Positions 1 to 52,810 of a stretch of 52,810 bases of DNA are shown here, piece by piece. Origin of the DNA: Syntrophales bacterium (GTDB taxonomy: Bacteria > Desulfobacterota > Syntrophia > Syntrophales > JADFWA01); contig JAUSPI010000029.1 of the NCBI GenBank assembly GCA_030655775.1, forward strand, positions 1 to 52,810, written 5' to 3'. Position 1 is the stretch's first letter. Every line of letters starts with the position of its first letter. Made by a program: the position numbers and the translations under genes. Under the pieces are notes generated by a model, which worked only from the letters and a program-made list of their open reading frames with translations, made no database searches and had not been told where the DNA came from.

Positions 1-633
1 TACTGCATGACTGGTTCTTCTCAGTGCCATGCCGTATGTATAGCATGTTCAGGCCTGCCTCCGGCAGGAAAACTTTTCATCCCCGTTTACAAAACGGGGT
101 ATTCAAGTTTTAATATTTCATAAAATCTTAATTTTCACAATACCCGCGAAGAAAACTAATATGCCTCAAAAAGCCTTTCCGTTCAACAAGTATTACGTGT
201 ACCGGAAAGAAGATCATTAATATCACTTGATTTTTCGCTTTTTTCAAATTATATATTTTACGGAAATGTAACAAAAGGGGGGGATTTGATAACTTTTCTA
301 CAGAGCCGCTGTGACATCTCATCTCACACACATTTGATTAACTGCTAATGATACTCTCCGGAACCTGCCGCTGCATCTGAGCTACCCCTGAAATTAACAG
401 TTTAAGACACGACCCTATTTAGTCCCCTGAAGATTCACCTAATATCAAACTCATCAGGGGAAATTGGTCTGATACGAAAAGGTATAATTTTCCGTTTTAG
501 ATATATTAATATAAAAATAGATGGAATTCATTCCGTGATATAAAGGCAATATAAGGAAAAGTTTCCATCTACTGATAATGTTAGCTTCAAATCAAATTTC
601 TATTTGACATGCATGCATGATTAATACATATTA
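1..633. other. Gap without a convincing gene
   Basis: No reading frame here looks like a protein gene. Two perfect hairpins are visible: CCTGCC/GGCAGG at 54-68 and CCCCGTTT/AAACGGGG at 81-99. The second resembles the palindromic repeats seen elsewhere in the window. The right end carries the vapB promoter region. The rest is AT-rich with no recognisable RNA gene. Confidence 0.5.
604..632 (+). promoter_or_regulatory. Candidate vapBC promoter and operator
   Basis: TTGACA at 604-609 is followed, after 17 bases, by CATATT as a weak -10. The stretch between them and the start codon is palindromic (ATGCATGCAT, and ATGCA/TGCAT about 17 bases apart), the layout expected where a VapB-VapC complex binds and represses its own promoter. 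Operator function is inferred. Confidence 0.4.
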
Positions 634-639
634 GTGCAT

Positions 640-831
640 ATGAGAACAACACTAAACATAGACGACAAGATATTGGAAAAGGCATCGCGGCTGACAGGGG
701 TTAAGGAGAAAACCTCTTTAGTGCGGCTTGGTTTAGAAGCTTTAATTGCTCGCGAAAGCAGCCGGCGACTTGCTAAACTCAGCGGAACCGAAAATAACCT
801 ACGTCCCATTCCAAGACGAAAATCTGCCTAA
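640..831 (+). CDS. vapB: VapB-type antitoxin
   Basis: Antitoxin of a type II toxin-antitoxin pair: it would bind and neutralise the VapC ribonuclease and repress the shared promoter. The 63-residue product begins MRTTLNIDDKIL, the usual opening of ribbon-helix-helix VapB proteins (a DNA-binding beta strand followed by helices, residues 1-40), and ends in a basic tail that would contact the toxin. I chose the ATG at 640 because family members start with MRTTL; a GTG two codons upstream is in frame. The toxin gene begins 8 bases downstream, so the two are surely cotranscribed. Confidence 0.85.
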   Translation: MRTTLNIDDKILEKASRLTGVKEKTSLVRLGLEALIARESSRRLAKLSGTENNLRPIPRRKSA

Positions 832-839
832 AAACTACC

Positions 840-1205
840 ATGGTCATTGTTGACACTTCAATTTGGGTTACCCACCTGCGTCAAGGTCGCCGGCAGCTTG
901 AAAAGTTACTAATGGATGCTAAGGTTATGTGCCACCCATTTATCATTGGCGAGCTCGCCTGTGGTAATCTGAAAAACCGGACCGAAATCATCTCCTTGCT
1001 TCATTCCCTTCCAATGGCTCCGACGATTGAATTTGACGAATTTCTATTCTTTATTGATCAAAATCACCTAATGGGAAAAAGTGTTGGTTTCGTCGATGTC
1101 CACCTTTTAGCGTCTGCTCAGTTGACCGGAGTACCACTGTGGACAGCAGATAAAAGGTTAAAATCTGCGGCAGATCAACTTGAATTGACATTTAGAAAAA
1201 GATAA
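840..1205 (+). CDS. vapC: VapC-type PIN-domain ribonuclease toxin
   Basis: Toxin of the pair: a PIN-domain Mg-dependent endoribonuclease. VapC toxins typically cut tRNA or rRNA; the target here cannot be told. The 121-residue length is normal. The acidic metal-binding residues are all present: D5 in the opening VIVDTS, E38 in IIGELA, D86 in GFVDVHLL and D104 in WTADKRL, so the enzyme should be active. The gene ends 25 bases before the left end of an IS3-family insertion, which therefore landed just behind the pair without breaking it. Confidence 0.88.
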   Translation: MVIVDTSIWVTHLRQGRRQLEKLLMDAKVMCHPFIIGELACGNLKNRTEIISLLHSLPMAPTIEFDEFLFFIDQNHLMGKSVGFVDVHLLASAQLTGVPLWTADKRLKSAADQLELTFRKR

Positions 1206-1276
1206 TCGGCACCTTGATGTATAATGCTTTTAGTGGACACCAAGTTGATGTACAATACAAAGACGGAGGTGTCGGA

Positions 1277-1594
1277 ATGGAAAGAATTCCCAATGCAGTA
1301 TACACAAAGGAGCTTCGGGAGGAGGCGGTTAAGCTGGTAACCGAACAAGGGTTTAAAATACCCGATGTGGGACGAAGATTATCAATACCCAAATCAACCA
1401 TATCTTATTGGGTCACAGAAGAAAGGAAAGGGAAACTTTCCTCTGTGGGTAGCTCAAAGAAAACCCTTACAGAAGCAGAAATGGAGCTGGCACAGATCAA
1501 ACGTGAACTTACCCAGACAAAAATGGAACGTGATTTTTTACGAAAAGCAGCAGCGTACTTTGCGAGAGAGCCGCAGTCAGGTACGCGCTCATGA
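1277..1594 (+). CDS. IS3-family transposase OrfA
   Basis: DNA-binding subunit of the insertion sequence transposase, 105 residues. Residues 1-60 form the helix-turn-helix (VPxxxY-like start, then a region running from KLVTEQGFKIPDVGRRL to KSTISYW). Residues 70-100 form the heptad-patterned leucine zipper, seen in LTEAEMELAQIKRELTQ and MERDFLRKA. The ATG at 1277 is preceded by GGAGG at about 1265, which decides the start. It overlaps orfB by four bases (ATGA). IS3 elements often make an OrfAB fusion by -1 frameshifting; a T-rich run at about 1533-1540 is the only candidate slip site I see, and this is not certain. Confidence 0.88.
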   Translation: MERIPNAVYTKELREEAVKLVTEQGFKIPDVGRRLSIPKSTISYWVTEERKGKLSSVGSSKKTLTEAEMELAQIKRELTQTKMERDFLRKAAAYFAREPQSGTRS

Positions 1595-2451
1595 GAAAAC
1601 TGCGGCTTCAGTACACAATACCTTTTATGTGCCATATGCTGAATGTATCGCCAAGCGGCTATTACGCGTGGGCTTCTCGTCTCCCTTCACAACACACTCA
1701 GGAGGAGGCAAGACTGGAGATAGAGATAAAAGCGGCCCACGAGAGAACCCGTGGCACTTTTGGACCGGAAAGATTACAGCAGGACCTTGCAGCCCATGGC
1801 GTCAAGACAGGCATCTGCCGGATCAGACGGATCAGAAAGAAACTCGGAATACGTTGCAGACAGGTGAGGAAATTTAAAGCAACCACGAACTCGAAACATG
1901 CCCTGCCGGTAGCAATTAATTTACTGGAGCAGAACTTTGAAGCCTTATTGCCAAGCAGGGCCTGGGTAAGTGATCTCACTTACATCCCTACCGATGAAGG
2001 ATGGCTTTATTGTGCTGCTCATAAAGACCTCTTTAACGGTGAGATTGTAGGCTACGCACTGGGATCGAGGATTACCAAAGACCTCGTCATAACATCTCTA
2101 TTGATGGGGGTAAAAAGAAAACAGCCTCCGCCCGGTCTCATCAATCATTCCGATCGTGGAAGTCAGTACTGTTCCTTAGAATACCAGAAACTCCTTGACC
2201 GGTTTAATATGAAAGCTTCCATGAGCAGGAAGGGCAACTGTTATGATAATGCACCCATAGAAAGTTTTTGGGGAACAATGAAGAACGAGCTTATCTATCA
2301 TCAACATTATGCCACAAGAGAACAGGCAATTAGAGAGATTACAGAATATATCGAGATATTCTACAATCGGCAACGACTTCAGAAAAGGCTTGGATACTTA
2401 TCCCCTGTTGTTTATGAACGGCAATTCTATGCAGGGAGGAAGGCAGCTTAA
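1591..2451 (+). CDS. IS3-family transposase OrfB, DDE integrase
   Basis: Catalytic subunit of the transposase, 286 residues, acting at the element's inverted repeats. The N-terminal HTH_21-like segment (about residues 35-95) precedes an rve integrase core. The catalytic triad is visible as D in WVSDLTYIPT, D in NHSDRGSQYC and E in PIESFWGTMKNE, with the usual D-D-35-E spacing. The C-terminal YNRQRLQKRLGYLSP is the standard IS3 ending. The frame is undamaged, so the element is probably active or recently arrived. Whether OrfB is made alone or as an OrfAB fusion cannot be decided from the sequence. Confidence 0.92.
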   Translation: MRKLRLQYTIPFMCHMLNVSPSGYYAWASRLPSQHTQEEARLEIEIKAAHERTRGTFGPERLQQDLAAHGVKTGICRIRRIRKKLGIRCRQVRKFKATTNSKHALPVAINLLEQNFEALLPSRAWVSDLTYIPTDEGWLYCAAHKDLFNGEIVGYALGSRITKDLVITSLLMGVKRKQPPPGLINHSDRGSQYCSLEYQKLLDRFNMKASMSRKGNCYDNAPIESFWGTMKNELIYHQHYATREQAIREITEYIEIFYNRQRLQKRLGYLSPVVYERQFYAGRKAA

Positions 2452-2515
2452 ATATTATTTATTGGTGTCCACTATTGACATCAGGGGTCACGGCGTTCGC
2501 AGTAAAAAATTCATC

Positions 2516-2546
2516 TTGACATTCGGTTCATATTTGGTACTATATA
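2516..2546 (+). promoter_or_regulatory. Candidate promoter of the second toxin-antitoxin pair
   Basis: TTGACA at 2516-2521 is followed by TACTAT (spacing 16) and overlapping TATATA (spacing 19), then by a strong GGAGG at 2553-2557 in front of the antitoxin ATG at 2566. The promoter lies about 40 bases outside the right end of the insertion sequence. Confidence 0.45.
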
Positions 2547-2565
2547 TAGACCGGAGGTGGTAAAA

Positions 2566-2844
2566 ATGAATATAATAAATGATATAAAGCCAATTACTTA
2601 TTTAAAATCCAGAGCCGCAGATTTATTAAACCAAATTAACGCAACTCATCGCCCTGTAATTATAACCCAAAACGGGGAACCCAGGGCTGTTCTTCAAGAT
2701 CCTGAAAGTTACGAAAATATGCGGAATGCAATTGGCTTATTGAAACTAATATCTCAAGGCGAAATTGATGTGCGAAATGGAAAGGTAAAGCCACAAAAGA
2801 AAGTGTTCAGAGATCTTGAGAATTCGCTGAAAGAAAAACTGTAA
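2566..2844 (+). CDS. Phd/YefM-family antitoxin
   Basis: Antitoxin of a type II pair, 92 residues. The N-terminal half has the Phd/YefM fold signature: IKPITYLKSRAADLLNQ, then RPVIITQNGEPRAVLQDPESYE. It should form a DNA-binding dimer that represses the operon. The C-terminal half, rich in charged residues (NGKVKPQKKVFRDLE), would wrap the toxin. The ATG at 2566 was preferred over a GTG at 2557 because GGAGG lies at 2553-2557. The stop codon overlaps the toxin start by one base (TAATG), so the genes are translationally coupled. Confidence 0.88.
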   Translation: MNIINDIKPITYLKSRAADLLNQINATHRPVIITQNGEPRAVLQDPESYENMRNAIGLLKLISQGEIDVRNGKVKPQKKVFRDLENSLKEKL

Positions 2845-3167
2845 TGAATCCAAAGTATAAAATTATTTGGACCAATGTTGCAGAAAATGATTTAAAAAAT
2901 ATCATTGAATACATTTCAGTGGATAGTCCTCAAAATGCCTTAAAACTTTTGAAAGAGATTAAGCAAAAAGCTACAGATCTTTATGCCCTCCCTGAAAGAG
3001 GCCGCATCTTGCCGGAGCTTCAAGACCAAGGTGTATTACAATACAGGGAATTAGTTATTCCCCCATGGCGACTAATATACAGAATAGCTGAACGGAAAAT
3101 ATTTGTATTATCGGTAATAGATTCTCGGCAGAATGTTGAAGATATCTTATTAAAAAGACTGATTTAA
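2844..3167 (+). CDS. RelE/ParE-family toxin
   Basis: Toxin partner of the preceding antitoxin, 107 residues, the usual size. The sequence shows the ParE/RelE pattern: IIWTNVAENDLKNIIEYIS at the start, then a helix pair with KLLKEIKQKATDLYALPERGR, and the strand-rich end with YRELVIPPWRLIYRIAERKI and VLSVIDSRQ. ParE members poison DNA gyrase and RelE members cut mRNA on the ribosome. The conserved residues I can see do not decide between them, though the long helical hairpin and the end SRQNVEDIL favour the ParE side. Confidence 0.86.
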   Translation: MNPKYKIIWTNVAENDLKNIIEYISVDSPQNALKLLKEIKQKATDLYALPERGRILPELQDQGVLQYRELVIPPWRLIYRIAERKIFVLSVIDSRQNVEDILLKRLI

Positions 3168-3380
3168 CGAAAATGAAAGCTGCGAAAAACTTCATGAACT
3201 CCGACCGGGAACCCGGTGTGGCCAATTTCAATAGCTACGTTTGAGTTAAACGTGCCTTTAGCAGCTGCCTCTTTGTGTCCCGACGGGTTTATGGGGCTAT
3301 GTCGGCGTTGAACATCGGATCTTCACGCCCTTTCAGTCTCCGCTCGCGCCCCGCCTATCAAGGGCGTTCGGCAGGAAAAA

Positions 3381-3578
3381 ATGAGAATAATAGAGGAAAA
3401 TTATCAGCGCATCACGGATGACAGACGTTCATTCGATATCCGCTTCTGGCAATCTCAAGGAGATCGTGCCATCTTTGAGGCAGTATCGGATATACTACAT
3501 GACTATTTTTTGATTCGAGGTAAAGATGTTAACGAGTTCCGACTTCAGAGAACTGCTGAATCTTTTCGAAAAGCATGA
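3381..3578 (+). CDS. Small hypothetical protein overlapping a nucleotidyltransferase gene
   Basis: A 65-residue protein starting at ATG 3381, with GGCAGG 9 bases upstream as a plausible ribosome site. Its last 53 bases overlap the next gene in another frame, an arrangement typical of translational coupling. The sequence (FWQSQGDRAIFEAVSDILHDYFLIRG in its middle) is mainly helical. I recognise no domain. It may be a partner of the nucleotidyltransferase, as small helical proteins paired with MNT-type enzymes often are. The 200 bases upstream contain no gene. Confidence 0.55.
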   Translation: MRIIEENYQRITDDRRSFDIRFWQSQGDRAIFEAVSDILHDYFLIRGKDVNEFRLQRTAESFRKA

Positions 3579-3999
3579 TGTCCGTTATCTTGTTGTGGGT
3601 GGCTACGCGGTAATGAAGTATAGCGAACCACGGTTTACGAAAGATTTGGACGTGTGGATAGCGACCGATCCTGAGAATGCAAACTCAGTGTATGTCGCAT
3701 TGAAGGAATTTGGTGCACCGCTGGTAAACCTTACTGCAAATGACTTCACTCAGAAGGATTACTTCTATCAGATGGGAACGCCACCCTTGCGGGTTGATAT
3801 TATGATGTCAATTCCAGGAGTCGAATTTGAAGTTGCATGGAAGAATCGAAAGGTGGTCGATCTGGATGGCTTTGAGATACCATTTATTTCGAGAGCTGAC
3901 CTGATCCTGGCAAAAAAAGCGAGCGGAAGGCCGCAAGATAAAATCGATGTCGAGAAGCTCATAGAAGCGGAACAATTGGATTCACTCGACGAGGAATAG
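3526..3999 (+). CDS. Nucleotidyltransferase-fold protein (DUF6036/AbiEii-like)
   Basis: A 157-residue protein with the minimal nucleotidyltransferase signature: VVGGYAVMKYSEPRFTKDLDVWI at about residues 23-45 contains the GG motif and the catalytic DLDVWI aspartates. A third acidic position is likely in LRVDIMMS (about residue 89). Such stand-alone domains occur in toxin-antitoxin and abortive-infection systems, where they transfer nucleotides to a tRNA or partner protein. Its place directly after two toxin-antitoxin pairs and its overlap with a small upstream gene fit that role. The actual target is unknown. Confidence 0.75.
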   Translation: MLTSSDFRELLNLFEKHDVRYLVVGGYAVMKYSEPRFTKDLDVWIATDPENANSVYVALKEFGAPLVNLTANDFTQKDYFYQMGTPPLRVDIMMSIPGVEFEVAWKNRKVVDLDGFEIPFISRADLILAKKASGRPQDKIDVEKLIEAEQLDSLDEE

Positions 4000-4022
4000 T
4001 GCGCCACTTCGCTCCGGATTCG

Positions 4023-4108
4023 GGGGTCAGTTCTTGCAATGCAACATTCCATCTGTACGACATCGAACAACCCGTTTATTAAAATGTGTTATTGCAAGAC
4101 CTGACCCC
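4023..4108. repeat. 86-bp inverted-repeat element (REP-like)
   Basis: Eighteen-base arms GGGGTCAGTTCTTGCAAT (4023-4040) and ATTGCAAGACCTGACCCC (4091-4108) are complementary except at one position. They enclose 50 bases without a gene. The element abuts the methyltransferase fragment downstream. A shorter hairpin with a related arm (GGGATCAAG/CTTGACCCC) follows at 4291-4314. Palindromes opening GGGGTCA suggest REP-type repeats mobilised by a Y1 transposase, but no such gene is in the window. Confidence 0.6.
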
Positions 4109-4237
4109 AATCTTGCCGCAAATGGAAGCGAGTTCTATCAGGACAGGCACCGCGACTATTTTCGTTGTCAAACATGCAACTTGGTGTTTGTACCCTCTGA
4201 GCAGTTTTTATCTGAGGAAGCTGAACGCCAATTTTAA
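4109..4237 (+). pseudogene. Fragment of a zinc-ribbon class I methyltransferase
   Basis: The frame ending at 4237 encodes a piece reading FYQDRHRDYFRCQTCNLVFV followed by PSEQFLSEEAERQF. This matches, from memory, the N-terminal zinc-binding segment of a class of SAM-dependent methyltransferases, in which a C-x2-C pair precedes VFVP and a helix. The first zinc-binding pair, the SAM domain and any start codon of its own are missing, and the frame opens out of the palindromic element at 4023-4108. It is a remnant, not a working gene. Confidence 0.5.
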
Positions 4238-4290
4238 AAAGAGAAAACCCATCAAACCTTCATCGTACGGGCATTTTAAATATCAGCATA

Positions 4291-4314
4291 GGGATCAAGT
4301 CTGCTCTTGACCCC
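4291..4314. repeat. Short hairpin with GGGGTCAAG arm
   Basis: GGGATCAAG (4291-4299) and CTTGACCCC (4306-4314) form a nine-base stem with one mismatch. The arm resembles the ends of the 86-bp element at 4023, so both may derive from the same repeat family. Confidence 0.45.
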
Positions 4315-4316
4315 TT

Positions 4317-4442
4317 ATGTCTTATGTTGACCCTTATGTCACCAATTATCCCCGCTGGACCAGAGAGAAACTTCCCGAAGATGGAATGGGCCTTTCGATC
4401 TCCAAAAACGCGATAGACTTTATCAGGGAAAATGATCTGTAG
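4317..4442 (+). pseudogene. Short unidentified frame, probable remnant
   Basis: A 41-codon frame from ATG 4317 encodes a peptide containing NYPRWTREKLPEDGMGLSIS and ending AIDFIRENDL. The codon use and composition look like real coding sequence, but the frame is short, has no visible ribosome site, and follows other gene debris. I cannot name the parent family. Confidence 0.25.
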
Positions 4443-4595
4443 GAAGTGTAAGCCCAGCGCATTACATGGCGGGGTCTCCGGAACACACCCCGGTCAGAAG
4501 TAAATCTTTCATATTAATAATTTCCACTTTTTAGTACAATGTATGTTCCTTGTTGTTGAGGATAGGCTCACTATAAAACAAAGGTAAATTAAAAT

Positions 4596-6596
4596 ATGGG
4601 AATACCGCTGCTAAATGACATTTTAATCATTTTAGGGCTGTCCATCGCCGTCCTTTTTATATGCCATCGACTCCGCGTGCCGGCAATTGTTGGGTTCCTC
4701 CTTACCGGAATGCTGGCAGGGCCTTACGGACTGGGGCTGGTAGAGGCAGTTCATGAAGTTGAAATTTTAGCTGAAGTCGGTATTGTGTTGCTGCTTTTTA
4801 CTATCGGAATCGAGTTCTCACTCAAAGACCTGATGCGAAGCAGGAAATCAGTCCTGATGGGGGGGTCGATTCAGGTATTGCTAACTCTTCTGGTTACTTT
4901 TGTTATAGTCTGGCAACTGGGTCAATCCATTGGTAAATCGATCTTCATAGGATTTCTCGTAGCCCTGAGTAGCACGGCAATTGTACTCAAACTAATCCAG
5001 GAAAGAGCCGAAGTTGACAGCCCCCACGGACGTACAACCCTTGGCATCTTGATCTTCCAGGATGTCATCATTGTTCCAATGATATTGGTTACGCCTCTAC
5101 TGGCCGGAGCGACAGGGAATTCGGGCGAATACGCACTCTTTCTTCTTGCCAAGGGAATCGGCATCATTGGGCTGGTAATCGTCAGCGCTAAATGGATTGT
5201 GCCACATGTACTGTTTCAAATCGCCCGGACGCGTAGCCGGGAACTTTTTTTGCTGAGCGTTGTTGTAATGTGTCTTGCCGTTGCGTGGATAACTTCCAGT
5301 GCGGGGCTTTCCCTTGCCCTGGGGGCATTTTTAGCGGGGTTGATCATTTCCGAATCTGAATACAGTCATCAGGCGCTCGGAAATATTTTACCCTTTCGTG
5401 ATGTCTTTATAAGCTTCTTTTTTGTCTCCATTGGCATGCTCCTGGATATTGGCTTCCTTTTCCGGCAACCGGGAACCATCGTGCTGCTTACATTGAGCGT
5501 TTTAGCATTAAAGGCAATCATCGCCGGCTTTGCAACGATTTTATTAGGATTCCCACTCCGCACAGCAATTTTGGTGGGACTTGCACTCAGTCAGGTCGGC
5601 GAATTTTCGTTCATTCTATCTAAGGCCGGCATCGAACACGGCCTGCTTACCGAAGATACTTATCAGATGTTTCTGGCTTTCTCCGTTCTCAGTATGGCGG
5701 CAACACCATTTATCATAGCGCTTGCGCCTCGCTTAGCAGATTTCACCTTGCGGTTGCCTATACCGAAAAGGTTAATATCGGGTTTTTATCCTGTTCCGGA
5801 AACAAAGATCGCGGGCAAAAAGAATCATCTTATCATCATCGGCTACGGAGTAAATGGGAGGAATGTAGCACGAACTGCCAAGGTCGCAGGTATCCCCTAT
5901 GTAATCATTGAAATGAACCCGGAAACGGTAAGAAACGAACAGGCAGAGGGTGAACCGATTTATTATGGCGACGCAACCCAGGAGGCGGTGCTTCAGCACG
6001 CAGACATTAGAGATGCGATGGTGGTAATTGTAGCCATCGCCGACTGCGCCGCAACACGCAGAATTACCGAAATCGCCAGAAGACTCAACCAAAAGGCTCA
6101 TATAATCATACGAACACGTTATCTCCAGGAAATGAAACCCTTATATGAATTGGGAGCAAGTGAAGTCATTCCGGAGGAGTTTGAAACTTCAGTAGAAATC
6201 TTTTCTCGTGTTCTGGCGAAGTATCTTATACCCAGAGACGAAATCGAAAGGCTGGTCGCTGAAGTGCGATCAGGTGGTTACGAGATGTTTCGAAGCCTTT
6301 CCAGAAAATCGACATCTCTTTCCGACCTAAAACTACAGCTTCCCGATTTCGAAATCAGCACCTTACGGCTTGATGAAAAATCACCAATAGTTGGGAAATC
6401 GCTGGCTCAGATTGAGCTAAGGAAAAAATCCGGAGTGACCTTGCTGGCAATACGTAGGAACTCGCAAATATTATCCAATCCGGACGTAGACATGTTATTT
6501 CACGCTAACGATGTGCTTTTTGTCGTCGGATCATCCGACAATATTGCCAGGATCGTGAGTTTATGCAATAATCCAGCAGAGGAAAATGTAAGTTAA
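4596..6596 (+). CDS. CPA2-family cation:proton antiporter with RCK domains (KefB/YbaL-like)
   Basis: Inner-membrane exchanger of K+ or Na+ for protons, 666 residues. Residues 1-380 hold about 12 membrane segments of the Na/H-exchanger fold, including the stretch FTIGIEFSLKDL and the ion-path region SSTAIVLKLIQERAEVDSPHG. Residues 405-525 form a TrkA-N nucleotide-binding domain (LIIIGYGVNGRNVARTAK, then IIEMNPETV), and residues 575-655 a TrkA-C domain that would sense a ligand. The ATG at 4596 is preceded by AAAGGTAA. The gene stands alone, without a KefF/KefG-type regulator. Ion specificity cannot be read from the sequence. Confidence 0.92.
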   Translation: MGIPLLNDILIILGLSIAVLFICHRLRVPAIVGFLLTGMLAGPYGLGLVEAVHEVEILAEVGIVLLLFTIGIEFSLKDLMRSRKSVLMGGSIQVLLTLLVTFVIVWQLGQSIGKSIFIGFLVALSSTAIVLKLIQERAEVDSPHGRTTLGILIFQDVIIVPMILVTPLLAGATGNSGEYALFLLAKGIGIIGLVIVSAKWIVPHVLFQIARTRSRELFLLSVVVMCLAVAWITSSAGLSLALGAFLAGLIISESEYSHQALGNILPFRDVFISFFFVSIGMLLDIGFLFRQPGTIVLLTLSVLALKAIIAGFATILLGFPLRTAILVGLALSQVGEFSFILSKAGIEHGLLTEDTYQMFLAFSVLSMAATPFIIALAPRLADFTLRLPIPKRLISGFYPVPETKIAGKKNHLIIIGYGVNGRNVARTAKVAGIPYVIIEMNPETVRNEQAEGEPIYYGDATQEAVLQHADIRDAMVVIVAIADCAATRRITEIARRLNQKAHIIIRTRYLQEMKPLYELGASEVIPEEFETSVEIFSRVLAKYLIPRDEIERLVAEVRSGGYEMFRSLSRKSTSLSDLKLQLPDFEISTLRLDEKSPIVGKSLAQIELRKKSGVTLLAIRRNSQILSNPDVDMLFHANDVLFVVGSSDNIARIVSLCNNPAEENVS

Positions 6597-6625
6597 TATA
6601 TCCGATATTACAGGCAATAGTCAGC

Positions 6626-6748
6626 ATGATTTTTCACCTTAAACGGGCATGTCCTCGATGTAAGAGAAATCAAATTGTTCCTGCAGACAAAAGAAAAGAG
6701 AATGTGCGTTGTAAGTTCTGCGGCGCGGCTGTGCCTCCGCGAAAGTAA
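6626..6748 (+). CDS. 40-residue zinc-ribbon protein
   Basis: A short frame starting at ATG 6626, 30 bases after the antiporter stop. It encodes 40 residues with two knuckles, CPRCKRN at residues 9-12 and CKFCGAAVP at about 29-32, the spacing of a zinc ribbon; the remainder is basic. The ribosome site is weak. Position and metal ligands make it a plausible real gene of unknown role, perhaps cotranscribed with the antiporter. It is too small for most gene finders. Confidence 0.55.
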   Translation: MIFHLKRACPRCKRNQIVPADKRKENVRCKFCGAAVPPRK

Positions 6749-6853
6749 CCTGAACGCTGTGACCCACGAGAGTTGTATCGATACTAAGCTTTAGCTCTTT
6801 TAAATGAAGGTTGCCAATTTGAAATTTTTTTCAGAGGCATTTTATTCTCGACA

Positions 6854-6992
6854 CCCTAAAATAGACATTGAAAATAAAGACTGTCCTCCCCGTCCCGTAG
6901 GACAGCCGTCTCGGCTGTCTAAGCGATTCACCATTATGGACAGGCGGGACGCCTATCCTACTGTGTTGGAAGGGTCAATGTCTATTTTGGGG
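6854..6992. mobile_element. 139-bp MITE-like element, copy 1
   Basis: The ends are inverted repeats: CCCTAAAATAGACATTGA at 6854-6871 and TCAATGTCTATTTTGGGG at 6975-6992. Inside are two GC-rich hairpins, GACAGCCG/CGGCTGTC and GGACAGGCG/CGCCTATCC, the second with one mismatch. A second copy starts at 52701 and runs off the window. No protein is encoded. It is probably moved by a transposase elsewhere in the genome. Confidence 0.75.
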
Positions 6993-7087
6993 CAGCGAGC
7001 TTTTTCTTGACAGATAACCATTTTCTATTATATGAAAATTCTCTTTTACCAGCCGAATTTTATTTATAAGGATATGGAAGACCGCCA

Positions 7088-8164
7088 ATGAAACCGACAG
7101 GAAAACAGTTCATAGCAGAATTTATCAATTGCTCAGCCGATATTCTAAATGATCAACAAGCCATTGAACGGATTTTAAGTGAAGGGATTGAGAAATGCGG
7201 GCTGAATCTCGTCAGCATAAACAGTCATAGCTTTAATCCGATAGGCGTTACATCTATCGCAATCATCTCTGAATCTCATATTGCCATTCATACGTATCCC
7301 GAAGCCCGTCATGCTTCACTGGACATCTTCACCTGCGCTGATGAATCCCAACTGTCCCTTGACATGTTGCACTTTCTGAAGGAGAAGCTCGGTCCGGAAA
7401 CGGTCAGGATAGCAGAGATTACAAGAGGAAATCCCCTTGAAATAACACACACCGATTGGATAACAGATTTTTCCGAGTCCGTAGGATTTGAAATCCGGTA
7501 CCATATTGAAGAAAAAATCCTGGACACACGGTCAAAGTATCAGCAAATCAATGTCATAAAGAATGAGACCTTCGGCAGGATGTTGTTCCTCGATGGAGAG
7601 CTGCAGATTGCGGCTGCTGATGCCCATATCTATAATCAAAGTATGGTTTCCCCCTTGATTGAGGCCGATAACAGTTTAAACAGTGTGGCAATCCTTGGTG
7701 GCGGAGACGGTGGAGTCCTTTACGAGCTTCTGAAACACAATCCCGGGAGCGTTACGCTCATCGACATCGACGAAGAAGTGATAAATACCTCCAAGAAATA
7801 TTTGAAAAATATATGTTTCGATGCTTTTGATGATCCAAGGGTTGCGATCATAACCGATGATGCAAATACTTTTCTCGACGAGAAACACACCTTCGATGGC
7901 ATTGTCTACGATTTAACGATGCATCCTGAATCATTCATTAATGTAGACAGAGAGATATATCTGGATGGAATTTTCTCAAAGATTAAAGATAATCTTAAAA
8001 TGGGTGGTGTGTTAAGCGTACAGTGCTGTTCCCAATTTGACGCGACAACGCTCGGCATTATAACCGGAATTTTAAATAAACATTTTTCTGACGTTACTTT
8101 TACAAAATCGTACATACCATCTTTCTGCGTGAGCTGGGTATTCGCATCCGCTAAAAGAACGTAA
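7088..8164 (+). CDS. Fused S-adenosylmethionine decarboxylase and aminopropyltransferase
   Basis: A bifunctional cytosolic polyamine enzyme, 358 residues. Residues 1-125 are a bacterial SpeD: the self-cleavage site is E62-S63 in ISESHIAIHTYPE, giving the pyruvoyl group from S63, with H68 and C83 (DIFTCADE) also present, so the decarboxylase should be active. Residues 135-358 are a SpeE-type Rossmann domain with LGGGDGG at 203-209, LIDIDEE at 224-230 and ITDDA at 254-258. The catalytic loop reads YDLTMHP at 273-279 instead of the spermidine-synthase DxxDP; D274 is kept but the second aspartate is missing. Human spermine synthase shows the same feature and has a SpeD-like N-terminal half. The product polyamine is therefore open. 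GGAAG precedes the ATG. Confidence 0.9.
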   Translation: MKPTGKQFIAEFINCSADILNDQQAIERILSEGIEKCGLNLVSINSHSFNPIGVTSIAIISESHIAIHTYPEARHASLDIFTCADESQLSLDMLHFLKEKLGPETVRIAEITRGNPLEITHTDWITDFSESVGFEIRYHIEEKILDTRSKYQQINVIKNETFGRMLFLDGELQIAAADAHIYNQSMVSPLIEADNSLNSVAILGGGDGGVLYELLKHNPGSVTLIDIDEEVINTSKKYLKNICFDAFDDPRVAIITDDANTFLDEKHTFDGIVYDLTMHPESFINVDREIYLDGIFSKIKDNLKMGGVLSVQCCSQFDATTLGIITGILNKHFSDVTFTKSYIPSFCVSWVFASAKRT

Positions 8165-8227
8165 GCTGCTCACCTTGCCGAAAAAACCTCCCGGTAAAAA
8201 TCTTCGTATTAATTTGTCAGTCATTTT

Positions 8228-9622
8228 TTAAGGGCTTTTCGTCTTGAGGTTATCCTGGAGATATTCTTTAAATGTCGCGTAGTCACCGGGCAACTCAGAT
8301 GGTTCCCCTACCCTGCTATCGATATCCTTCATGCTTTGCGGAAGCTCAGGTATTATGCCGAGGAGTTCCTTTATCTCATCGGGAAATTTGGCCGTATGCG
8401 CCGTCTCCAGAGATACACACAGCGGAAAATCACCGGACTCTTCAAGATAGACCTCAAGCCCCTTCCAGCCAACCGCTCCGTGAGGTTCGAGGACAACTCC
8501 ATATTTGCTGTAAACACTTTCTATGGTCTGCCGTGTAACAGTATCAGATACACTCACTGAAAAAAATTTTTCTCGCATTGCATCGATATCGGGATAAGCA
8601 TGAACGGTGCCGAGCCTGTCAACAGTACCGCCATATAAATCAAAGAACCTGGCCAGGTTGCTCGGATGGCCGACATTCATCGCATTGGACAGGCACGCCC
8701 TGGACGGCGACACCTTCTCATAGCTGCCCGTTTTCAGATATTGAGGGAATTCATCATTCTCATTGGTCGGCATGATCAGCTTCTTTACCGGTATCCCCAT
8801 TCTCCTCGCATATTCGCACCCGAGCGCATTTCCAAAATTACCCGAAGGAACGGAAAAAACGATCTCCTCCTCCTTTGCGGCAAGCTGTGCATAGGCGTAA
8901 ACATAATAGACAATCTGCGGAAGTATTCTGCCGAAGTTTATCGAGTTCGCCGATGTCAGGTTGAGATAGTCAAGTCCCGGCTCTGAAAAAGCCTGTTTGA
9001 CCAGATTCTGGCAATCATCGAACTTTCCCTCGACGGATATCACCTGTACGTTATCGCCGATCGTATCCAGCTGTTTTTTCTGCCTCCCGCTTACCTCATC
9101 CCTCGGATAGAGTATATTAACATCAATCCCGGGAACACCTTTAAACGCCTCGCCAACCGCACTCCCCGTATCTCCCGATGTCGCCACAAGGACATTCAGT
9201 CTTTTACCCCTGTCCCGGAAATGACTCATCAGCCTCGCCATCATCCTGGCGGCAAAATCCTTAAAAGAAGCCGTTGGTCCCTGATCAAGCCTCATTACAT
9301 ATTTTCGGTCAAAAACCCTTTCCAGTGGAACGGTAAAATTATATGAGCCCTCAACTATTTTTCTCAACTCATGAGATGAAATCTCATCATGGAAAAATGC
9401 CCGGGCTACAAGCATTGCCGTCTCCGGATATGGCAACCCCTTTAATGCCATAACATCCTTCATAGAAATTTGAGGGATGACATCAGGCATAAAAAGTCCC
9501 TCATCAGGAGCCTGCCCCTTAAGAAGTGCATCCTTGAATGAAACGTATTCTTTAAACGGTACGATTCCGGAGATGCCGGTGAGGTTTCTGTTCGTGCTGT
9601 AATAACGTATCTTGTTCCCCAT
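8228..9622 (-). CDS. thrC: Threonine synthase
   Basis: PLP enzyme that converts O-phosphohomoserine to threonine, the last step of threonine synthesis in the cytosol. The 464-residue length fits the long bacterial form. The N-terminal segment (YYSTNRNL, then PDEGLFMPD) is typical. The PLP lysine is in GPTASFKDFAARMM, and the phosphate-binding loop is ATSGDTGSAVG. The substrate loop PSGNFGNALG and the C-terminal LEPHGAVGWKG are also present. It converges with the SpeD-SpeE gene, ending 63 bases from it. The upstream AAAGGTAA is rather far (14 bases) from the ATG. Confidence 0.96.
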   Translation of the reverse strand: MGNKIRYYSTNRNLTGISGIVPFKEYVSFKDALLKGQAPDEGLFMPDVIPQISMKDVMALKGLPYPETAMLVARAFFHDEISSHELRKIVEGSYNFTVPLERVFDRKYVMRLDQGPTASFKDFAARMMARLMSHFRDRGKRLNVLVATSGDTGSAVGEAFKGVPGIDVNILYPRDEVSGRQKKQLDTIGDNVQVISVEGKFDDCQNLVKQAFSEPGLDYLNLTSANSINFGRILPQIVYYVYAYAQLAAKEEEIVFSVPSGNFGNALGCEYARRMGIPVKKLIMPTNENDEFPQYLKTGSYEKVSPSRACLSNAMNVGHPSNLARFFDLYGGTVDRLGTVHAYPDIDAMREKFFSVSVSDTVTRQTIESVYSKYGVVLEPHGAVGWKGLEVYLEESGDFPLCVSLETAHTAKFPDEIKELLGIIPELPQSMKDIDSRVGEPSELPGDYATFKEYLQDNLKTKSP

Positions 9623-9726
9623 TGTTCAAATATTACCTTTCACATAGAAGAGCTGAGTTTACTGTCATAGCGCAACCTGTTTCGAATTTGACTGCGCCGA
9701 AGGCGGTACATTAACTTTAGTTCACT

Positions 9727-9754
9727 TTAGGCACTTCAAACTTTAGGCACTTTT
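9727..9754. repeat. 28-bp repeat, inverted copy of 15662-15689
   Basis: The stretch AGGCACTTCAAACTTTAGGC and its flanks are an exact reverse complement of 15662-15689. It sits in a 198-bp gap between thrC and the LysR gene, which also holds tandem copies of CTCTGTGC at about 9797-9815. Similar text (GTGCCTTTGTGCCT) recurs at 25215-25310. No gene is visible in this gap. Confidence 0.6.
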
Positions 9755-9820
9755 GGGGTTGCGGCTTTGCCGCTTTGGGACTTTGCAGGATGACCTCTGT
9801 GCCTCTGTGCCTCTGTCATT

Positions 9821-10762
9821 TTATGCCTCGTAGTTCTTCACAAATTCCAGAAATAGTTTGTGATAATGCATTAAACTGAATTGCTTCTTGTAAATCAAAT
9901 AGATATGCCTCTGAATGGTACAGTCCTGAATCGGCACTTCACAAAGAACCCCTTGTTGTAATTCCCGTTTTATAGCATGGACGGAGAGGATGGAGACGCC
10001 GAGACCGGCTATGATCGCCTCTTTGACCGCTTCAGAGCTTCCCATCTCACAGACAATATTGAACATGGAAAGAAGGCTCCTGTCAGTATTTTTACGCAAG
10101 TAGTCTTCCAAGATTTCGCGGGTAGCTGAACCCCTCTCTCTGATAACAAAGGGGGCTTTTGACACTTCATCCAGTGTCACATATTTCTTTTTCACCCATA
10201 GATGGTCTGCCGGTACAGCTAAAATAAGGTTGTCCCTCCAGAGGGATTCAACATTCAATCTTTTGTCAAAAGTCTGTTTGCCTATAAAGCCCATCTCTGC
10301 CTGATCATCCAGGATCATTTCGAGGGTTTCTTCGCTGTCAGAGGTTTGAACATAAGCCCGAATATCAGGAAAAAGCTCTTTGAAATCATTTAAAAGGCGC
10401 GGAAGGATATATGTTGCCGGTATGGTGCTGGCGCGGATAAAGATACTTCCCGATTCATTTTCCTTCATCCTTGAAATTTTTTCCTTTGCCTCATCTCTTA
10501 ATCTGAGGATCTTTTTAGCATAATCATAAAGTATCTTCCCCTCAGGTGTTAAAAATATCCCCCTGTTTCTCCTGTTAACAATCCTGGCATCAATCGATTC
10601 TTCCAGGTTTTTAATGTGCTTGGTCAGAGATGGCTGGGTCAGAAACACCTTCTTGGCAGCTCGGCTGAAGCTTCCTTCTTCAACGATATGGACAAGAGAT
10701 TCCATCTGTTGAATAGTGATATTCTTGAATTGATCATAACTCATGGAAAATTTAACTACCAT
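9821..10762 (-). CDS. LysR-family regulator of the selenium operon
   Basis: Transcription factor of 313 residues, divergent from the YedE-type transporter gene. Residues 15-75 form the winged helix: ESLVHIVEEGSFSRAAKKVF followed by LTQPSLTKHIKNLEE. Residues 100-300 are the periplasmic-binding-protein-like effector domain. LysR proteins placed beside yedE and selD form a known selenium-associated subgroup, so control of the divergent operon is likely; the ligand is unknown. The intervening 109 bases contain TTATA/TATAA arms at 10772-10776 and 10790-10794, a possible T-N11-A-like binding site. A second ATG at 10744 (MSYDQF) is an alternative start; neither has a clear ribosome site. Confidence 0.88.
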   Translation of the reverse strand: MVVKFSMSYDQFKNITIQQMESLVHIVEEGSFSRAAKKVFLTQPSLTKHIKNLEESIDARIVNRRNRGIFLTPEGKILYDYAKKILRLRDEAKEKISRMKENESGSIFIRASTIPATYILPRLLNDFKELFPDIRAYVQTSDSEETLEMILDDQAEMGFIGKQTFDKRLNVESLWRDNLILAVPADHLWVKKKYVTLDEVSKAPFVIRERGSATREILEDYLRKNTDRSLLSMFNIVCEMGSSEAVKEAIIAGLGVSILSVHAIKRELQQGVLCEVPIQDCTIQRHIYLIYKKQFSLMHYHKLFLEFVKNYEA

Positions 10763-10871
10763 AAATTTCGATTATACTCAACGAAGAATTATAACTATTA
10801 TGAATTTGACTTATTCCTTAAATTTAGATAATTGCATGAAAACATCAGATATTGGAAAGGAAAAGGGTCTA

Positions 10872-11951
10872 ATGGCGGGCAGGTTCTGGACACAGAAAAC
10901 ATGGATTATTCTTGGAGGGCTGACTTTCGGTGTACTCGCATCGTTGCTTACGAAATGGGGAAATCCTGCAAACATGGGCATCTGTGTTGCGTGTTTTTAC
11001 CGCGACATTGCTGGCGGACTCGGCCTGCACAGGGCAGGAGTGGTACAATATATCAGACCGGAGATAATGGGTTTTGCATTTGGCGCCTTAATCTCAGCTT
11101 TCGCCTTCGGAGAATTCAGACCGAAAGGGGGTTCCTCTCCAATAATACGTTTTTTCTTAGGGGCATTTTTAATGATAGGCGCACTGGTCTTCTTAGGCTG
11201 TCCAGTAAGGGGGCTGATAAGGCTTGCCGGGGGCGACCTCAATGGCATTACTGGACTTTTGGGGATCATTGTGGGTGCATTTGTCGGAATTCAGTTTTTG
11301 AAGAGTGGTTATAATCTTGGTCGGACTGGAAGTGTATCTAAAATGTCCGCATCGATTGTACCGCTTATTATGTTTGGCCTTTTTCTTTTGATAATCTTCA
11401 AACCGGATTTCCTCTTTTTCAGTAAAAAGGGGCCGGGTGCAATGCATGCTCCCATCCTGATTTCACTTATTGCGGGAATCATCGTTGGCGTCATCGCCCA
11501 AAAGACGAGAATGTGCTTCGTTGGGGGCTGGAGGGATATTATGCTGGTTAGAGACTTTTATCTCTTCAGCGGCATTGTTTCCTTCTTTGTCGGGGTTCTG
11601 GTTTGCAACTATGTTCTGGGTAATTTCACTTCCGGTTTCTACCACTGGGGCTTTGAGAATCAACCGGTGGCTCACAATAATCATCTGTGGAATTTCCTTG
11701 GAATGGTACTGGCGGGCTTGACTGCGACACTTCTGGGTGGATGTCCCCTGCGCCAGACAATCTTGGCAAGCGAGGGGGATACAGACGCGGGAATTACCAT
11801 ACTTGGCCTCATTGCCGGCGCCGCTTTTGCCCATAATTTTCTTCTCTCGTCAAGCCCTAAGGGCACCGGCGAATTCGGTCCGGTAGCAGTCATCGCAGGT
11901 TTGCTATTTTGCCTTGTTGTTGGCGTCTCAATGATGGAAAGAGGGAAATAA
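10872..11951 (+). CDS. yedE: YedE-type membrane protein, putative selenium transporter
   Basis: Integral membrane protein of 359 residues with about ten hydrophobic segments, YeeE/YedE (DUF395) family. The internal duplication is visible from paired motifs: GICVACFYRD and MCFVGGWRD, then FLGCPVRGLIRLAGGD and LGGCPLRQTILASEGD. The cysteines in these motifs line the sulfur or selenium path in characterised YeeE-family proteins, which import thiosulfate. Genes of this subgroup sit with selD and yedF, so uptake of a selenium species is inferred from family and context. The ATG at 10872 has AAGGAAAAGGG upstream. Earlier in-frame ATGs (10836, 10743) lack a ribosome site and would overlap the LysR gene or its promoter. 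Confidence 0.88.
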   Translation: MAGRFWTQKTWIILGGLTFGVLASLLTKWGNPANMGICVACFYRDIAGGLGLHRAGVVQYIRPEIMGFAFGALISAFAFGEFRPKGGSSPIIRFFLGAFLMIGALVFLGCPVRGLIRLAGGDLNGITGLLGIIVGAFVGIQFLKSGYNLGRTGSVSKMSASIVPLIMFGLFLLIIFKPDFLFFSKKGPGAMHAPILISLIAGIIVGVIAQKTRMCFVGGWRDIMLVRDFYLFSGIVSFFVGVLVCNYVLGNFTSGFYHWGFENQPVAHNNHLWNFLGMVLAGLTATLLGGCPLRQTILASEGDTDAGITILGLIAGAAFAHNFLLSSSPKGTGEFGPVAVIAGLLFCLVVGVSMMERGK

Positions 11952-11952
11952 C

Positions 11953-12489
11953 ATGGTCTTCGGGATAAAAAAGAAACCCCGCTTTGAAGGAGGAGGACTT
12001 TTCCTCTTTGAAAATGTCGAGAATGCCATAAAAGCAGAAAAGGTTCTTAAATCGGCAGACTATATGGTCAAGCTCGTGGCACCGCCCCCTGCCCTCAGGA
12101 GAGGATGCGATCTGGCCGTCGAGATAAACCTTGTTGAACAGATGGGGATAGAGAGACTTTTCAAACAGAAAGATGTAAACTATATCGAGGTTGTCCCCAT
12201 GAAGGGTAGCGGAAATCTTCTGGAAATCGTAAAAATAACCGATTTCGGTGACGCAATAATGGTAAAGGCAGGTAATATGAAGCTTACATTTGATAAGAAT
12301 ACCGGAATAATTTTGAACACCTCCGGAGGGGGCTGTCCCGATATTCCCTATCTTCACGCCGAACTCATCGATAAAAAACTAACAGATACACCGAGGCCGA
12401 AGGAGATAGGCTATACCTTATGCGCGCTTATGATGGACCGGGCTTTTCTTGAGTGTCTGGATCTCTGGAAAAGTAAGGGGGGAAATTGA
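11953..12489 (+). CDS. DUF3343 protein with C-terminal extension (putative selenium/sulfur carrier)
   Basis: A 178-residue cytosolic protein. Residues 14-75 match the DUF3343 pattern (LFLFENVENAIKAEKVLKSA, then KLVAPPPALRRGCDLAVE), a domain that usually stands alone at about 80 residues and accompanies yedF and selD. The rest is an extra domain containing LNTSGGGCPDIPYLHAEL. C114-C118-type reactive positions are suggested by RGCD and GGCPD, where the cysteines could hold sulfane sulfur or selenium. It starts one base after the yedE stop. Its biochemical role is not established; the context says selenium handling. Confidence 0.75.
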   Translation: MVFGIKKKPRFEGGGLFLFENVENAIKAEKVLKSADYMVKLVAPPPALRRGCDLAVEINLVEQMGIERLFKQKDVNYIEVVPMKGSGNLLEIVKITDFGDAIMVKAGNMKLTFDKNTGIILNTSGGGCPDIPYLHAELIDKKLTDTPRPKEIGYTLCALMMDRAFLECLDLWKSKGGN

Positions 12490-12490
12490 A

Positions 12491-13372
12491 ATGATGCTCA
12501 TCTGTGGAACAGTCCCGATAAAGGGCTTCCCGCTGACGCTGGGAGAGATTAAAACTAAAGTGGGATCATTGATCATAAATGATCTGGAAATCCCATGTAC
12601 ACAGGGTACTGCAGCCCTGATCAGCGCCGCATCAGCTACCACCTGTCATCTGAACATCACTCCACCCCAGGCACTATTAGTTGGCGACAATGGTGAAGGA
12701 AAAGGAAGCAGATTACTTTATGAGTATTTGATAAAGAATATTTCCGAACTTTCACCGGCCGTGCTGGTACTTCACTATTGCCTTCCCGTTATGGGCTTGA
12801 TGAGACGGCTGTGTGAATCTATAGAGAAATGTCCTAAAAAGCCGATTATGATTGCGGATGCATCTTCGATGTATGCAGCAAAAGCAGCAGGATTGGCAGC
12901 AAAATTTGACATCTTCACTCCGGATTTCTGTGAGATGGCTTTTTTAGCTGATCCGGACGCCACACACCCCGCTTATATCAGCAGGCACCTTTTCGATACC
13001 GATATAACGCAGGCTCCCGAATTGGTGGCTGATGCTTATCGTAACAATAATGCAGCAAAGATGTTGCTTATTAAGGGAGCGGTTGATTATATAGTTGAAA
13101 ATGGCAAAATCTTGGATACTATTACTGAACCTGATATACCCGAGCTTGAAGCCATAGGGGGAACGGGTGATACTATTACGGGTATGGTTTCTGCTTTTGT
13201 CTATGCTGAACTGGAATTACATCAGGCAGCAATTATTGCAACCAGGGCAAATCGTATGGCCGGAAAATACGCACAGGCTACGCCGGCTACGAGGATTCCA
13301 GAAATTATTTCCCAACTTCCTGCGGTGTTCAAGGATCATTTGTGCGAGTGGAGTGGAGTCTGTATTCCTTGA
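12491..13372 (+). CDS. Ribokinase-fold protein in the selenium operon
   Basis: A 293-residue protein of the ribokinase superfamily, closest in look to NAD(P)H-hydrate dehydratase (the YjeF/Nnr C-terminal domain). The ATP-site anion hole is GGTGDTITGMVSAF at about residues 223-236, with the base D226. The preceding strand, LLIKGAVDYIV, and the substrate side, LVGDNGEGKGS, are also visible. GGGGGG ends 8 bases before the ATG. A free-standing copy inside a yedE-DUF3343-selD operon is not explained by NAD repair, so a phosphorylation step in selenium metabolism is possible, but no reaction can be assigned. Ordinary Nnr activity remains the alternative. Confidence 0.7.
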   Translation: MMLICGTVPIKGFPLTLGEIKTKVGSLIINDLEIPCTQGTAALISAASATTCHLNITPPQALLVGDNGEGKGSRLLYEYLIKNISELSPAVLVLHYCLPVMGLMRRLCESIEKCPKKPIMIADASSMYAAKAAGLAAKFDIFTPDFCEMAFLADPDATHPAYISRHLFDTDITQAPELVADAYRNNNAAKMLLIKGAVDYIVENGKILDTITEPDIPELEAIGGTGDTITGMVSAFVYAELELHQAAIIATRANRMAGKYAQATPATRIPEIISQLPAVFKDHLCEWSGVCIP

Positions 13373-13420
13373 GTTTCGAGTTTAAAATTCAAAGTTTTGA
13401 CAATCAGGGAGGTAATTATA

Positions 13421-13642
13421 ATGGTTGAAGTCGATGTGCGAGGTTTAGGTTGCCCTATACCTGTGGTGAGAACAAAAAAGGTTATTGAGCAAAACCCGAA
13501 CGAACAGGTAACCGTCCTCGTAGAAACCGCAGTTTCTAAGGAAAATGTATGCCGACTTGCAGAAAGCAAAAAATATTCAGTACAGGTGGAGGAAACAGCC
13601 GGGGATGAGTATAAAATGCTGCTGACCCCTTCCGGAAAGTAA
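13421..13642 (+). CDS. TusA/SirA-like sulfur or selenium carrier protein
   Basis: A 73-residue protein with the TusA fold. The carrier signature is RGLGCPIPVVRTKKVIE, where C10 in the CPxP motif would hold a persulfide or perselenide. In this setting it corresponds to the N-terminal domain of YedF, usually about 200 residues; the C-terminal DsrE-like half is absent. AGGGAGG at 13406-13412 decides the ATG at 13421. Lying 26 bases before selD, it may deliver reduced selenium to selenophosphate synthase, which is an inference. Confidence 0.85.
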   Translation: MVEVDVRGLGCPIPVVRTKKVIEQNPNEQVTVLVETAVSKENVCRLAESKKYSVQVEETAGDEYKMLLTPSGK

Positions 13643-13668
13643 ACATGCGTGTTGGAAAAGGATAAAAA

Positions 13669-14721
13669 ATGGACGACAAGACAAAAATACGTCTCACAGA
13701 GACAACACATGGTGCCGGATGAGCCTGCAAGATAGGTCCGGGGGACCTTCACAGAGCTCTGTGCGGATTGCCGCTCCAGTCCGATCCGAACCTGATTGCA
13801 GGGATAGAAAGTGCTGAGGATGCAGGTGTTTATAAGTTGAGCGATGACCTCGCCATTATTCAGACACTCGATTTCTTCACACCCATCGTTGACGATCCCT
13901 ATACCTTCGGCCAGGTTGCAGCAGTAAACTCTTTATCCGATGTCTATGCCATGGGGGGAAAGCCGATTACAGCCATGAACATAATCTGTTTTCCCATAAA
14001 CAAGATGGATATCGGGGTACTCCGGCAGATTCTTCTTGGTGGTCTGGACAAGATGCGGGAGGCAGAAGTAGTTCTGGTCGGTGGACACAGCGTGGAAGAT
14101 GATGAGCTAAAGTATGGGCTATCTGTTACCGGGATCATCCATCCTGATAAGGTGCTGTTCAACAGGGGAGCCAGAGTTGGTGATAAACTTATCCTGACCA
14201 AGCCTCTGGGAACAGGGATTATCAATACAGCACTGAAGGGAGAGATGGCCGATGATGATCTGGTAGCCAAATCAATAGAATGCATGCTCACTCTAAACAA
14301 AAGGGCGGCGGAATTGATGACGGAGTTTGCCGATATTCACGCGTGCACAGATGTAACCGGTTTCGGGTTTCTCGGTCATGCCTGTGAGATGGTAGAAGGA
14401 AGCGATGTGGGAATGATTATTCATTCTTACCTGGTCCCCTACTTCCAAGAAATCCAGGAGCTGGTAGAAATGGGGATAGTGCCGGGAGGATTGCACAGAA
14501 ACAAGGAATTTCGCATGCACATGATCAAGGCAGGTCCCGATTGTCCCGGCTGGATGGTGGATATCCTCTTCGATCCGCAAACTGCCGGCGGTTTACTCAT
14601 TGCCTTACCTTCAGAACAGGCAGAAAAGTTATTGAAAAGGATGCATGATGAGGGTATAGAAGAAGCGGCTATCGTTGGTGAGGTTGTATCGAAACCCAAA
14701 GGGGAAATCGTGGTATTATAA
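13669..14721 (+). CDS. selD: Selenophosphate synthase with selenocysteine at position 18 (recoded UGA)
   Basis: Makes selenophosphate from selenide and ATP, the selenium donor for selenocysteine. The frame opens at ATG 13669 and reads MDDKTKIRLTETTHGAG, then TGA at 13720-13722, then ACKIGPGDLHRALCG, and continues open to 14721. Aligned by eye with E. coli SelD (GAGCGCKI), the TGA replaces the active-site cysteine, next to C20 and K21. Read through as selenocysteine, the protein has 350 residues, the normal length. Without readthrough only 17 residues would be made. Other family motifs are present: DDLAIIQTLDFFTPIVDDPY, NSLSDVYAMGGKP, VGGHSVEDDE and DPQTAGGLL. A hairpin follows the TGA. The gene closes the selenium operon. 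Internal TTG 13768 would make a protein lacking the catalytic loop. Confidence 0.95.
13720..13750 (+). promoter_or_regulatory. SECIS-like hairpin directing UGA recoding in selD
   Basis: The selenocysteine TGA (13720-13722) is followed by a stem AGGTCC (13734-13739) / GGACCT (13743-13748) with loop GGG. Below it are an unpaired T at 13733 and two more pairs (G31-C50, A32-T49 of 13731-13750). The loop begins 17 bases after the TGA and starts with G, which fits, as I recall, the bacterial SECIS pattern (G in the first two loop bases, 16-37 bases from UGA). Confidence 0.75.
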
Positions 14722-14748
14722 ATAATTGGTAGATATGACAATATGGGC

Positions 14749-14775
14749 TTGACATGATATTTAAACTAATATAAA
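14749..14775 (+). promoter_or_regulatory. Candidate rpsT promoter
   Basis: TTGACA at 14749-14754 and TATAAA at 14770-14775 (spacing 15; TAAATA at 14772 gives 17). It lies between selD and rpsT, so rpsT is probably not part of the selenium operon. Confidence 0.45.
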
Positions 14776-14826
14776 TAGTCTATTCTTTAAAAACAATTTA
14801 GGCTAAAAATAAGGGGGAGTTTTTTA

Positions 14827-15102
14827 TTGGCAACACATAAATCCGCAGAAAAGAGAAACAAACAGAATGAAAAACAGAGGATGAGAAACACATCGATAAA
14901 GACCCACGTAAAGACGAGGGTCAAGGCGGTTCTCAAGTCTGTTAAAGATAAAGATATCGAAGGGGCAAAGAGCGCCCTTGCCAGTGTTATACCTGTTATA
15001 GACAAGGCCTCAGCCAAGGGTGTCCTTCATAAAAATACTGCGTCGCGAAAAATTTCAAGACTGACCAAGAGAGTAAACACCCTTCATACTTTAGAATCCT
15101 GA
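14827..15102 (+). CDS. rpsT: 30S ribosomal protein S20
   Basis: Binds 16S rRNA in the small subunit; 91 residues, normal length. The start ATHKSAEKRNKQNEKQRMRN and the lysine/arginine-rich helices are diagnostic. The start codon is TTG at 14827, fixed by AAGGGGGAG at about 14811-14819. E. coli rpsT also uses UUG, where it is tied to autogenous control, so the weak start may be regulatory here too. The 3' end overlaps the converging lptE gene by 12 bases. Confidence 0.96.
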   Translation: MATHKSAEKRNKQNEKQRMRNTSIKTHVKTRVKAVLKSVKDKDIEGAKSALASVIPVIDKASAKGVLHKNTASRKISRLTKRVNTLHTLES

Positions 15103-15627
15103 CATAATATATCGGTATGTCTTTTCGGCTGTGTCTTCAGCAAGTTTCTTGAGGGCAGTTGTTCTATTAGTTTCAGTTGTATTCGGGTTACTTTCATCAA
15201 CTAAGTAATCTTCATTCTCTGAAAGATTTTTATTCGCCCAGATAATTTTCTTGGTTTCTCTCTCCTCAAACACAACTTCCATGGTCACAGTTACGCGGTT
15301 TTCCTTGGCCAATTTGGATGCGCTGTAAGCAAGGTGAGGAGTAACAAGGCTGTTTATACTCCCCTTTAATACAGTATCGGCAAGGTTTTTACTGTTAACC
15401 AGCTTGAATCTGCTTCCTTTTCTAAACTGATCAATAAATGAGTTCCTGAAATAGTTTTCAACATTTGCTTCACTGGTATTGTTGGAAAAATTATCAACAA
15501 AAACCGTTTCAAGTCTTTTATCTATGTGATCTCCCGCCGGAGAGAAGTGGTATCCGCAACCAGCGGCAAGAAAAAAAAATGCCACGATAACTGTAAGAAA
15601 ATTTGTTTTCAGTATTCGCCAAATCAT
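15091..15627 (-). CDS. lptE: LPS-assembly lipoprotein LptE
   Basis: Outer-membrane lipoprotein that plugs the LptD barrel and helps place lipopolysaccharide in the outer leaflet. The 178-residue product has a signal peptide ending in the lipobox LAAGC (residues 20-24), followed by GYHFSPAG, the standard LptE opening, and VFVDNFSNNTSEANVENYF. The C-terminal half carries the expected strand DTVLKGSINSLVTPHLAYS. It lies 58 bases downstream of leuS on the same strand, the usual leuS-lptE order. Its presence shows a Gram-negative envelope with LPS. Confidence 0.9.
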   Translation of the reverse strand: MIWRILKTNFLTVIVAFFFLAAGCGYHFSPAGDHIDKRLETVFVDNFSNNTSEANVENYFRNSFIDQFRKGSRFKLVNSKNLADTVLKGSINSLVTPHLAYSASKLAKENRVTVTMEVVFEERETKKIIWANKNLSENEDYLVDESNPNTTETNRTTALKKLAEDTAEKTYRYIMSGF

Positions 15628-15661
15628 ACATAAACTCCTAACCCGGCTAAGCCGGAACCAA

Positions 15662-15689
15662 AAAAGTGCCTAAAGTTTGAAGTGCCTAA
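15662..15689. repeat. 28-bp repeat, inverted copy of 9727-9754
   Basis: Exact reverse complement of 9727-9754, containing AGTGCCTAAAGTTTGAAGTG. It lies in the 58-bp gap between leuS and lptE and its right part reaches into the last codon of leuS. Confidence 0.6.
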
Positions 15690-18271
15690 CCCTTTACAAC
15701 AATATTAACGAGCTTTTTAGGAACGTATATCTTTTTCACCACCTCTTTGCCAGCGATAAGTTTGCTTATCCTATCATCAGAGAGCGCTATTTCTTTTATT
15801 CTTTCGTCAGGTTCATCCGCGCTTACCATAATCCTGCTCCTCAGCTTCCCATTTATTTGCACGACTATTGTAATTTCCTCTTCTGCAGCAACCGCCTCAT
15901 CATAGTCCGGCCAGGGAACATCGGAAAGTTTTTCACTTTTCCCAAGCATCTTCCAGAGCTCCTCCGTAATATGGGGAACAATCGGGGCAAGCAGGACAAC
16001 TATATTTTCAACGGTTTCTCTTATAACGGATAAAGCTTTAGCATCCGACCTATCAGGATATTTTACCAGATATAGCGTATTGACAAGCTCCATAACAGCA
16101 CTTATGGCAGTATTGAAGTGAAATCTTTCCTCTATATCATTGGTTACCCTCTTTATTGTCTGGTGAGTCTTTCTTCTAAGGTTTTTAAGATCCCCCTCAA
16201 GCTCTTCCTTCCCATCAAAGGGTTTAACATCCTTGATATCATCAAGGTAATTCATCACAACACGCCATACCCTGCCGAGAAAGCGGAACGATCCCTCCAC
16301 CCCCTGGTCATTCCACTCCAGATCCTTCTCGGGGGGGGCGGCAAAGAGGCAGAACAGCCTGGCGGTGTCAACACCATATTCCTCAATAAGATAATCGGGA
16401 TCAACTACGTTCTTCAGGGACTTGGACATCTTCTCCGTCTTACCTGTCGTAACCTCACCCTTGCAGTGTGCACATTCACCGTCCTTTGCCTCGTCAGGGT
16501 ACAGGTACCCGTGTTCTTTGCATCTCATGGTTTCCTTACATACCATGCCCTGAGTAAGGAGATTCGTAAATGGTTCATCAACTCCCAGCACCCCAAAATC
16601 CCTTAGCATCTTTGTATAGAACCTTGAATAAAGCAAATGCAGTATGGCATGTTCAATTCCACCGATATACTGATCCACGGGCATCCAGTAATCCACTTTT
16701 TTCCTGTCAATGCCCGGACTCTCTGAATAGTCCGCACAGCAGAATCTGTTAAAATACCAGGAAGATTCCACAAAGGTATCCATCGTGTCAGTTTCTCTTT
16801 TAGCCGGTCCTCCACAAGTGGGACAGGCCGTCTCTACAAAGGGTTTGTGTTTTGCCAGCGGGGACCCCCCTTCGCTCCTCAGCTCCACGTCATGTGGAAG
16901 AACAACCGGAAGGTCAGATTCAGGCACAGGTACCGTACCGCATTTTTCGCAGTAAATAACAGGAATTGGAGCTCCCCAGTATCTCTGCCTCGATATCCCC
17001 CAGTCCCTCAAACGATATTGTACGGTACTTCTTCCCCTGTCAATGGATTCCAAATAATGCACTATTGCATCGAGGGCTTTCATGTTCTCCATACCATCGA
17101 ACTGATCTGAATTAACAAGAATACCCTCATCCACATAAGCCTCTGTCATTTTTTCCACATCAAGCGGATTGTCCGGATTTTGAATCACCACGATCATCGG
17201 AAGGCTGTATTTCTGAGCAAATTCAAAGTCTCTCTGGTCATGAGTCGGAACCGCCATGACACAACCGGTACCATAGTCAGCAAGGACAAAGTTTGCGGCA
17301 TAAACAGGCATTTTATTGTTGGTTACAGGATTAAGGCAGTAAGCATCCAGAAATATTCCTTCCTTCTCGTAATACTCGGATGTCCTTGTCATTACATCCT
17401 GCTTTTTTACCTTTTCAACAAATTCGCTGACCTCTTTCTCCCCCGGTTTTCCTTTAACCAGTTCCATCACGAGAGGATGTTCGGGAGCAATCAGCATGAA
17501 AGTAGCTCCGAAAAGAGTGTCCTGCCTGGTGGTAAAAACTTTTATGGAATCACCGCCGGCCTCCATTGGAAAGGTTATCTCGACCCCCTGGCTCTTACCT
17601 ATCCAGTTTTTCTGCATGGTAAGAACCCTCTCTGGCCAACCGGGAAGTTTGTCACAGTAATCCAGAAGTTCTTCTACGTAAGACGTTATACGGAAAAACC
17701 ACTGTTCAAGATATTTTTCCTCAACCTCGGTACTGCATCTCCAGCAGAGCCCCGCTTCTACCTGCTCATTTGCCAAAACAGTCTTGCAGCCAATACACCA
17801 GTTAATTGCTGATTCTTTTTTATAGACCAGGTCTTTCTCAAGCATCCAGAGGAAGAATAGTTGCTCCCATCTGTAGTACTCAGGATCGCAGGTTGACAGT
17901 TCCCTGTCCCAGTCGTAGCTGAAACCTATCCTCTTGAGCTGCTTTTTCATGTTTGTGATGTTCTCGTTAGTCCACTCTGAAGGATGAATCCCGCGTTCAA
18001 TAGCAGCATTTTCTGCCGGCATACCAAAAGAATCCCAACCCATCGGATGCAGCACATTGTACCCCCTCATCATTTTATACCGGGCCACCACATCACCTAT
18101 AGTATAGTTTCTCACGTGTCCCATGTGAATCCTGCCGGAGGGATATGGAAACATCTCCAGAAGGTAGTACTTTTCCTTATCGGGATCCTCCGTAACCTTA
18201 AAGGTTTTCTCTTCCTCCCAGTGTCTTTGCCACTTTTCCTCAATCTCATGCGGTCTGTACTTCCTCTTCAT
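15686..18271 (-). CDS. leuS: Leucyl-tRNA synthetase
   Basis: Charges tRNA-Leu with leucine. The 861 residues match the bacterial type. The class I HIGH motif appears as HMGH at residues 49-52 in [16 protein letters not shown], and the KMSKS motif as EKMSKSLKN in the C-terminal half. Between them are the editing domain ([13 protein letters not shown], then [16 protein letters not shown]) and zinc-ligand pairs ([23 protein letters not shown]). The anticodon-binding and C-terminal domains (residues about 650-861) are complete. It heads the leuS-lptE operon. Two perfect hairpins stand in its leader at 18302-18352. Confidence 0.97.
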
Positions 18272-18301
18272 AAGTATCTCCAGTATTCAGGGTCATAATA
18301 T

Positions 18302-18352
18302 GAGACGTTTGCATGTCATGCAAACGTCTCTAAATCCATTGGAAATGGATTT
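18302..18352 (-). promoter_or_regulatory. Two tandem hairpins in the leuS leader
   Basis: First hairpin: GAGACGTTTGCATG (18302-18315) and its perfect complement at 18317-18330. Second: AAATCCATT (18332-18340) and AATGGATTT (18344-18352) with a 3-base loop. They lie 31-81 bases upstream of the leuS ATG. No T-run follows in the leuS direction and no T-box sequence is recognisable. They may be regulatory or a repeat. Confidence 0.45.
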
Positions 18353-18367
18353 CACAACACATCAACC

Positions 18368-18691
18368 TTGACAAGTTTGTAAAAAGTCTTTTCAGAGCGA
18401 ATTCGAAGAATAACGTAAGTAATTCAAGCATTTTGGGAAAAAGATGGTGGTAGTGACCGGCGTTAAGAAAATCTAACTGTTTGAGTGCGTTAGCACAAGT
18501 TTTAGATTTTTAGCCGGACAATAACAGCATCCCCAAAATGGTTTTGAGCGAAGAAAACTGACCGGGAGCGCATCCCGCAAGCCCCGCCTTGTAGGCGGGG
18601 GTAAGGGGCGCAATATAAAACAAGCATATTCCTTACCGGGAAGCCGCCCCGCCCTGTGGGCGGGGAGCTTCACTTTTTGCGAGTGCATCAA
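18368..18691. repeat. Two-ended repeat family, copy A, with internal insertion
   Basis: Left end TTGACAAGTTTGTAAAAAGT, right end the complement of TTGATGCACTCGCAAAAAGT. The interior up to about 18560 matches copy B (29569-29760) in reverse orientation almost base for base. Copy A then carries about 110 extra bases (18560-18672) containing GC-rich palindromes of the GAAGCTCCCCGC family before its right end. No gene is encoded in the 530-bp leuS-trkH gap. Confidence 0.75.
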
Positions 18692-18804
18692 GTTGAAAAT
18701 AAAGGTCTCAACATTTGAAAACTCGGCAAAACTCCACTTGATCTTCTACCATAAATTTCCCAACAATTAAAGCGAGATTGTACTATTTTGGGGTTGTGAT
18801 TACC

Positions 18805-20256
18805 CTACTTCTTCCAGAATTCCGGTACCAAAAGGACAATAACAGTATAGATCTCAAGTCTTCCAACCAGCATACAGAACGACAGGACCCACTTTCCAAT
18901 ACAAGGAATTTCACTGTAAGTCGAAACAGGGCCTACCATCCCGAATCCCGGCCCTACATTGCCGATGGTTGCCGCAACCGACGAAAAGGCCGTCATCATA
19001 TCCAGCCCAAGGAAAGACATGATTAAGGTAGCAATGACAGTCAACGAAAGGTACAGGACAAAAAAGCCCCAGATGCTCCCCATCACCTCTGAGGATACCT
19101 TGCTTTTCCCAAGCTTAACCGTGGCCACTGCATGGGGATGTATAAGCCTGTACAGTTCTTTGTAGCTGTGTTTTATTATCAGGAGTATTCTGAGACACTT
19201 TATACTTCCACCGGTGGAACCCGCCGATCCCCCTACAAACATTAAGAGGAGCAATATAATCTTGGAAAGTGCAGGCCAGCCGGCAAAGTTGTCTGTTGTA
19301 TAACCTGTTGTGGTTAATATGGAAACCACCTGGAAGGAGGCATAGCGGAAAGATTTCGCCATCTCGCCAAAGAGATTCATACGCAGGTTGAGCGTTACTA
19401 TAATCGTTGCAATAAGTGCAACGGCAAGAAAGAAACGTAATTCGCTGTTTTTAAAGAAGGTCTTAAAATTTCCTGTCAGCAGGCTGTAATGAAGGGAGAA
19501 GTTGATTCCGGCCATCAGCATAAATACGGTGATGACAGCGTCTATGTATGCGCTGCGGAAATGGGCTATACTGGCGTCGCTTGTAGAGAAGCCACCTGTA
19601 GCCATTGTGGTGAAAGTATGACACATGGAATCAAAAACACTCATCCCTCCGAAAAGGAGCAGAATAAATTCAACTGTTGAGATAATAAAATAAACGATCC
19701 AGAGAGTCCTGGCCGTCTCTGCTATGCGAGGTTTGAGCTTATCCTTTACCGGACTCGGCAGCTCCGCTTTATACAGTTGCATTCCACCCACCCCGAGGAG
19801 TGGAAGAATGGCAATCGATAGTATGATAATTCCCATTCCCCCCAGCCACTGGGTGAAAGAACGCCACAAAAGGATGCCGTGGGGGATGTCTGCTATATTT
19901 GTGATAACCGTTGCCCCGGTGGTCGTAAACCCGGACATTGATTCAAAGAATGCATCGGCAAACGTAGGGAAGACCCCATATATAAGATAGGGAAGAGACC
20001 CAAACGCAGCGGCAAGTATCCATCCGCCAGTGACAATTACAAAACCTTCTCTGTGGGTTAAAGATATTTTCTCCTCACGCGGCTTGAAGAGAAAATAAAA
20101 AAAGGCGCCTGTTGCAGATGTCACCAGCAGGGATAAGACAAGGGCATTGAGATCCCCTTCTCCAAAATAAACAGACCAGCCTATGGGAAGGAGCATGGCA
20201 AGACCAAAATAGAAAAGGAATGCCCCTAAGATGTGGAAGATGTTCTGTGCCTTCAT
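18805..20256 (-). CDS. trkH: Trk-type potassium uptake protein, membrane subunit
   Basis: K+ channel subunit in the inner membrane, 483 residues, four repeats of the M1-P-M2 fold. The selectivity-filter segments are recognisable: MSGFTTTGATV, TMATGGFSTSDAS, TTTGYTTDNFAGWP, and a last one around TIGNVGPGFGMVGP. It overlaps the trkA gene by four bases and is translated after it, so channel and gating ring are made together. The regulatory partner trkA is immediately upstream. Confidence 0.95.
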   Translation of the reverse strand: MKAQNIFHILGAFLFYFGLAMLLPIGWSVYFGEGDLNALVLSLLVTSATGAFFYFLFKPREEKISLTHREGFVIVTGGWILAAAFGSLPYLIYGVFPTFADAFFESMSGFTTTGATVITNIADIPHGILLWRSFTQWLGGMGIIILSIAILPLLGVGGMQLYKAELPSPVKDKLKPRIAETARTLWIVYFIISTVEFILLLFGGMSVFDSMCHTFTTMATGGFSTSDASIAHFRSAYIDAVITVFMLMAGINFSLHYSLLTGNFKTFFKNSELRFFLAVALIATIIVTLNLRMNLFGEMAKSFRYASFQVVSILTTTGYTTDNFAGWPALSKIILLLLMFVGGSAGSTGGSIKCLRILLIIKHSYKELYRLIHPHAVATVKLGKSKVSSEVMGSIWGFFVLYLSLTVIATLIMSFLGLDMMTAFSSVAATIGNVGPGFGMVGPVSTYSEIPCIGKWVLSFCMLVGRLEIYTVIVLLVPEFWKK

Positions 20257-21620
20257 TCAAAATAATCCAGCTTGACTGTCAGGATTTTTTCCACCTGCGG
20301 AATTGCGCTGCGGAGGGCAAAAATCACAACATGGTCTCCCGGAAGGACAACAGAGTCGCCACCTGGAATGATAACTTCATCTCCTCGCATGATGGCGCCT
20401 ACTATCGTACCCTCTGGGAATTCGATCTCTTTCAATGGTTTATTCGTTATTTCCGACGTCTCCAGCGCAACAACTTCAAAGATTTCCGCCCTGTCATCGT
20501 ACAGAGGTGCGGCCGAAATAATCTTTCCCTTCCTTATGTAGTGTAATATCTTGCTGATTGCGGCATGTCTCGGATTTATGACACCATCTATACCAACCGT
20601 AGAGATAAGATGAACGTAGTCCACCCTGCTTATCAGGGATACCACTTTTTTGGCTCCAAGCTGCTTTGCCAGAAGGGCACCCAAAATATTGGCCTCTTCA
20701 TCATTTGTGACCGCAATAAAGTAATCGGTATCCTGAATGTTCTCTTCCTTGAGTAGCTCCTGGCTTGTCCCATCACCATGGAGGCAGACGGTTTTATTTA
20801 ATTTGGATGCCAGGATTTCGCACCTGTCCTGTCTCTTTTCGATGATCTTGGTGGAAATACCTCTCTTCTCAAGCAGTTCAGACAGCATGAGGCCCGTGAT
20901 TCCTCCACCCATTATTATAACCCTTTTGGGAGGATCAATATCCTTCCCGAAGAAATTAAGTACATCCTTGACTTCAGTCGACTCCGCTACAGCAAAGAGA
21001 TAATCGTTTTTCTCAATAACCGAATCACCAGTCGGTACAATCAGCTTATCTCCACGGGTTATAGATACAATTAAAACTTTTTTTCCACCGCTCAGTTCCC
21101 CGATTTCACTCAGTTTTTTTCCTATCACAGCACAATTATCATCAATATTAAACCCTACAAGCCGAATACGACCCCCAGCAAAGTCAATAACCTCTGAAGC
21201 ACCGGGAAACTCCATGAGATTCACAGCATTTTTTACCGCTTCACGCTCCGGATTTATGCAGAGATCTATATCGAGATGGTTCTTGCCGAAGAGTTCGGAT
21301 TTTTCGTTTAGTTCCGGATTTCTTATCCTGGCAATCTTGAGAGGCACCTTTGACTGTGTGGCCGCAAGCAGGCAGGCTATCATATTTGTCTCGTCACTAT
21401 CGGTTACGGCAACAACCATATCAGAGCGATCCAGATCAGCCTCTTTCAAAACATGCGGACTGCTCCCGCTACCCTGTATCACCTGTACATCCAGATTTTC
21501 AGAGACCATCCTCAGTTGTTTTTCATCTTTATCTATAATGACAACGTCGTTGCCCTCTTTAGAAAGGATATCTGCTATGTTATAACCGACCTCGCCTGCA
21601 CCTATTATTATTATTCTCAC
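20253..21620 (-). CDS. trkA: Trk potassium transport regulatory subunit TrkA
   Basis: Cytosolic NAD(H)-binding gating ring of the Trk system, 455 residues. It is the duplicated form: a first TrkA-N Rossmann motif, IIIIGAGEVGYNIA at residues 3-16, with TrkA-C near 140-215, then a second TrkA-N (VIIMGGGITGLMLSELLEKR, about 234-253) and a second TrkA-C to the end. Tandem organisation is normal for TrkA that serves TrkH. It forms a two-gene operon with trkH, probably as the tail of the nusB-M17 gene series. Confidence 0.95.
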   Translation of the reverse strand: MRIIIIGAGEVGYNIADILSKEGNDVVIIDKDEKQLRMVSENLDVQVIQGSGSSPHVLKEADLDRSDMVVAVTDSDETNMIACLLAATQSKVPLKIARIRNPELNEKSELFGKNHLDIDLCINPEREAVKNAVNLMEFPGASEVIDFAGGRIRLVGFNIDDNCAVIGKKLSEIGELSGGKKVLIVSITRGDKLIVPTGDSVIEKNDYLFAVAESTEVKDVLNFFGKDIDPPKRVIIMGGGITGLMLSELLEKRGISTKIIEKRQDRCEILASKLNKTVCLHGDGTSQELLKEENIQDTDYFIAVTNDEEANILGALLAKQLGAKKVVSLISRVDYVHLISTVGIDGVINPRHAAISKILHYIRKGKIISAAPLYDDRAEIFEVVALETSEITNKPLKEIEFPEGTIVGAIMRGDEVIIPGGDSVVLPGDHVVIFALRSAIPQVEKILTVKLDYFE

Positions 21621-21722
21621 CTTTGTACAGCCTCCAATAAGGTATCAACCAGTGGCATCATATGTTCTATATCAAAAGGGACTTGCCTATAAATGAGAGA
21701 AAGGGGAAACTGAGCCCCTCCG

Positions 21723-22280
21723 TTATTGTCCTTCCAAAATATTGATTTTGACCTTCTCCTTGACGCTCACCTTAAACTTGTGCAAGCCAAGAACAATCTC
21801 GTCAATACAGGCCTCATCACCCAGTATACAGGGTGAAACTGAACCCCACTTTTCGATATTTTTAAAAAGAAAATCAAAGCATCCCGTAATCATGGCCTCT
21901 GTCATCAGCGGTACTTCCAGATTACACCTGCCGATGGCCGGGATGTCAAAGGCAAAGTCAACGCAATTTATTTTTGTGATTGTATGAGAAATATCATATC
22001 CTGCCATATATAATGTATCATAGGTTAGTTCAGTCGCTTCTCCTAAACCAAAAAGCAACACCTTTGAAGAGGGGATTCGTTGATGAGGGGCAATAAGAAC
22101 TTTTTCCATGAAGATGCCGGTAATTTTACCATTCGCAATCTTTGTTGAAATCATGCCGTTGAGACGCCAATCAATAAGGCCACAGTACCCTCTCGGCGGT
22201 CTTTCGTTAGAAAAGAATCCGAGAACCAGACCTTCATGCTTGATAATATCCAGCGGTTTTGTCGATATCCTAATCTGCAT
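21723..22280 (-). CDS. Stand-alone N-terminal domain of an M17 leucyl aminopeptidase
   Basis: A 185-residue protein that resembles only the macro-like N-terminal domain of leucyl aminopeptidases (PepA), seen in residues 60-125: KVLIAPHQRIPSSKVLLFGL followed by GEATELTYDTLYMAGYDISH. The metal-binding catalytic domain is absent, with no debris of it downstream. It overlaps nusB by 11 bases, so it belongs to that operon. It is not a peptidase on its own; ligand or nucleic-acid binding is possible, since the PepA N-terminal region contributes to DNA binding. Function unknown. Confidence 0.7.
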   Translation of the reverse strand: MQIRISTKPLDIIKHEGLVLGFFSNERPPRGYCGLIDWRLNGMISTKIANGKITGIFMEKVLIAPHQRIPSSKVLLFGLGEATELTYDTLYMAGYDISHTITKINCVDFAFDIPAIGRCNLEVPLMTEAMITGCFDFLFKNIEKWGSVSPCILGDEACIDEIVLGLHKFKVSVKEKVKINILEGQ

Positions 22281-22689
22281 TTTCCCTTTGCAACCTTACA
22301 TACAAGGCATCCAGAATACCGTTTATAAAAGAACCTGAATTCTCTGAACCATAAATTTTCCCAAGATCTATTGCCTCATTAAGGGTTACCTTGTAAGGAA
22401 TATCATGGCAGTATAAAAGCTCATATGTGGCCATTCGGAGTATATTCCTATCCACCCTTGCCATTCTTCCGAGAGACCAGTTTTCGGAACAACTGTCAAT
22501 GAGCTTGTCTATTCCTTCTCTGTGATTCCATGTGCCCTCTATTAACCTGGAAGAGAATTCACTTGCCTCTTCCGACACTTCAAAATTGCTCCAGAAAAGC
22601 TGGGTGGCCTCTTTGGCATCAATCTGTAAAACATCAATCTGATAAAGAACCTGCAAGGCAATCTCTCTTGCCTTTCTCCTGCGACCCAT
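22270..22689 (-). CDS. nusB: Transcription antitermination factor NusB
   Basis: Binds the boxA RNA with S10 to prevent early termination of rRNA transcription. 139 residues, all helical. The opening RRKAREIALQVLYQIDV and the closing TLNEAIDLGKIYGSENSGSF are diagnostic. It sits 27 bases downstream of ribH, the common ribH-nusB order in bacteria. Confidence 0.95.
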   Translation of the reverse strand: MGRRRKAREIALQVLYQIDVLQIDAKEATQLFWSNFEVSEEASEFSSRLIEGTWNHREGIDKLIDSCSENWSLGRMARVDRNILRMATYELLYCHDIPYKVTLNEAIDLGKIYGSENSGSFINGILDALYVRLQRENAD

Positions 22690-22716
22690 TAATCTTCCTA
22701 CGATATACGTGAGTTC

Positions 22717-23181
22717 CTATAACTTCCTGAAAAGATCGACCATTTCTATAGCAGAGATTGCGGCATCCCAGCCCTTGTTACCAAATTTTGAACCTGCTCT
22801 TTCTATCGCTTGTTCAATTGTATCCGCAGTAATGACACCAAAGGCTATTGGAATTTCGGTCTCTAATGCCACAACGGCAATTCCCTTCGAAACCTCGGCA
22901 CTAATGTACTCAAAATGAGGAGTGGCTCCCCTTATCACAGCACCAAGACATATAACGGCATCAAATTTACCGCTCTTTGCAAGCTTCTTGGCTGTCAGCG
23001 GTATCTCAAAAGCTCCGGGAACTTTCACAATATATATATCTTTTTCATCCGCTCCAGCCCTTTTAAGGGCATCTTCGGCACCACCTATGAGCCTCTCACA
23101 AATGAAATCATTAAAACGGCTGGCGACCAGGCCAAACTTCATACCCTTTGCAATAATTTTTCCTTCGATAATTTTTGACAT
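22717..23181 (-). CDS. ribH: 6,7-dimethyl-8-ribityllumazine synthase
   Basis: Penultimate step of riboflavin synthesis, condensing the ribityl pyrimidine with dihydroxybutanone phosphate. 154 residues. Signature segments are [16 protein letters not shown], the active-site histidine region [15 protein letters not shown], and the phosphate site [17 protein letters not shown] start it at 23181 because GGAGA stands 7 bases before that ATG; two in-frame codons upstream (23187) are possible but too close to the ribosome site. Confidence 0.95.
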
Positions 23182-23287
23182 CACCATTTCTCCATTTCGC
23201 TATTAAGATAGAAGCCAGGGGCAAGGAGTCAGAATAAAAAATTCCGATTCTCATATGAATCCTGAATTCTGTCTCCTGACTTCTTTT

Positions 23288-24490
23288 TTATATGTCTAAC
23301 AGGTGTCCCATTCTTTCCTTTTTTGTCTTAAGATAACGGACGTTATTCTCGCTGGCCTTGATTTCTATAGGAACTCTCTGTGTGATTGTTACACCGTAAC
23401 CCTGAAGTCCAACAACCTTTTTGGGGTTATTTGTTATCAATCTCATTCTTTTCACACCCAGGTCAACAAGTATCTGGGCGCCTATCCCGTAATCCCTAAG
23501 ATCCACTTTAAATCCGAGCTCGAGATTTGCCTCAACTGTATCTCTACCCTGTTCCTGCAAATGATAGGCCTTTATCTTGTTTACCAGACCAATGCCCCTG
23601 CCTTCCTGATGCATGTATACGATGATTCCTTTGCCTTCCTTTTCAACCATCTTCATGGCAGCATGAAGCTGGTCACCACAGTCACACCTCTCCGAACCAA
23701 AGACATCACCAGTCAGACACTCCGAATGAACTCTCACCAGCACCTCGTCCTCCGGTTCAATATCACCCTTAACCAGAGCGATATTCTTCAAGTCATCCAC
23801 ATCATTTTCGTAAACTATTAATTTGAACTCTCCTCCATAACTGGTTGGAAGGACGGTGGTTGCCGCTCTTCTAACAAGAGATTCGTGCCGTAACCTGAAG
23901 TTGATTAAATCAGCAATGGTTACTATTTTTAAACCATGTTCTTTCGCAAAGACCTCCAGATCAGTCATCCTTGCCATGGTACCATCTTCATTCATAACCT
24001 CACAGATGACACCAGCAGGTTTCAGTCCGGACAGCCGCGCCAGATCAACAGAGCCTTCTGTCTGGCCGGTCCTCACAAGGACGCCCCCTTTCCTGGCACG
24101 GAGAGGAAATACATGTCCAGGACTTACGATATCGTCCGGCTTAGCATCATGAGCAACGGCCGTCAGTATCGTGGTCGCTCTATCGGCTGCAGAAATGCCA
24201 GTAGTAACACCTTGCCTGGCTTCAATAGATACTGTAAAAGCTGTCTGAAAACGGGACATGTTGTCACGTACCATCAAGGGGAGATTCAAGCCGTCGGCAA
24301 TTTCACTATCAAGTGAAAGACATATCAACCCCCTGCCATATTTTGCCATGAAATTGATTGCTTCTGGCGTAACATACTCAGCGGCTATGCATAAATCACC
24401 CTCATTCTCTCTATCTTCATCATCCACCAGGATAATCATCTTACCATTTTTAATATCTTCAATGGCTTCTTCAATTGTACTAACTCTCAT
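23288..24490 (-). CDS. ribBA: Bifunctional DHBP synthase / GTP cyclohydrolase II
   Basis: Provides both riboflavin precursors. 400 residues. The RibB half (1-200) shows [17 protein letters not shown] and the loop [12 protein letters not shown]. The RibA half (210-400) shows [20 protein letters not shown] with its three zinc cysteines, [10 protein letters not shown], and the end [10 protein letters not shown]. The ATG at 24490 follows AGGAGGAAAAAGGG and starts one base after the ribE stop; an in-frame ATG at 24520 would overlap ribE and lacks a ribosome site. Confidence 0.96.
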
Positions 24491-24491
24491 G

Positions 24492-25139
24492 TTACCCTTT
24501 TTCCTCCTGTATAAATCCATGTTCAGCTAAAAATGCCATATCAATTCCTTTGTTGCGGTGCAATAGTTTTTCTACATATTTTCCTAATATGTCTGTCTCT
24601 ATATTCACCGGATCGGCAATCATTTTTAACCCCAGTGTTGTAACACGGGCGGTATAGGGAACCACATTAACATAAAATCTGTTCTTTTCACACCTGTTTA
24701 CCGTAAGGCTGATACCATCAACGGTTACCGACCCTTTTTCCACCAGATACTTGCTAAACGCTGAATCTATCTCAACACCAAATATCACGGAGTTTGATTT
24801 TACGACCTTTTCGCAGATCTTTCCAACACAGTCAACATGTCCCAGAACGATATGCCCACCTAAAAGCCCATTCACACTTAAAGACTTTTCCAGGTTTGCT
24901 CGGTCACCTTTCTTAAACTTCCAGAGTGTTGTTTTTGACAATGTTTCTGCTGAAACATCAACGGCAAAACTATCACCAGTTTTGTTAGTGACCGTGAGAC
25001 ACACTCCGCTCACCGAAATGCTATCTCCAATTTTAACATCATCAAGGCTCATGGAGGTATCTATCTCCAGAAGACCATCTTCTCCCTTCTTAGTCATCCT
25101 CCTGACAATTCCCATTTCTTCTATTATACCAGTAAACAT
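24492..25139 (-). CDS. ribE: Riboflavin synthase, alpha type
   Basis: Dismutates two lumazines to riboflavin. 215 residues with the expected duplicated barrel: first half from MFTGIIEEMGIV with DSISVSGVCLTV, second half from GGHIVLGHVDCVG with GSVTVDGISLTVN. It leads the ribE-ribBA-ribH-nusB series. ribD, often found directly upstream in related genomes, is not here; 197 bases of repeats separate ribE from nrdR. Confidence 0.95.
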   Translation of the reverse strand: MFTGIIEEMGIVRRMTKKGEDGLLEIDTSMSLDDVKIGDSISVSGVCLTVTNKTGDSFAVDVSAETLSKTTLWKFKKGDRANLEKSLSVNGLLGGHIVLGHVDCVGKICEKVVKSNSVIFGVEIDSAFSKYLVEKGSVTVDGISLTVNRCEKNRFYVNVVPYTARVTTLGLKMIADPVNIETDILGKYVEKLLHRNKGIDMAFLAEHGFIQEEKG

Positions 25140-25336
25140 TATATCATCCTATTCGGATATTTCGAGTAAAATCCTCGCCTTCAGGCGAAGACTTTAGTTC
25201 GATTTTACATGTTAAGGAAAAGGCACAAAGTAGCAAAGGCACAGAGGCACAAAAAAAGAAGAAGGACAATATCTCTTTGTGCCTTTGGAGCTATGTGCCT
25301 TTGTGCCTGAAGCTGTCAACTTTAGCCGACAGCAGT
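25140..25336. repeat. Repeat-filled gap between nrdR and ribE
   Basis: Contains a hairpin TCGCCTTCAGGCGA at about 25182-25195 and repeated short units such as AAGGCACAGAGGCAC and GTGCCTTTGTGCCT at 25215-25310, alike to text near 9797. No gene is seen. This is where ribD lies in some relatives. Confidence 0.5.
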
Positions 25337-25807
25337 TTATTTATCCTTTCTATCCTTCGTGCTCAAAACATCTTTTAGTTCGTCCAAAAACTCGCTGACA
25401 TCTCGAAACTGCCTGTACACAGACGCAAATCTCACATAGGCCACTCCATCAATTTTGTGAAGCTCGGCCATAACTTTCTCTCCTATAATAGATGAAGAAA
25501 TTTCCTTAGCAGGGAACTCCTGACAGAGCTGCTCGATCCTCTCAACCATATTTTCTATAACATTGATACTGATGGGACGTTTTTCGCAAGCCTTTTTTAT
25601 GCCGGAAAGTATCTTTACTCTGTCGAAAGTTTCCCTTCTGCCGTCCTTTTTTACCACCATCGGGAGACTTTCTTCTACAAACTCATAGGTGGTAAATCTT
25701 TTTTCACAGGCAAGACACTCCCTTCTCCTCCGGATAGCGTTACCATCCTTGCTTATTCGAGAATCAATAACCCTGTTTTCTGCATTTGCGCAAAAAGGAC
25801 ACTTCAT
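25337..25807 (-). CDS. nrdR: Transcriptional repressor NrdR
   Basis: ATP/dATP-sensing repressor of ribonucleotide reductase genes, 156 residues. The zinc ribbon is [17 protein letters not shown] with [12 protein letters not shown], and the ATP-cone runs from about residue 49 ([20 protein letters not shown]). The start overlaps the dCMP deaminase stop by four bases. The last residues (STKDRKDK) are a loose tail. The pairing with dCMP deaminase ties two steps of deoxynucleotide supply. Confidence 0.95.
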
Positions 25808-26310
25808 ATTTCTGATACCTTGATGCCAGCCTCCTTCAACATCTCCCCCGCCAGCTTATCACGATAACCTTCCCGGTAAACAATACCGATTATGCCTGCA
25901 TTTATTATCATCTTTGAACATATTATACAGGGGTGATTTGTGCAGTAAATTACAGCGTTTTTAGTGCTCACTCCATGAAGGGCGGCCTGAATAATTGCAT
26001 TCTGTTCCGCATGTAATCCCCGGCAAAGTTCATGTCGTTCGCCGGAAGGAACGTCCAACTGTTCCCGTAAACAACCTGTATCCACGCAATGGCGAATCCC
26101 TGTCGGCACACCATTGTACCCTGAAGCAAGTATCCTTTTATCTTTTACTAAAACGGCCCCTACGTGGCGCCTCAAACATGTAGAACGCCTTGACACAAGT
26201 TCCACTATGTCCATAAAATATTCATTCCAACCCGGCCGTTCAAATCCGGTTCCGGGTTCCGAGTTCAGGGTTCCGAGTTTTGAGTTCCGAGTTTCGGGTT
26301 TTATGTTCAT
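25804..26310 (-). CDS. comEB: dCMP deaminase (ComEB type) with repeat-derived N-terminus
   Basis: Converts dCMP to dUMP for thymidylate supply; 168 residues. The cytidine-deaminase zinc site is GLHAEQNAI plus [11 protein letters not shown], and [20 protein letters not shown] is the family's N-terminal helix and strand. The family normally begins near RPxWxEYFM, here at residue 25. The preceding 24 residues ([17 protein letters not shown]) are encoded by a 7-bp tandem array at 26248-26303 and show a 7-residue period, so an intergenic repeat has become coding. No other in-frame ATG or GTG lies before RPGW, so ATG 26310 seems real. Confidence 0.9.
26248..26303. repeat. 7-bp tandem array (GGTTCCG-like), inside comEB
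   Basis: Eight consecutive heptamers: GGTTCCG, GGTTCCG, AGTTCAG, GGTTCCG, AGTTTTG, AGTTCCG, AGTTTCG, GGTTTTA. It lies entirely within the first codons of comEB, read on the minus strand. Confidence 0.85.
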
Positions 26311-26357
26311 TGAATTTGTTCTCCTGATCTCTCTCTATGCTCCCTGTAGTGAGTCGA

Positions 26358-26413
26358 AACTTTGAACTCTGAACTCTGAACTTTGAACTCTAAACTTTGA
26401 ACTTTGAACTCTA
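26358..26413. repeat. 7-bp tandem array (AACTTTG-like) at the glyA stop
   Basis: Eight consecutive heptamers AACTTTG, AACTCTG, AACTCTG, AACTTTG, AACTCTA, AACTTTG, AACTTTG, AACTCTA. The last unit supplies the TAG stop codon of glyA (complement of 26411-26413). Confidence 0.85.
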
Positions 26414-27655
26414 AATCCTATCACTGTAAAGAGGAAACTTGTCACAGAGAGATCTGACTTCTTCCCTCACTTCCACCAACCGTTTCTCGTCATCAATGTT
26501 CTTGAGAGTGTCGGAAATTAAGCGGGCTATGATTTTCATCTCCCCTTCTTTCATTCCTCTTGTCGTCACGGCAGGTGTCCCGATCCTGATTCCGCTGGTA
26601 ATCTGCGGTCCTTTTGTATCAAAGGGGATGGTGTTTTTATTAACTGTTATGCCGGCCCTGTCAAGGACTTCATCAGCATCCTTTCCGGTAATCCCTTTAT
26701 CTGTAAGATCAATGAGAAAGAGATGATTGTCTGTTCCTCCGGAAACGAGGCGAAATCCCTCAGAAATCAACTCGTCCGCCATGGCCTTCGCATTCTTTAC
26801 AATCTGTCCCTGATACTCTTTGAACTCATCAGTCAACGCCTCTTTTAATGCCACCGCTTTGGCAGCAATGATGTGCATAAGGGGACCTCCTTGACTTCCG
26901 GGAAATACACGGCTGTTCATCACTTTGGCATAACCCTCCGTGCACATAATAAGTCCTCCCCGTGGACCCCGTAGTGTCTTGTGGGTGGTTGTCGTCACAA
27001 ACTCACAGAGGGGAATCGGCGTCGGATGAAAGCCCGTAGCCACAAGACCTGCAATGTGGGCGATATCCGCCATAATGACTGCTCCCACCTTGTCCGCTAT
27101 TTCCCTGAAGGATTTAAAGTCTATCGTCCTTGGATAGGCACTCGCCCCTACCACGATTATCTTCGGCTTGTGCTTCTTTGCCTGATCCTCAACTTCACTG
27201 AAATCTATTGTCTCCGTCTCTTTGTCCACACCGTAGGAAACAACATTGTAAAGTCTTCCGGAAAAGTTGACCGGACTCCCATGTGAGAGATGCCCACCAT
27301 GAGAGAGATTCATTCCTAAAATGGTGTCTCCCGGTTGGAGCACCGAAAAATAGACGGCCATATTTGCCTGTGTTCCAGAATGCGGTTGAACATTAACATG
27401 ATCAGCACCAAAAAGTTGTTTTGCCCGCTCTATCGCAAGGGACTCTACGATATCGACGAATTCGCAACCCCCGTAATATCTCTTTCCCGGGTAACCCTCC
27501 GCATATTTGTTAGTCATGACGCAACCCTGGGCCTCAAGCACAGCCTCACTGGCAAAGTTCTCTGACGCAATTAATTCCAGCTTCCCTACCTGCCGTTTCG
27601 TTTCATTTAATATTGCCCTGAAAACCTCCGGGTCAGTCTTCTCTAAAATAGACAT
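26411..27655 (-). CDS. glyA: Serine hydroxymethyltransferase
   Basis: PLP enzyme exchanging serine and glycine with tetrahydrofolate one-carbon units. 414 residues. [33 protein letters not shown] and the PLP lysine in [14 protein letters not shown] are diagnostic. I start at ATG 27655 ([12 protein letters not shown]) since family members begin this way, with GGGAGG 13 bases upstream; an in-frame ATG at 27676 lacks a ribosome site. The stop codon lies in the 7-bp array at 26358-26413. Confidence 0.96.
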
Positions 27656-27675
27656 TTTTAATATTTTTCCTCCCA

Positions 27676-27812
27676 TGATAAGTTATAAGCGATAAGCGAT
27701 CAGCTATCAGCCGTCAGCTTTCAGCAAAAACAAAAAGATCAGGTTGATAATGGCAAATGGCCGTCTACCTCTGCTTTTCTCAATCTTGCTGATTGCTGAA
27801 CGCTGAATGCTT
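27676..27812. repeat. Heptamer-pattern repeats between rpiB and glyA
   Basis: 27690-27725 reads in 7-bp steps (ATAAGCG, ATCAGCT, ATCAGCC, GTCAGCT), and 27785-27812 again (TGATTGC, TGAACGC, TGAATGC). The second set encodes the last residues of rpiB. Confidence 0.6.
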
Positions 27813-28271
27813 ATATTGGTTTTCTATATCCGTGATTTTGTTGAGCCGCCTGCTATGTCGTTCCCCCTCAAATTCAGTTTCCAGCCATGTTTTGACAATG
27901 GCTTTCGCTGTCTCAATATCCGTTCTCCTCCCGGCTAAGACAAGGACATTTGTGTCGTTATGTCTTCTACTCATGCATGCCGTATCACTATCAAGACACA
28001 GTACTGCCCGGACACCTGAAAATTTATTTGCCACTATCGTCATCCCGACACCTGAACCACATACCAATATCCCTCGTACGAATTCTCCCGAAGAGACCTT
28101 TTCAGCAACCTTCGCACCGAAGTCAGGATAGTCCACCGATTCATCACTGTATGCACCCATATCCAGCACCTCCAGACCCATTTCGCCAAGAAATTCCCTT
28201 ACATCCTCTTTGAGGGGAAAACCGGCATGGTCAGAACCTATAATAATCCTGAGAATATTGCTGTCCTTCAT
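27780..28271 (-). CDS. rpiB: Ribose-5-phosphate isomerase B
   Basis: Interconverts ribose 5-phosphate and ribulose 5-phosphate. 163 residues; the family is usually 145-155. IIIGSDHAGFPLKED, the active-site cysteine in GILVCGSGVGMTIVANK, and CLDSDTACMSRRHNDTNVL are diagnostic. The last dozen residues (NQYKHSAFSNQQD) are not part of the fold and come from heptamer repeats that the frame runs into before its stop, so the ancestral stop was probably lost. The rpiB-glyA-comEB-nrdR order is common in this group. Confidence 0.94.
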   Translation of the reverse strand: MKDSNILRIIIGSDHAGFPLKEDVREFLGEMGLEVLDMGAYSDESVDYPDFGAKVAEKVSSGEFVRGILVCGSGVGMTIVANKFSGVRAVLCLDSDTACMSRRHNDTNVLVLAGRRTDIETAKAIVKTWLETEFEGERHSRRLNKITDIENQYKHSAFSNQQD

Positions 28272-28384
28272 TAGTTTTCAGATACGTCGCTCCTCATTTT
28301 TTAAATACCAGGCCACAAACCGAACGTGGCGGACATAATGAAAGCTTTGAAAAAATTATACTACCCTCAAATTTCATTTAAAAA

Positions 28385-29329
28385 CTATCGCCCGTTGAAA
28401 AAATGTGCGGTTTTTTCAAGGGAGGCGGTATCTTCAACATTTAACAATTTGATACTTCTATCTATTCTCCTTACGAGACCGGAGAGTATTCGCTTCGGAC
28501 CAATCTCAACTATGGTGTCAATCCCCATTTCTGCCATTTTTTCTATCGTCTCCTGCCATCTGACAGGAGAGCTGATCTGTTTTATCAAAAGCTCTCTGGT
28601 AGTATCCTTTGAATGGAACATCTCAGGGTTGGAATTAGGAATAACGGGAATTTCACAATCTCTCAATTCGACCTGGCGCAGATTTGTTTCAAACATATCA
28701 GCCGCCTTATCCAACAGACTGCAATGACAGGGAACACTGACAGACAGCTTGATTACTCTCTTTGCCCCCTCCATCTTTGCCCTGGTCATTGCTTTCTCAA
28801 CGGCAGTCGAGTGACCGGAGATCACAACCTGTTCAGGAGTGTTGAAAATCGCCGCAGAAACCACGCAATCATCTCCACTGATATCAAGGCATATCTTTTC
28901 CACCTGTCCCTTACTCAGACCGATGATCGCGGCCATGCAACCGGCACCTGGCGATATCGCCTCCTTATGATATTTTCCCCTCGCATAAACAAGCTCCAGG
29001 ACATCGGCAAGATCAATAGCTTCTGCAGCATAGAGGGCACCATATTCCCCGAGACTGAGACCTGCCATCGCGATTGGTTTAACCCCAACCTCTTCTTTGA
29101 ATACTTTGTATGCTGCAATATTTACCGCCAGAATAGTGATTTGCGTATTTGTCGTCAGATCGAGTTCTTCCTGGGGACCATCAAAGCACAGTGAGGCAAT
29201 ATCAAAACCGAGGATTTCGTGGGCTTCGGCAAAAACATCCTTTACCGTCTGGAAATGACTGTGTAAATCGCGACCCATCCCGACATATTGTGCTCCCTGC
29301 CCGGAGAAGACAAGACCTACTTTATGCAT
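28385..29329 (-). CDS. fabD: Malonyl-CoA:ACP transacylase
   Basis: Loads malonyl groups onto acyl carrier protein for fatty acid synthesis. 314 residues, normal. The opening VGLVFSGQGAQYVGMGRDL, the nucleophile elbow MAGLSLGEYGAL, and the histidine of SVSVPCHCSLLDKAADMF are present. It follows rpmF by 29 bases and precedes rpiB. In many bacteria plsX and fabH lie before fabD, and fabG, acpP and fabF after it; none is here. Confidence 0.95.
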   Translation of the reverse strand: MHKVGLVFSGQGAQYVGMGRDLHSHFQTVKDVFAEAHEILGFDIASLCFDGPQEELDLTTNTQITILAVNIAAYKVFKEEVGVKPIAMAGLSLGEYGALYAAEAIDLADVLELVYARGKYHKEAISPGAGCMAAIIGLSKGQVEKICLDISGDDCVVSAAIFNTPEQVVISGHSTAVEKAMTRAKMEGAKRVIKLSVSVPCHCSLLDKAADMFETNLRQVELRDCEIPVIPNSNPEMFHSKDTTRELLIKQISSPVRWQETIEKMAEMGIDTIVEIGPKRILSGLVRRIDRSIKLLNVEDTASLEKTAHFFNGR

Positions 29330-29358
29330 GATTTCCTCTCAAGTTTTATTACTGTCTC

Positions 29359-29544
29359 TCAAGAAATCTTTTCGATGGGGATAACTTCCCGTCCCTTATA
29401 TGTACCACAGTGAGAACAGGCACGATGTGGCAACTTAGGCTCATTGCACTGGGGACACAGAGAAGTTGCTGGTTTTGTGAGAAAATCATGAGACCTTCTC
29501 TTATTTCTTCTTGTTTTTGAATGTCTTTTGACTGGATTTGGCAT
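29359..29544 (-). CDS. rpmF: 50S ribosomal protein L32
   Basis: Large-subunit protein, 61 residues. It begins MPNPVKRHSKTRRNKRRSHD and has the zinc-ribbon cysteines CPQCNEPKLPHRACSHCGTY, i.e. the zinc-binding form. AAGAGGA lies just before the ATG at 29544; an earlier in-frame start at 29583 would add residues foreign to the family. It follows the yceD-type gene, as usual, but a repeat element (29569-29760) separates them. Confidence 0.96.
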   Translation of the reverse strand: MPNPVKRHSKTRRNKRRSHDFLTKPATSLCPQCNEPKLPHRACSHCGTYKGREVIPIEKIS

Positions 29545-29568
29545 TAAATATCCTCTTTTAAAATTAGT

Positions 29569-29760
29569 TTGATGCACTCGCAAAAGTCAGTTTTCTTCGC
29601 TCAGAACCATTTTGGGGATGCTGTTATTGCCCTGCTAAAAATCTAAAACTCGTGCTTGCGCACTTCAAACAGTTAGATTTTCTTAACGCCGGTCACTACC
29701 ACCATCTTTTTCCCAAAATGCTTGAATTCGCTCTGAAAAGACTTTTTGCGAACTTGTCAA
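29569..29760. repeat. Two-ended repeat family, copy B
   Basis: Left end TTGATGCACTCGCAAAAGTC, right end the complement of TTGACAAGTTCGCAAAAAGT, 192 bases. Its interior is the reverse complement of copy A at 18368. It sits between yceD and rpmF, which are normally cotranscribed with little space. Confidence 0.75.
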
Positions 29761-29783
29761 TTTTATCATTAATTGTAAAATTG

Positions 29784-30320
29784 TTATTTCTCTTTTAAAA
29801 CCCTAAATTTCTTTAAACCGGCAAATCTTAAATCAACCGCATTCATCTGACATTTACAAGTTTCCTCATTAAGATTGACTCCACAATGTGGACAAATCCC
29901 CTTGCAAGAATCACTGCAAAGCGGTTTAATCGGTATCTGAAGCAATATTTGCTCAAAGACAACCGGGGCCAATTCAATAACGTCATTTTTGTAATAACCG
30001 GACAAGAGGTCTTCGCTGGTCAATTCTAATTCTTCTTCAAACCGTTCCTCAACAGGAGAGAGAATATATTTGAACTCAGTTTTTATTGGAAAGGTAAACC
30101 CTTCCAGACATCTGCAGCATTCCAGATAGACTGCCGTTTCTGTTTTAACCTCAAGGGACACAGTTTTGCCGACTTTTTTTACCGAAAGGCAAACATCAGC
30201 CCTATGAAGGGGGAAAACATGTCTCTCCTCCTCTGGCAATACTTTGCGGAACCATTCCCCATCTCTTGAAAACTCAAGATTGAGTCCCTCTTCCGGTATA
30301 CTCCCTACCTTGATCTTCAA
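29784..30320 (-). CDS. yceD: YceD/DUF177 family protein
   Basis: A 178-residue protein of the family found next to rpmF throughout bacteria and linked to 23S rRNA accumulation in plants and E. coli. Cysteine pairs are visible in ECCRCLEGFTF (about residues 79-85) and a C-terminal group, PLCSDSCKGICPHCGVNLNE, continuing CKC, which suggest bound zinc. Acidic patch EERFEEELELTSEDL lies between. It opens the minus-strand series that continues with rpmF and fabD. Confidence 0.88.
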   Translation of the reverse strand: MKIKVGSIPEEGLNLEFSRDGEWFRKVLPEEERHVFPLHRADVCLSVKKVGKTVSLEVKTETAVYLECCRCLEGFTFPIKTEFKYILSPVEERFEEELELTSEDLLSGYYKNDVIELAPVVFEQILLQIPIKPLCSDSCKGICPHCGVNLNEETCKCQMNAVDLRFAGLKKFRVLKEK

Positions 30321-30445
30321 AATTCACCCTCTCTTTTTAGGGAAGAAGTCTTTATATCAAGAAAGGAGTTTTATAGCTAATTAAAAATCACTGTTGTTGT
30401 CAAGAAAAATCTCCTCATAAAATTCCTCACTTTATAAAAACCAAC

Positions 30446-30475
30446 TTGACAAAAGTCAGACATAAGTCATATTAA
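30446..30475 (+). promoter_or_regulatory. Candidate gltX promoter
   Basis: TTGACA at 30446-30451 and TATTAA at 30470-30475, spacing 18, with the gltX ATG 32 bases further on. The 187-bp gap separates divergent yceD and gltX. Confidence 0.5.
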
Positions 30476-30507
30476 GGGTCTGTTATTAAATAAATGGTGT
30501 ATGGAAA

Positions 30508-31923
30508 ATGCCTAAAAAAGAAGCTACAAGCGTAAGAACAAGATTTGCCCCGTCTCCCACCGGGGTTTTGCACATCGGGGGTGCGAGGACAGCCTTATTC
30601 AACTGGCTTTATGCCAGGCATAACGGTGGAAAATTCATCCTCAGGATAGAGGATACCGATCAACTCCGCTCGACAGAGGAATCTACTAAGGCCATTTTAG
30701 ACGCCATGAGGTGGCTCGGACTTGACTGGGATGAAGGCCCCTTCTTCCAGGCTGAAAGGGTCAAGATCTACAGGGAGATGGCACAAAAGCTCTTAGATGA
30801 GGGGAAGGCATATTACTGTACATGTACCGCGGAAGAATTGGAAGAAAAGAGGAAAAATGCCCTTTCAAATGGGAAAAAACCGAAATATGACGGCAGATGC
30901 CGGGATAAAAATCTTGGCAAGACTGCAAATTCAGTAGTCAGATTCAGATGTCCACAAATTGGCATTACGATTGTTAGTGACCTCATCAAGGGCGGCATCC
31001 GTTTTAATAATGAAGAACTGGACGATCTGATCATTGAAAGAGGTGATGGATACCCCACGTATAACTTTGCCGTCGTTGTTGACGATGCGCAAATGGGGAT
31101 TACCCATGTTATACGTGGTGATGACCATCTCAATAATACACCGAGACAGATTCTTCTTTATGAAGCCCTGGGGTGCAGGCTGCCTGAATTTGCACATGCT
31201 CCGATGATCCTGGGAGCCGATAAGGCACGGTTAAGCAAGCGCCACGGCGCAACATCTGTCATGGAATATAAAAATATGGGGCATCTCCCGGAGGCCCTTG
31301 TCAATTATCTGGTAAGACTCGGCTGGTCTCACGGGGATCAGGAAATATTTTCCCTCGATGAGCTGGTTGATTTATTTACTCTCACTGTGGTCGGCAAATC
31401 TGCTTCGGTATTTAATCCGGACAAGCTCCTCTGGCTTAACCAGCATTACATAAAGGAATGCGCCACCGAAAGACTTGCTCAGGAATTAAGTCCTTTCCTG
31501 GAAAAATCAGGGCTGGACACGTCAGACAAAAATTTTGTAAAGAAAGTCGCCCTTGATCTGAAAACCAGATCAAAGACCCTCGTCGAGATGGCAGATTCAG
31601 GAACATTCTACTTTGAGGACGAAATAGAATACGAAAAGGCGGCCGCAGATAAATTTCTGAAGGTTGAGTTTGCACAACACATGGAGGCCGTAATAGAAGG
31701 CCTCTCTCTTCTGCAGGATTACACAGAAGAAGGTATTGAAAATTTTCTCAGGGAAACCGCAAAGAAAAGGGATACAAAACTCAAATTCATTGCCCAACCG
31801 ATGAGAGTTGCCCTCACCGGGAAAATTGTAAGCCCCCCCATTGATCAGGTCATGATAACCCTGGGGAAGGATGTCGTGATTCAAAGAATGAAAAGGGCTT
31901 TGGCATATATCAAACACCGCTAA
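30508..31923 (+). CDS. gltX: Glutamyl-tRNA synthetase
   Basis: Charges tRNA-Glu. 471 residues. The class I motifs are HIGG at 22-25 in FAPSPTGVLHIGGARTALFN, and LSKRHGA in the ADKARLSKRHGATSV segment (KMSKS site). VTHVIRGDDHLNNTPRQ is also typical. The C-terminal helical anticodon domain ends PPIDQVMITLGKDVVIQRMKRA, typical of the group. The enzyme may be discriminating or not for tRNA-Gln; no gatCAB is in the window. A tRNA-Glu gene lies 255 bases downstream on the same strand. Confidence 0.97.
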   Translation: MPKKEATSVRTRFAPSPTGVLHIGGARTALFNWLYARHNGGKFILRIEDTDQLRSTEESTKAILDAMRWLGLDWDEGPFFQAERVKIYREMAQKLLDEGKAYYCTCTAEELEEKRKNALSNGKKPKYDGRCRDKNLGKTANSVVRFRCPQIGITIVSDLIKGGIRFNNEELDDLIIERGDGYPTYNFAVVVDDAQMGITHVIRGDDHLNNTPRQILLYEALGCRLPEFAHAPMILGADKARLSKRHGATSVMEYKNMGHLPEALVNYLVRLGWSHGDQEIFSLDELVDLFTLTVVGKSASVFNPDKLLWLNQHYIKECATERLAQELSPFLEKSGLDTSDKNFVKKVALDLKTRSKTLVEMADSGTFYFEDEIEYEKAAADKFLKVEFAQHMEAVIEGLSLLQDYTEEGIENFLRETAKKRDTKLKFIAQPMRVALTGKIVSPPIDQVMITLGKDVVIQRMKRALAYIKHR

Positions 31924-32178
31924 CGTTTCTTACATCCACAATTTGCAGAAAAAATCGCAGGGAGGGGAAGAAGACCGATACCGACCGAACAGTTGGAGGG
32001 ATTTTAAGTCGCAGTGGGTAGCTATCGTAAATTCTGGGGTCAACTTAACCTTGACTTTTCAATTTTTATTGTCTAAATTCAGCAATTCAAATTTAACTTG
32101 TACTGGGGAATCGTCTGTCGGTAAAAATCGGGGGTTCCGGAATTTGCAACCCGGGTTTGACTTCTGTCCCCCAGCAAT

Positions 32179-32253
32179 GGTCCCATCGTCTAGGGGTTAG
32201 GACGCTGGCCTCTCACGCCGGTAACGGGGGTTCGATTCCCCCTGGGACTACCA
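32179..32253 (+). tRNA. tRNA-Glu (anticodon CTC)
   Basis: 75 bases including an encoded CCA. Acceptor arms GGTCCCA/TGGGACT pair with a G-U at the first pair; discriminator A. The D arm CGTCTAGGGGTTAGGAC is typical of tRNA-Glu. The anticodon stem CTGGC/GCCGG encloses loop CTCTCAC, anticodon CTC (reads GAG). The T arm is CGGGGGTTCGATTCCCCC. It is followed by a strong terminator at 32259. Confidence 0.95.
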
Positions 32254-32258
32254 GAAAA

Positions 32259-32293
32259 AAAAGGATAACCGTTACGACGGTTATCCTTTTTTT
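32259..32293 (+). terminator. Intrinsic terminator after tRNA-Glu
   Basis: A 14-bp perfect stem AAAAGGATAACCGT/ACGGTTATCCTTTT with loop TACG, followed by a run of T to 32293. Confidence 0.9.
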
Positions 32294-32478
32294 GTGGCTA
32301 CAATGTGATCATACTATGACCGAGCTGTCATACGTTTAAACATCAAAATTGAAAGTACTTCCCGTAATACCCCCGGTTTCAAAAACTGGTCTCCGTACTC
32401 TTTTTCCTGGCGATTCCTTTTTTTATGACAGAACATGGATAACTCGAGAATATAAATGGACATTGAAGGAGGAGAATC

Positions 32479-32607
32479 ATGAATATTTATCTAAATGAAT
32501 ACAGGCAAAAACTTACTACACCCCAGAAGGCAGTAGAAAAATTAAAAGACGGCGATACCATAGGACACGGTCTTACGCCCGGCTCGTTCATGGAACGGGC
32601 ACTGTGA
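32479..32607 (+). pseudogene. N-terminal remnant of an acetyl-CoA hydrolase/CoA-transferase
   Basis: ATG 32479, preceded by a perfect AAGGAGGAGAA, opens a 42-codon frame: YRQKLTTPQKAVEKLKDGDT, then IGHGLTPGSFMERAL and TGA. This is the start of a CoA-transferase of the acetyl-CoA hydrolase/4-hydroxybutyrate CoA-transferase type, about 430 residues when whole. The remainder is gone. Translation signals are intact, so a short peptide may still be made. The rest of the 32340-32880 gap holds short ACATGTTGACA repeats near 32672-32710 and no gene. Confidence 0.65.
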
Positions 32608-32880
32608 GTAAAATCCCGAATTCCAATCGGCTTTTAAAAATCATCTTTTCTGTCCTGTTCCGGAATCCACAGACATGTTGACAAATATGTTGACAGACAT
32701 GTTGATAAAACCTGTAAATACCTTATTATCTCCAATTAATACCAGATTGCATGTGATCTGTGCAGCCAATATATGCTATAATTACAGGTAGTTGTGAATA
32801 TTTCTTATTAATCAGGCATGTTACGATTCAAGTATATGTTTGTCTTTATAAGATGAAAGTTTTGCATAAAACTCATAATG

Positions 32881-32930
32881 TGAAGCTCCCCGCCTACAGG
32901 GCGGGGCTTGCGGGTGCTCTCCCGGTCAAA
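32881..32930. repeat. GAAGCTCCCCGC palindrome module
   Basis: GAAGCTCCCCGCCTACAGGG leads into GCGGGGCTTGCGGGTGCTCT and CCCGGTCAAAA. The second half is repeated at 35867-35896 and, in reverse, at 18560-18587. The stop codon of the adjoining hydrolase gene (complement of 32926-32928) lies within its right end. Confidence 0.7.
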
Positions 32931-34146
32931 AAAGCTCATCCAGCCAGTCCAGGTAGACTGCATTCGCAAAAGACAGATTGCCTACCTGGCAGTGTGAATC
33001 GGCCCCCTCTTCCTGGGTAAAAAGACGGGATGAAACCGGGCCGGAAACTCCATCGCAGAAGACCTTGAACTGTCTTTGCGGTTCTACCCCCTCGCCCATC
33101 CCGGCCATCGCAAAACACGGGCATGAAATATCTGCAAGGGCTTCTCCAACCATGAATTGACGCATATACTGGAAAGTTTTCTTAAATGATGTCTGTCCGA
33201 ACCGGCCCATCAGGTTTTGAGCCATTTCCTTCATCTGTGTGGACATTACATCTTCGGGAATTTCCGGTAAATCCTGAGGTCTAAAGTCTTCATCGTCTGG
33301 CATTTCCGCCGGATCAAAGCCAACGAAACCAATCATGTATTTGTGAAGATCAATTATCGGAGAATTGGCCACAAGCGCTTTTATTCGAGGTTCGCGGGAT
33401 GCGGCACGAGTCGCGAAGTATCCGCCAAAGCTTATGCCCAGCAGTGCTATCCGTTCGGTATCCACATCGTTCCTGCCGGTCACATAGTCGAGCACCGTGC
33501 TGACAGGGTTTTCAAAATCCGGCTCAAAAAACGTATCCGGGTGAAACCGGAGGGTATCCATCTGTCCGGGGCCGGCGAAGAGAATGATGTTGAACCCTCG
33601 TTTCAGGGCGGCATAGCCCGTCTGAAGATACTCTTCTTCCGTGGTACCATCAAAACCACTGACGATCATAAGAGTTTTGCGTTTCTTGCCATCTTTTGAC
33701 GGAGACATAAAGTATAAGGGCAGGGTAATATTTCCAAAGGGGAGGTCTTCCGATTCAAACGTATGACCGGCAAACTTCATTGCTTCCGTAAAGCACTCTC
33801 GGCTTTTAATGCCCAGTTTTCTGTGCACGGGGTCCCGGTAATTTGTGTAATATTCAGCGGCACGATAAGAGTTACATGCCTTTAAATACTGCTCGCGTGC
33901 ACTGATCCTGTGTCCTTTTGCGGCTCTCTCTTCGGCATCCGTCTTCTGTATCTGTGCCAGCTTTGCAAATTCTTCTACCCAGCTTGATGGAATGCCGTCT
34001 CTGATACGTTCTGCGACAGCCAGACACTCGCCGACAGATGCTCCGCCGTAAGCAGTTGATCCAAGCTGACGAATAAGCTGAAAATCCATCTCGGCATCAC
34101 TGAAACCTTTTACCCTCGTTTTACTTCGTTCTGTCTCTGACCCCAT
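32926..34146 (-). CDS. Alpha/beta hydrolase (FrsA/DUF1100-like)
   Basis: A 406-residue cytosolic alpha/beta hydrolase with an N-terminal helical region (about 1-130) before the core. The nucleophile elbow is GISFGG, near residue 245. The likely acid is D in PCFAMAGMGEGVEP-VFCD and the histidine is in GADSHCQVGNL near the end. This layout resembles 2,6-dihydropseudooxynicotine hydrolase and FrsA-like esterases. It follows a lipoprotein gene by 17 bases on the same strand. Substrate unknown. AAGGAAC precedes the ATG. Confidence 0.8.
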   Translation of the reverse strand: MGSETERSKTRVKGFSDAEMDFQLIRQLGSTAYGGASVGECLAVAERIRDGIPSSWVEEFAKLAQIQKTDAEERAAKGHRISAREQYLKACNSYRAAEYYTNYRDPVHRKLGIKSRECFTEAMKFAGHTFESEDLPFGNITLPLYFMSPSKDGKKRKTLMIVSGFDGTTEEEYLQTGYAALKRGFNIILFAGPGQMDTLRFHPDTFFEPDFENPVSTVLDYVTGRNDVDTERIALLGISFGGYFATRAASREPRIKALVANSPIIDLHKYMIGFVGFDPAEMPDDEDFRPQDLPEIPEDVMSTQMKEMAQNLMGRFGQTSFKKTFQYMRQFMVGEALADISCPCFAMAGMGEGVEPQRQFKVFCDGVSGPVSSRLFTQEEGADSHCQVGNLSFANAVYLDWLDELF

Positions 34147-34163
34147 TATTCCAGTTCCTTATT

Positions 34164-35453
34164 TCACTGATAAAAACGAATCTTGTCTATCCACATTCTC
34201 CCTTTTACCGGGGGGTTATTCAAACTGGGAAGGCCTATTGATAAAATTTCAACACGGTCAAGACGCAGTATCTGATCTCCATATTTTGCGCCGTACTTTT
34301 CAGCGCCTTTCTTTATCCATCCCCTTCCAATCGTTAAACTGTCAAATGGTATTCTTACTTTTTTCCACCGTGTGTCTGTATCAAAATTTCCTGCCCATGC
34401 ATCCATAATATTAGGATTATCCGGGCTTGATGTTACAATCAAAATCTGACCGGTTAGCAACCGAGTTGACTTAACGTAAAACTCCACTCCACTGTATAAA
34501 TAGAGGTCTCTTTTCCTCCTGTTTTCTGCTCTGGCAAAGACCCTGTCAGATCTTTCTTTAAAATTAAACTGTAATTCCAGAGAATGTCTGGAACCTTCAG
34601 CTCCCCCGGTAGTAGCCAGACCGACACGAAAACCACCTTTTCTTTTATAGCCCGTATTCCACGAAGGATCGACAACGTCCAATTCAAAATCCGCATTCAA
34701 TGGTCCGGAGTCTCTCATCTCCGAAGGTCTGAACAGTTTTGTCTGCATTGTAATTGCGGCCATGGCCTGCCCTGTCCTTACATTCAAAAGCCTCAGGTTT
34801 ATATCCCACTCCCCCCTCATCTCTGCCAGTGTTCCTGTAAGTATCAAGTCTGCCATTTGCAGTTGACCAACCTTATCCATAGATGACTTGCTCATGAGGC
34901 CCGTCATGCTTAATTTAAGTTCATCGATGATTGTTTTCAGCTTTGCCCTTTCAACAACGTTGAAATGACCGGAATCAATTAGCGCAGATGTCAGTTTTTC
35001 AAGTGTAACCCTTCCGGCTTCTTTTTGTTTGCCTTGAATTACTTCGAAATCCACAATTGCGATTGTCTTTTGGGGAATTTTCAAATTTACGGTGGAACCG
35101 ACAGGATAGGACATGGGCTTTTTCAGCAAAGCTTTGACGATATTTCCATGTACCTCTTTCACGACCACCGGTGTGCCTTCAATTTCTGTTGTGAGCCCTT
35201 CGATGAAAAGTCCTTTTCGAATAACCTGTTGGGCTATCTCGCCGATAAACGGATCTGCCGACTTTTTGAATTCGGGTAAATGCAGCGTTAAGACAATTTC
35301 ATCGTCCGAGACATTTTGCACTGTCGCTTCAATATAAAGCTGTTCGATTTTTTCGGATTCCTTTGAAGTCTGCATGGCTGCACATGAACAAAAGAGAAAG
35401 GCGGTGATGATAGTAATAATGAAAAATGCATAACAATGTGTCATCTTTTTCAT
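34164..35453 (-). CDS. Lipoprotein with FlgO/CsgG-like and CIA30-like domains
   Basis: A 429-residue exported protein. The signal segment AFFIITIITAFLFCSC ends in a plausible but non-ideal lipobox before C23/C25. Residues 130-235 look like the FlgO/CsgG group: IAIVDFEVIQGKQKEAGRVT, then SGHFNVVERAKLKTIIDELK and DLILTGTLAEMRG. Residues 245-429 resemble a CIA30 or carbohydrate-binding beta-sandwich: GWIKKGAEKYGAKYGDQ near the end and GRMWIDKIRFYQ as the last strand. The pairing of these domains is unfamiliar to me. It precedes an alpha/beta hydrolase in what is probably a two-gene operon. AAGGAAAA fixes the ATG. Confidence 0.65.
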   Translation of the reverse strand: MKKMTHCYAFFIITIITAFLFCSCAAMQTSKESEKIEQLYIEATVQNVSDDEIVLTLHLPEFKKSADPFIGEIAQQVIRKGLFIEGLTTEIEGTPVVVKEVHGNIVKALLKKPMSYPVGSTVNLKIPQKTIAIVDFEVIQGKQKEAGRVTLEKLTSALIDSGHFNVVERAKLKTIIDELKLSMTGLMSKSSMDKVGQLQMADLILTGTLAEMRGEWDINLRLLNVRTGQAMAAITMQTKLFRPSEMRDSGPLNADFELDVVDPSWNTGYKRKGGFRVGLATTGGAEGSRHSLELQFNFKERSDRVFARAENRRKRDLYLYSGVEFYVKSTRLLTGQILIVTSSPDNPNIMDAWAGNFDTDTRWKKVRIPFDSLTIGRGWIKKGAEKYGAKYGDQILRLDRVEILSIGLPSLNNPPVKGRMWIDKIRFYQ

Positions 35454-35550
35454 AAGATTTTCCTTTTTCGAGCAAGTTGTGATTTGTGGAAACTAATAAG
35501 AATTGTAGACAATAAAAACCACAGACGCAAGGAAAAACCAGGCAAAAATT

Positions 35551-35663
35551 TGAAGCTCCCCGCAACAAGTTGCGGGGAATCTCCGACTGCTTAGTAAGTT
35601 AAAAATTATTTTCTGCCAGAAAATAATTTCGTTAACGCACTTATCCCGTTTATCGGGGTAAGG
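35551..35663. repeat. Cluster of three palindromes in a 480-bp gap
   Basis: Hairpins: GAAGCTCCCCGCAAC/GTTGCGGGG at 35552-35577, AAATTATTTTCT/AGAAAATAATTT at 35603-35629 (12 bp perfect), and CTTATCCCG/CGGGGTAAG at 35641-35663. The order and flanking text (GGTAAGGAA..., then ...ACCCCGCC) mirror the reverse strand of the module inside repeat copy A at 18560-18677. The rest of 35454-35866 has no gene. Confidence 0.65.
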
Positions 35664-35866
35664 AAAACTTTTATTTTTTATTCGCTCGCTAACCCCGCCG
35701 CAAGCAGCATGGAATGTGCTCACTGTTCAGTTCAAGGTATTACTTTTCCTAATATGCAAGTTGTATGGGTGAACGAAGAGTAACAGTGTATGACAAATGC
35801 CTCAAATTTTTCGAGTGACGGACTTTATCCCGGCATTATTCGACACTTGGCACAGTATCAAAAAAG

Positions 35867-35896
35867 GCGGGGCTTGCGGGTGCTCTCCCGGTCAAA
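35867..35896. repeat. GCGGGGCTTGCGGGTGCTCT repeat
   Basis: A 30-base copy identical to 32901-32930 over its length, ending CCCGGTCAAAA. It lies beside the terminator of the tRNA-Leu operon. Confidence 0.7.
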
Positions 35897-35937
35897 ATAA
35901 AAGGGCTAACCCTCATCAGGTTAACCCCTTAATTTTT
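35892..35937 (-). terminator. Terminator after tRNA-Leu
   Basis: On the minus strand AAGGGGTTAACC/GGGTTAGCCCTT forms a stem with one mismatch, followed by TTTTATTTT. It lies 5 bases beyond the tRNA and closes the tpiA-secG-tRNA operon. Confidence 0.75.
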
Positions 35938-35941
35938 CTTA

Positions 35942-36028
35942 TGGTGCCGAAGCCCGGACTTGAACCGGGACGGGCGTAACCCACTACCCCCTCAAGATAG
36001 CGTGTCTACCATATTCCACCACTTCGGC
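35942..36028 (-). tRNA. tRNA-Leu (anticodon GAG)
   Basis: 87 bases on the minus strand with encoded CCA. Acceptor GCCGAAG/CTTCGGC, discriminator A. The anticodon stem CTATC/GGTAG encloses loop TTGAGGG, anticodon GAG. The long variable arm TGGGTTACGCCC is that of a class II tRNA. The position after secG is common in proteobacteria. Confidence 0.95.
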
Positions 36029-36063
36029 ACGATACGGAGTATCGGGAGCGGACCCCCGAGCTA

Positions 36064-36393
36064 CTATTGCTTTGTGTTCTGAGGGGTATTTCCAGTGGTG
36101 TCTTGATCACTTGGCACCGTTTGCTCAACTACCGGCCTGGCAGACCCCTCCATAACTGAACCCTTGTGAGTAGCGGAGTAGGCAAGCCATAGAGACGTTA
36201 TCATAAAGACCGCGGCAATGACGGCTGTCACTTTTCCAAGGAATGTTCCCGGACCACTGCTTCCGAAAATAGTCTGACTTGATCCACCACCGAATACAGC
36301 TCCCATATCCGCCCCTCTTCCTCTCTGAAGGAGAACAATGAGAATCAACATTATGCATGCAACAACATGCACAACAGCTAAAAATACATACAA
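36064..36393 (-). CDS. secG: Preprotein translocase subunit SecG
   Basis: Small membrane subunit of SecYEG, 109 residues. Two membrane helices (residues 1-20 and 52-72) flank the conserved loop LLQRGRGADMGAVFGGGSSQ TIFGSSG. The C-terminal 30 residues are a hydrophilic tail. It follows tpiA by 26 bases and is followed by tRNA-Leu, the classic order. Confidence 0.95.
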   Translation of the reverse strand: MYVFLAVVHVVACIMLILIVLLQRGRGADMGAVFGGGSSQTIFGSSGPGTFLGKVTAVIAAVFMITSLWLAYSATHKGSVMEGSARPVVEQTVPSDQDTTGNTPQNTKQ

Positions 36394-36419
36394 TTTAGGA
36401 ATACCTCTTTATCTTTAGA

Positions 36420-37169
36420 TTAGAATTTTACGACCTTAATAAATTTTTCAACATCCAGACTTGCCCCTCCAACAAGAGCACCATCTATATCCGGCTGACT
36501 CATAAGGTCAGCTATATTATCCGGATTGACGCTTCCCCCGTAAAGGATTCCCGTCCTGCTGGAAACATCTATCCCATGAATCTCCGTTATCATGTTTCGA
36601 ATAAAACTGTGTACTTCCCCGGCCTGATCAGGTGTAGCCGTCCTACCCGTACCAATAGCCCAAACAGGTTCATAAGCGATAATGATCTGCCTTATATCAT
36701 CAGACGCAAGATCAATCAATCCCTCTTTCAGCTGTTTTTGAATAACGGCAAACGTCTTTCCTGATTCCCTCTCATCTGAAGTTTCCCCTATGCAGAATAT
36801 TGGCCTGAGGTTGAACTTCAGGGCAATTTTTATCTTCCGATTTATGTCGCCATCGCTCTCATTAAAAAGGGTTCGGCGTTCAGAATGGCCTATTATAACA
36901 TACTTACAGCCAACATCAACCAACATTCCGGCAGACACTTCACCCGTATACGCCCCTTTTTCATCCCAGTGAAGATTCTGGGCAGAAAGATGAATGGCCG
37001 ATTCCCTCAACACTTCTGCTACAGGATAAAGTGATGTAAATGGCGGAGCAAGTACAACATCGCTGTTAGCAGATTCGGAAATTTCGCCAGTCAGCTGATG
37101 TGCAAAATCGACGGATTCCTTGACCGTTTTATGCATTTTCCAGTTTGCAACCATACAGGGTTTTCTCAT
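36420..37169 (-). CDS. tpiA: Triosephosphate isomerase
   Basis: Glycolytic isomerase of 249 residues. Active-site segments: ANWKMHKT with the lysine, IIGHSERRTLFNES with the histidine, and AYEPVWAIGTGRTATPDQA with the catalytic glutamate and loop 6; phosphate loop ILYGGSVNPDN. It heads the operon with secG and tRNA-Leu. gap and pgk, often upstream, are not in the window; about 900 bases of repeats lie there instead. Confidence 0.97.
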   Translation of the reverse strand: MRKPCMVANWKMHKTVKESVDFAHQLTGEISESANSDVVLAPPFTSLYPVAEVLRESAIHLSAQNLHWDEKGAYTGEVSAGMLVDVGCKYVIIGHSERRTLFNESDGDINRKIKIALKFNLRPIFCIGETSDERESGKTFAVIQKQLKEGLIDLASDDIRQIIIAYEPVWAIGTGRTATPDQAGEVHSFIRNMITEIHGIDVSSRTGILYGGSVNPDNIADLMSQPDIDGALVGGASLDVEKFIKVVKF

Positions 37170-37254
37170 TTCACAGTCTCCAAAGAAGGTGTCGAGAAAG
37201 CTTTGAAAAAATGGTTTTTCAATGCTCAGAATATTTTTTCGGCCATTCTATGTC

Positions 37255-37455
37255 TTGATGCATTCGTAAAAAGTCTGTCATTCCCGCGTAGATAACGCCA
37301 ACTCTTTCTTATTGCCATATGGCACAATTATAGGCGGGAATCCATAAATAGCTAAGCATTTGAAAAGACTGGATTCCCGTTCCCCGATCGGAGTCGAGGA
37401 CAAGCTTCACGGGAATGACAAAATAGTAGAAATTCGACTTTTTACGAACTTGTCA
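37255..37455. repeat. Two-ended repeat family, copy C
   Basis: Left end TTGATGCATTCGTAAAAAGT, right end the complement of TGACAAGTTCGTAAAAAGTC, 201 bases. The interior differs from copies A and B: it carries its own inverted pair GTCATTCCCG (37278-37287) and CGGGAATGAC (about 37410-37419). Confidence 0.75.
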
Positions 37456-37459
37456 TGTC

Positions 37460-37616
37460 TTGACAGTCTCGTAAAAAGTCTCAAAATGTGTCATTTGTCA
37501 TGCTGAACTTGTTTCAGCATCTAAGCATTTCAATAAGTTAGAGACCCTGAATGATCCTGAAACAAGTTCAGGACATGATTCAGGGTGACAAAAAAAGACT
37601 TTTTACGAATGCATCA
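37460..37616. repeat. Two-ended repeat family, copy D
   Basis: Left end TTGACAGTCTCGTAAAAAGT, right end the complement of TGATGCATTCGTAAAAAGTC, 157 bases. It sits 4 bases from copy C. Its interior (TTGTCATGCTGAACTTGTTT, TTAGAGACCCTGAA, TTCAGGGTGACAA) is shared with copy E at 52116. Confidence 0.75.
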
Positions 37617-38024
37617 TGTCTTGATTCACCCTCAAAACCATATTCTTCAGTTTTTCAAAGGTATAGCCGACTCTGTCCGCGCAACCATATCCGTGTCAAA
37701 AAATTTAGTCAATACTTTTATTGCGAAGTTATTCCTGTTCACCATAAATGTCATCAGGTTAGGCTCATTGCTATTTTAGCAAACCGCATTTGTTTCACCC
37801 CCGAAAGAAAGAGTTAACTTACAGTTCACAACAGATTGCCCGCTTTCGTTTCCCCCGGTTAAAACAAAAAAAACTTGACAATTATCGAGAGTTGTGATTA
37901 AGAAACCGCTGTTTTAACTCAGGGGTTATGAAGGGTTTTCTTAGTGCGGACACACAGAGAATTGAGATATCAAAATATATTTTACAGATATTTGCAAGCC
38001 GTTATTTTAAGGTGTTATTAGTTT
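37617..38024. other. Gap upstream of the ATP synthase operon
   Basis: No gene is supported. A weak promoter candidate (TTGACA at 37875-37880, TTAAGA 17 bases on) points towards the atp genes. A 35-codon minus-strand frame at 37647-37754 resembles nothing I know. Confidence 0.4.
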
Positions 38025-38066
38025 AACCGGGTCAATTTTTATTTGCTCGGTTTTTTAGTTTTTCAA
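38025..38066 (+). terminator. Terminator-like hairpin in the atp leader
   Basis: AACCGGG (38025-38031) pairs with CTCGGTT (38046-38052), one G-U pair, and a T-rich run follows. It ends about 32 bases before the first atp start codon, so it could be an attenuator or the end of an upstream transcript. Confidence 0.4.
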
Positions 38067-38097
38067 TTTAAAGATCTTCCTAATGAGGTAATTGGCA

Positions 38098-38526
38098 ATG
38101 GTAAACCTTGACTATACGATCTGGATTCAAATGTTTAATTTCCTCTTTCTGATTTTCTTATTGAATATCTTCCTCTATAAATCAATTCTGAAAATAATTG
38201 GCAAGAGAAATCAGCAGCTTCAAGACTCTGATGAAGAAGTAAAGAAACTCAATCAGACCATTGAACAAAAGATTGCTGAATACGAGGAAAAGGTTCGCCA
38301 GGCAAGGCTCGAAGCACTTAATCAGAAGAATGAAATAGAGCAGACGGGATCTGAAGAAGGGGGGAAAATAATCGAGGAAGCAAAAAGTAAAATCTCGCAG
38401 ATGATTCAAGAACTTCATGGAAAGATAGAAAAGGAAATGGACGAGGCGAGAGATTTCTTGAGAAAACAGTCCCTGAATACGTCGATTGAGATTGCTGAAA
38501 AAGTGTTGGGAAGGAGCATCCAATGA
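38098..38526 (+). CDS. atpF': ATP synthase F0 subunit b'
   Basis: Peripheral-stalk subunit, 142 residues. One N-terminal membrane helix (WIQMFNFLFLIFLLNIFLYK) is followed by a long charged coiled coil (residues 30-125) and ends EIAEKVLGRSIQ, the delta-binding end of b-type subunits. GAGG 9 bases upstream favours ATG 38098 over TTG 38092. It is the first gene of the operon and overlaps the second b gene by four bases; two b-type genes are usual in this group. a and c subunit genes are not adjacent. Confidence 0.88.
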   Translation: MVNLDYTIWIQMFNFLFLIFLLNIFLYKSILKIIGKRNQQLQDSDEEVKKLNQTIEQKIAEYEEKVRQARLEALNQKNEIEQTGSEEGGKIIEEAKSKISQMIQELHGKIEKEMDEARDFLRKQSLNTSIEIAEKVLGRSIQ

Positions 38527-39158
38527 AAGAATTGTTTTCAACAAATCCATGCAAGCGACTTTTCGCACGTTCCCTGCTACCCGCTTTGATGATTCTGATT
38601 GTAACTTCCTCAATGGTTTACGCTGCAGGAGGGTCCGGTGAGGGCTCCGATCATGGCGGTCAATTGCTCGACTTTGGATGGAGGGTTATAAACTTTGCTA
38701 TACTTGTCGGACTTCTTTACTGGCTGCTTAAAGACAAGATAAAGGAATTTTTCTCCGGAAGGCGGACGGACATCAAACTTTCTCTGGAAGAAGCAATGGC
38801 CGCGAAGGAGGAAGCTGAAAAGAAATTTAAAGAGTACTCCGCTAAACTGGACAAGGCTACGGAGGAGATTAATGAAATCTCTGAGATGATACGGGCACAG
38901 GGATTGGCAGAAAAGGAAAAGATTATTGAAAATGCCAAAATAACTGCTGAGAGGATGAAAGACGATGCCCAGTCCAGAATTGAACAGGAGACCAAGAAGG
39001 CTAAAAGTCAATTAAGGACTGAGGTGGTTGAACTTTCCATTCAGATGGCTGAAGAAATTCTCAAAAAGAACATTTTAGAAAAAGATCACGAAAATATAGT
39101 TGAAGATTATCTGAAGAGCATGTCTTCGCAAACTCGTTCAGGACAGACGGACACTTAA
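38523..39158 (+). CDS. atpF: ATP synthase F0 subunit b
   Basis: Second stalk subunit, 211 residues, longer than the typical 156. An N-terminal hydrophobic stretch (LLPALMILIVTSSMVYAAGG, with a possible signal-peptidase site at YAA) precedes the true anchor FGWRVINFAILVGLLYWLLK. The coiled coil runs from about 75 to 190 and ends in VELSIQMAEEILKKN. Extended N-termini of this kind are common in deltaproteobacterial b subunits. Confidence 0.9.
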   Translation: MKELFSTNPCKRLFARSLLPALMILIVTSSMVYAAGGSGEGSDHGGQLLDFGWRVINFAILVGLLYWLLKDKIKEFFSGRRTDIKLSLEEAMAAKEEAEKKFKEYSAKLDKATEEINEISEMIRAQGLAEKEKIIENAKITAERMKDDAQSRIEQETKKAKSQLRTEVVELSIQMAEEILKKNILEKDHENIVEDYLKSMSSQTRSGQTDT

Positions 39159-39196
39159 GCACGTGTAAACTTTCTTACGATAGGGTGGTGAAAAAA

Positions 39197-39742
39197 TTGA
39201 TTGGCAGTGGTATTGCAAAGCGTTATGCAAAGGCCTTCTTTAATATAGCCAGAGAAGGAGACAACTACGAAAAGTACTACAGTGAATTGAAAAGTTTTTC
39301 GTCTGTACTTGAGGAAAACGAAAACCTGAAGGAATTTTTAGCTAATCCCATTTTTGACCAGAGCGACAAAAAGGCTGTCATCGAAGAAGTGTTAAAAAGT
39401 TTTGACATTTCAAATATGACCGCTAATTTCCTTAAGCTGCTGGTAGATAAGCGGAGGATTGATATCCTTCCCGACATTGAAATTTGTTATCGGGAAATTA
39501 TTGACGGCACCCTCAAGAAGGTAAGGGCTGAAATTAAAACAGCCTTTCCTTTATCCACGGCATTATCCGAAAGTATTAAGAACAAGTTAGAAGAGCTTAC
39601 CGGTAAGGCGGTCGATGTGACTATTGAGGATGATTCAACTCTTCTGGGTGGTGTTGTTGTAAGGATTGGTGATACTGTCTACGATGGAAGCATAAAGACT
39701 CAATTGAACAACATAAGGAATCTCTTGGGGGAGGATATATAG
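39197..39742 (+). CDS. atpH: ATP synthase F1 subunit delta
   Basis: Joins the b stalk to the alpha3beta3 head; 181 residues. Begins IGSGIAKRYAKAFFNIA and has the C-terminal end ELTGKAVDVTIEDDSTLLGG VVVRIGDTVYDGSIKTQL. The start is probably TTG 39197, because AGGGTGGTGA (8 of 10 matches to the anti-SD complement) lies 5 bases before it. GTG codons at 39185 and 39188 would lie inside that ribosome site. The stop abuts the atpA start. Confidence 0.92.
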   Translation: MIGSGIAKRYAKAFFNIAREGDNYEKYYSELKSFSSVLEENENLKEFLANPIFDQSDKKAVIEEVLKSFDISNMTANFLKLLVDKRRIDILPDIEICYREIIDGTLKKVRAEIKTAFPLSTALSESIKNKLEELTGKAVDVTIEDDSTLLGGVVVRIGDTVYDGSIKTQLNNIRNLLGEDI

Positions 39743-41257
39743 ATGGGAAGAATCAGGGCAGAAGAAATAAGCGAAATAATTTCCAAGCAGATAAAGGATT
39801 ATGAGAAAAAACTTGATGTAAGCGAAACCGGGACTGTTCTGTCCGTCGGGGACGGCATTGCGCGGGTCTATGGAGTGGAGAACGCAATGGCAATGGAACT
39901 ACTCGAATTTCCCGGCGGGTTATTAGGAATGGTTCTGAACCTGGAAACCGATAATGTCGGTGTTGCCATCCTCGGACAAGATACGCACATCAAAGAAGGA
40001 GACATCGTCAAGAGGACAGGCAGGATTGCTCAGGTTCCTGTAGGGGAAGGCTTATTGGGACGAGTTATTGATGGAACCGGTGCACCTATAGACGGAAAGG
40101 GACCTATTGAAACGACTGAATTTAGAAGAATAGAAATGATCGCTCCCGGCGTTGTCCAGCGTCAGCCGGTTAATGAACCGATGTATACGGGAATAAAGGC
40201 TGTTGATGCCATGACCCCTATCGGACGAGGTCAGAGGGAGCTCATCATCGGTGACAGACAGATAGGGAAGACCGCCATCTGTATCGATGCCATAATAAGG
40301 CAAAAGGATACTGGTGTTAAGTGTATCTACGTTGCCATCGGCCAAAAAAAATCAACGGTGGCTCAGGTTGTGGAAGCTTTGAGAAAAAATGGTGCGATGG
40401 ATTATACCTGTGTGGTTTCAGCCTGTGCCAGTGATCCGGCTACACTGCAGTATATCGCTGCATATTCCGGATGCAGCATTGGTGAATATTTCCGCGATAG
40501 CAAACAGGATGCCCTGATTATCTACGATGATCTCTCAAAACAGGCAGTTGCCTACAGGCAGATATCTCTTCTCCTGAGAAGACCGCCCGGACGTGAGGCA
40601 TTCCCGGGAGATATTTTCTATAATCACTCAAGGCTTTTGGAACGTTCTGCCAGGGTGAGCGAAGATTTGGGTGGTGGTTCCCTCACTGCTCTACCGATTA
40701 TTGAGACCCAGGCAGGAGACGTTTCTGCTTATATCCCCACCAACGTCATTTCCATTACAGACGGTCAGGTCTACCTTGAGCCGGATCTATTCTTCTCCGG
40801 TATACGGCCTGCGATCAATGTGGGACTGTCGGTCTCGAGAGTGGGGGGGGCCGCCCAGGTAAAGGCCATGAAACAGGTTGCAGGAACCCTGAAGCTTGAC
40901 TTGGCACAATACAGAGAGCTGGCAGCTTTCACCCAGTTTGGAAGTGATCTCGACAAGGCAACACAGGCTCAACTGGCAAGGGGGGCCAGATTGGTTGAGA
41001 TATTGAAACAACCTCAGTACCAGCCATTGCTTCTGTCGGAACAGGTGATTATTCTCTATGCGGGGGCCAGAGGCTTCCTAGACAAATATGAAGTTGGAAA
41101 GTTAAAGGAATACGAAATTCAACTTTCAAGTTTTGTGAAGAGTAAGTACCCTGAAATTATGACTGAGATAGATGAGAAAAAGGAAATAAACCCGGAACTG
41201 GACAAAAAGATGACCGATGCCTTGACCGAGTTCGATTCCGTATTCGTTACCGAGTAG
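39743..41257 (+). CDS. atpA: ATP synthase F1 subunit alpha
   Basis: Non-catalytic nucleotide-binding subunit, 504 residues. The P-loop is [10 protein letters not shown]; other signatures are [29 protein letters not shown] with [12 protein letters not shown], and SISDGQVYL-like [14 protein letters not shown]. The gene abuts atpH directly and is followed by atpG. Confidence 0.97.
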
Positions 41258-41284
41258 ATATTATCGAGTAAGGAGTAAATATTA

Positions 41285-43646
<2,362 letters not shown>

Positions 43647-43667
43647 CTGAGTTGGAGGATATATAAG

Positions 43668-44075
43668 ATGGCTAACGAACTGTTGCTGGAAATTGTTACG
43701 CCGGAGAAAATGGCTTTTAGCGATGACGTTTCTGACGTAACGATACCCGGCAGTGAAGGCGAATTTGGCGTATTGGTAGGACATGCAGCACTTTTGAGTA
43801 CAGTTAATTTTGGTGAGCTCCAATATACGAAAGACAATAAAAAGACACATTATGCCGTCAATACGGGTTATGCCGAAGTTACATCACACAAAGTAACTGT
43901 CCTTGTGGAATCTGCTGAAAGGGCAAATATGATTGACAAGGAAAGGGCAAAAAGGGCAAAGGAGATCGCAGAACAGAAGTTAGCCAAGATGGCCAAAGAT
44001 GACCCAGATCATGAAAAAATAAAAAGGTCGTTAGAAAGAGCGGAAAAAAGGCTTAAGATAGCAGAAAACACTTAG
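43668..44075 (+). CDS. atpC: ATP synthase F1 subunit epsilon
   Basis: Rotor subunit and inhibitor, 135 residues. The beta sandwich includes [36 protein letters not shown], followed by two helices from about residue 90 ([20 protein letters not shown]). It ends the operon; a terminator follows at 44172. Confidence 0.95.
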
Positions 44076-44171
44076 ATAATTCACATTTAGGCGGGACAAG
44101 ATTTTGAGGCAAATTATTTGTTGCATTCAGACGATTAAGTTGCTATAAAATTCACCGCCTCGCAGGAAAAC

Positions 44172-44219
44172 AAAAAACAAACCAGGGAAGTGCGTGGCAT
44201 CCTTGGTTTGTTTTTTTTG
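44172..44219 (+). terminator. Terminator of the atp operon
   Basis: AAAAACAAACCAGG pairs with CCTTGGTTTGTTTTT (one bulge), loop about 17 bases, followed by a run of eight T. It ends 80 bases before the next gene. A decayed GAAGCTCCCCGC-type palindrome lies at 44244-44271. Confidence 0.88.
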
Positions 44220-44298
44220 TTTTTATGAAAATCCTGCAGAATACCCCGCCTTTAGGTGAGGAGCTTCACGTTTTATTGATATAGACAGGAGCTGTTTT

Positions 44299-45792
44299 AT
44301 GGTGCAAGAAAAAAGATTGTTGGTAACTACTTTAATGTTTGCTTTTCTCTGTGCTCTGTTTATGCTTGTTATTTCAAACCCCTGTATGGCAAGCAGTGCA
44401 CATGAAACGGCAGCCCATCATGGAACTGACATCGGGAAAGTTCTGCCCATCTGGTCAATTATCCCCTTTGTCGGGATATTACTATCCATAGCAGTATTGC
44501 CGCTTATAGCGCCACATTTCTGGCATGCTCACTTTGGTAAGTTGTCGGCCTTCTGGGCGCTGGCTTTTGCCGTTCCATTTCTCTTAATTTATCATAACGT
44601 GGCAGTATACGAAATTCTTCATATATACATTATTGACTATATTCCCTTTATAATTCTTCTCTGGGGGCTTTACACAGTCGCGGGCGGTATCGTCGTCAGA
44701 GGTTCCTTTAAAGGCACCCCCGTCGTCAACACGATACTGCTTCTGATAGGAACGGTACTGGCCTCATGGGTGGGGACGACCGGGGCCGCCATGGTCATGA
44801 TACGCCCTGTTTTAAAGGCAAACAAGGACCGGGCTAAAAAGGTGCATGTTATCTGTTTTTTCATATTCCTTGTGGCCAATATAGGTGGTTCGCTGACTCC
44901 TCTGGGAGATCCGCCGCTGTTTCTGGGTTTTCTCCATAATGTCCCCTTCTTCTGGGTTACGACCGGCATATTCCCGCACATGCTGCTGACTTCTCTGATT
45001 CTTCTGGTCATGTTCTTTATTGTGGACAGCTTTTATTACAGAAAAGAGAAGCTCCAATCGCAAACGCCTGAAAAACCCGAAGAAAAAGAACCCATAAAGC
45101 TTGAGGGGATATACAATTTTCTTTTTCTGGGAGGCATAATCGGTGCGGTTCTCATGAGCGGTTACTGGAAAGCGGGTCATTTCAACGTGCTTGGTGTCGA
45201 ATGGGCTTACCAGAATATTTTAAGAGATATAATAATCATAGCGATGGGGTTCCTGTCTCTTTTCGTTACATCCAAAAGTCTTCGTGAGGCCAATGAATTT
45301 AGCTGGTTTCCGATTATGGAGGTGGCAAAACTTTTTGCCGGCATTTTCATGACGATCATTCCGGCGCTGGCGATACTGAAGGTGGGAAGTGCAGGCGCCA
45401 TGGCGGATCTTATTGCAACAGTAAAAGATCCTATTCACTATTTCTGGGTAACGGGAGTGCTCTCTTCATTCCTGGATAATGCTCCGACTTACCTTACATT
45501 CTTTAATCTTGCACTGGGGAAACTTGGGTTGACGGAAGCCATGGTGCCTGGCGCACTGGCTGCAAATACCGTCACGTTAAATCCCGTATTCGTAAGTTAC
45601 TTGAAGGGAATTTCGGCCGGCGCTGTTTTTATGGGCGCAAACACCTATATTGGCAATGCACCGAACTTCATGGTGAAATCGATAGCGGAAGAAGCCGGTA
45701 TCAACATGCCGAGCTTCTTCGGATATATGTTTAAATTCTCAATTCCTATTCTTATCCCAATCTTTATCTTGGTAACTTTTATTTTTTTCTAA
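44299..45792 (+). CDS. NhaD-like sodium:proton antiporter
   Basis: Inner-membrane ion transporter of the CitM/NhaD superfamily, 497 residues, about 12 membrane segments. Residues 1-35 look like a signal peptide ending at CMASSA, with histidines following. Family motifs are VGTTGAAMVMIRPVLKAN, NIGGSLTPLGDPPLFLGFLH and the second half's SSFLDNAPTYLTFFNLALG; the paired GGSLTPLGDPP and LDNAPT loops are typical of NhaD. Coming right after a proton-driven ATP synthase it may adjust sodium or pH, which is inference. It converges with greA across a bidirectional terminator. Confidence 0.85.
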   Translation: MVQEKRLLVTTLMFAFLCALFMLVISNPCMASSAHETAAHHGTDIGKVLPIWSIIPFVGILLSIAVLPLIAPHFWHAHFGKLSAFWALAFAVPFLLIYHNVAVYEILHIYIIDYIPFIILLWGLYTVAGGIVVRGSFKGTPVVNTILLLIGTVLASWVGTTGAAMVMIRPVLKANKDRAKKVHVICFFIFLVANIGGSLTPLGDPPLFLGFLHNVPFFWVTTGIFPHMLLTSLILLVMFFIVDSFYYRKEKLQSQTPEKPEEKEPIKLEGIYNFLFLGGIIGAVLMSGYWKAGHFNVLGVEWAYQNILRDIIIIAMGFLSLFVTSKSLREANEFSWFPIMEVAKLFAGIFMTIIPALAILKVGSAGAMADLIATVKDPIHYFWVTGVLSSFLDNAPTYLTFFNLALGKLGLTEAMVPGALAANTVTLNPVFVSYLKGISAGAVFMGANTYIGNAPNFMVKSIAEEAGINMPSFFGYMFKFSIPILIPIFILVTFIFF

Positions 45793-45840
45793 TATAATAA
45801 GGGGTTTATCAGATATTGGATTGAGGCTTTTAACCGTTGG

Positions 45841-45880
45841 AGTGAAGCTCCCCGTCCACAGGGCGGGGAGCTTCACTTTT
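45841..45880. terminator. Bidirectional terminator, GAAGCTCCCCG family
   Basis: TGAAGCTCCCCG and CGGGGAGCTTCA form a perfect 12-bp stem, with A-rich text before and T-run after, between converging antiporter and greA genes. The stem belongs to the palindrome family described at 18560, 32881 and 35551, so a repeat appears to have been used as a terminator. Confidence 0.7.
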
Positions 45881-45892
45881 ATAGCTGTAATT

Positions 45893-46384
45893 TTAATTCT
45901 TGCCTTCCATATCACTTATAGAAATATCAATAATTTCGAACTCTCTTACACCTCCCGGTGTATTGACACTGACTACGTCACCTATTTCTTTCCCGATGAG
46001 CCCCTTTCCGATAGGAGAAGTAACTGAAATTTTGTTCTCATTTACATCGGATTCAAAGGGGCCAACAAGGTGATATTGAACGACCTCTTCTGCATTGATG
46101 TCTTCGATGGTAACGGTTGATCCAAAAACGACCCTCTCCTCGGTGAGATCTTTAGGATCAATAATAATTGAAGTAGCAAGATTATTTTTTAGTTCCTGTA
46201 TCTTTCCCTGAATGAATGATTGTCTTTCTTTGGCTGCTGCATACTCGGCATTTTCCGATATATCACCATGAGCCCTGGCTTCTTCAATCTCTTTTATGTT
46301 CTCAGGAACGGCAACCCTTTTCAAATATTCTAAATCTTTTTTCAGTTTTTCAAAACCCACTTTGCTAATCGGAAATTTATCCAT
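45893..46384 (-). CDS. greA: Transcription elongation factor GreA
   Basis: Rescues backtracked RNA polymerase by stimulating transcript cleavage; 163 residues. The coiled-coil stalk includes KDLEYLKRVAVPENIKEIEEA and the acidic tip ARAHGDISENAEYAAAKERQ; the C-terminal FKBP-like domain has VSVNTPGGVREFEI. The start is ATG 46384, with GGAGAGG just upstream; a GTG one codon earlier is possible. Confidence 0.95.
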   Translation of the reverse strand: MDKFPISKVGFEKLKKDLEYLKRVAVPENIKEIEEARAHGDISENAEYAAAKERQSFIQGKIQELKNNLATSIIIDPKDLTEERVVFGSTVTIEDINAEEVVQYHLVGPFESDVNENKISVTSPIGKGLIGKEIGDVVSVNTPGGVREFEIIDISISDMEGKN

Positions 46385-46409
46385 CACCTCTCCTCTACGA
46401 AAAATCTAT

Positions 46410-46556
46410 ATAGTGTCCATCCAAAGACAGGTAATTTTGTTCAAGTTCAAGGAAGGTGAAGATTTTAACCAGAGGAATATATTGCATATTTCGAGGATTA
46501 AAATCTGAGACTAACGTAGAAATTGAGCAAAAGGGCCATTTATGGATGGACACTAT
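46410..46556. mobile_element. 147-bp MITE-like element
   Basis: Inverted ends ATAGTGTCCATCCA (46410-46423) and TGGATGGACACTAT (46543-46556) enclose 119 bases with no gene. It fills most of the 311-bp gap between greA and the cytochrome gene. It is not related to the IS3 ends at 1231 beyond the short TGGACAC core. Confidence 0.65.
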
Positions 46557-46698
46557 TTCTTATCATATAAATCATACTGGACAAGTGTCAAGAAGATTTG
46601 TCCTGTGTGGCATCAAAAACAATTAACCCATATTTTTACTTGCTTTTTTTATCGAAATATACTATAGCGAATCACCGATTACATGGGGGGGAAATGAA

Positions 46699-48369
46699 GT
46701 GAGTTATTTTCGAATTGCAGCGAGTAGCAGACATAAACCGGCATTCTTCTTGTTTCTGATTGTGTCTTTTATATTTTTTTCCTGGTATTTTCCTATGGCA
46801 CTGAATGCCGAAGAAAGTAGCTGCGTGTCATGCCATACCGATGAAAAAAAACTCATTGAAATAATCGGTTCCATTGAGGCATCTAAACCAGAGGCAGTAT
46901 GCGAACCGATTGGACCTGAAGGAGCAGGATGGGGAGGATCTGTGGCTCCGTTGGAGCCGCATAAAAAATTGCTTGTAGATCCCTCTTTTCTGGAAGACGA
47001 GCACGGTGGAATTTCCTGCGAAACGTGTCACGGAGGCAATCCGGAAGATAACAACTGGAAGACCGCCCACGAGGGAATCGTAAAAGATCCAACATATCCC
47101 GATGCCGCCGAAAGTTGTGGCGAATGCCATGAAGAGATAGTAGAAAAAAACAAGACCAGCCTCCATATTACATTAGCCCCTTTCAAGAACAAGATATATC
47201 TCAGGGTAAATCCGGACAAGAATGTACGTGAAAAGATCGATAGTGCTATGGATACCCACTGTATGGGCTGCCACAGCAGCTGCGGCCAGTGCCATATCAG
47301 TCGACCTTCATCTGTTGGGGGAGGTTTGATTGAGGGACATCTATTTAAGAAACCGCCTCCGATGAAGACCAATTGCACCTCATGCCATGGGAGCAGAATC
47401 GGAAAAGAATTCTTTGGTGAAAATGAAGGCCTGCCGGCCGATGCTCACTATAGCGAGCATGGATTGGAGTGCAAGGGCTGCCATTCCGGGGAAGAGATGC
47501 ATGGAAGCGGCGAAGCTCATTTTGACAGGTATGAAGTTGCAAATAGAGCTAAATGTGTAAACTGTCACACCGGAGAAGACGACGAGAACCCGAGCCATGT
47601 GATTCATAAGGACAAAGTAAGTTGCCAGGTCTGCCACTCTGTTTCCTATAAAAACTGTTTCAACTGCCATGTTGGCAAGGACAAGGCAGGCAAACCTTAT
47701 TCCACAATCGGTTCTACAGTTATGGCTTTTAAAATCGGCATGAACCCGAAACCGACAGAGGAGCGGCCTGAAAAATATGTTACCGTACGCCACATTCCGG
47801 TGAATAAAGAGTTGTTTGATTTTTATGTCAAGGGTGGATTGACAAATTTCGATAATGCGCCAACTTGGAAATTGGCTACGCCGCACAATATCCAGCGTCA
47901 GACCCCACAAAATGAAAGCTGTATCTCTTGTCACAATAACAGTAAACTTTTCCTGAGGAAGAGAGACGTTAGGTCAAAGGAGATCACAGCCAATAAGGAT
48001 GTTATTGTTCCTTCAATGCCTTCCCTTTTTGACAGACATAACTGGTTGACACAGGCAGAGTTTCACCTGACAAACGTGGATTGCCTGGTCTGTCATACTC
48101 CGCTACTAAAATCTCCCATAAGGGATTGCAATAAATGCCATTCAAAAAACAGTATTCTTCTAAAAAAACCTGAAGATACTTCGAAAGAGAAAGAACCTGC
48201 GATGAGCTGGGATTTCACAAACAAGGAACTCATGAAAAAAGGTGGCTACGTCGTGGGTAGTAACAGGATTCCGGCCCTCGATACTCTTGGAATTCTGATA
48301 GTAGTTCTCACTTTTGTGGGATGCATTGGACATGGTTGTTTGCGCTTTATTACCAGAAGGAGAAAATAG
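46699..48369 (+). CDS. Membrane-anchored cytochrome c with 13 haem-binding motifs
   Basis: Periplasmic electron carrier or oxidoreductase, 556 residues. A signal segment (residues 14-36, HKPAFFLFLIVSFIFFSWYF) precedes thirteen CxxCH motifs: CVSCH (42-46), CETCH, CGECH, CMGCH, CGQCH, CTSCH, CKGCH, CVNCH, CQVCH, CFNCH, CISCH, CLVCH and CNKCH. A C-terminal helix (TLGILIVVLTFVGCIGH) followed by FITRRRK anchors it. It starts at GTG 46699 after GGGGGGGAAAT. A cytochrome b gene follows by 4 bases, so the pair likely links the quinone pool to periplasmic haems. The substrate is unknown; I see similarity to tetrathionate/nitrite-type multihaem proteins only in general layout. Confidence 0.9.
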   Translation: MSYFRIAASSRHKPAFFLFLIVSFIFFSWYFPMALNAEESSCVSCHTDEKKLIEIIGSIEASKPEAVCEPIGPEGAGWGGSVAPLEPHKKLLVDPSFLEDEHGGISCETCHGGNPEDNNWKTAHEGIVKDPTYPDAAESCGECHEEIVEKNKTSLHITLAPFKNKIYLRVNPDKNVREKIDSAMDTHCMGCHSSCGQCHISRPSSVGGGLIEGHLFKKPPPMKTNCTSCHGSRIGKEFFGENEGLPADAHYSEHGLECKGCHSGEEMHGSGEAHFDRYEVANRAKCVNCHTGEDDENPSHVIHKDKVSCQVCHSVSYKNCFNCHVGKDKAGKPYSTIGSTVMAFKIGMNPKPTEERPEKYVTVRHIPVNKELFDFYVKGGLTNFDNAPTWKLATPHNIQRQTPQNESCISCHNNSKLFLRKRDVRSKEITANKDVIVPSMPSLFDRHNWLTQAEFHLTNVDCLVCHTPLLKSPIRDCNKCHSKNSILLKKPEDTSKEKEPAMSWDFTNKELMKKGGYVVGSNRIPALDTLGILIVVLTFVGCIGHGCLRFITRRRK

Positions 48370-48373
48370 GAAG

Positions 48374-48997
48374 ATGTCTGAGAAAATGTATTTACATCCA
48401 TTAACTGAACGGGTCTGGCACTGGATACATGCCATCCTGATCTTATTGCTCATATTAACGGGCATACAGATACACTGGCCAGATACCGTAAACATCTTTG
48501 GAAATTATTCCACCGCTATAACTATTCATGAATGGTCAGGAATATTTGTGCTTCTGGATTTCTTCATCTGGTTGTTTTACAATTTGATCTCAAAGCGAAT
48601 TTCCCATTATATACCGAGGAAAGAAGATATATATCCAGGAATTCCTAAACAGGCAAGATACTATATCTATGGTATATTCAAGCACGAGCCGCACCCCTAT
48701 TCTGCATCTGAGGATAATAAATTCAATCCACTGCAAAAAATGGCGTACTTTAAATTCATGGTTTTCATGATGCCTCTTTTGCTTATCAGTGGCGTTCTGT
48801 ATTTATATCCTTTAAGTTTTGCTTTCCTCATTGCTTTTATCGGTGGCTTGAAAGTAGTAGCCGTTGTTCACTTTATCATGGCTATCCTATTCACAGCTTT
48901 TTTGGTTGCGCACCTTTATTTAGCTACCACCGGTCACACCATTTTTGCTGATTTTATTGCTATGATTACAGGGTATGCGGAAAAAGAGGAGCATTAA
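48374..48997 (+). CDS. Cytochrome b561-type membrane subunit
   Basis: Di-haem membrane cytochrome b of 207 residues, thiosulfate-reductase/Ni-hydrogenase cytochrome b group. It begins MYLHPLTERVWHWIHAILIL, where the histidines in H-x6-WHWIH are haem ligands. Further membrane helices follow: ITIHEWSGIFVLLDFFIWL, MAYFKFMVFMMPLLLISGVL and VAVVHFIMAILFTAFLVAHL, the last two with histidines. The ATG at 48374 is preceded by AGGAAG; an earlier in-frame codon at 48314 lies inside the cytochrome c gene. It would take electrons between menaquinone and the 13-haem protein. Confidence 0.9.
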   Translation: MSEKMYLHPLTERVWHWIHAILILLLILTGIQIHWPDTVNIFGNYSTAITIHEWSGIFVLLDFFIWLFYNLISKRISHYIPRKEDIYPGIPKQARYYIYGIFKHEPHPYSASEDNKFNPLQKMAYFKFMVFMMPLLLISGVLYLYPLSFAFLIAFIGGLKVVAVVHFIMAILFTAFLVAHLYLATTGHTIFADFIAMITGYAEKEEH

Positions 48998-49026
48998 TGA
49001 CCGCGTAAAAAACATAAGACTGAACG

Positions 49027-49060
49027 ATGGGGAACAGGTTTTAACTGTTCCCCATTTTTA
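49027..49060 (+). terminator. Terminator of the cytochrome operon
   Basis: ATGGGGAACAG/CTGTTCCCCAT, an 11-bp perfect stem with a 7-base loop and a T run, 30 bases after the cytochrome b stop. Confidence 0.9.
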
Positions 49061-49266
49061 GTTGAAAACCGTGTTGAACCCGCTACAGTACCACAATGAA
49101 ACGGAGATCACCTGAGGATAGTTTAACGGCTTGACACTCTTAAAAAATCTGCCGTATCGAGACCTCTCACATTGATTGATACTATATCTGTTCGCTGAAT
49201 GTATGCTGTCCTTGCGATGCGTCCTTAAATATGTTAGAAACTCTTTATATCTTTCAAGGAAAGCTC

Positions 49267-50262
49267 ATGATCGACAACTATAATAGAAATATCAACTATT
49301 TAAGAGTTTCAATTACCGACAGATGCAACCTTCGCTGTGTGTACTGCATGCCCAAGGAGGGGGTGTCGGTGATCGGTCACAATGATATACTCAAATATGA
49401 AGAAATATTAAGAGTGGTTAACGTTGCCGTGAAAACAGGAATTGTAAAGGTCAGGGTGACCGGTGGAGAACCATTGGTAAGGAAGGGGGTTGTCGATTTC
49501 CTTACTTCTCTTAAAACAATAGATGGACTGAAGGATATTAGCCTGACAACGAATGGCATACTGCTTGAAAACTTTGCTGAGGGGCTCTTCAATGCAGGTA
49601 TACGGCGAATAAATGTCAGCCTCGATTCCCTCAATCCAGAAAAATATGCGAGCATTACCAGGGGAGGAAATCTGAAAGCAGTTCTCAGGGGTATTGACAA
49701 GGTATACAAGACAGGGTTCTCACCGATCAAGATCAACGTCGTGGTAATAAAGGGCGTGAACGAAGATGAGGTTCTGGATTTTGCAAAGCTGTCAATAGAA
49801 AAACCGTATCAGGTGAGATTTATTGAATTGATGCCCGTCGGTGAGGCGGGTGCTGATAATAATGATAAACATGTATCCAACGATTCCGTAATGGAAAAAA
49901 TAGGGAAATATCATATACTTGAACCAGTATCCGGCCCGGGCAACAAAACGGACGGTCCCGCCCGCATTTACAGGATACAGGGCGGGAGGGGAGAAATCGG
50001 CTTCATAAGTCCTGTGAGTCACCATTTTTGTGAATCATGCAACAGGCTTCGTCTCACCGCTGACGGTCATCTCCGGGCATGTTTGCTTTCTGATGAAGAG
50101 AACGACCTGAAGGATCCGCTCCGCTCCGGGTGCAGCGATCCGGAACTGGAGGACTTGATAAAAACGATCATTGCCAAAAAACCAACACGATACGATATCG
50201 CTATCTCCGATAAGGTACATTTCAAAAAATGTGCAAGAAATATGCATTCAATAGGAGGCTAA
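49267..50262 (+). CDS. moaA: GTP 3',8-cyclase MoaA
   Basis: Radical SAM enzyme of molybdenum cofactor synthesis, 331 residues. The first 4Fe-4S cluster is bound by C20, C24 and C27 in TDRCNLRCVYCMP, the second by C-x2-C-x13-C in FCESCNRLRLTADGHLRACL. SAM-binding VTGGEPLVRKG is present and the protein ends MHSIGG, the two-glycine tail needed for activity. AAGGAAAG stands 6 bases before ATG 49267; the longer frame from 49231 has no ribosome site. Other moa genes are not in the window. Moco would serve anaerobic oxidoreductases. Confidence 0.96.
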   Translation: MIDNYNRNINYLRVSITDRCNLRCVYCMPKEGVSVIGHNDILKYEEILRVVNVAVKTGIVKVRVTGGEPLVRKGVVDFLTSLKTIDGLKDISLTTNGILLENFAEGLFNAGIRRINVSLDSLNPEKYASITRGGNLKAVLRGIDKVYKTGFSPIKINVVVIKGVNEDEVLDFAKLSIEKPYQVRFIELMPVGEAGADNNDKHVSNDSVMEKIGKYHILEPVSGPGNKTDGPARIYRIQGGRGEIGFISPVSHHFCESCNRLRLTADGHLRACLLSDEENDLKDPLRSGCSDPELEDLIKTIIAKKPTRYDIAISDKVHFKKCARNMHSIGG

Positions 50263-50326
50263 CGCTCCTGCTGGGGATTACACTCGGCTTAGTAAAACAT
50301 CTTTTCTAACTGTTTGAGGAAATTTG

Positions 50327-51097
50327 ATGATCTTTGATGAAGAAACAGCCAGATCATACGATGACTGGCTTCTGACACCTGTTGGACGTTACATAGACAG
50401 AAGAGAAAAGGATCTCATCTTCAATCTTATAGCGCCAAGGGAGGGCGAGAGGCTCCTCGATGTAGGATGTGGAACGGGGAATCATCTTCGCTTTTTCAGA
50501 AGGAAAGGGTGTAATGTAACCGGTCTCGAATCATCTCCCTCCATGCTGGACATTGCCAGAAAAAAGCTGGGACAGAGAGCAGATTTCCATATGGGAAAAG
50601 CAGAAGATCTTCCCTTTTCCGACAATGAATTTGATATCGTTACGATGATCACCTCTGTCGAATTTATGGATAATCCCCAGAAAGCTATAGCCGAAGCAAT
50701 CAGGGTATGCAGGGACAGGGTTTTTATCGGGGTTCTAAATAAACATTCCATAATCGGTGTGCGAAGGAGGATAACGAGAATTTTCAGCACCTCTATCTAC
50801 AATAGCGCCCGCTTTTTCGGTATAGGGGAGTTGACCCAAATAGTCAAAACTGCACTTCCAGGTGTCAATATCCGGTGGGGAAGTGTCATTTTCCTCCCCT
50901 TCGGCTGGTATTCATTTGCAACCGGTCTTGAGGAGATTATTCCAGTTATGAATAATCCTTTCGGTGCTTTTATCGGTCTGTCATTTCCCGTGGTATTTAC
51001 CCACAGGACTATACAGGATATAGTAAAAAGTCATATTAAAGTCGGAACAGAAGGAAAACATAAAGTCCACGGAGCTGTCAGGGAGATCAAAAGATGA
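50327..51097 (+). CDS. Class I SAM-dependent methyltransferase
   Basis: A 256-residue cytosolic methyltransferase. SAM motif I is LLDVGCGTGNHLRFF at about residues 45-59, the acidic end of strand 2 is VTGLESSPSML, and motif II includes GKAEDLPFSDNEFDIVTMIT. The C-terminal region (residues 140-256) is less typical. GAGGA stands 6 bases before ATG 50327, one codon after an in-frame TTG. It overlaps the radical SAM gene by four bases and is probably coupled to it. Substrate unknown. Confidence 0.85.
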   Translation: MIFDEETARSYDDWLLTPVGRYIDRREKDLIFNLIAPREGERLLDVGCGTGNHLRFFRRKGCNVTGLESSPSMLDIARKKLGQRADFHMGKAEDLPFSDNEFDIVTMITSVEFMDNPQKAIAEAIRVCRDRVFIGVLNKHSIIGVRRRITRIFSTSIYNSARFFGIGELTQIVKTALPGVNIRWGSVIFLPFGWYSFATGLEEIIPVMNNPFGAFIGLSFPVVFTHRTIQDIVKSHIKVGTEGKHKVHGAVREIKR

Positions 51098-52104
51098 CAA
51101 GGGAAGCTATGCTCTATGAGAAGCTGGAGGGTGGAGCTGTAAGGTGTTTTCTCTGCGGACACGGGTGTAAGATTCCTCCGACAGGACGGGGGATATGCGG
51201 GGTACGCGAAAACAGAGAGGGTATCCTCTACACACTGGTTTATGGAATGGTCATAGCTGAAAATGTTGACCCTATCGAGAAAAAACCTCTCTTTCATGTC
51301 TGGCCCGGATCGAAATCCTTTTCTATCGCTACCGTCGGGTGCAACTTTTCATGTACCTTCTGCCAAAATAATGACATTTCTCAGACACCGCGGGAGACGG
51401 GGGAAATAATGGGAAGAAAGGTTACTCCGGAGGAGATCGTCGAAAAAGCTGTCCGAACAAAATCGATGACCATTGCCTATACATACACTGAACCGACCGT
51501 ATTTTTCGAGTACGCCTACGACATCTGCCGTATTGCCCACACGAGGAAGATTAAAAATGTCTTTATCACCAACGGTTTTATGACTGCAGATGCTCTTGAA
51601 AAAATATCACCCTACCTTGATGCAGCCAATGTGGACCTGAAATCCTTCAGCGATGACTTTTACAAAACGTGGTGCGGGGCAAGACTTCAGCCGGTTCTCG
51701 ATAGCATAAGGAAGATGAAAGAACTGAACATCTGGGTGGAGATAACGACCCTCGTTATACCCACCTTAAATGATACCGAAGAAGAATTGAGGCAAATTGC
51801 CGAATTCATTCTTTCACTGGGACCTGAAACTCCCTGGCATATCAGCCGCTTTCATCCCCAGTATAAGATGGCAAATCTACCATTAACCCCGGTAGAGACG
51901 ATACACAGGGCAGCAGAAATAGGTAAAGAAACGGGACTTAAGTACGTATACAGCGGCAACGTTCCTGGAGATGTTGGTGAAAAAACCTTGTGTTACAACT
52001 GTGGAGCGCTCCTCATTGACAGGTATGGGTTTTTTATAAACAGGATTACTTTGCGGGAATCCCGCTGTCCCGAATGTAACACGCCCCTGGATGGAATACT
52101 TTAA
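51094..52104 (+). CDS. Radical SAM enzyme, AmmeMemoRadiSam type (PflA-like)
   Basis: A 336-residue radical SAM protein. The 4Fe-4S motif is VGCNFSCTFCQNNDISQ, preceded by a cysteine pair (CFLCGHGCKIPPTGRGICGV) and the GMVIAENVDPIEKKPLFH segment shared with pyruvate-formate-lyase activases. SYTEP-like YTYTEPTVFFEY and the C-terminal zinc-like CYNCGALLIDR with CPECNTPL fit the enzyme named after its usual partners AMMECR1 and Memo. Those partner genes are absent here; a methyltransferase overlaps it instead. The reaction is unknown in the family as far as I recall. Confidence 0.88.
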   Translation: MTREAMLYEKLEGGAVRCFLCGHGCKIPPTGRGICGVRENREGILYTLVYGMVIAENVDPIEKKPLFHVWPGSKSFSIATVGCNFSCTFCQNNDISQTPRETGEIMGRKVTPEEIVEKAVRTKSMTIAYTYTEPTVFFEYAYDICRIAHTRKIKNVFITNGFMTADALEKISPYLDAANVDLKSFSDDFYKTWCGARLQPVLDSIRKMKELNIWVEITTLVIPTLNDTEEELRQIAEFILSLGPETPWHISRFHPQYKMANLPLTPVETIHRAAEIGKETGLKYVYSGNVPGDVGEKTLCYNCGALLIDRYGFFINRITLRESRCPECNTPLDGIL

Positions 52105-52115
52105 ACAATGAAGAG

Positions 52116-52250
52116 TGACAGTCTCGCAAAAAGTCATAAACTGCACCATTTGTCATGCTGGACTTGTTTCAGCATCTAATTATTTCAGCAAGTTAGAGAC
52201 CCTGAAATAAATTCAGGGTGACAAAAAATGACTTTTTACAAATACATCAA
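52116..52250. repeat. Two-ended repeat family, copy E
   Basis: Left end TGACAGTCTCGCAAAAAGTC, right end the complement of TTGATGTATTTGTAAAAAGT, 135 bases, with the same interior as copy D at 37460 but shorter by about 20 bases. Confidence 0.75.
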
Positions 52251-52289
52251 GAATAAACCTTCATTTTTTCCATTTTTCACTCTTGATTC

Positions 52290-52541
52290 TTATTTCTCCT
52301 CCCAGTCAATGTCTTCATCTCTGTAGGATATTGAAAGAACCTTCCGGGCATTTTCCAGGCAGTTTGAAGGAACCATTACCCTCACTTCACCCAGACCGTC
52401 AATAGTAACAGCGTAAATTATACCCGCCGCTTCGTACTTCAATCTGGTCGGAATTCCTTCTGTCTCCAATCTTCCAACTATGATATTGGCATTTGTCATT
52501 CCCGATGCTATATGTACAACTCTCCAATCCTCTTCTTTCAT
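52290..52541 (-). CDS. DUF2007-family small protein
   Basis: An 83-residue protein that matches the DUF2007 pattern: WRVVHIASGMTNANIIVGRL ETEGIPTRLKYE, then VMVPSNCLENARKVL. This ferredoxin-like fold is described as a putative signal transducer; its role is not established. It ends with an acidic tail. It stands alone in the minus direction between two repeats. Confidence 0.75.
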   Translation of the reverse strand: MKEEDWRVVHIASGMTNANIIVGRLETEGIPTRLKYEAAGIIYAVTIDGLGEVRVMVPSNCLENARKVLSISYRDEDIDWEEK

Positions 52542-52700
52542 GATCCACCCTGTACCCCATCATCAATGTGATGAATTCGTAAACCTTCAGTAAAAACAAG
52601 GAGATAGACAAAACCACTTCTGCTTGTCCTGCTGATAGCTTTTTGCTGATACTTTATTTATATTCGGCAATCGTCCCCTAATGTCAAGGAGAATTTAAAT

Positions 52701-52810
52701 CCCCCAAATAGACATTGAAAATAAAGTCTGTCCTCCCCATCCCGTAGGACAGCCGTCTCGGCTGTCTAAGCGATTCACCATTATGGACAGGCGGGACGCC
52801 TGTCCTACTG
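52701..52810. mobile_element. MITE-like element, copy 2, cut by the window end
   Basis: Matches copy 1 (6854-6992) over its whole visible length with few changes, including the end CCCCAAATAGACATTGA and both hairpins. Here the second hairpin is perfect (GGACAGGCG/CGCCTGTCC). The right end lies outside the window. Confidence 0.75.

Follow-up and report, generated by a model that had tools for sequence, protein, structure and literature searches.

A bacterial AdoMet decarboxylase-aminopropyltransferase fusion of the spermine synthase type in a Syntrophales genome

The bacterial proteins closest to animal spermine synthase (SMS) are mostly fusions of a class 1b AdoMet decarboxylase (AdoMetDC) with an aminopropyltransferase (APT), and animal SMS has been proposed to descend from a bacterial AdoMetDC-spermine synthase (SpmSyn) fusion (PMC12803844, JBC, December 2025). 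MBW2649524 from a deltaproteobacterium (358 aa) and MCK4773364 from Krumholzibacteria (376 aa) were expressed in E. coli; both halves were active in each case, and spermine was the main product (PMC12803844). The AdoMetDC-APT fusions of Candidatus Pelagibacter are also functional and make spermidine, spermine and thermospermine (PMC11107197). A motif rule for spermine synthases was given in the same study, with Asp at motif 2, Gly two residues further on and Glu at motif 3; the underlying sample leans towards Bacillota, as stated by its authors (PMC11107197).

The window, i.e., the whole stretch of DNA that was analysed, comprises 52,810 nucleotides of a Syntrophales bacterium (contig JAUSPI010000029.1). 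It carries a fusion gene whose product joins the published bacterial AdoMetDC-SpmSyn type and represents no new kind of system. This product is very probably a bifunctional AdoMet decarboxylase-spermine synthase. Domain order and the length of 358 aa are the same as in MBW2649524, closeness being judged by taxon, architecture and length. MCK4773364 has the same domain order and likewise joins a class 1b SpeD to an SMS-like synthase, but is longer. A 358-aa copy from a metagenome-assembled deltaproteobacterial genome (L054; 62% identical to the window protein) is, at a guess, MBW2649524 itself. In the Pelagibacter fusions, a class 1b SpeD is also N-terminal to the aminopropyltransferase, a likeness taken from their description, whereas their product is a mixture of spermidine, spermine and thermospermine (PMC11107197).

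The gene is a single uninterrupted ORF with an ATG at 7088 and a stop codon ending at 8164 (Table 1). The start is supported by the relatives, which almost always retain M1 and usually begin with MKP. Three Pfam domains were found above their cut-offs, namely AdoMet_dc (aa 9-114, E 1.6e-31), Spermine_synt_N (aa 124-174, E 7e-14) and Spermine_synth (aa 181-352, E 1e-28). Of the two halves, only the SpeD half can be called ordinary: it passed the NCBIfam class 1b model SAM_DCase_Bsu (109.2 bits versus a cut-off of 75.65), and the synthase half scored far below the cut-offs of all speE equivalog models of NCBIfam (e.g., 134.6 versus 249.55).

Table 1. Position, strand and supporting evidence of the fusion gene, its domains and its sequence motifs in the window.
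Feature	Position	Strand	Basis
SpeD-spermine-synthase-like fusion gene, 358 aa	7088..8164	+	ORF, Pfam, NCBIfam, relatives
Class 1b AdoMet decarboxylase half, aa 1-120	7088..7447	+	homologous to T. maritima SpeD 1tlu; Pfam, NCBIfam
Predicted self-cleavage site E62/S63	7271..7276	+	aligned to 1tlu; S63 in 82/82 fusions
H68, processing residue	7289..7291	+	aligned to 1tlu; kept in 81/82 fusions
C83, catalytic proton donor	7334..7336	+	aligned to 1tlu; 81/82 fusions, remaining one a gap
Synthase N-terminal beta domain, tetramerisation-type, PF17284	7457..7609	+	Pfam
Aminopropyltransferase domain PF01564	7628..8143	+	Pfam
GGGDGG, decarboxylated-SAM binding motif with D207 (published motif 2)	7697..7714	+	alignment; rule PMC11107197
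D226 (published motif 3)	7763..7765	+	alignment; Asp where human SMS has Glu
YDLTMHP catalytic loop, aa 274-280; D275 is the catalytic Asp equivalent of SpdSyn/SMS	7907..7927	+	alignment
IPSFCVSWVFA, aa 343-353	8114..8146	+	protein ends 14 residues past P344; alignment

In the chemistry of the SpeD family, S63 is the residue that is turned into the pyruvoyl group on self-cleavage. The initial annotation had named S63, H68 and C83 as retained residues of the decarboxylase. All three were found at these positions and align with the AdoMetDC of T. maritima, so that the SpeD active site is intact; Glu72 and Glu11 are present as well. In a tree of SpeD halves, which rests on 120 residues and is weak in its inner branching, those of the fusion family were split with a support of 98/98 from standalone SpeDs and from the SpeD-SpdSyn fusions L026 and L030.

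The catalytic loop of the synthase half, YDLTMHP, lacks the second Asp of the DxxDP loop that it had been said to replace; the replacement is genuine, and human SMS reads NDLTAVP at the aligned place. The asserted likeness of the IPSFCVSWVFA end to human SMS holds equally, with VPSYLELWVFY aligned to it. Past the position of P344, 13-35 residues follow in the fusion clade versus 52-83 in soluble spermidine synthases (SpdSyn) and thermospermine synthases (TspmSyn); in human SMS (3c6k), 17 residues follow the equivalent Pro, as counted from the coordinates. A chance likeness of short motifs was ruled out by the alignment and by the tree described below. Among 82 aligned fusions, D207 is kept in 78 and D275 in 79, and the motif 3 position is occupied by Asp in 51 and by Glu in 30. 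With respect to the published rule, the window protein has D207-G208-G209 at motif 2, as in spermine synthases, and D226 in place of the Glu at motif 3.

A tree of synthase halves was built from 62 rows, including SpdSyn from E. coli, B. subtilis, T. maritima, C. elegans, A. thaliana and P. falciparum as well as TspmSyn-type sequences. The synthase half of the window protein was placed in a fusion clade of 34 rows. This clade together with human SMS was split from all SpdSyn and TspmSyn-type sequences (support 100/99), human SMS being one long branch whose joining to SpdSyn (AU p 0.10) or TspmSyn (p 0.21) was not rejected. A tree holding the window protein with SpdSyn was rejected (p-AU 1.7e-59), and the separation from ordinary SpeE, for which the initial annotation had proposed phylogeny as the check, thus withstood that check. 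Ordinary SpeE shares the aminopropyltransferase fold and the catalytic Asp with the window protein, but has a DxxDP loop, a long C-terminus and a separate SpeD; it was ruled out by the AU test and by the missing DxxDP loop and C-terminal extension. In leave-one-out profile searches, human SMS scored 147.7 bits against the fusion family, 101.6 against SpdSyn and 87.7 against TspmSyn.

The combination of a SpeD with a divergent SpdSyn, yielding spermidine as the only cellular product, has a precedent in the phylum of the window organism. The AdoMetDC-SpdSyn fusions L026, L030 and L031 have the same SpeD-synthase order, but their synthase halves group with E. coli SpeE and carry SpdSyn-type loops (DSTDP/DSTEP-type) and the full C-terminal extension; they are read as a second, independent SpeD fusion. 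Spermidine was also detected with the published fusions (PMC12803844), and the window protein, as the sole recognisable aminopropyltransferase in its genome, must make any spermidine too. Nevertheless, a spermidine-only enzyme is considered improbable: the synthase half falls outside SpdSyn in the tree and in the AU test, its DLTxxP loop and short tail match SMS, and relatives produce spermine (PMC12803844).

A similarly small probability was assigned to a fusion of SpeD with a synthase for thermospermine (or for mixed tetraamines), for which the Pelagibacter fusions are the precedent (PMC11107197). D226 instead of Glu, the DLT in the loop and the higher profile score with TspmSyn than with SpdSyn (184.6 versus 160.9 bits) would fit such an enzyme, and some thermospermine was obtained with the Krumholzibacteria fusion (PMC12803844). 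However, motif 2 reads Asp-Gly-Gly, whereas most TspmSyns have Glu there, and in the assays of the deltaproteobacterial fusion, spermine exceeded thermospermine about 10,000-fold (PMC12803844). The initial annotation had suggested an unusual polyamine as a possible product. This is less well supported: the product of close relatives, spermine with some spermidine, is unusual for bacteria but already known (PMC12803844).

The AlphaFold model of the fusion had a mean pLDDT of 91 and a pTM of 0.68. Its best eight PDB matches were human SMS, the first six over approximately 370 alignment columns; SpdSyn and TspmSyn structures, which are without a SpeD half, matched over approximately 240 columns. 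The arrangement of the two domains in the model is not that of SMS (rmsd 7-8 Å, TM 0.57-0.62), and the lower pLDDT of 65-73 at residues 111-140 is in line with this difference. Human SMS (3c6k, 3c6m) resembles the window protein in its SpeD-like N-terminal half, the DLTxxP loop, the IPS/VPS...WVF end and the lack of a C-terminal extension, and is its best fold match. It differs in that its SpeD-like half is without AdoMetDC activity (PMC12803844), in the Glu at motif 3 and in the domain placement, with approximately 20-22% identity in the structural alignment. Assignment of the synthase half to the human-SMS type is supported, and the fusion enzyme probably belongs, on the bacterial side, to the lineage proposed as the source of animal SMS. 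These results serve as an independent check on the 2025 proposal that animals acquired SMS by capture of a two-domain enzyme from bacteria; the fusion clade, the absent C-terminal extension, the altered loop and the profile scores all agree with it.

In the genome of the window organism, two adjacent pairs of genes for a pyruvoyl arginine decarboxylase (PdaD) and an agmatinase were found, L142 (C56) and L143 (C200), one of them on a 3.2-kb contig that might be contamination; a route from arginine to putrescine was therefore assigned. There was no second SpeD in this genome, nor any other convincing aminopropyltransferase, a weak match on C119 (1.4e-5) being without the GGGDGG motif. Because of the putrescine route and the lack of another recognisable aminopropyltransferase, the fusion most likely performs both transfers, from putrescine to spermidine and on to spermine. 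An alternative spermidine route of the NspC type was rejected, as neither of the two PF02784 matches is NspC; one is LysA and the other a distant PLP decarboxylase. At L144:3187-4614, a PLP decarboxylase with distant similarity to LysA and N-citrylornithine decarboxylase is encoded next to an ORF that resembles ATP-grasp by eye; the two may form a small biosynthetic cluster.

Related bacteria often have SpeD proteins that were neofunctionalised (PMC10407285), and the SpeD half could in principle decarboxylate ornithine or arginine instead of AdoMet (SpeDC/SpeDA type) and so feed putrescine or agmatine to the synthase. This is extremely unlikely, given that the genome is without a second SpeD to supply decarboxylated SAM, that putrescine is already supplied by two PdaD-agmatinase routes, and that the published fusions have AdoMetDC activity (PMC12803844).

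For the bifunctional enzyme, the following course of reaction is proposed. As predicted from the conserved residues, the SpeD half would cleave itself between E62 and S63, with conversion of S63 to the pyruvoyl cofactor, and the processed half would then decarboxylate SAM. The large fragment after self-cleavage, consisting of the pyruvoyl-bearing SpeD part and the synthase, would still be one chain. In the synthase half, D207, D226 and D228 would hold decarboxylated SAM and D275 would activate the amine. Aminopropyl groups would be added to putrescine and then to spermidine to give mainly spermine and some spermidine, as was shown in close relatives. The putrescine would be made from arginine by the pyruvoyl arginine decarboxylase and the agmatinase, whose genes lie at other places in the genome. 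A dimer contact is probably made by the SpeD half as well; in human SMS, this is the role that the dead SpeD-like domain has retained. A further idea is that the fusion acts by channelling, the SpeD site handing decarboxylated SAM to the synthase site without release from the protein, and that animals, after channelling had been lost, kept the SpeD half solely as a scaffold for the dimer; this is regarded as unlikely.

Full-length relatives were carried by 14 of 155 genomes of the order, that of the window included. The other 13 were 54-62% identical to the window protein, and each was the sole match of its genome at E <= 1e-10. Among 395 genomes from the phylum, SpeD and SpeE were usually encoded separately, and a few other, distant fusions were present. 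When 84,980 species genomes were scanned, 80 loci were obtained, in Deltaproteobacteria, Nitrospirota, Stahlbacteria/WOR-3, Latescibacterota, Krumholzibacteria, Ignavibacteria, KSB1, Bacteroidales, Omnitrophota, Sericytochromatia and several DPANN archaea; single taxon placements may be binning errors, because nearly all loci are from MAGs. Full-length relatives with 41-62% identity across dozens of lineages are beyond chance. The trees of the SpeD and synthase halves both point to a single ancestral fusion with later spread, and its far reach across bacteria and DPANN archaea is apparently due to horizontal transfer. Syntrophus appears to belong to the order, and S. aciditrophicus itself is possibly among the carriers of the gene, which would open the enzyme to study in a cultured organism.

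Several loci deviate from the common arrangement. L127 and L128 (Neomarinimicrobiota) have an intact SpeD triad, with GVTMIG in place of the GGGDGG of the synthase half and Thr in place of the catalytic Asp. The SpeD triad is also intact in L114 (PVC group bacterium), in which the synthase half is degraded and the catalytic Asp replaced by Asn. These three are the mirror image of animal SMS, which has a dead SpeD half and a live synthase. On the DPANN contigs L091 (Aenigmatarchaeota, from 9309 on) and L109 (Woesearchaeota, from 5017 on), a separate SpdSyn-like aminopropyltransferase is encoded near the fusion gene, an arrangement which suggests that spermidine and spermine synthesis may be divided between enzymes.

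The neighbours of the fusion gene encode threonine synthase and a Na/H exchanger that has TrkA domains; the adjoining genes are unrelated to polyamines and no polyamine operon surrounds it. No neighbour is common to the fusion family except within small groups of loci. A search against Rfam gave no RNA regulator upstream of the gene, the sole match in the window being a tRNA elsewhere. An element of approximately 140 bp, bounded by terminal inverted repeats of 25 nt (CTCGACACCCTAAAATAGACATTGA / TCAATGTCTATTTTGGGGCAGCGAG), is present in two copies, one just upstream of the fusion gene (6847-6999) and one at the right end of the window (52706-52810). It is probably a MITE or REP-like repeat, because approximately 40 genomic places match it (46 match rows, most of them 87-99% identical). 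At 6627-6749 on the plus strand, an ORF of 40 codons (MIFHLKRACPRCKRNQIVPADKRKENVRCKFCGAAVPPRK) with two CxxC pairs was recognised by eye, and its product is possibly a small zinc-ribbon protein.
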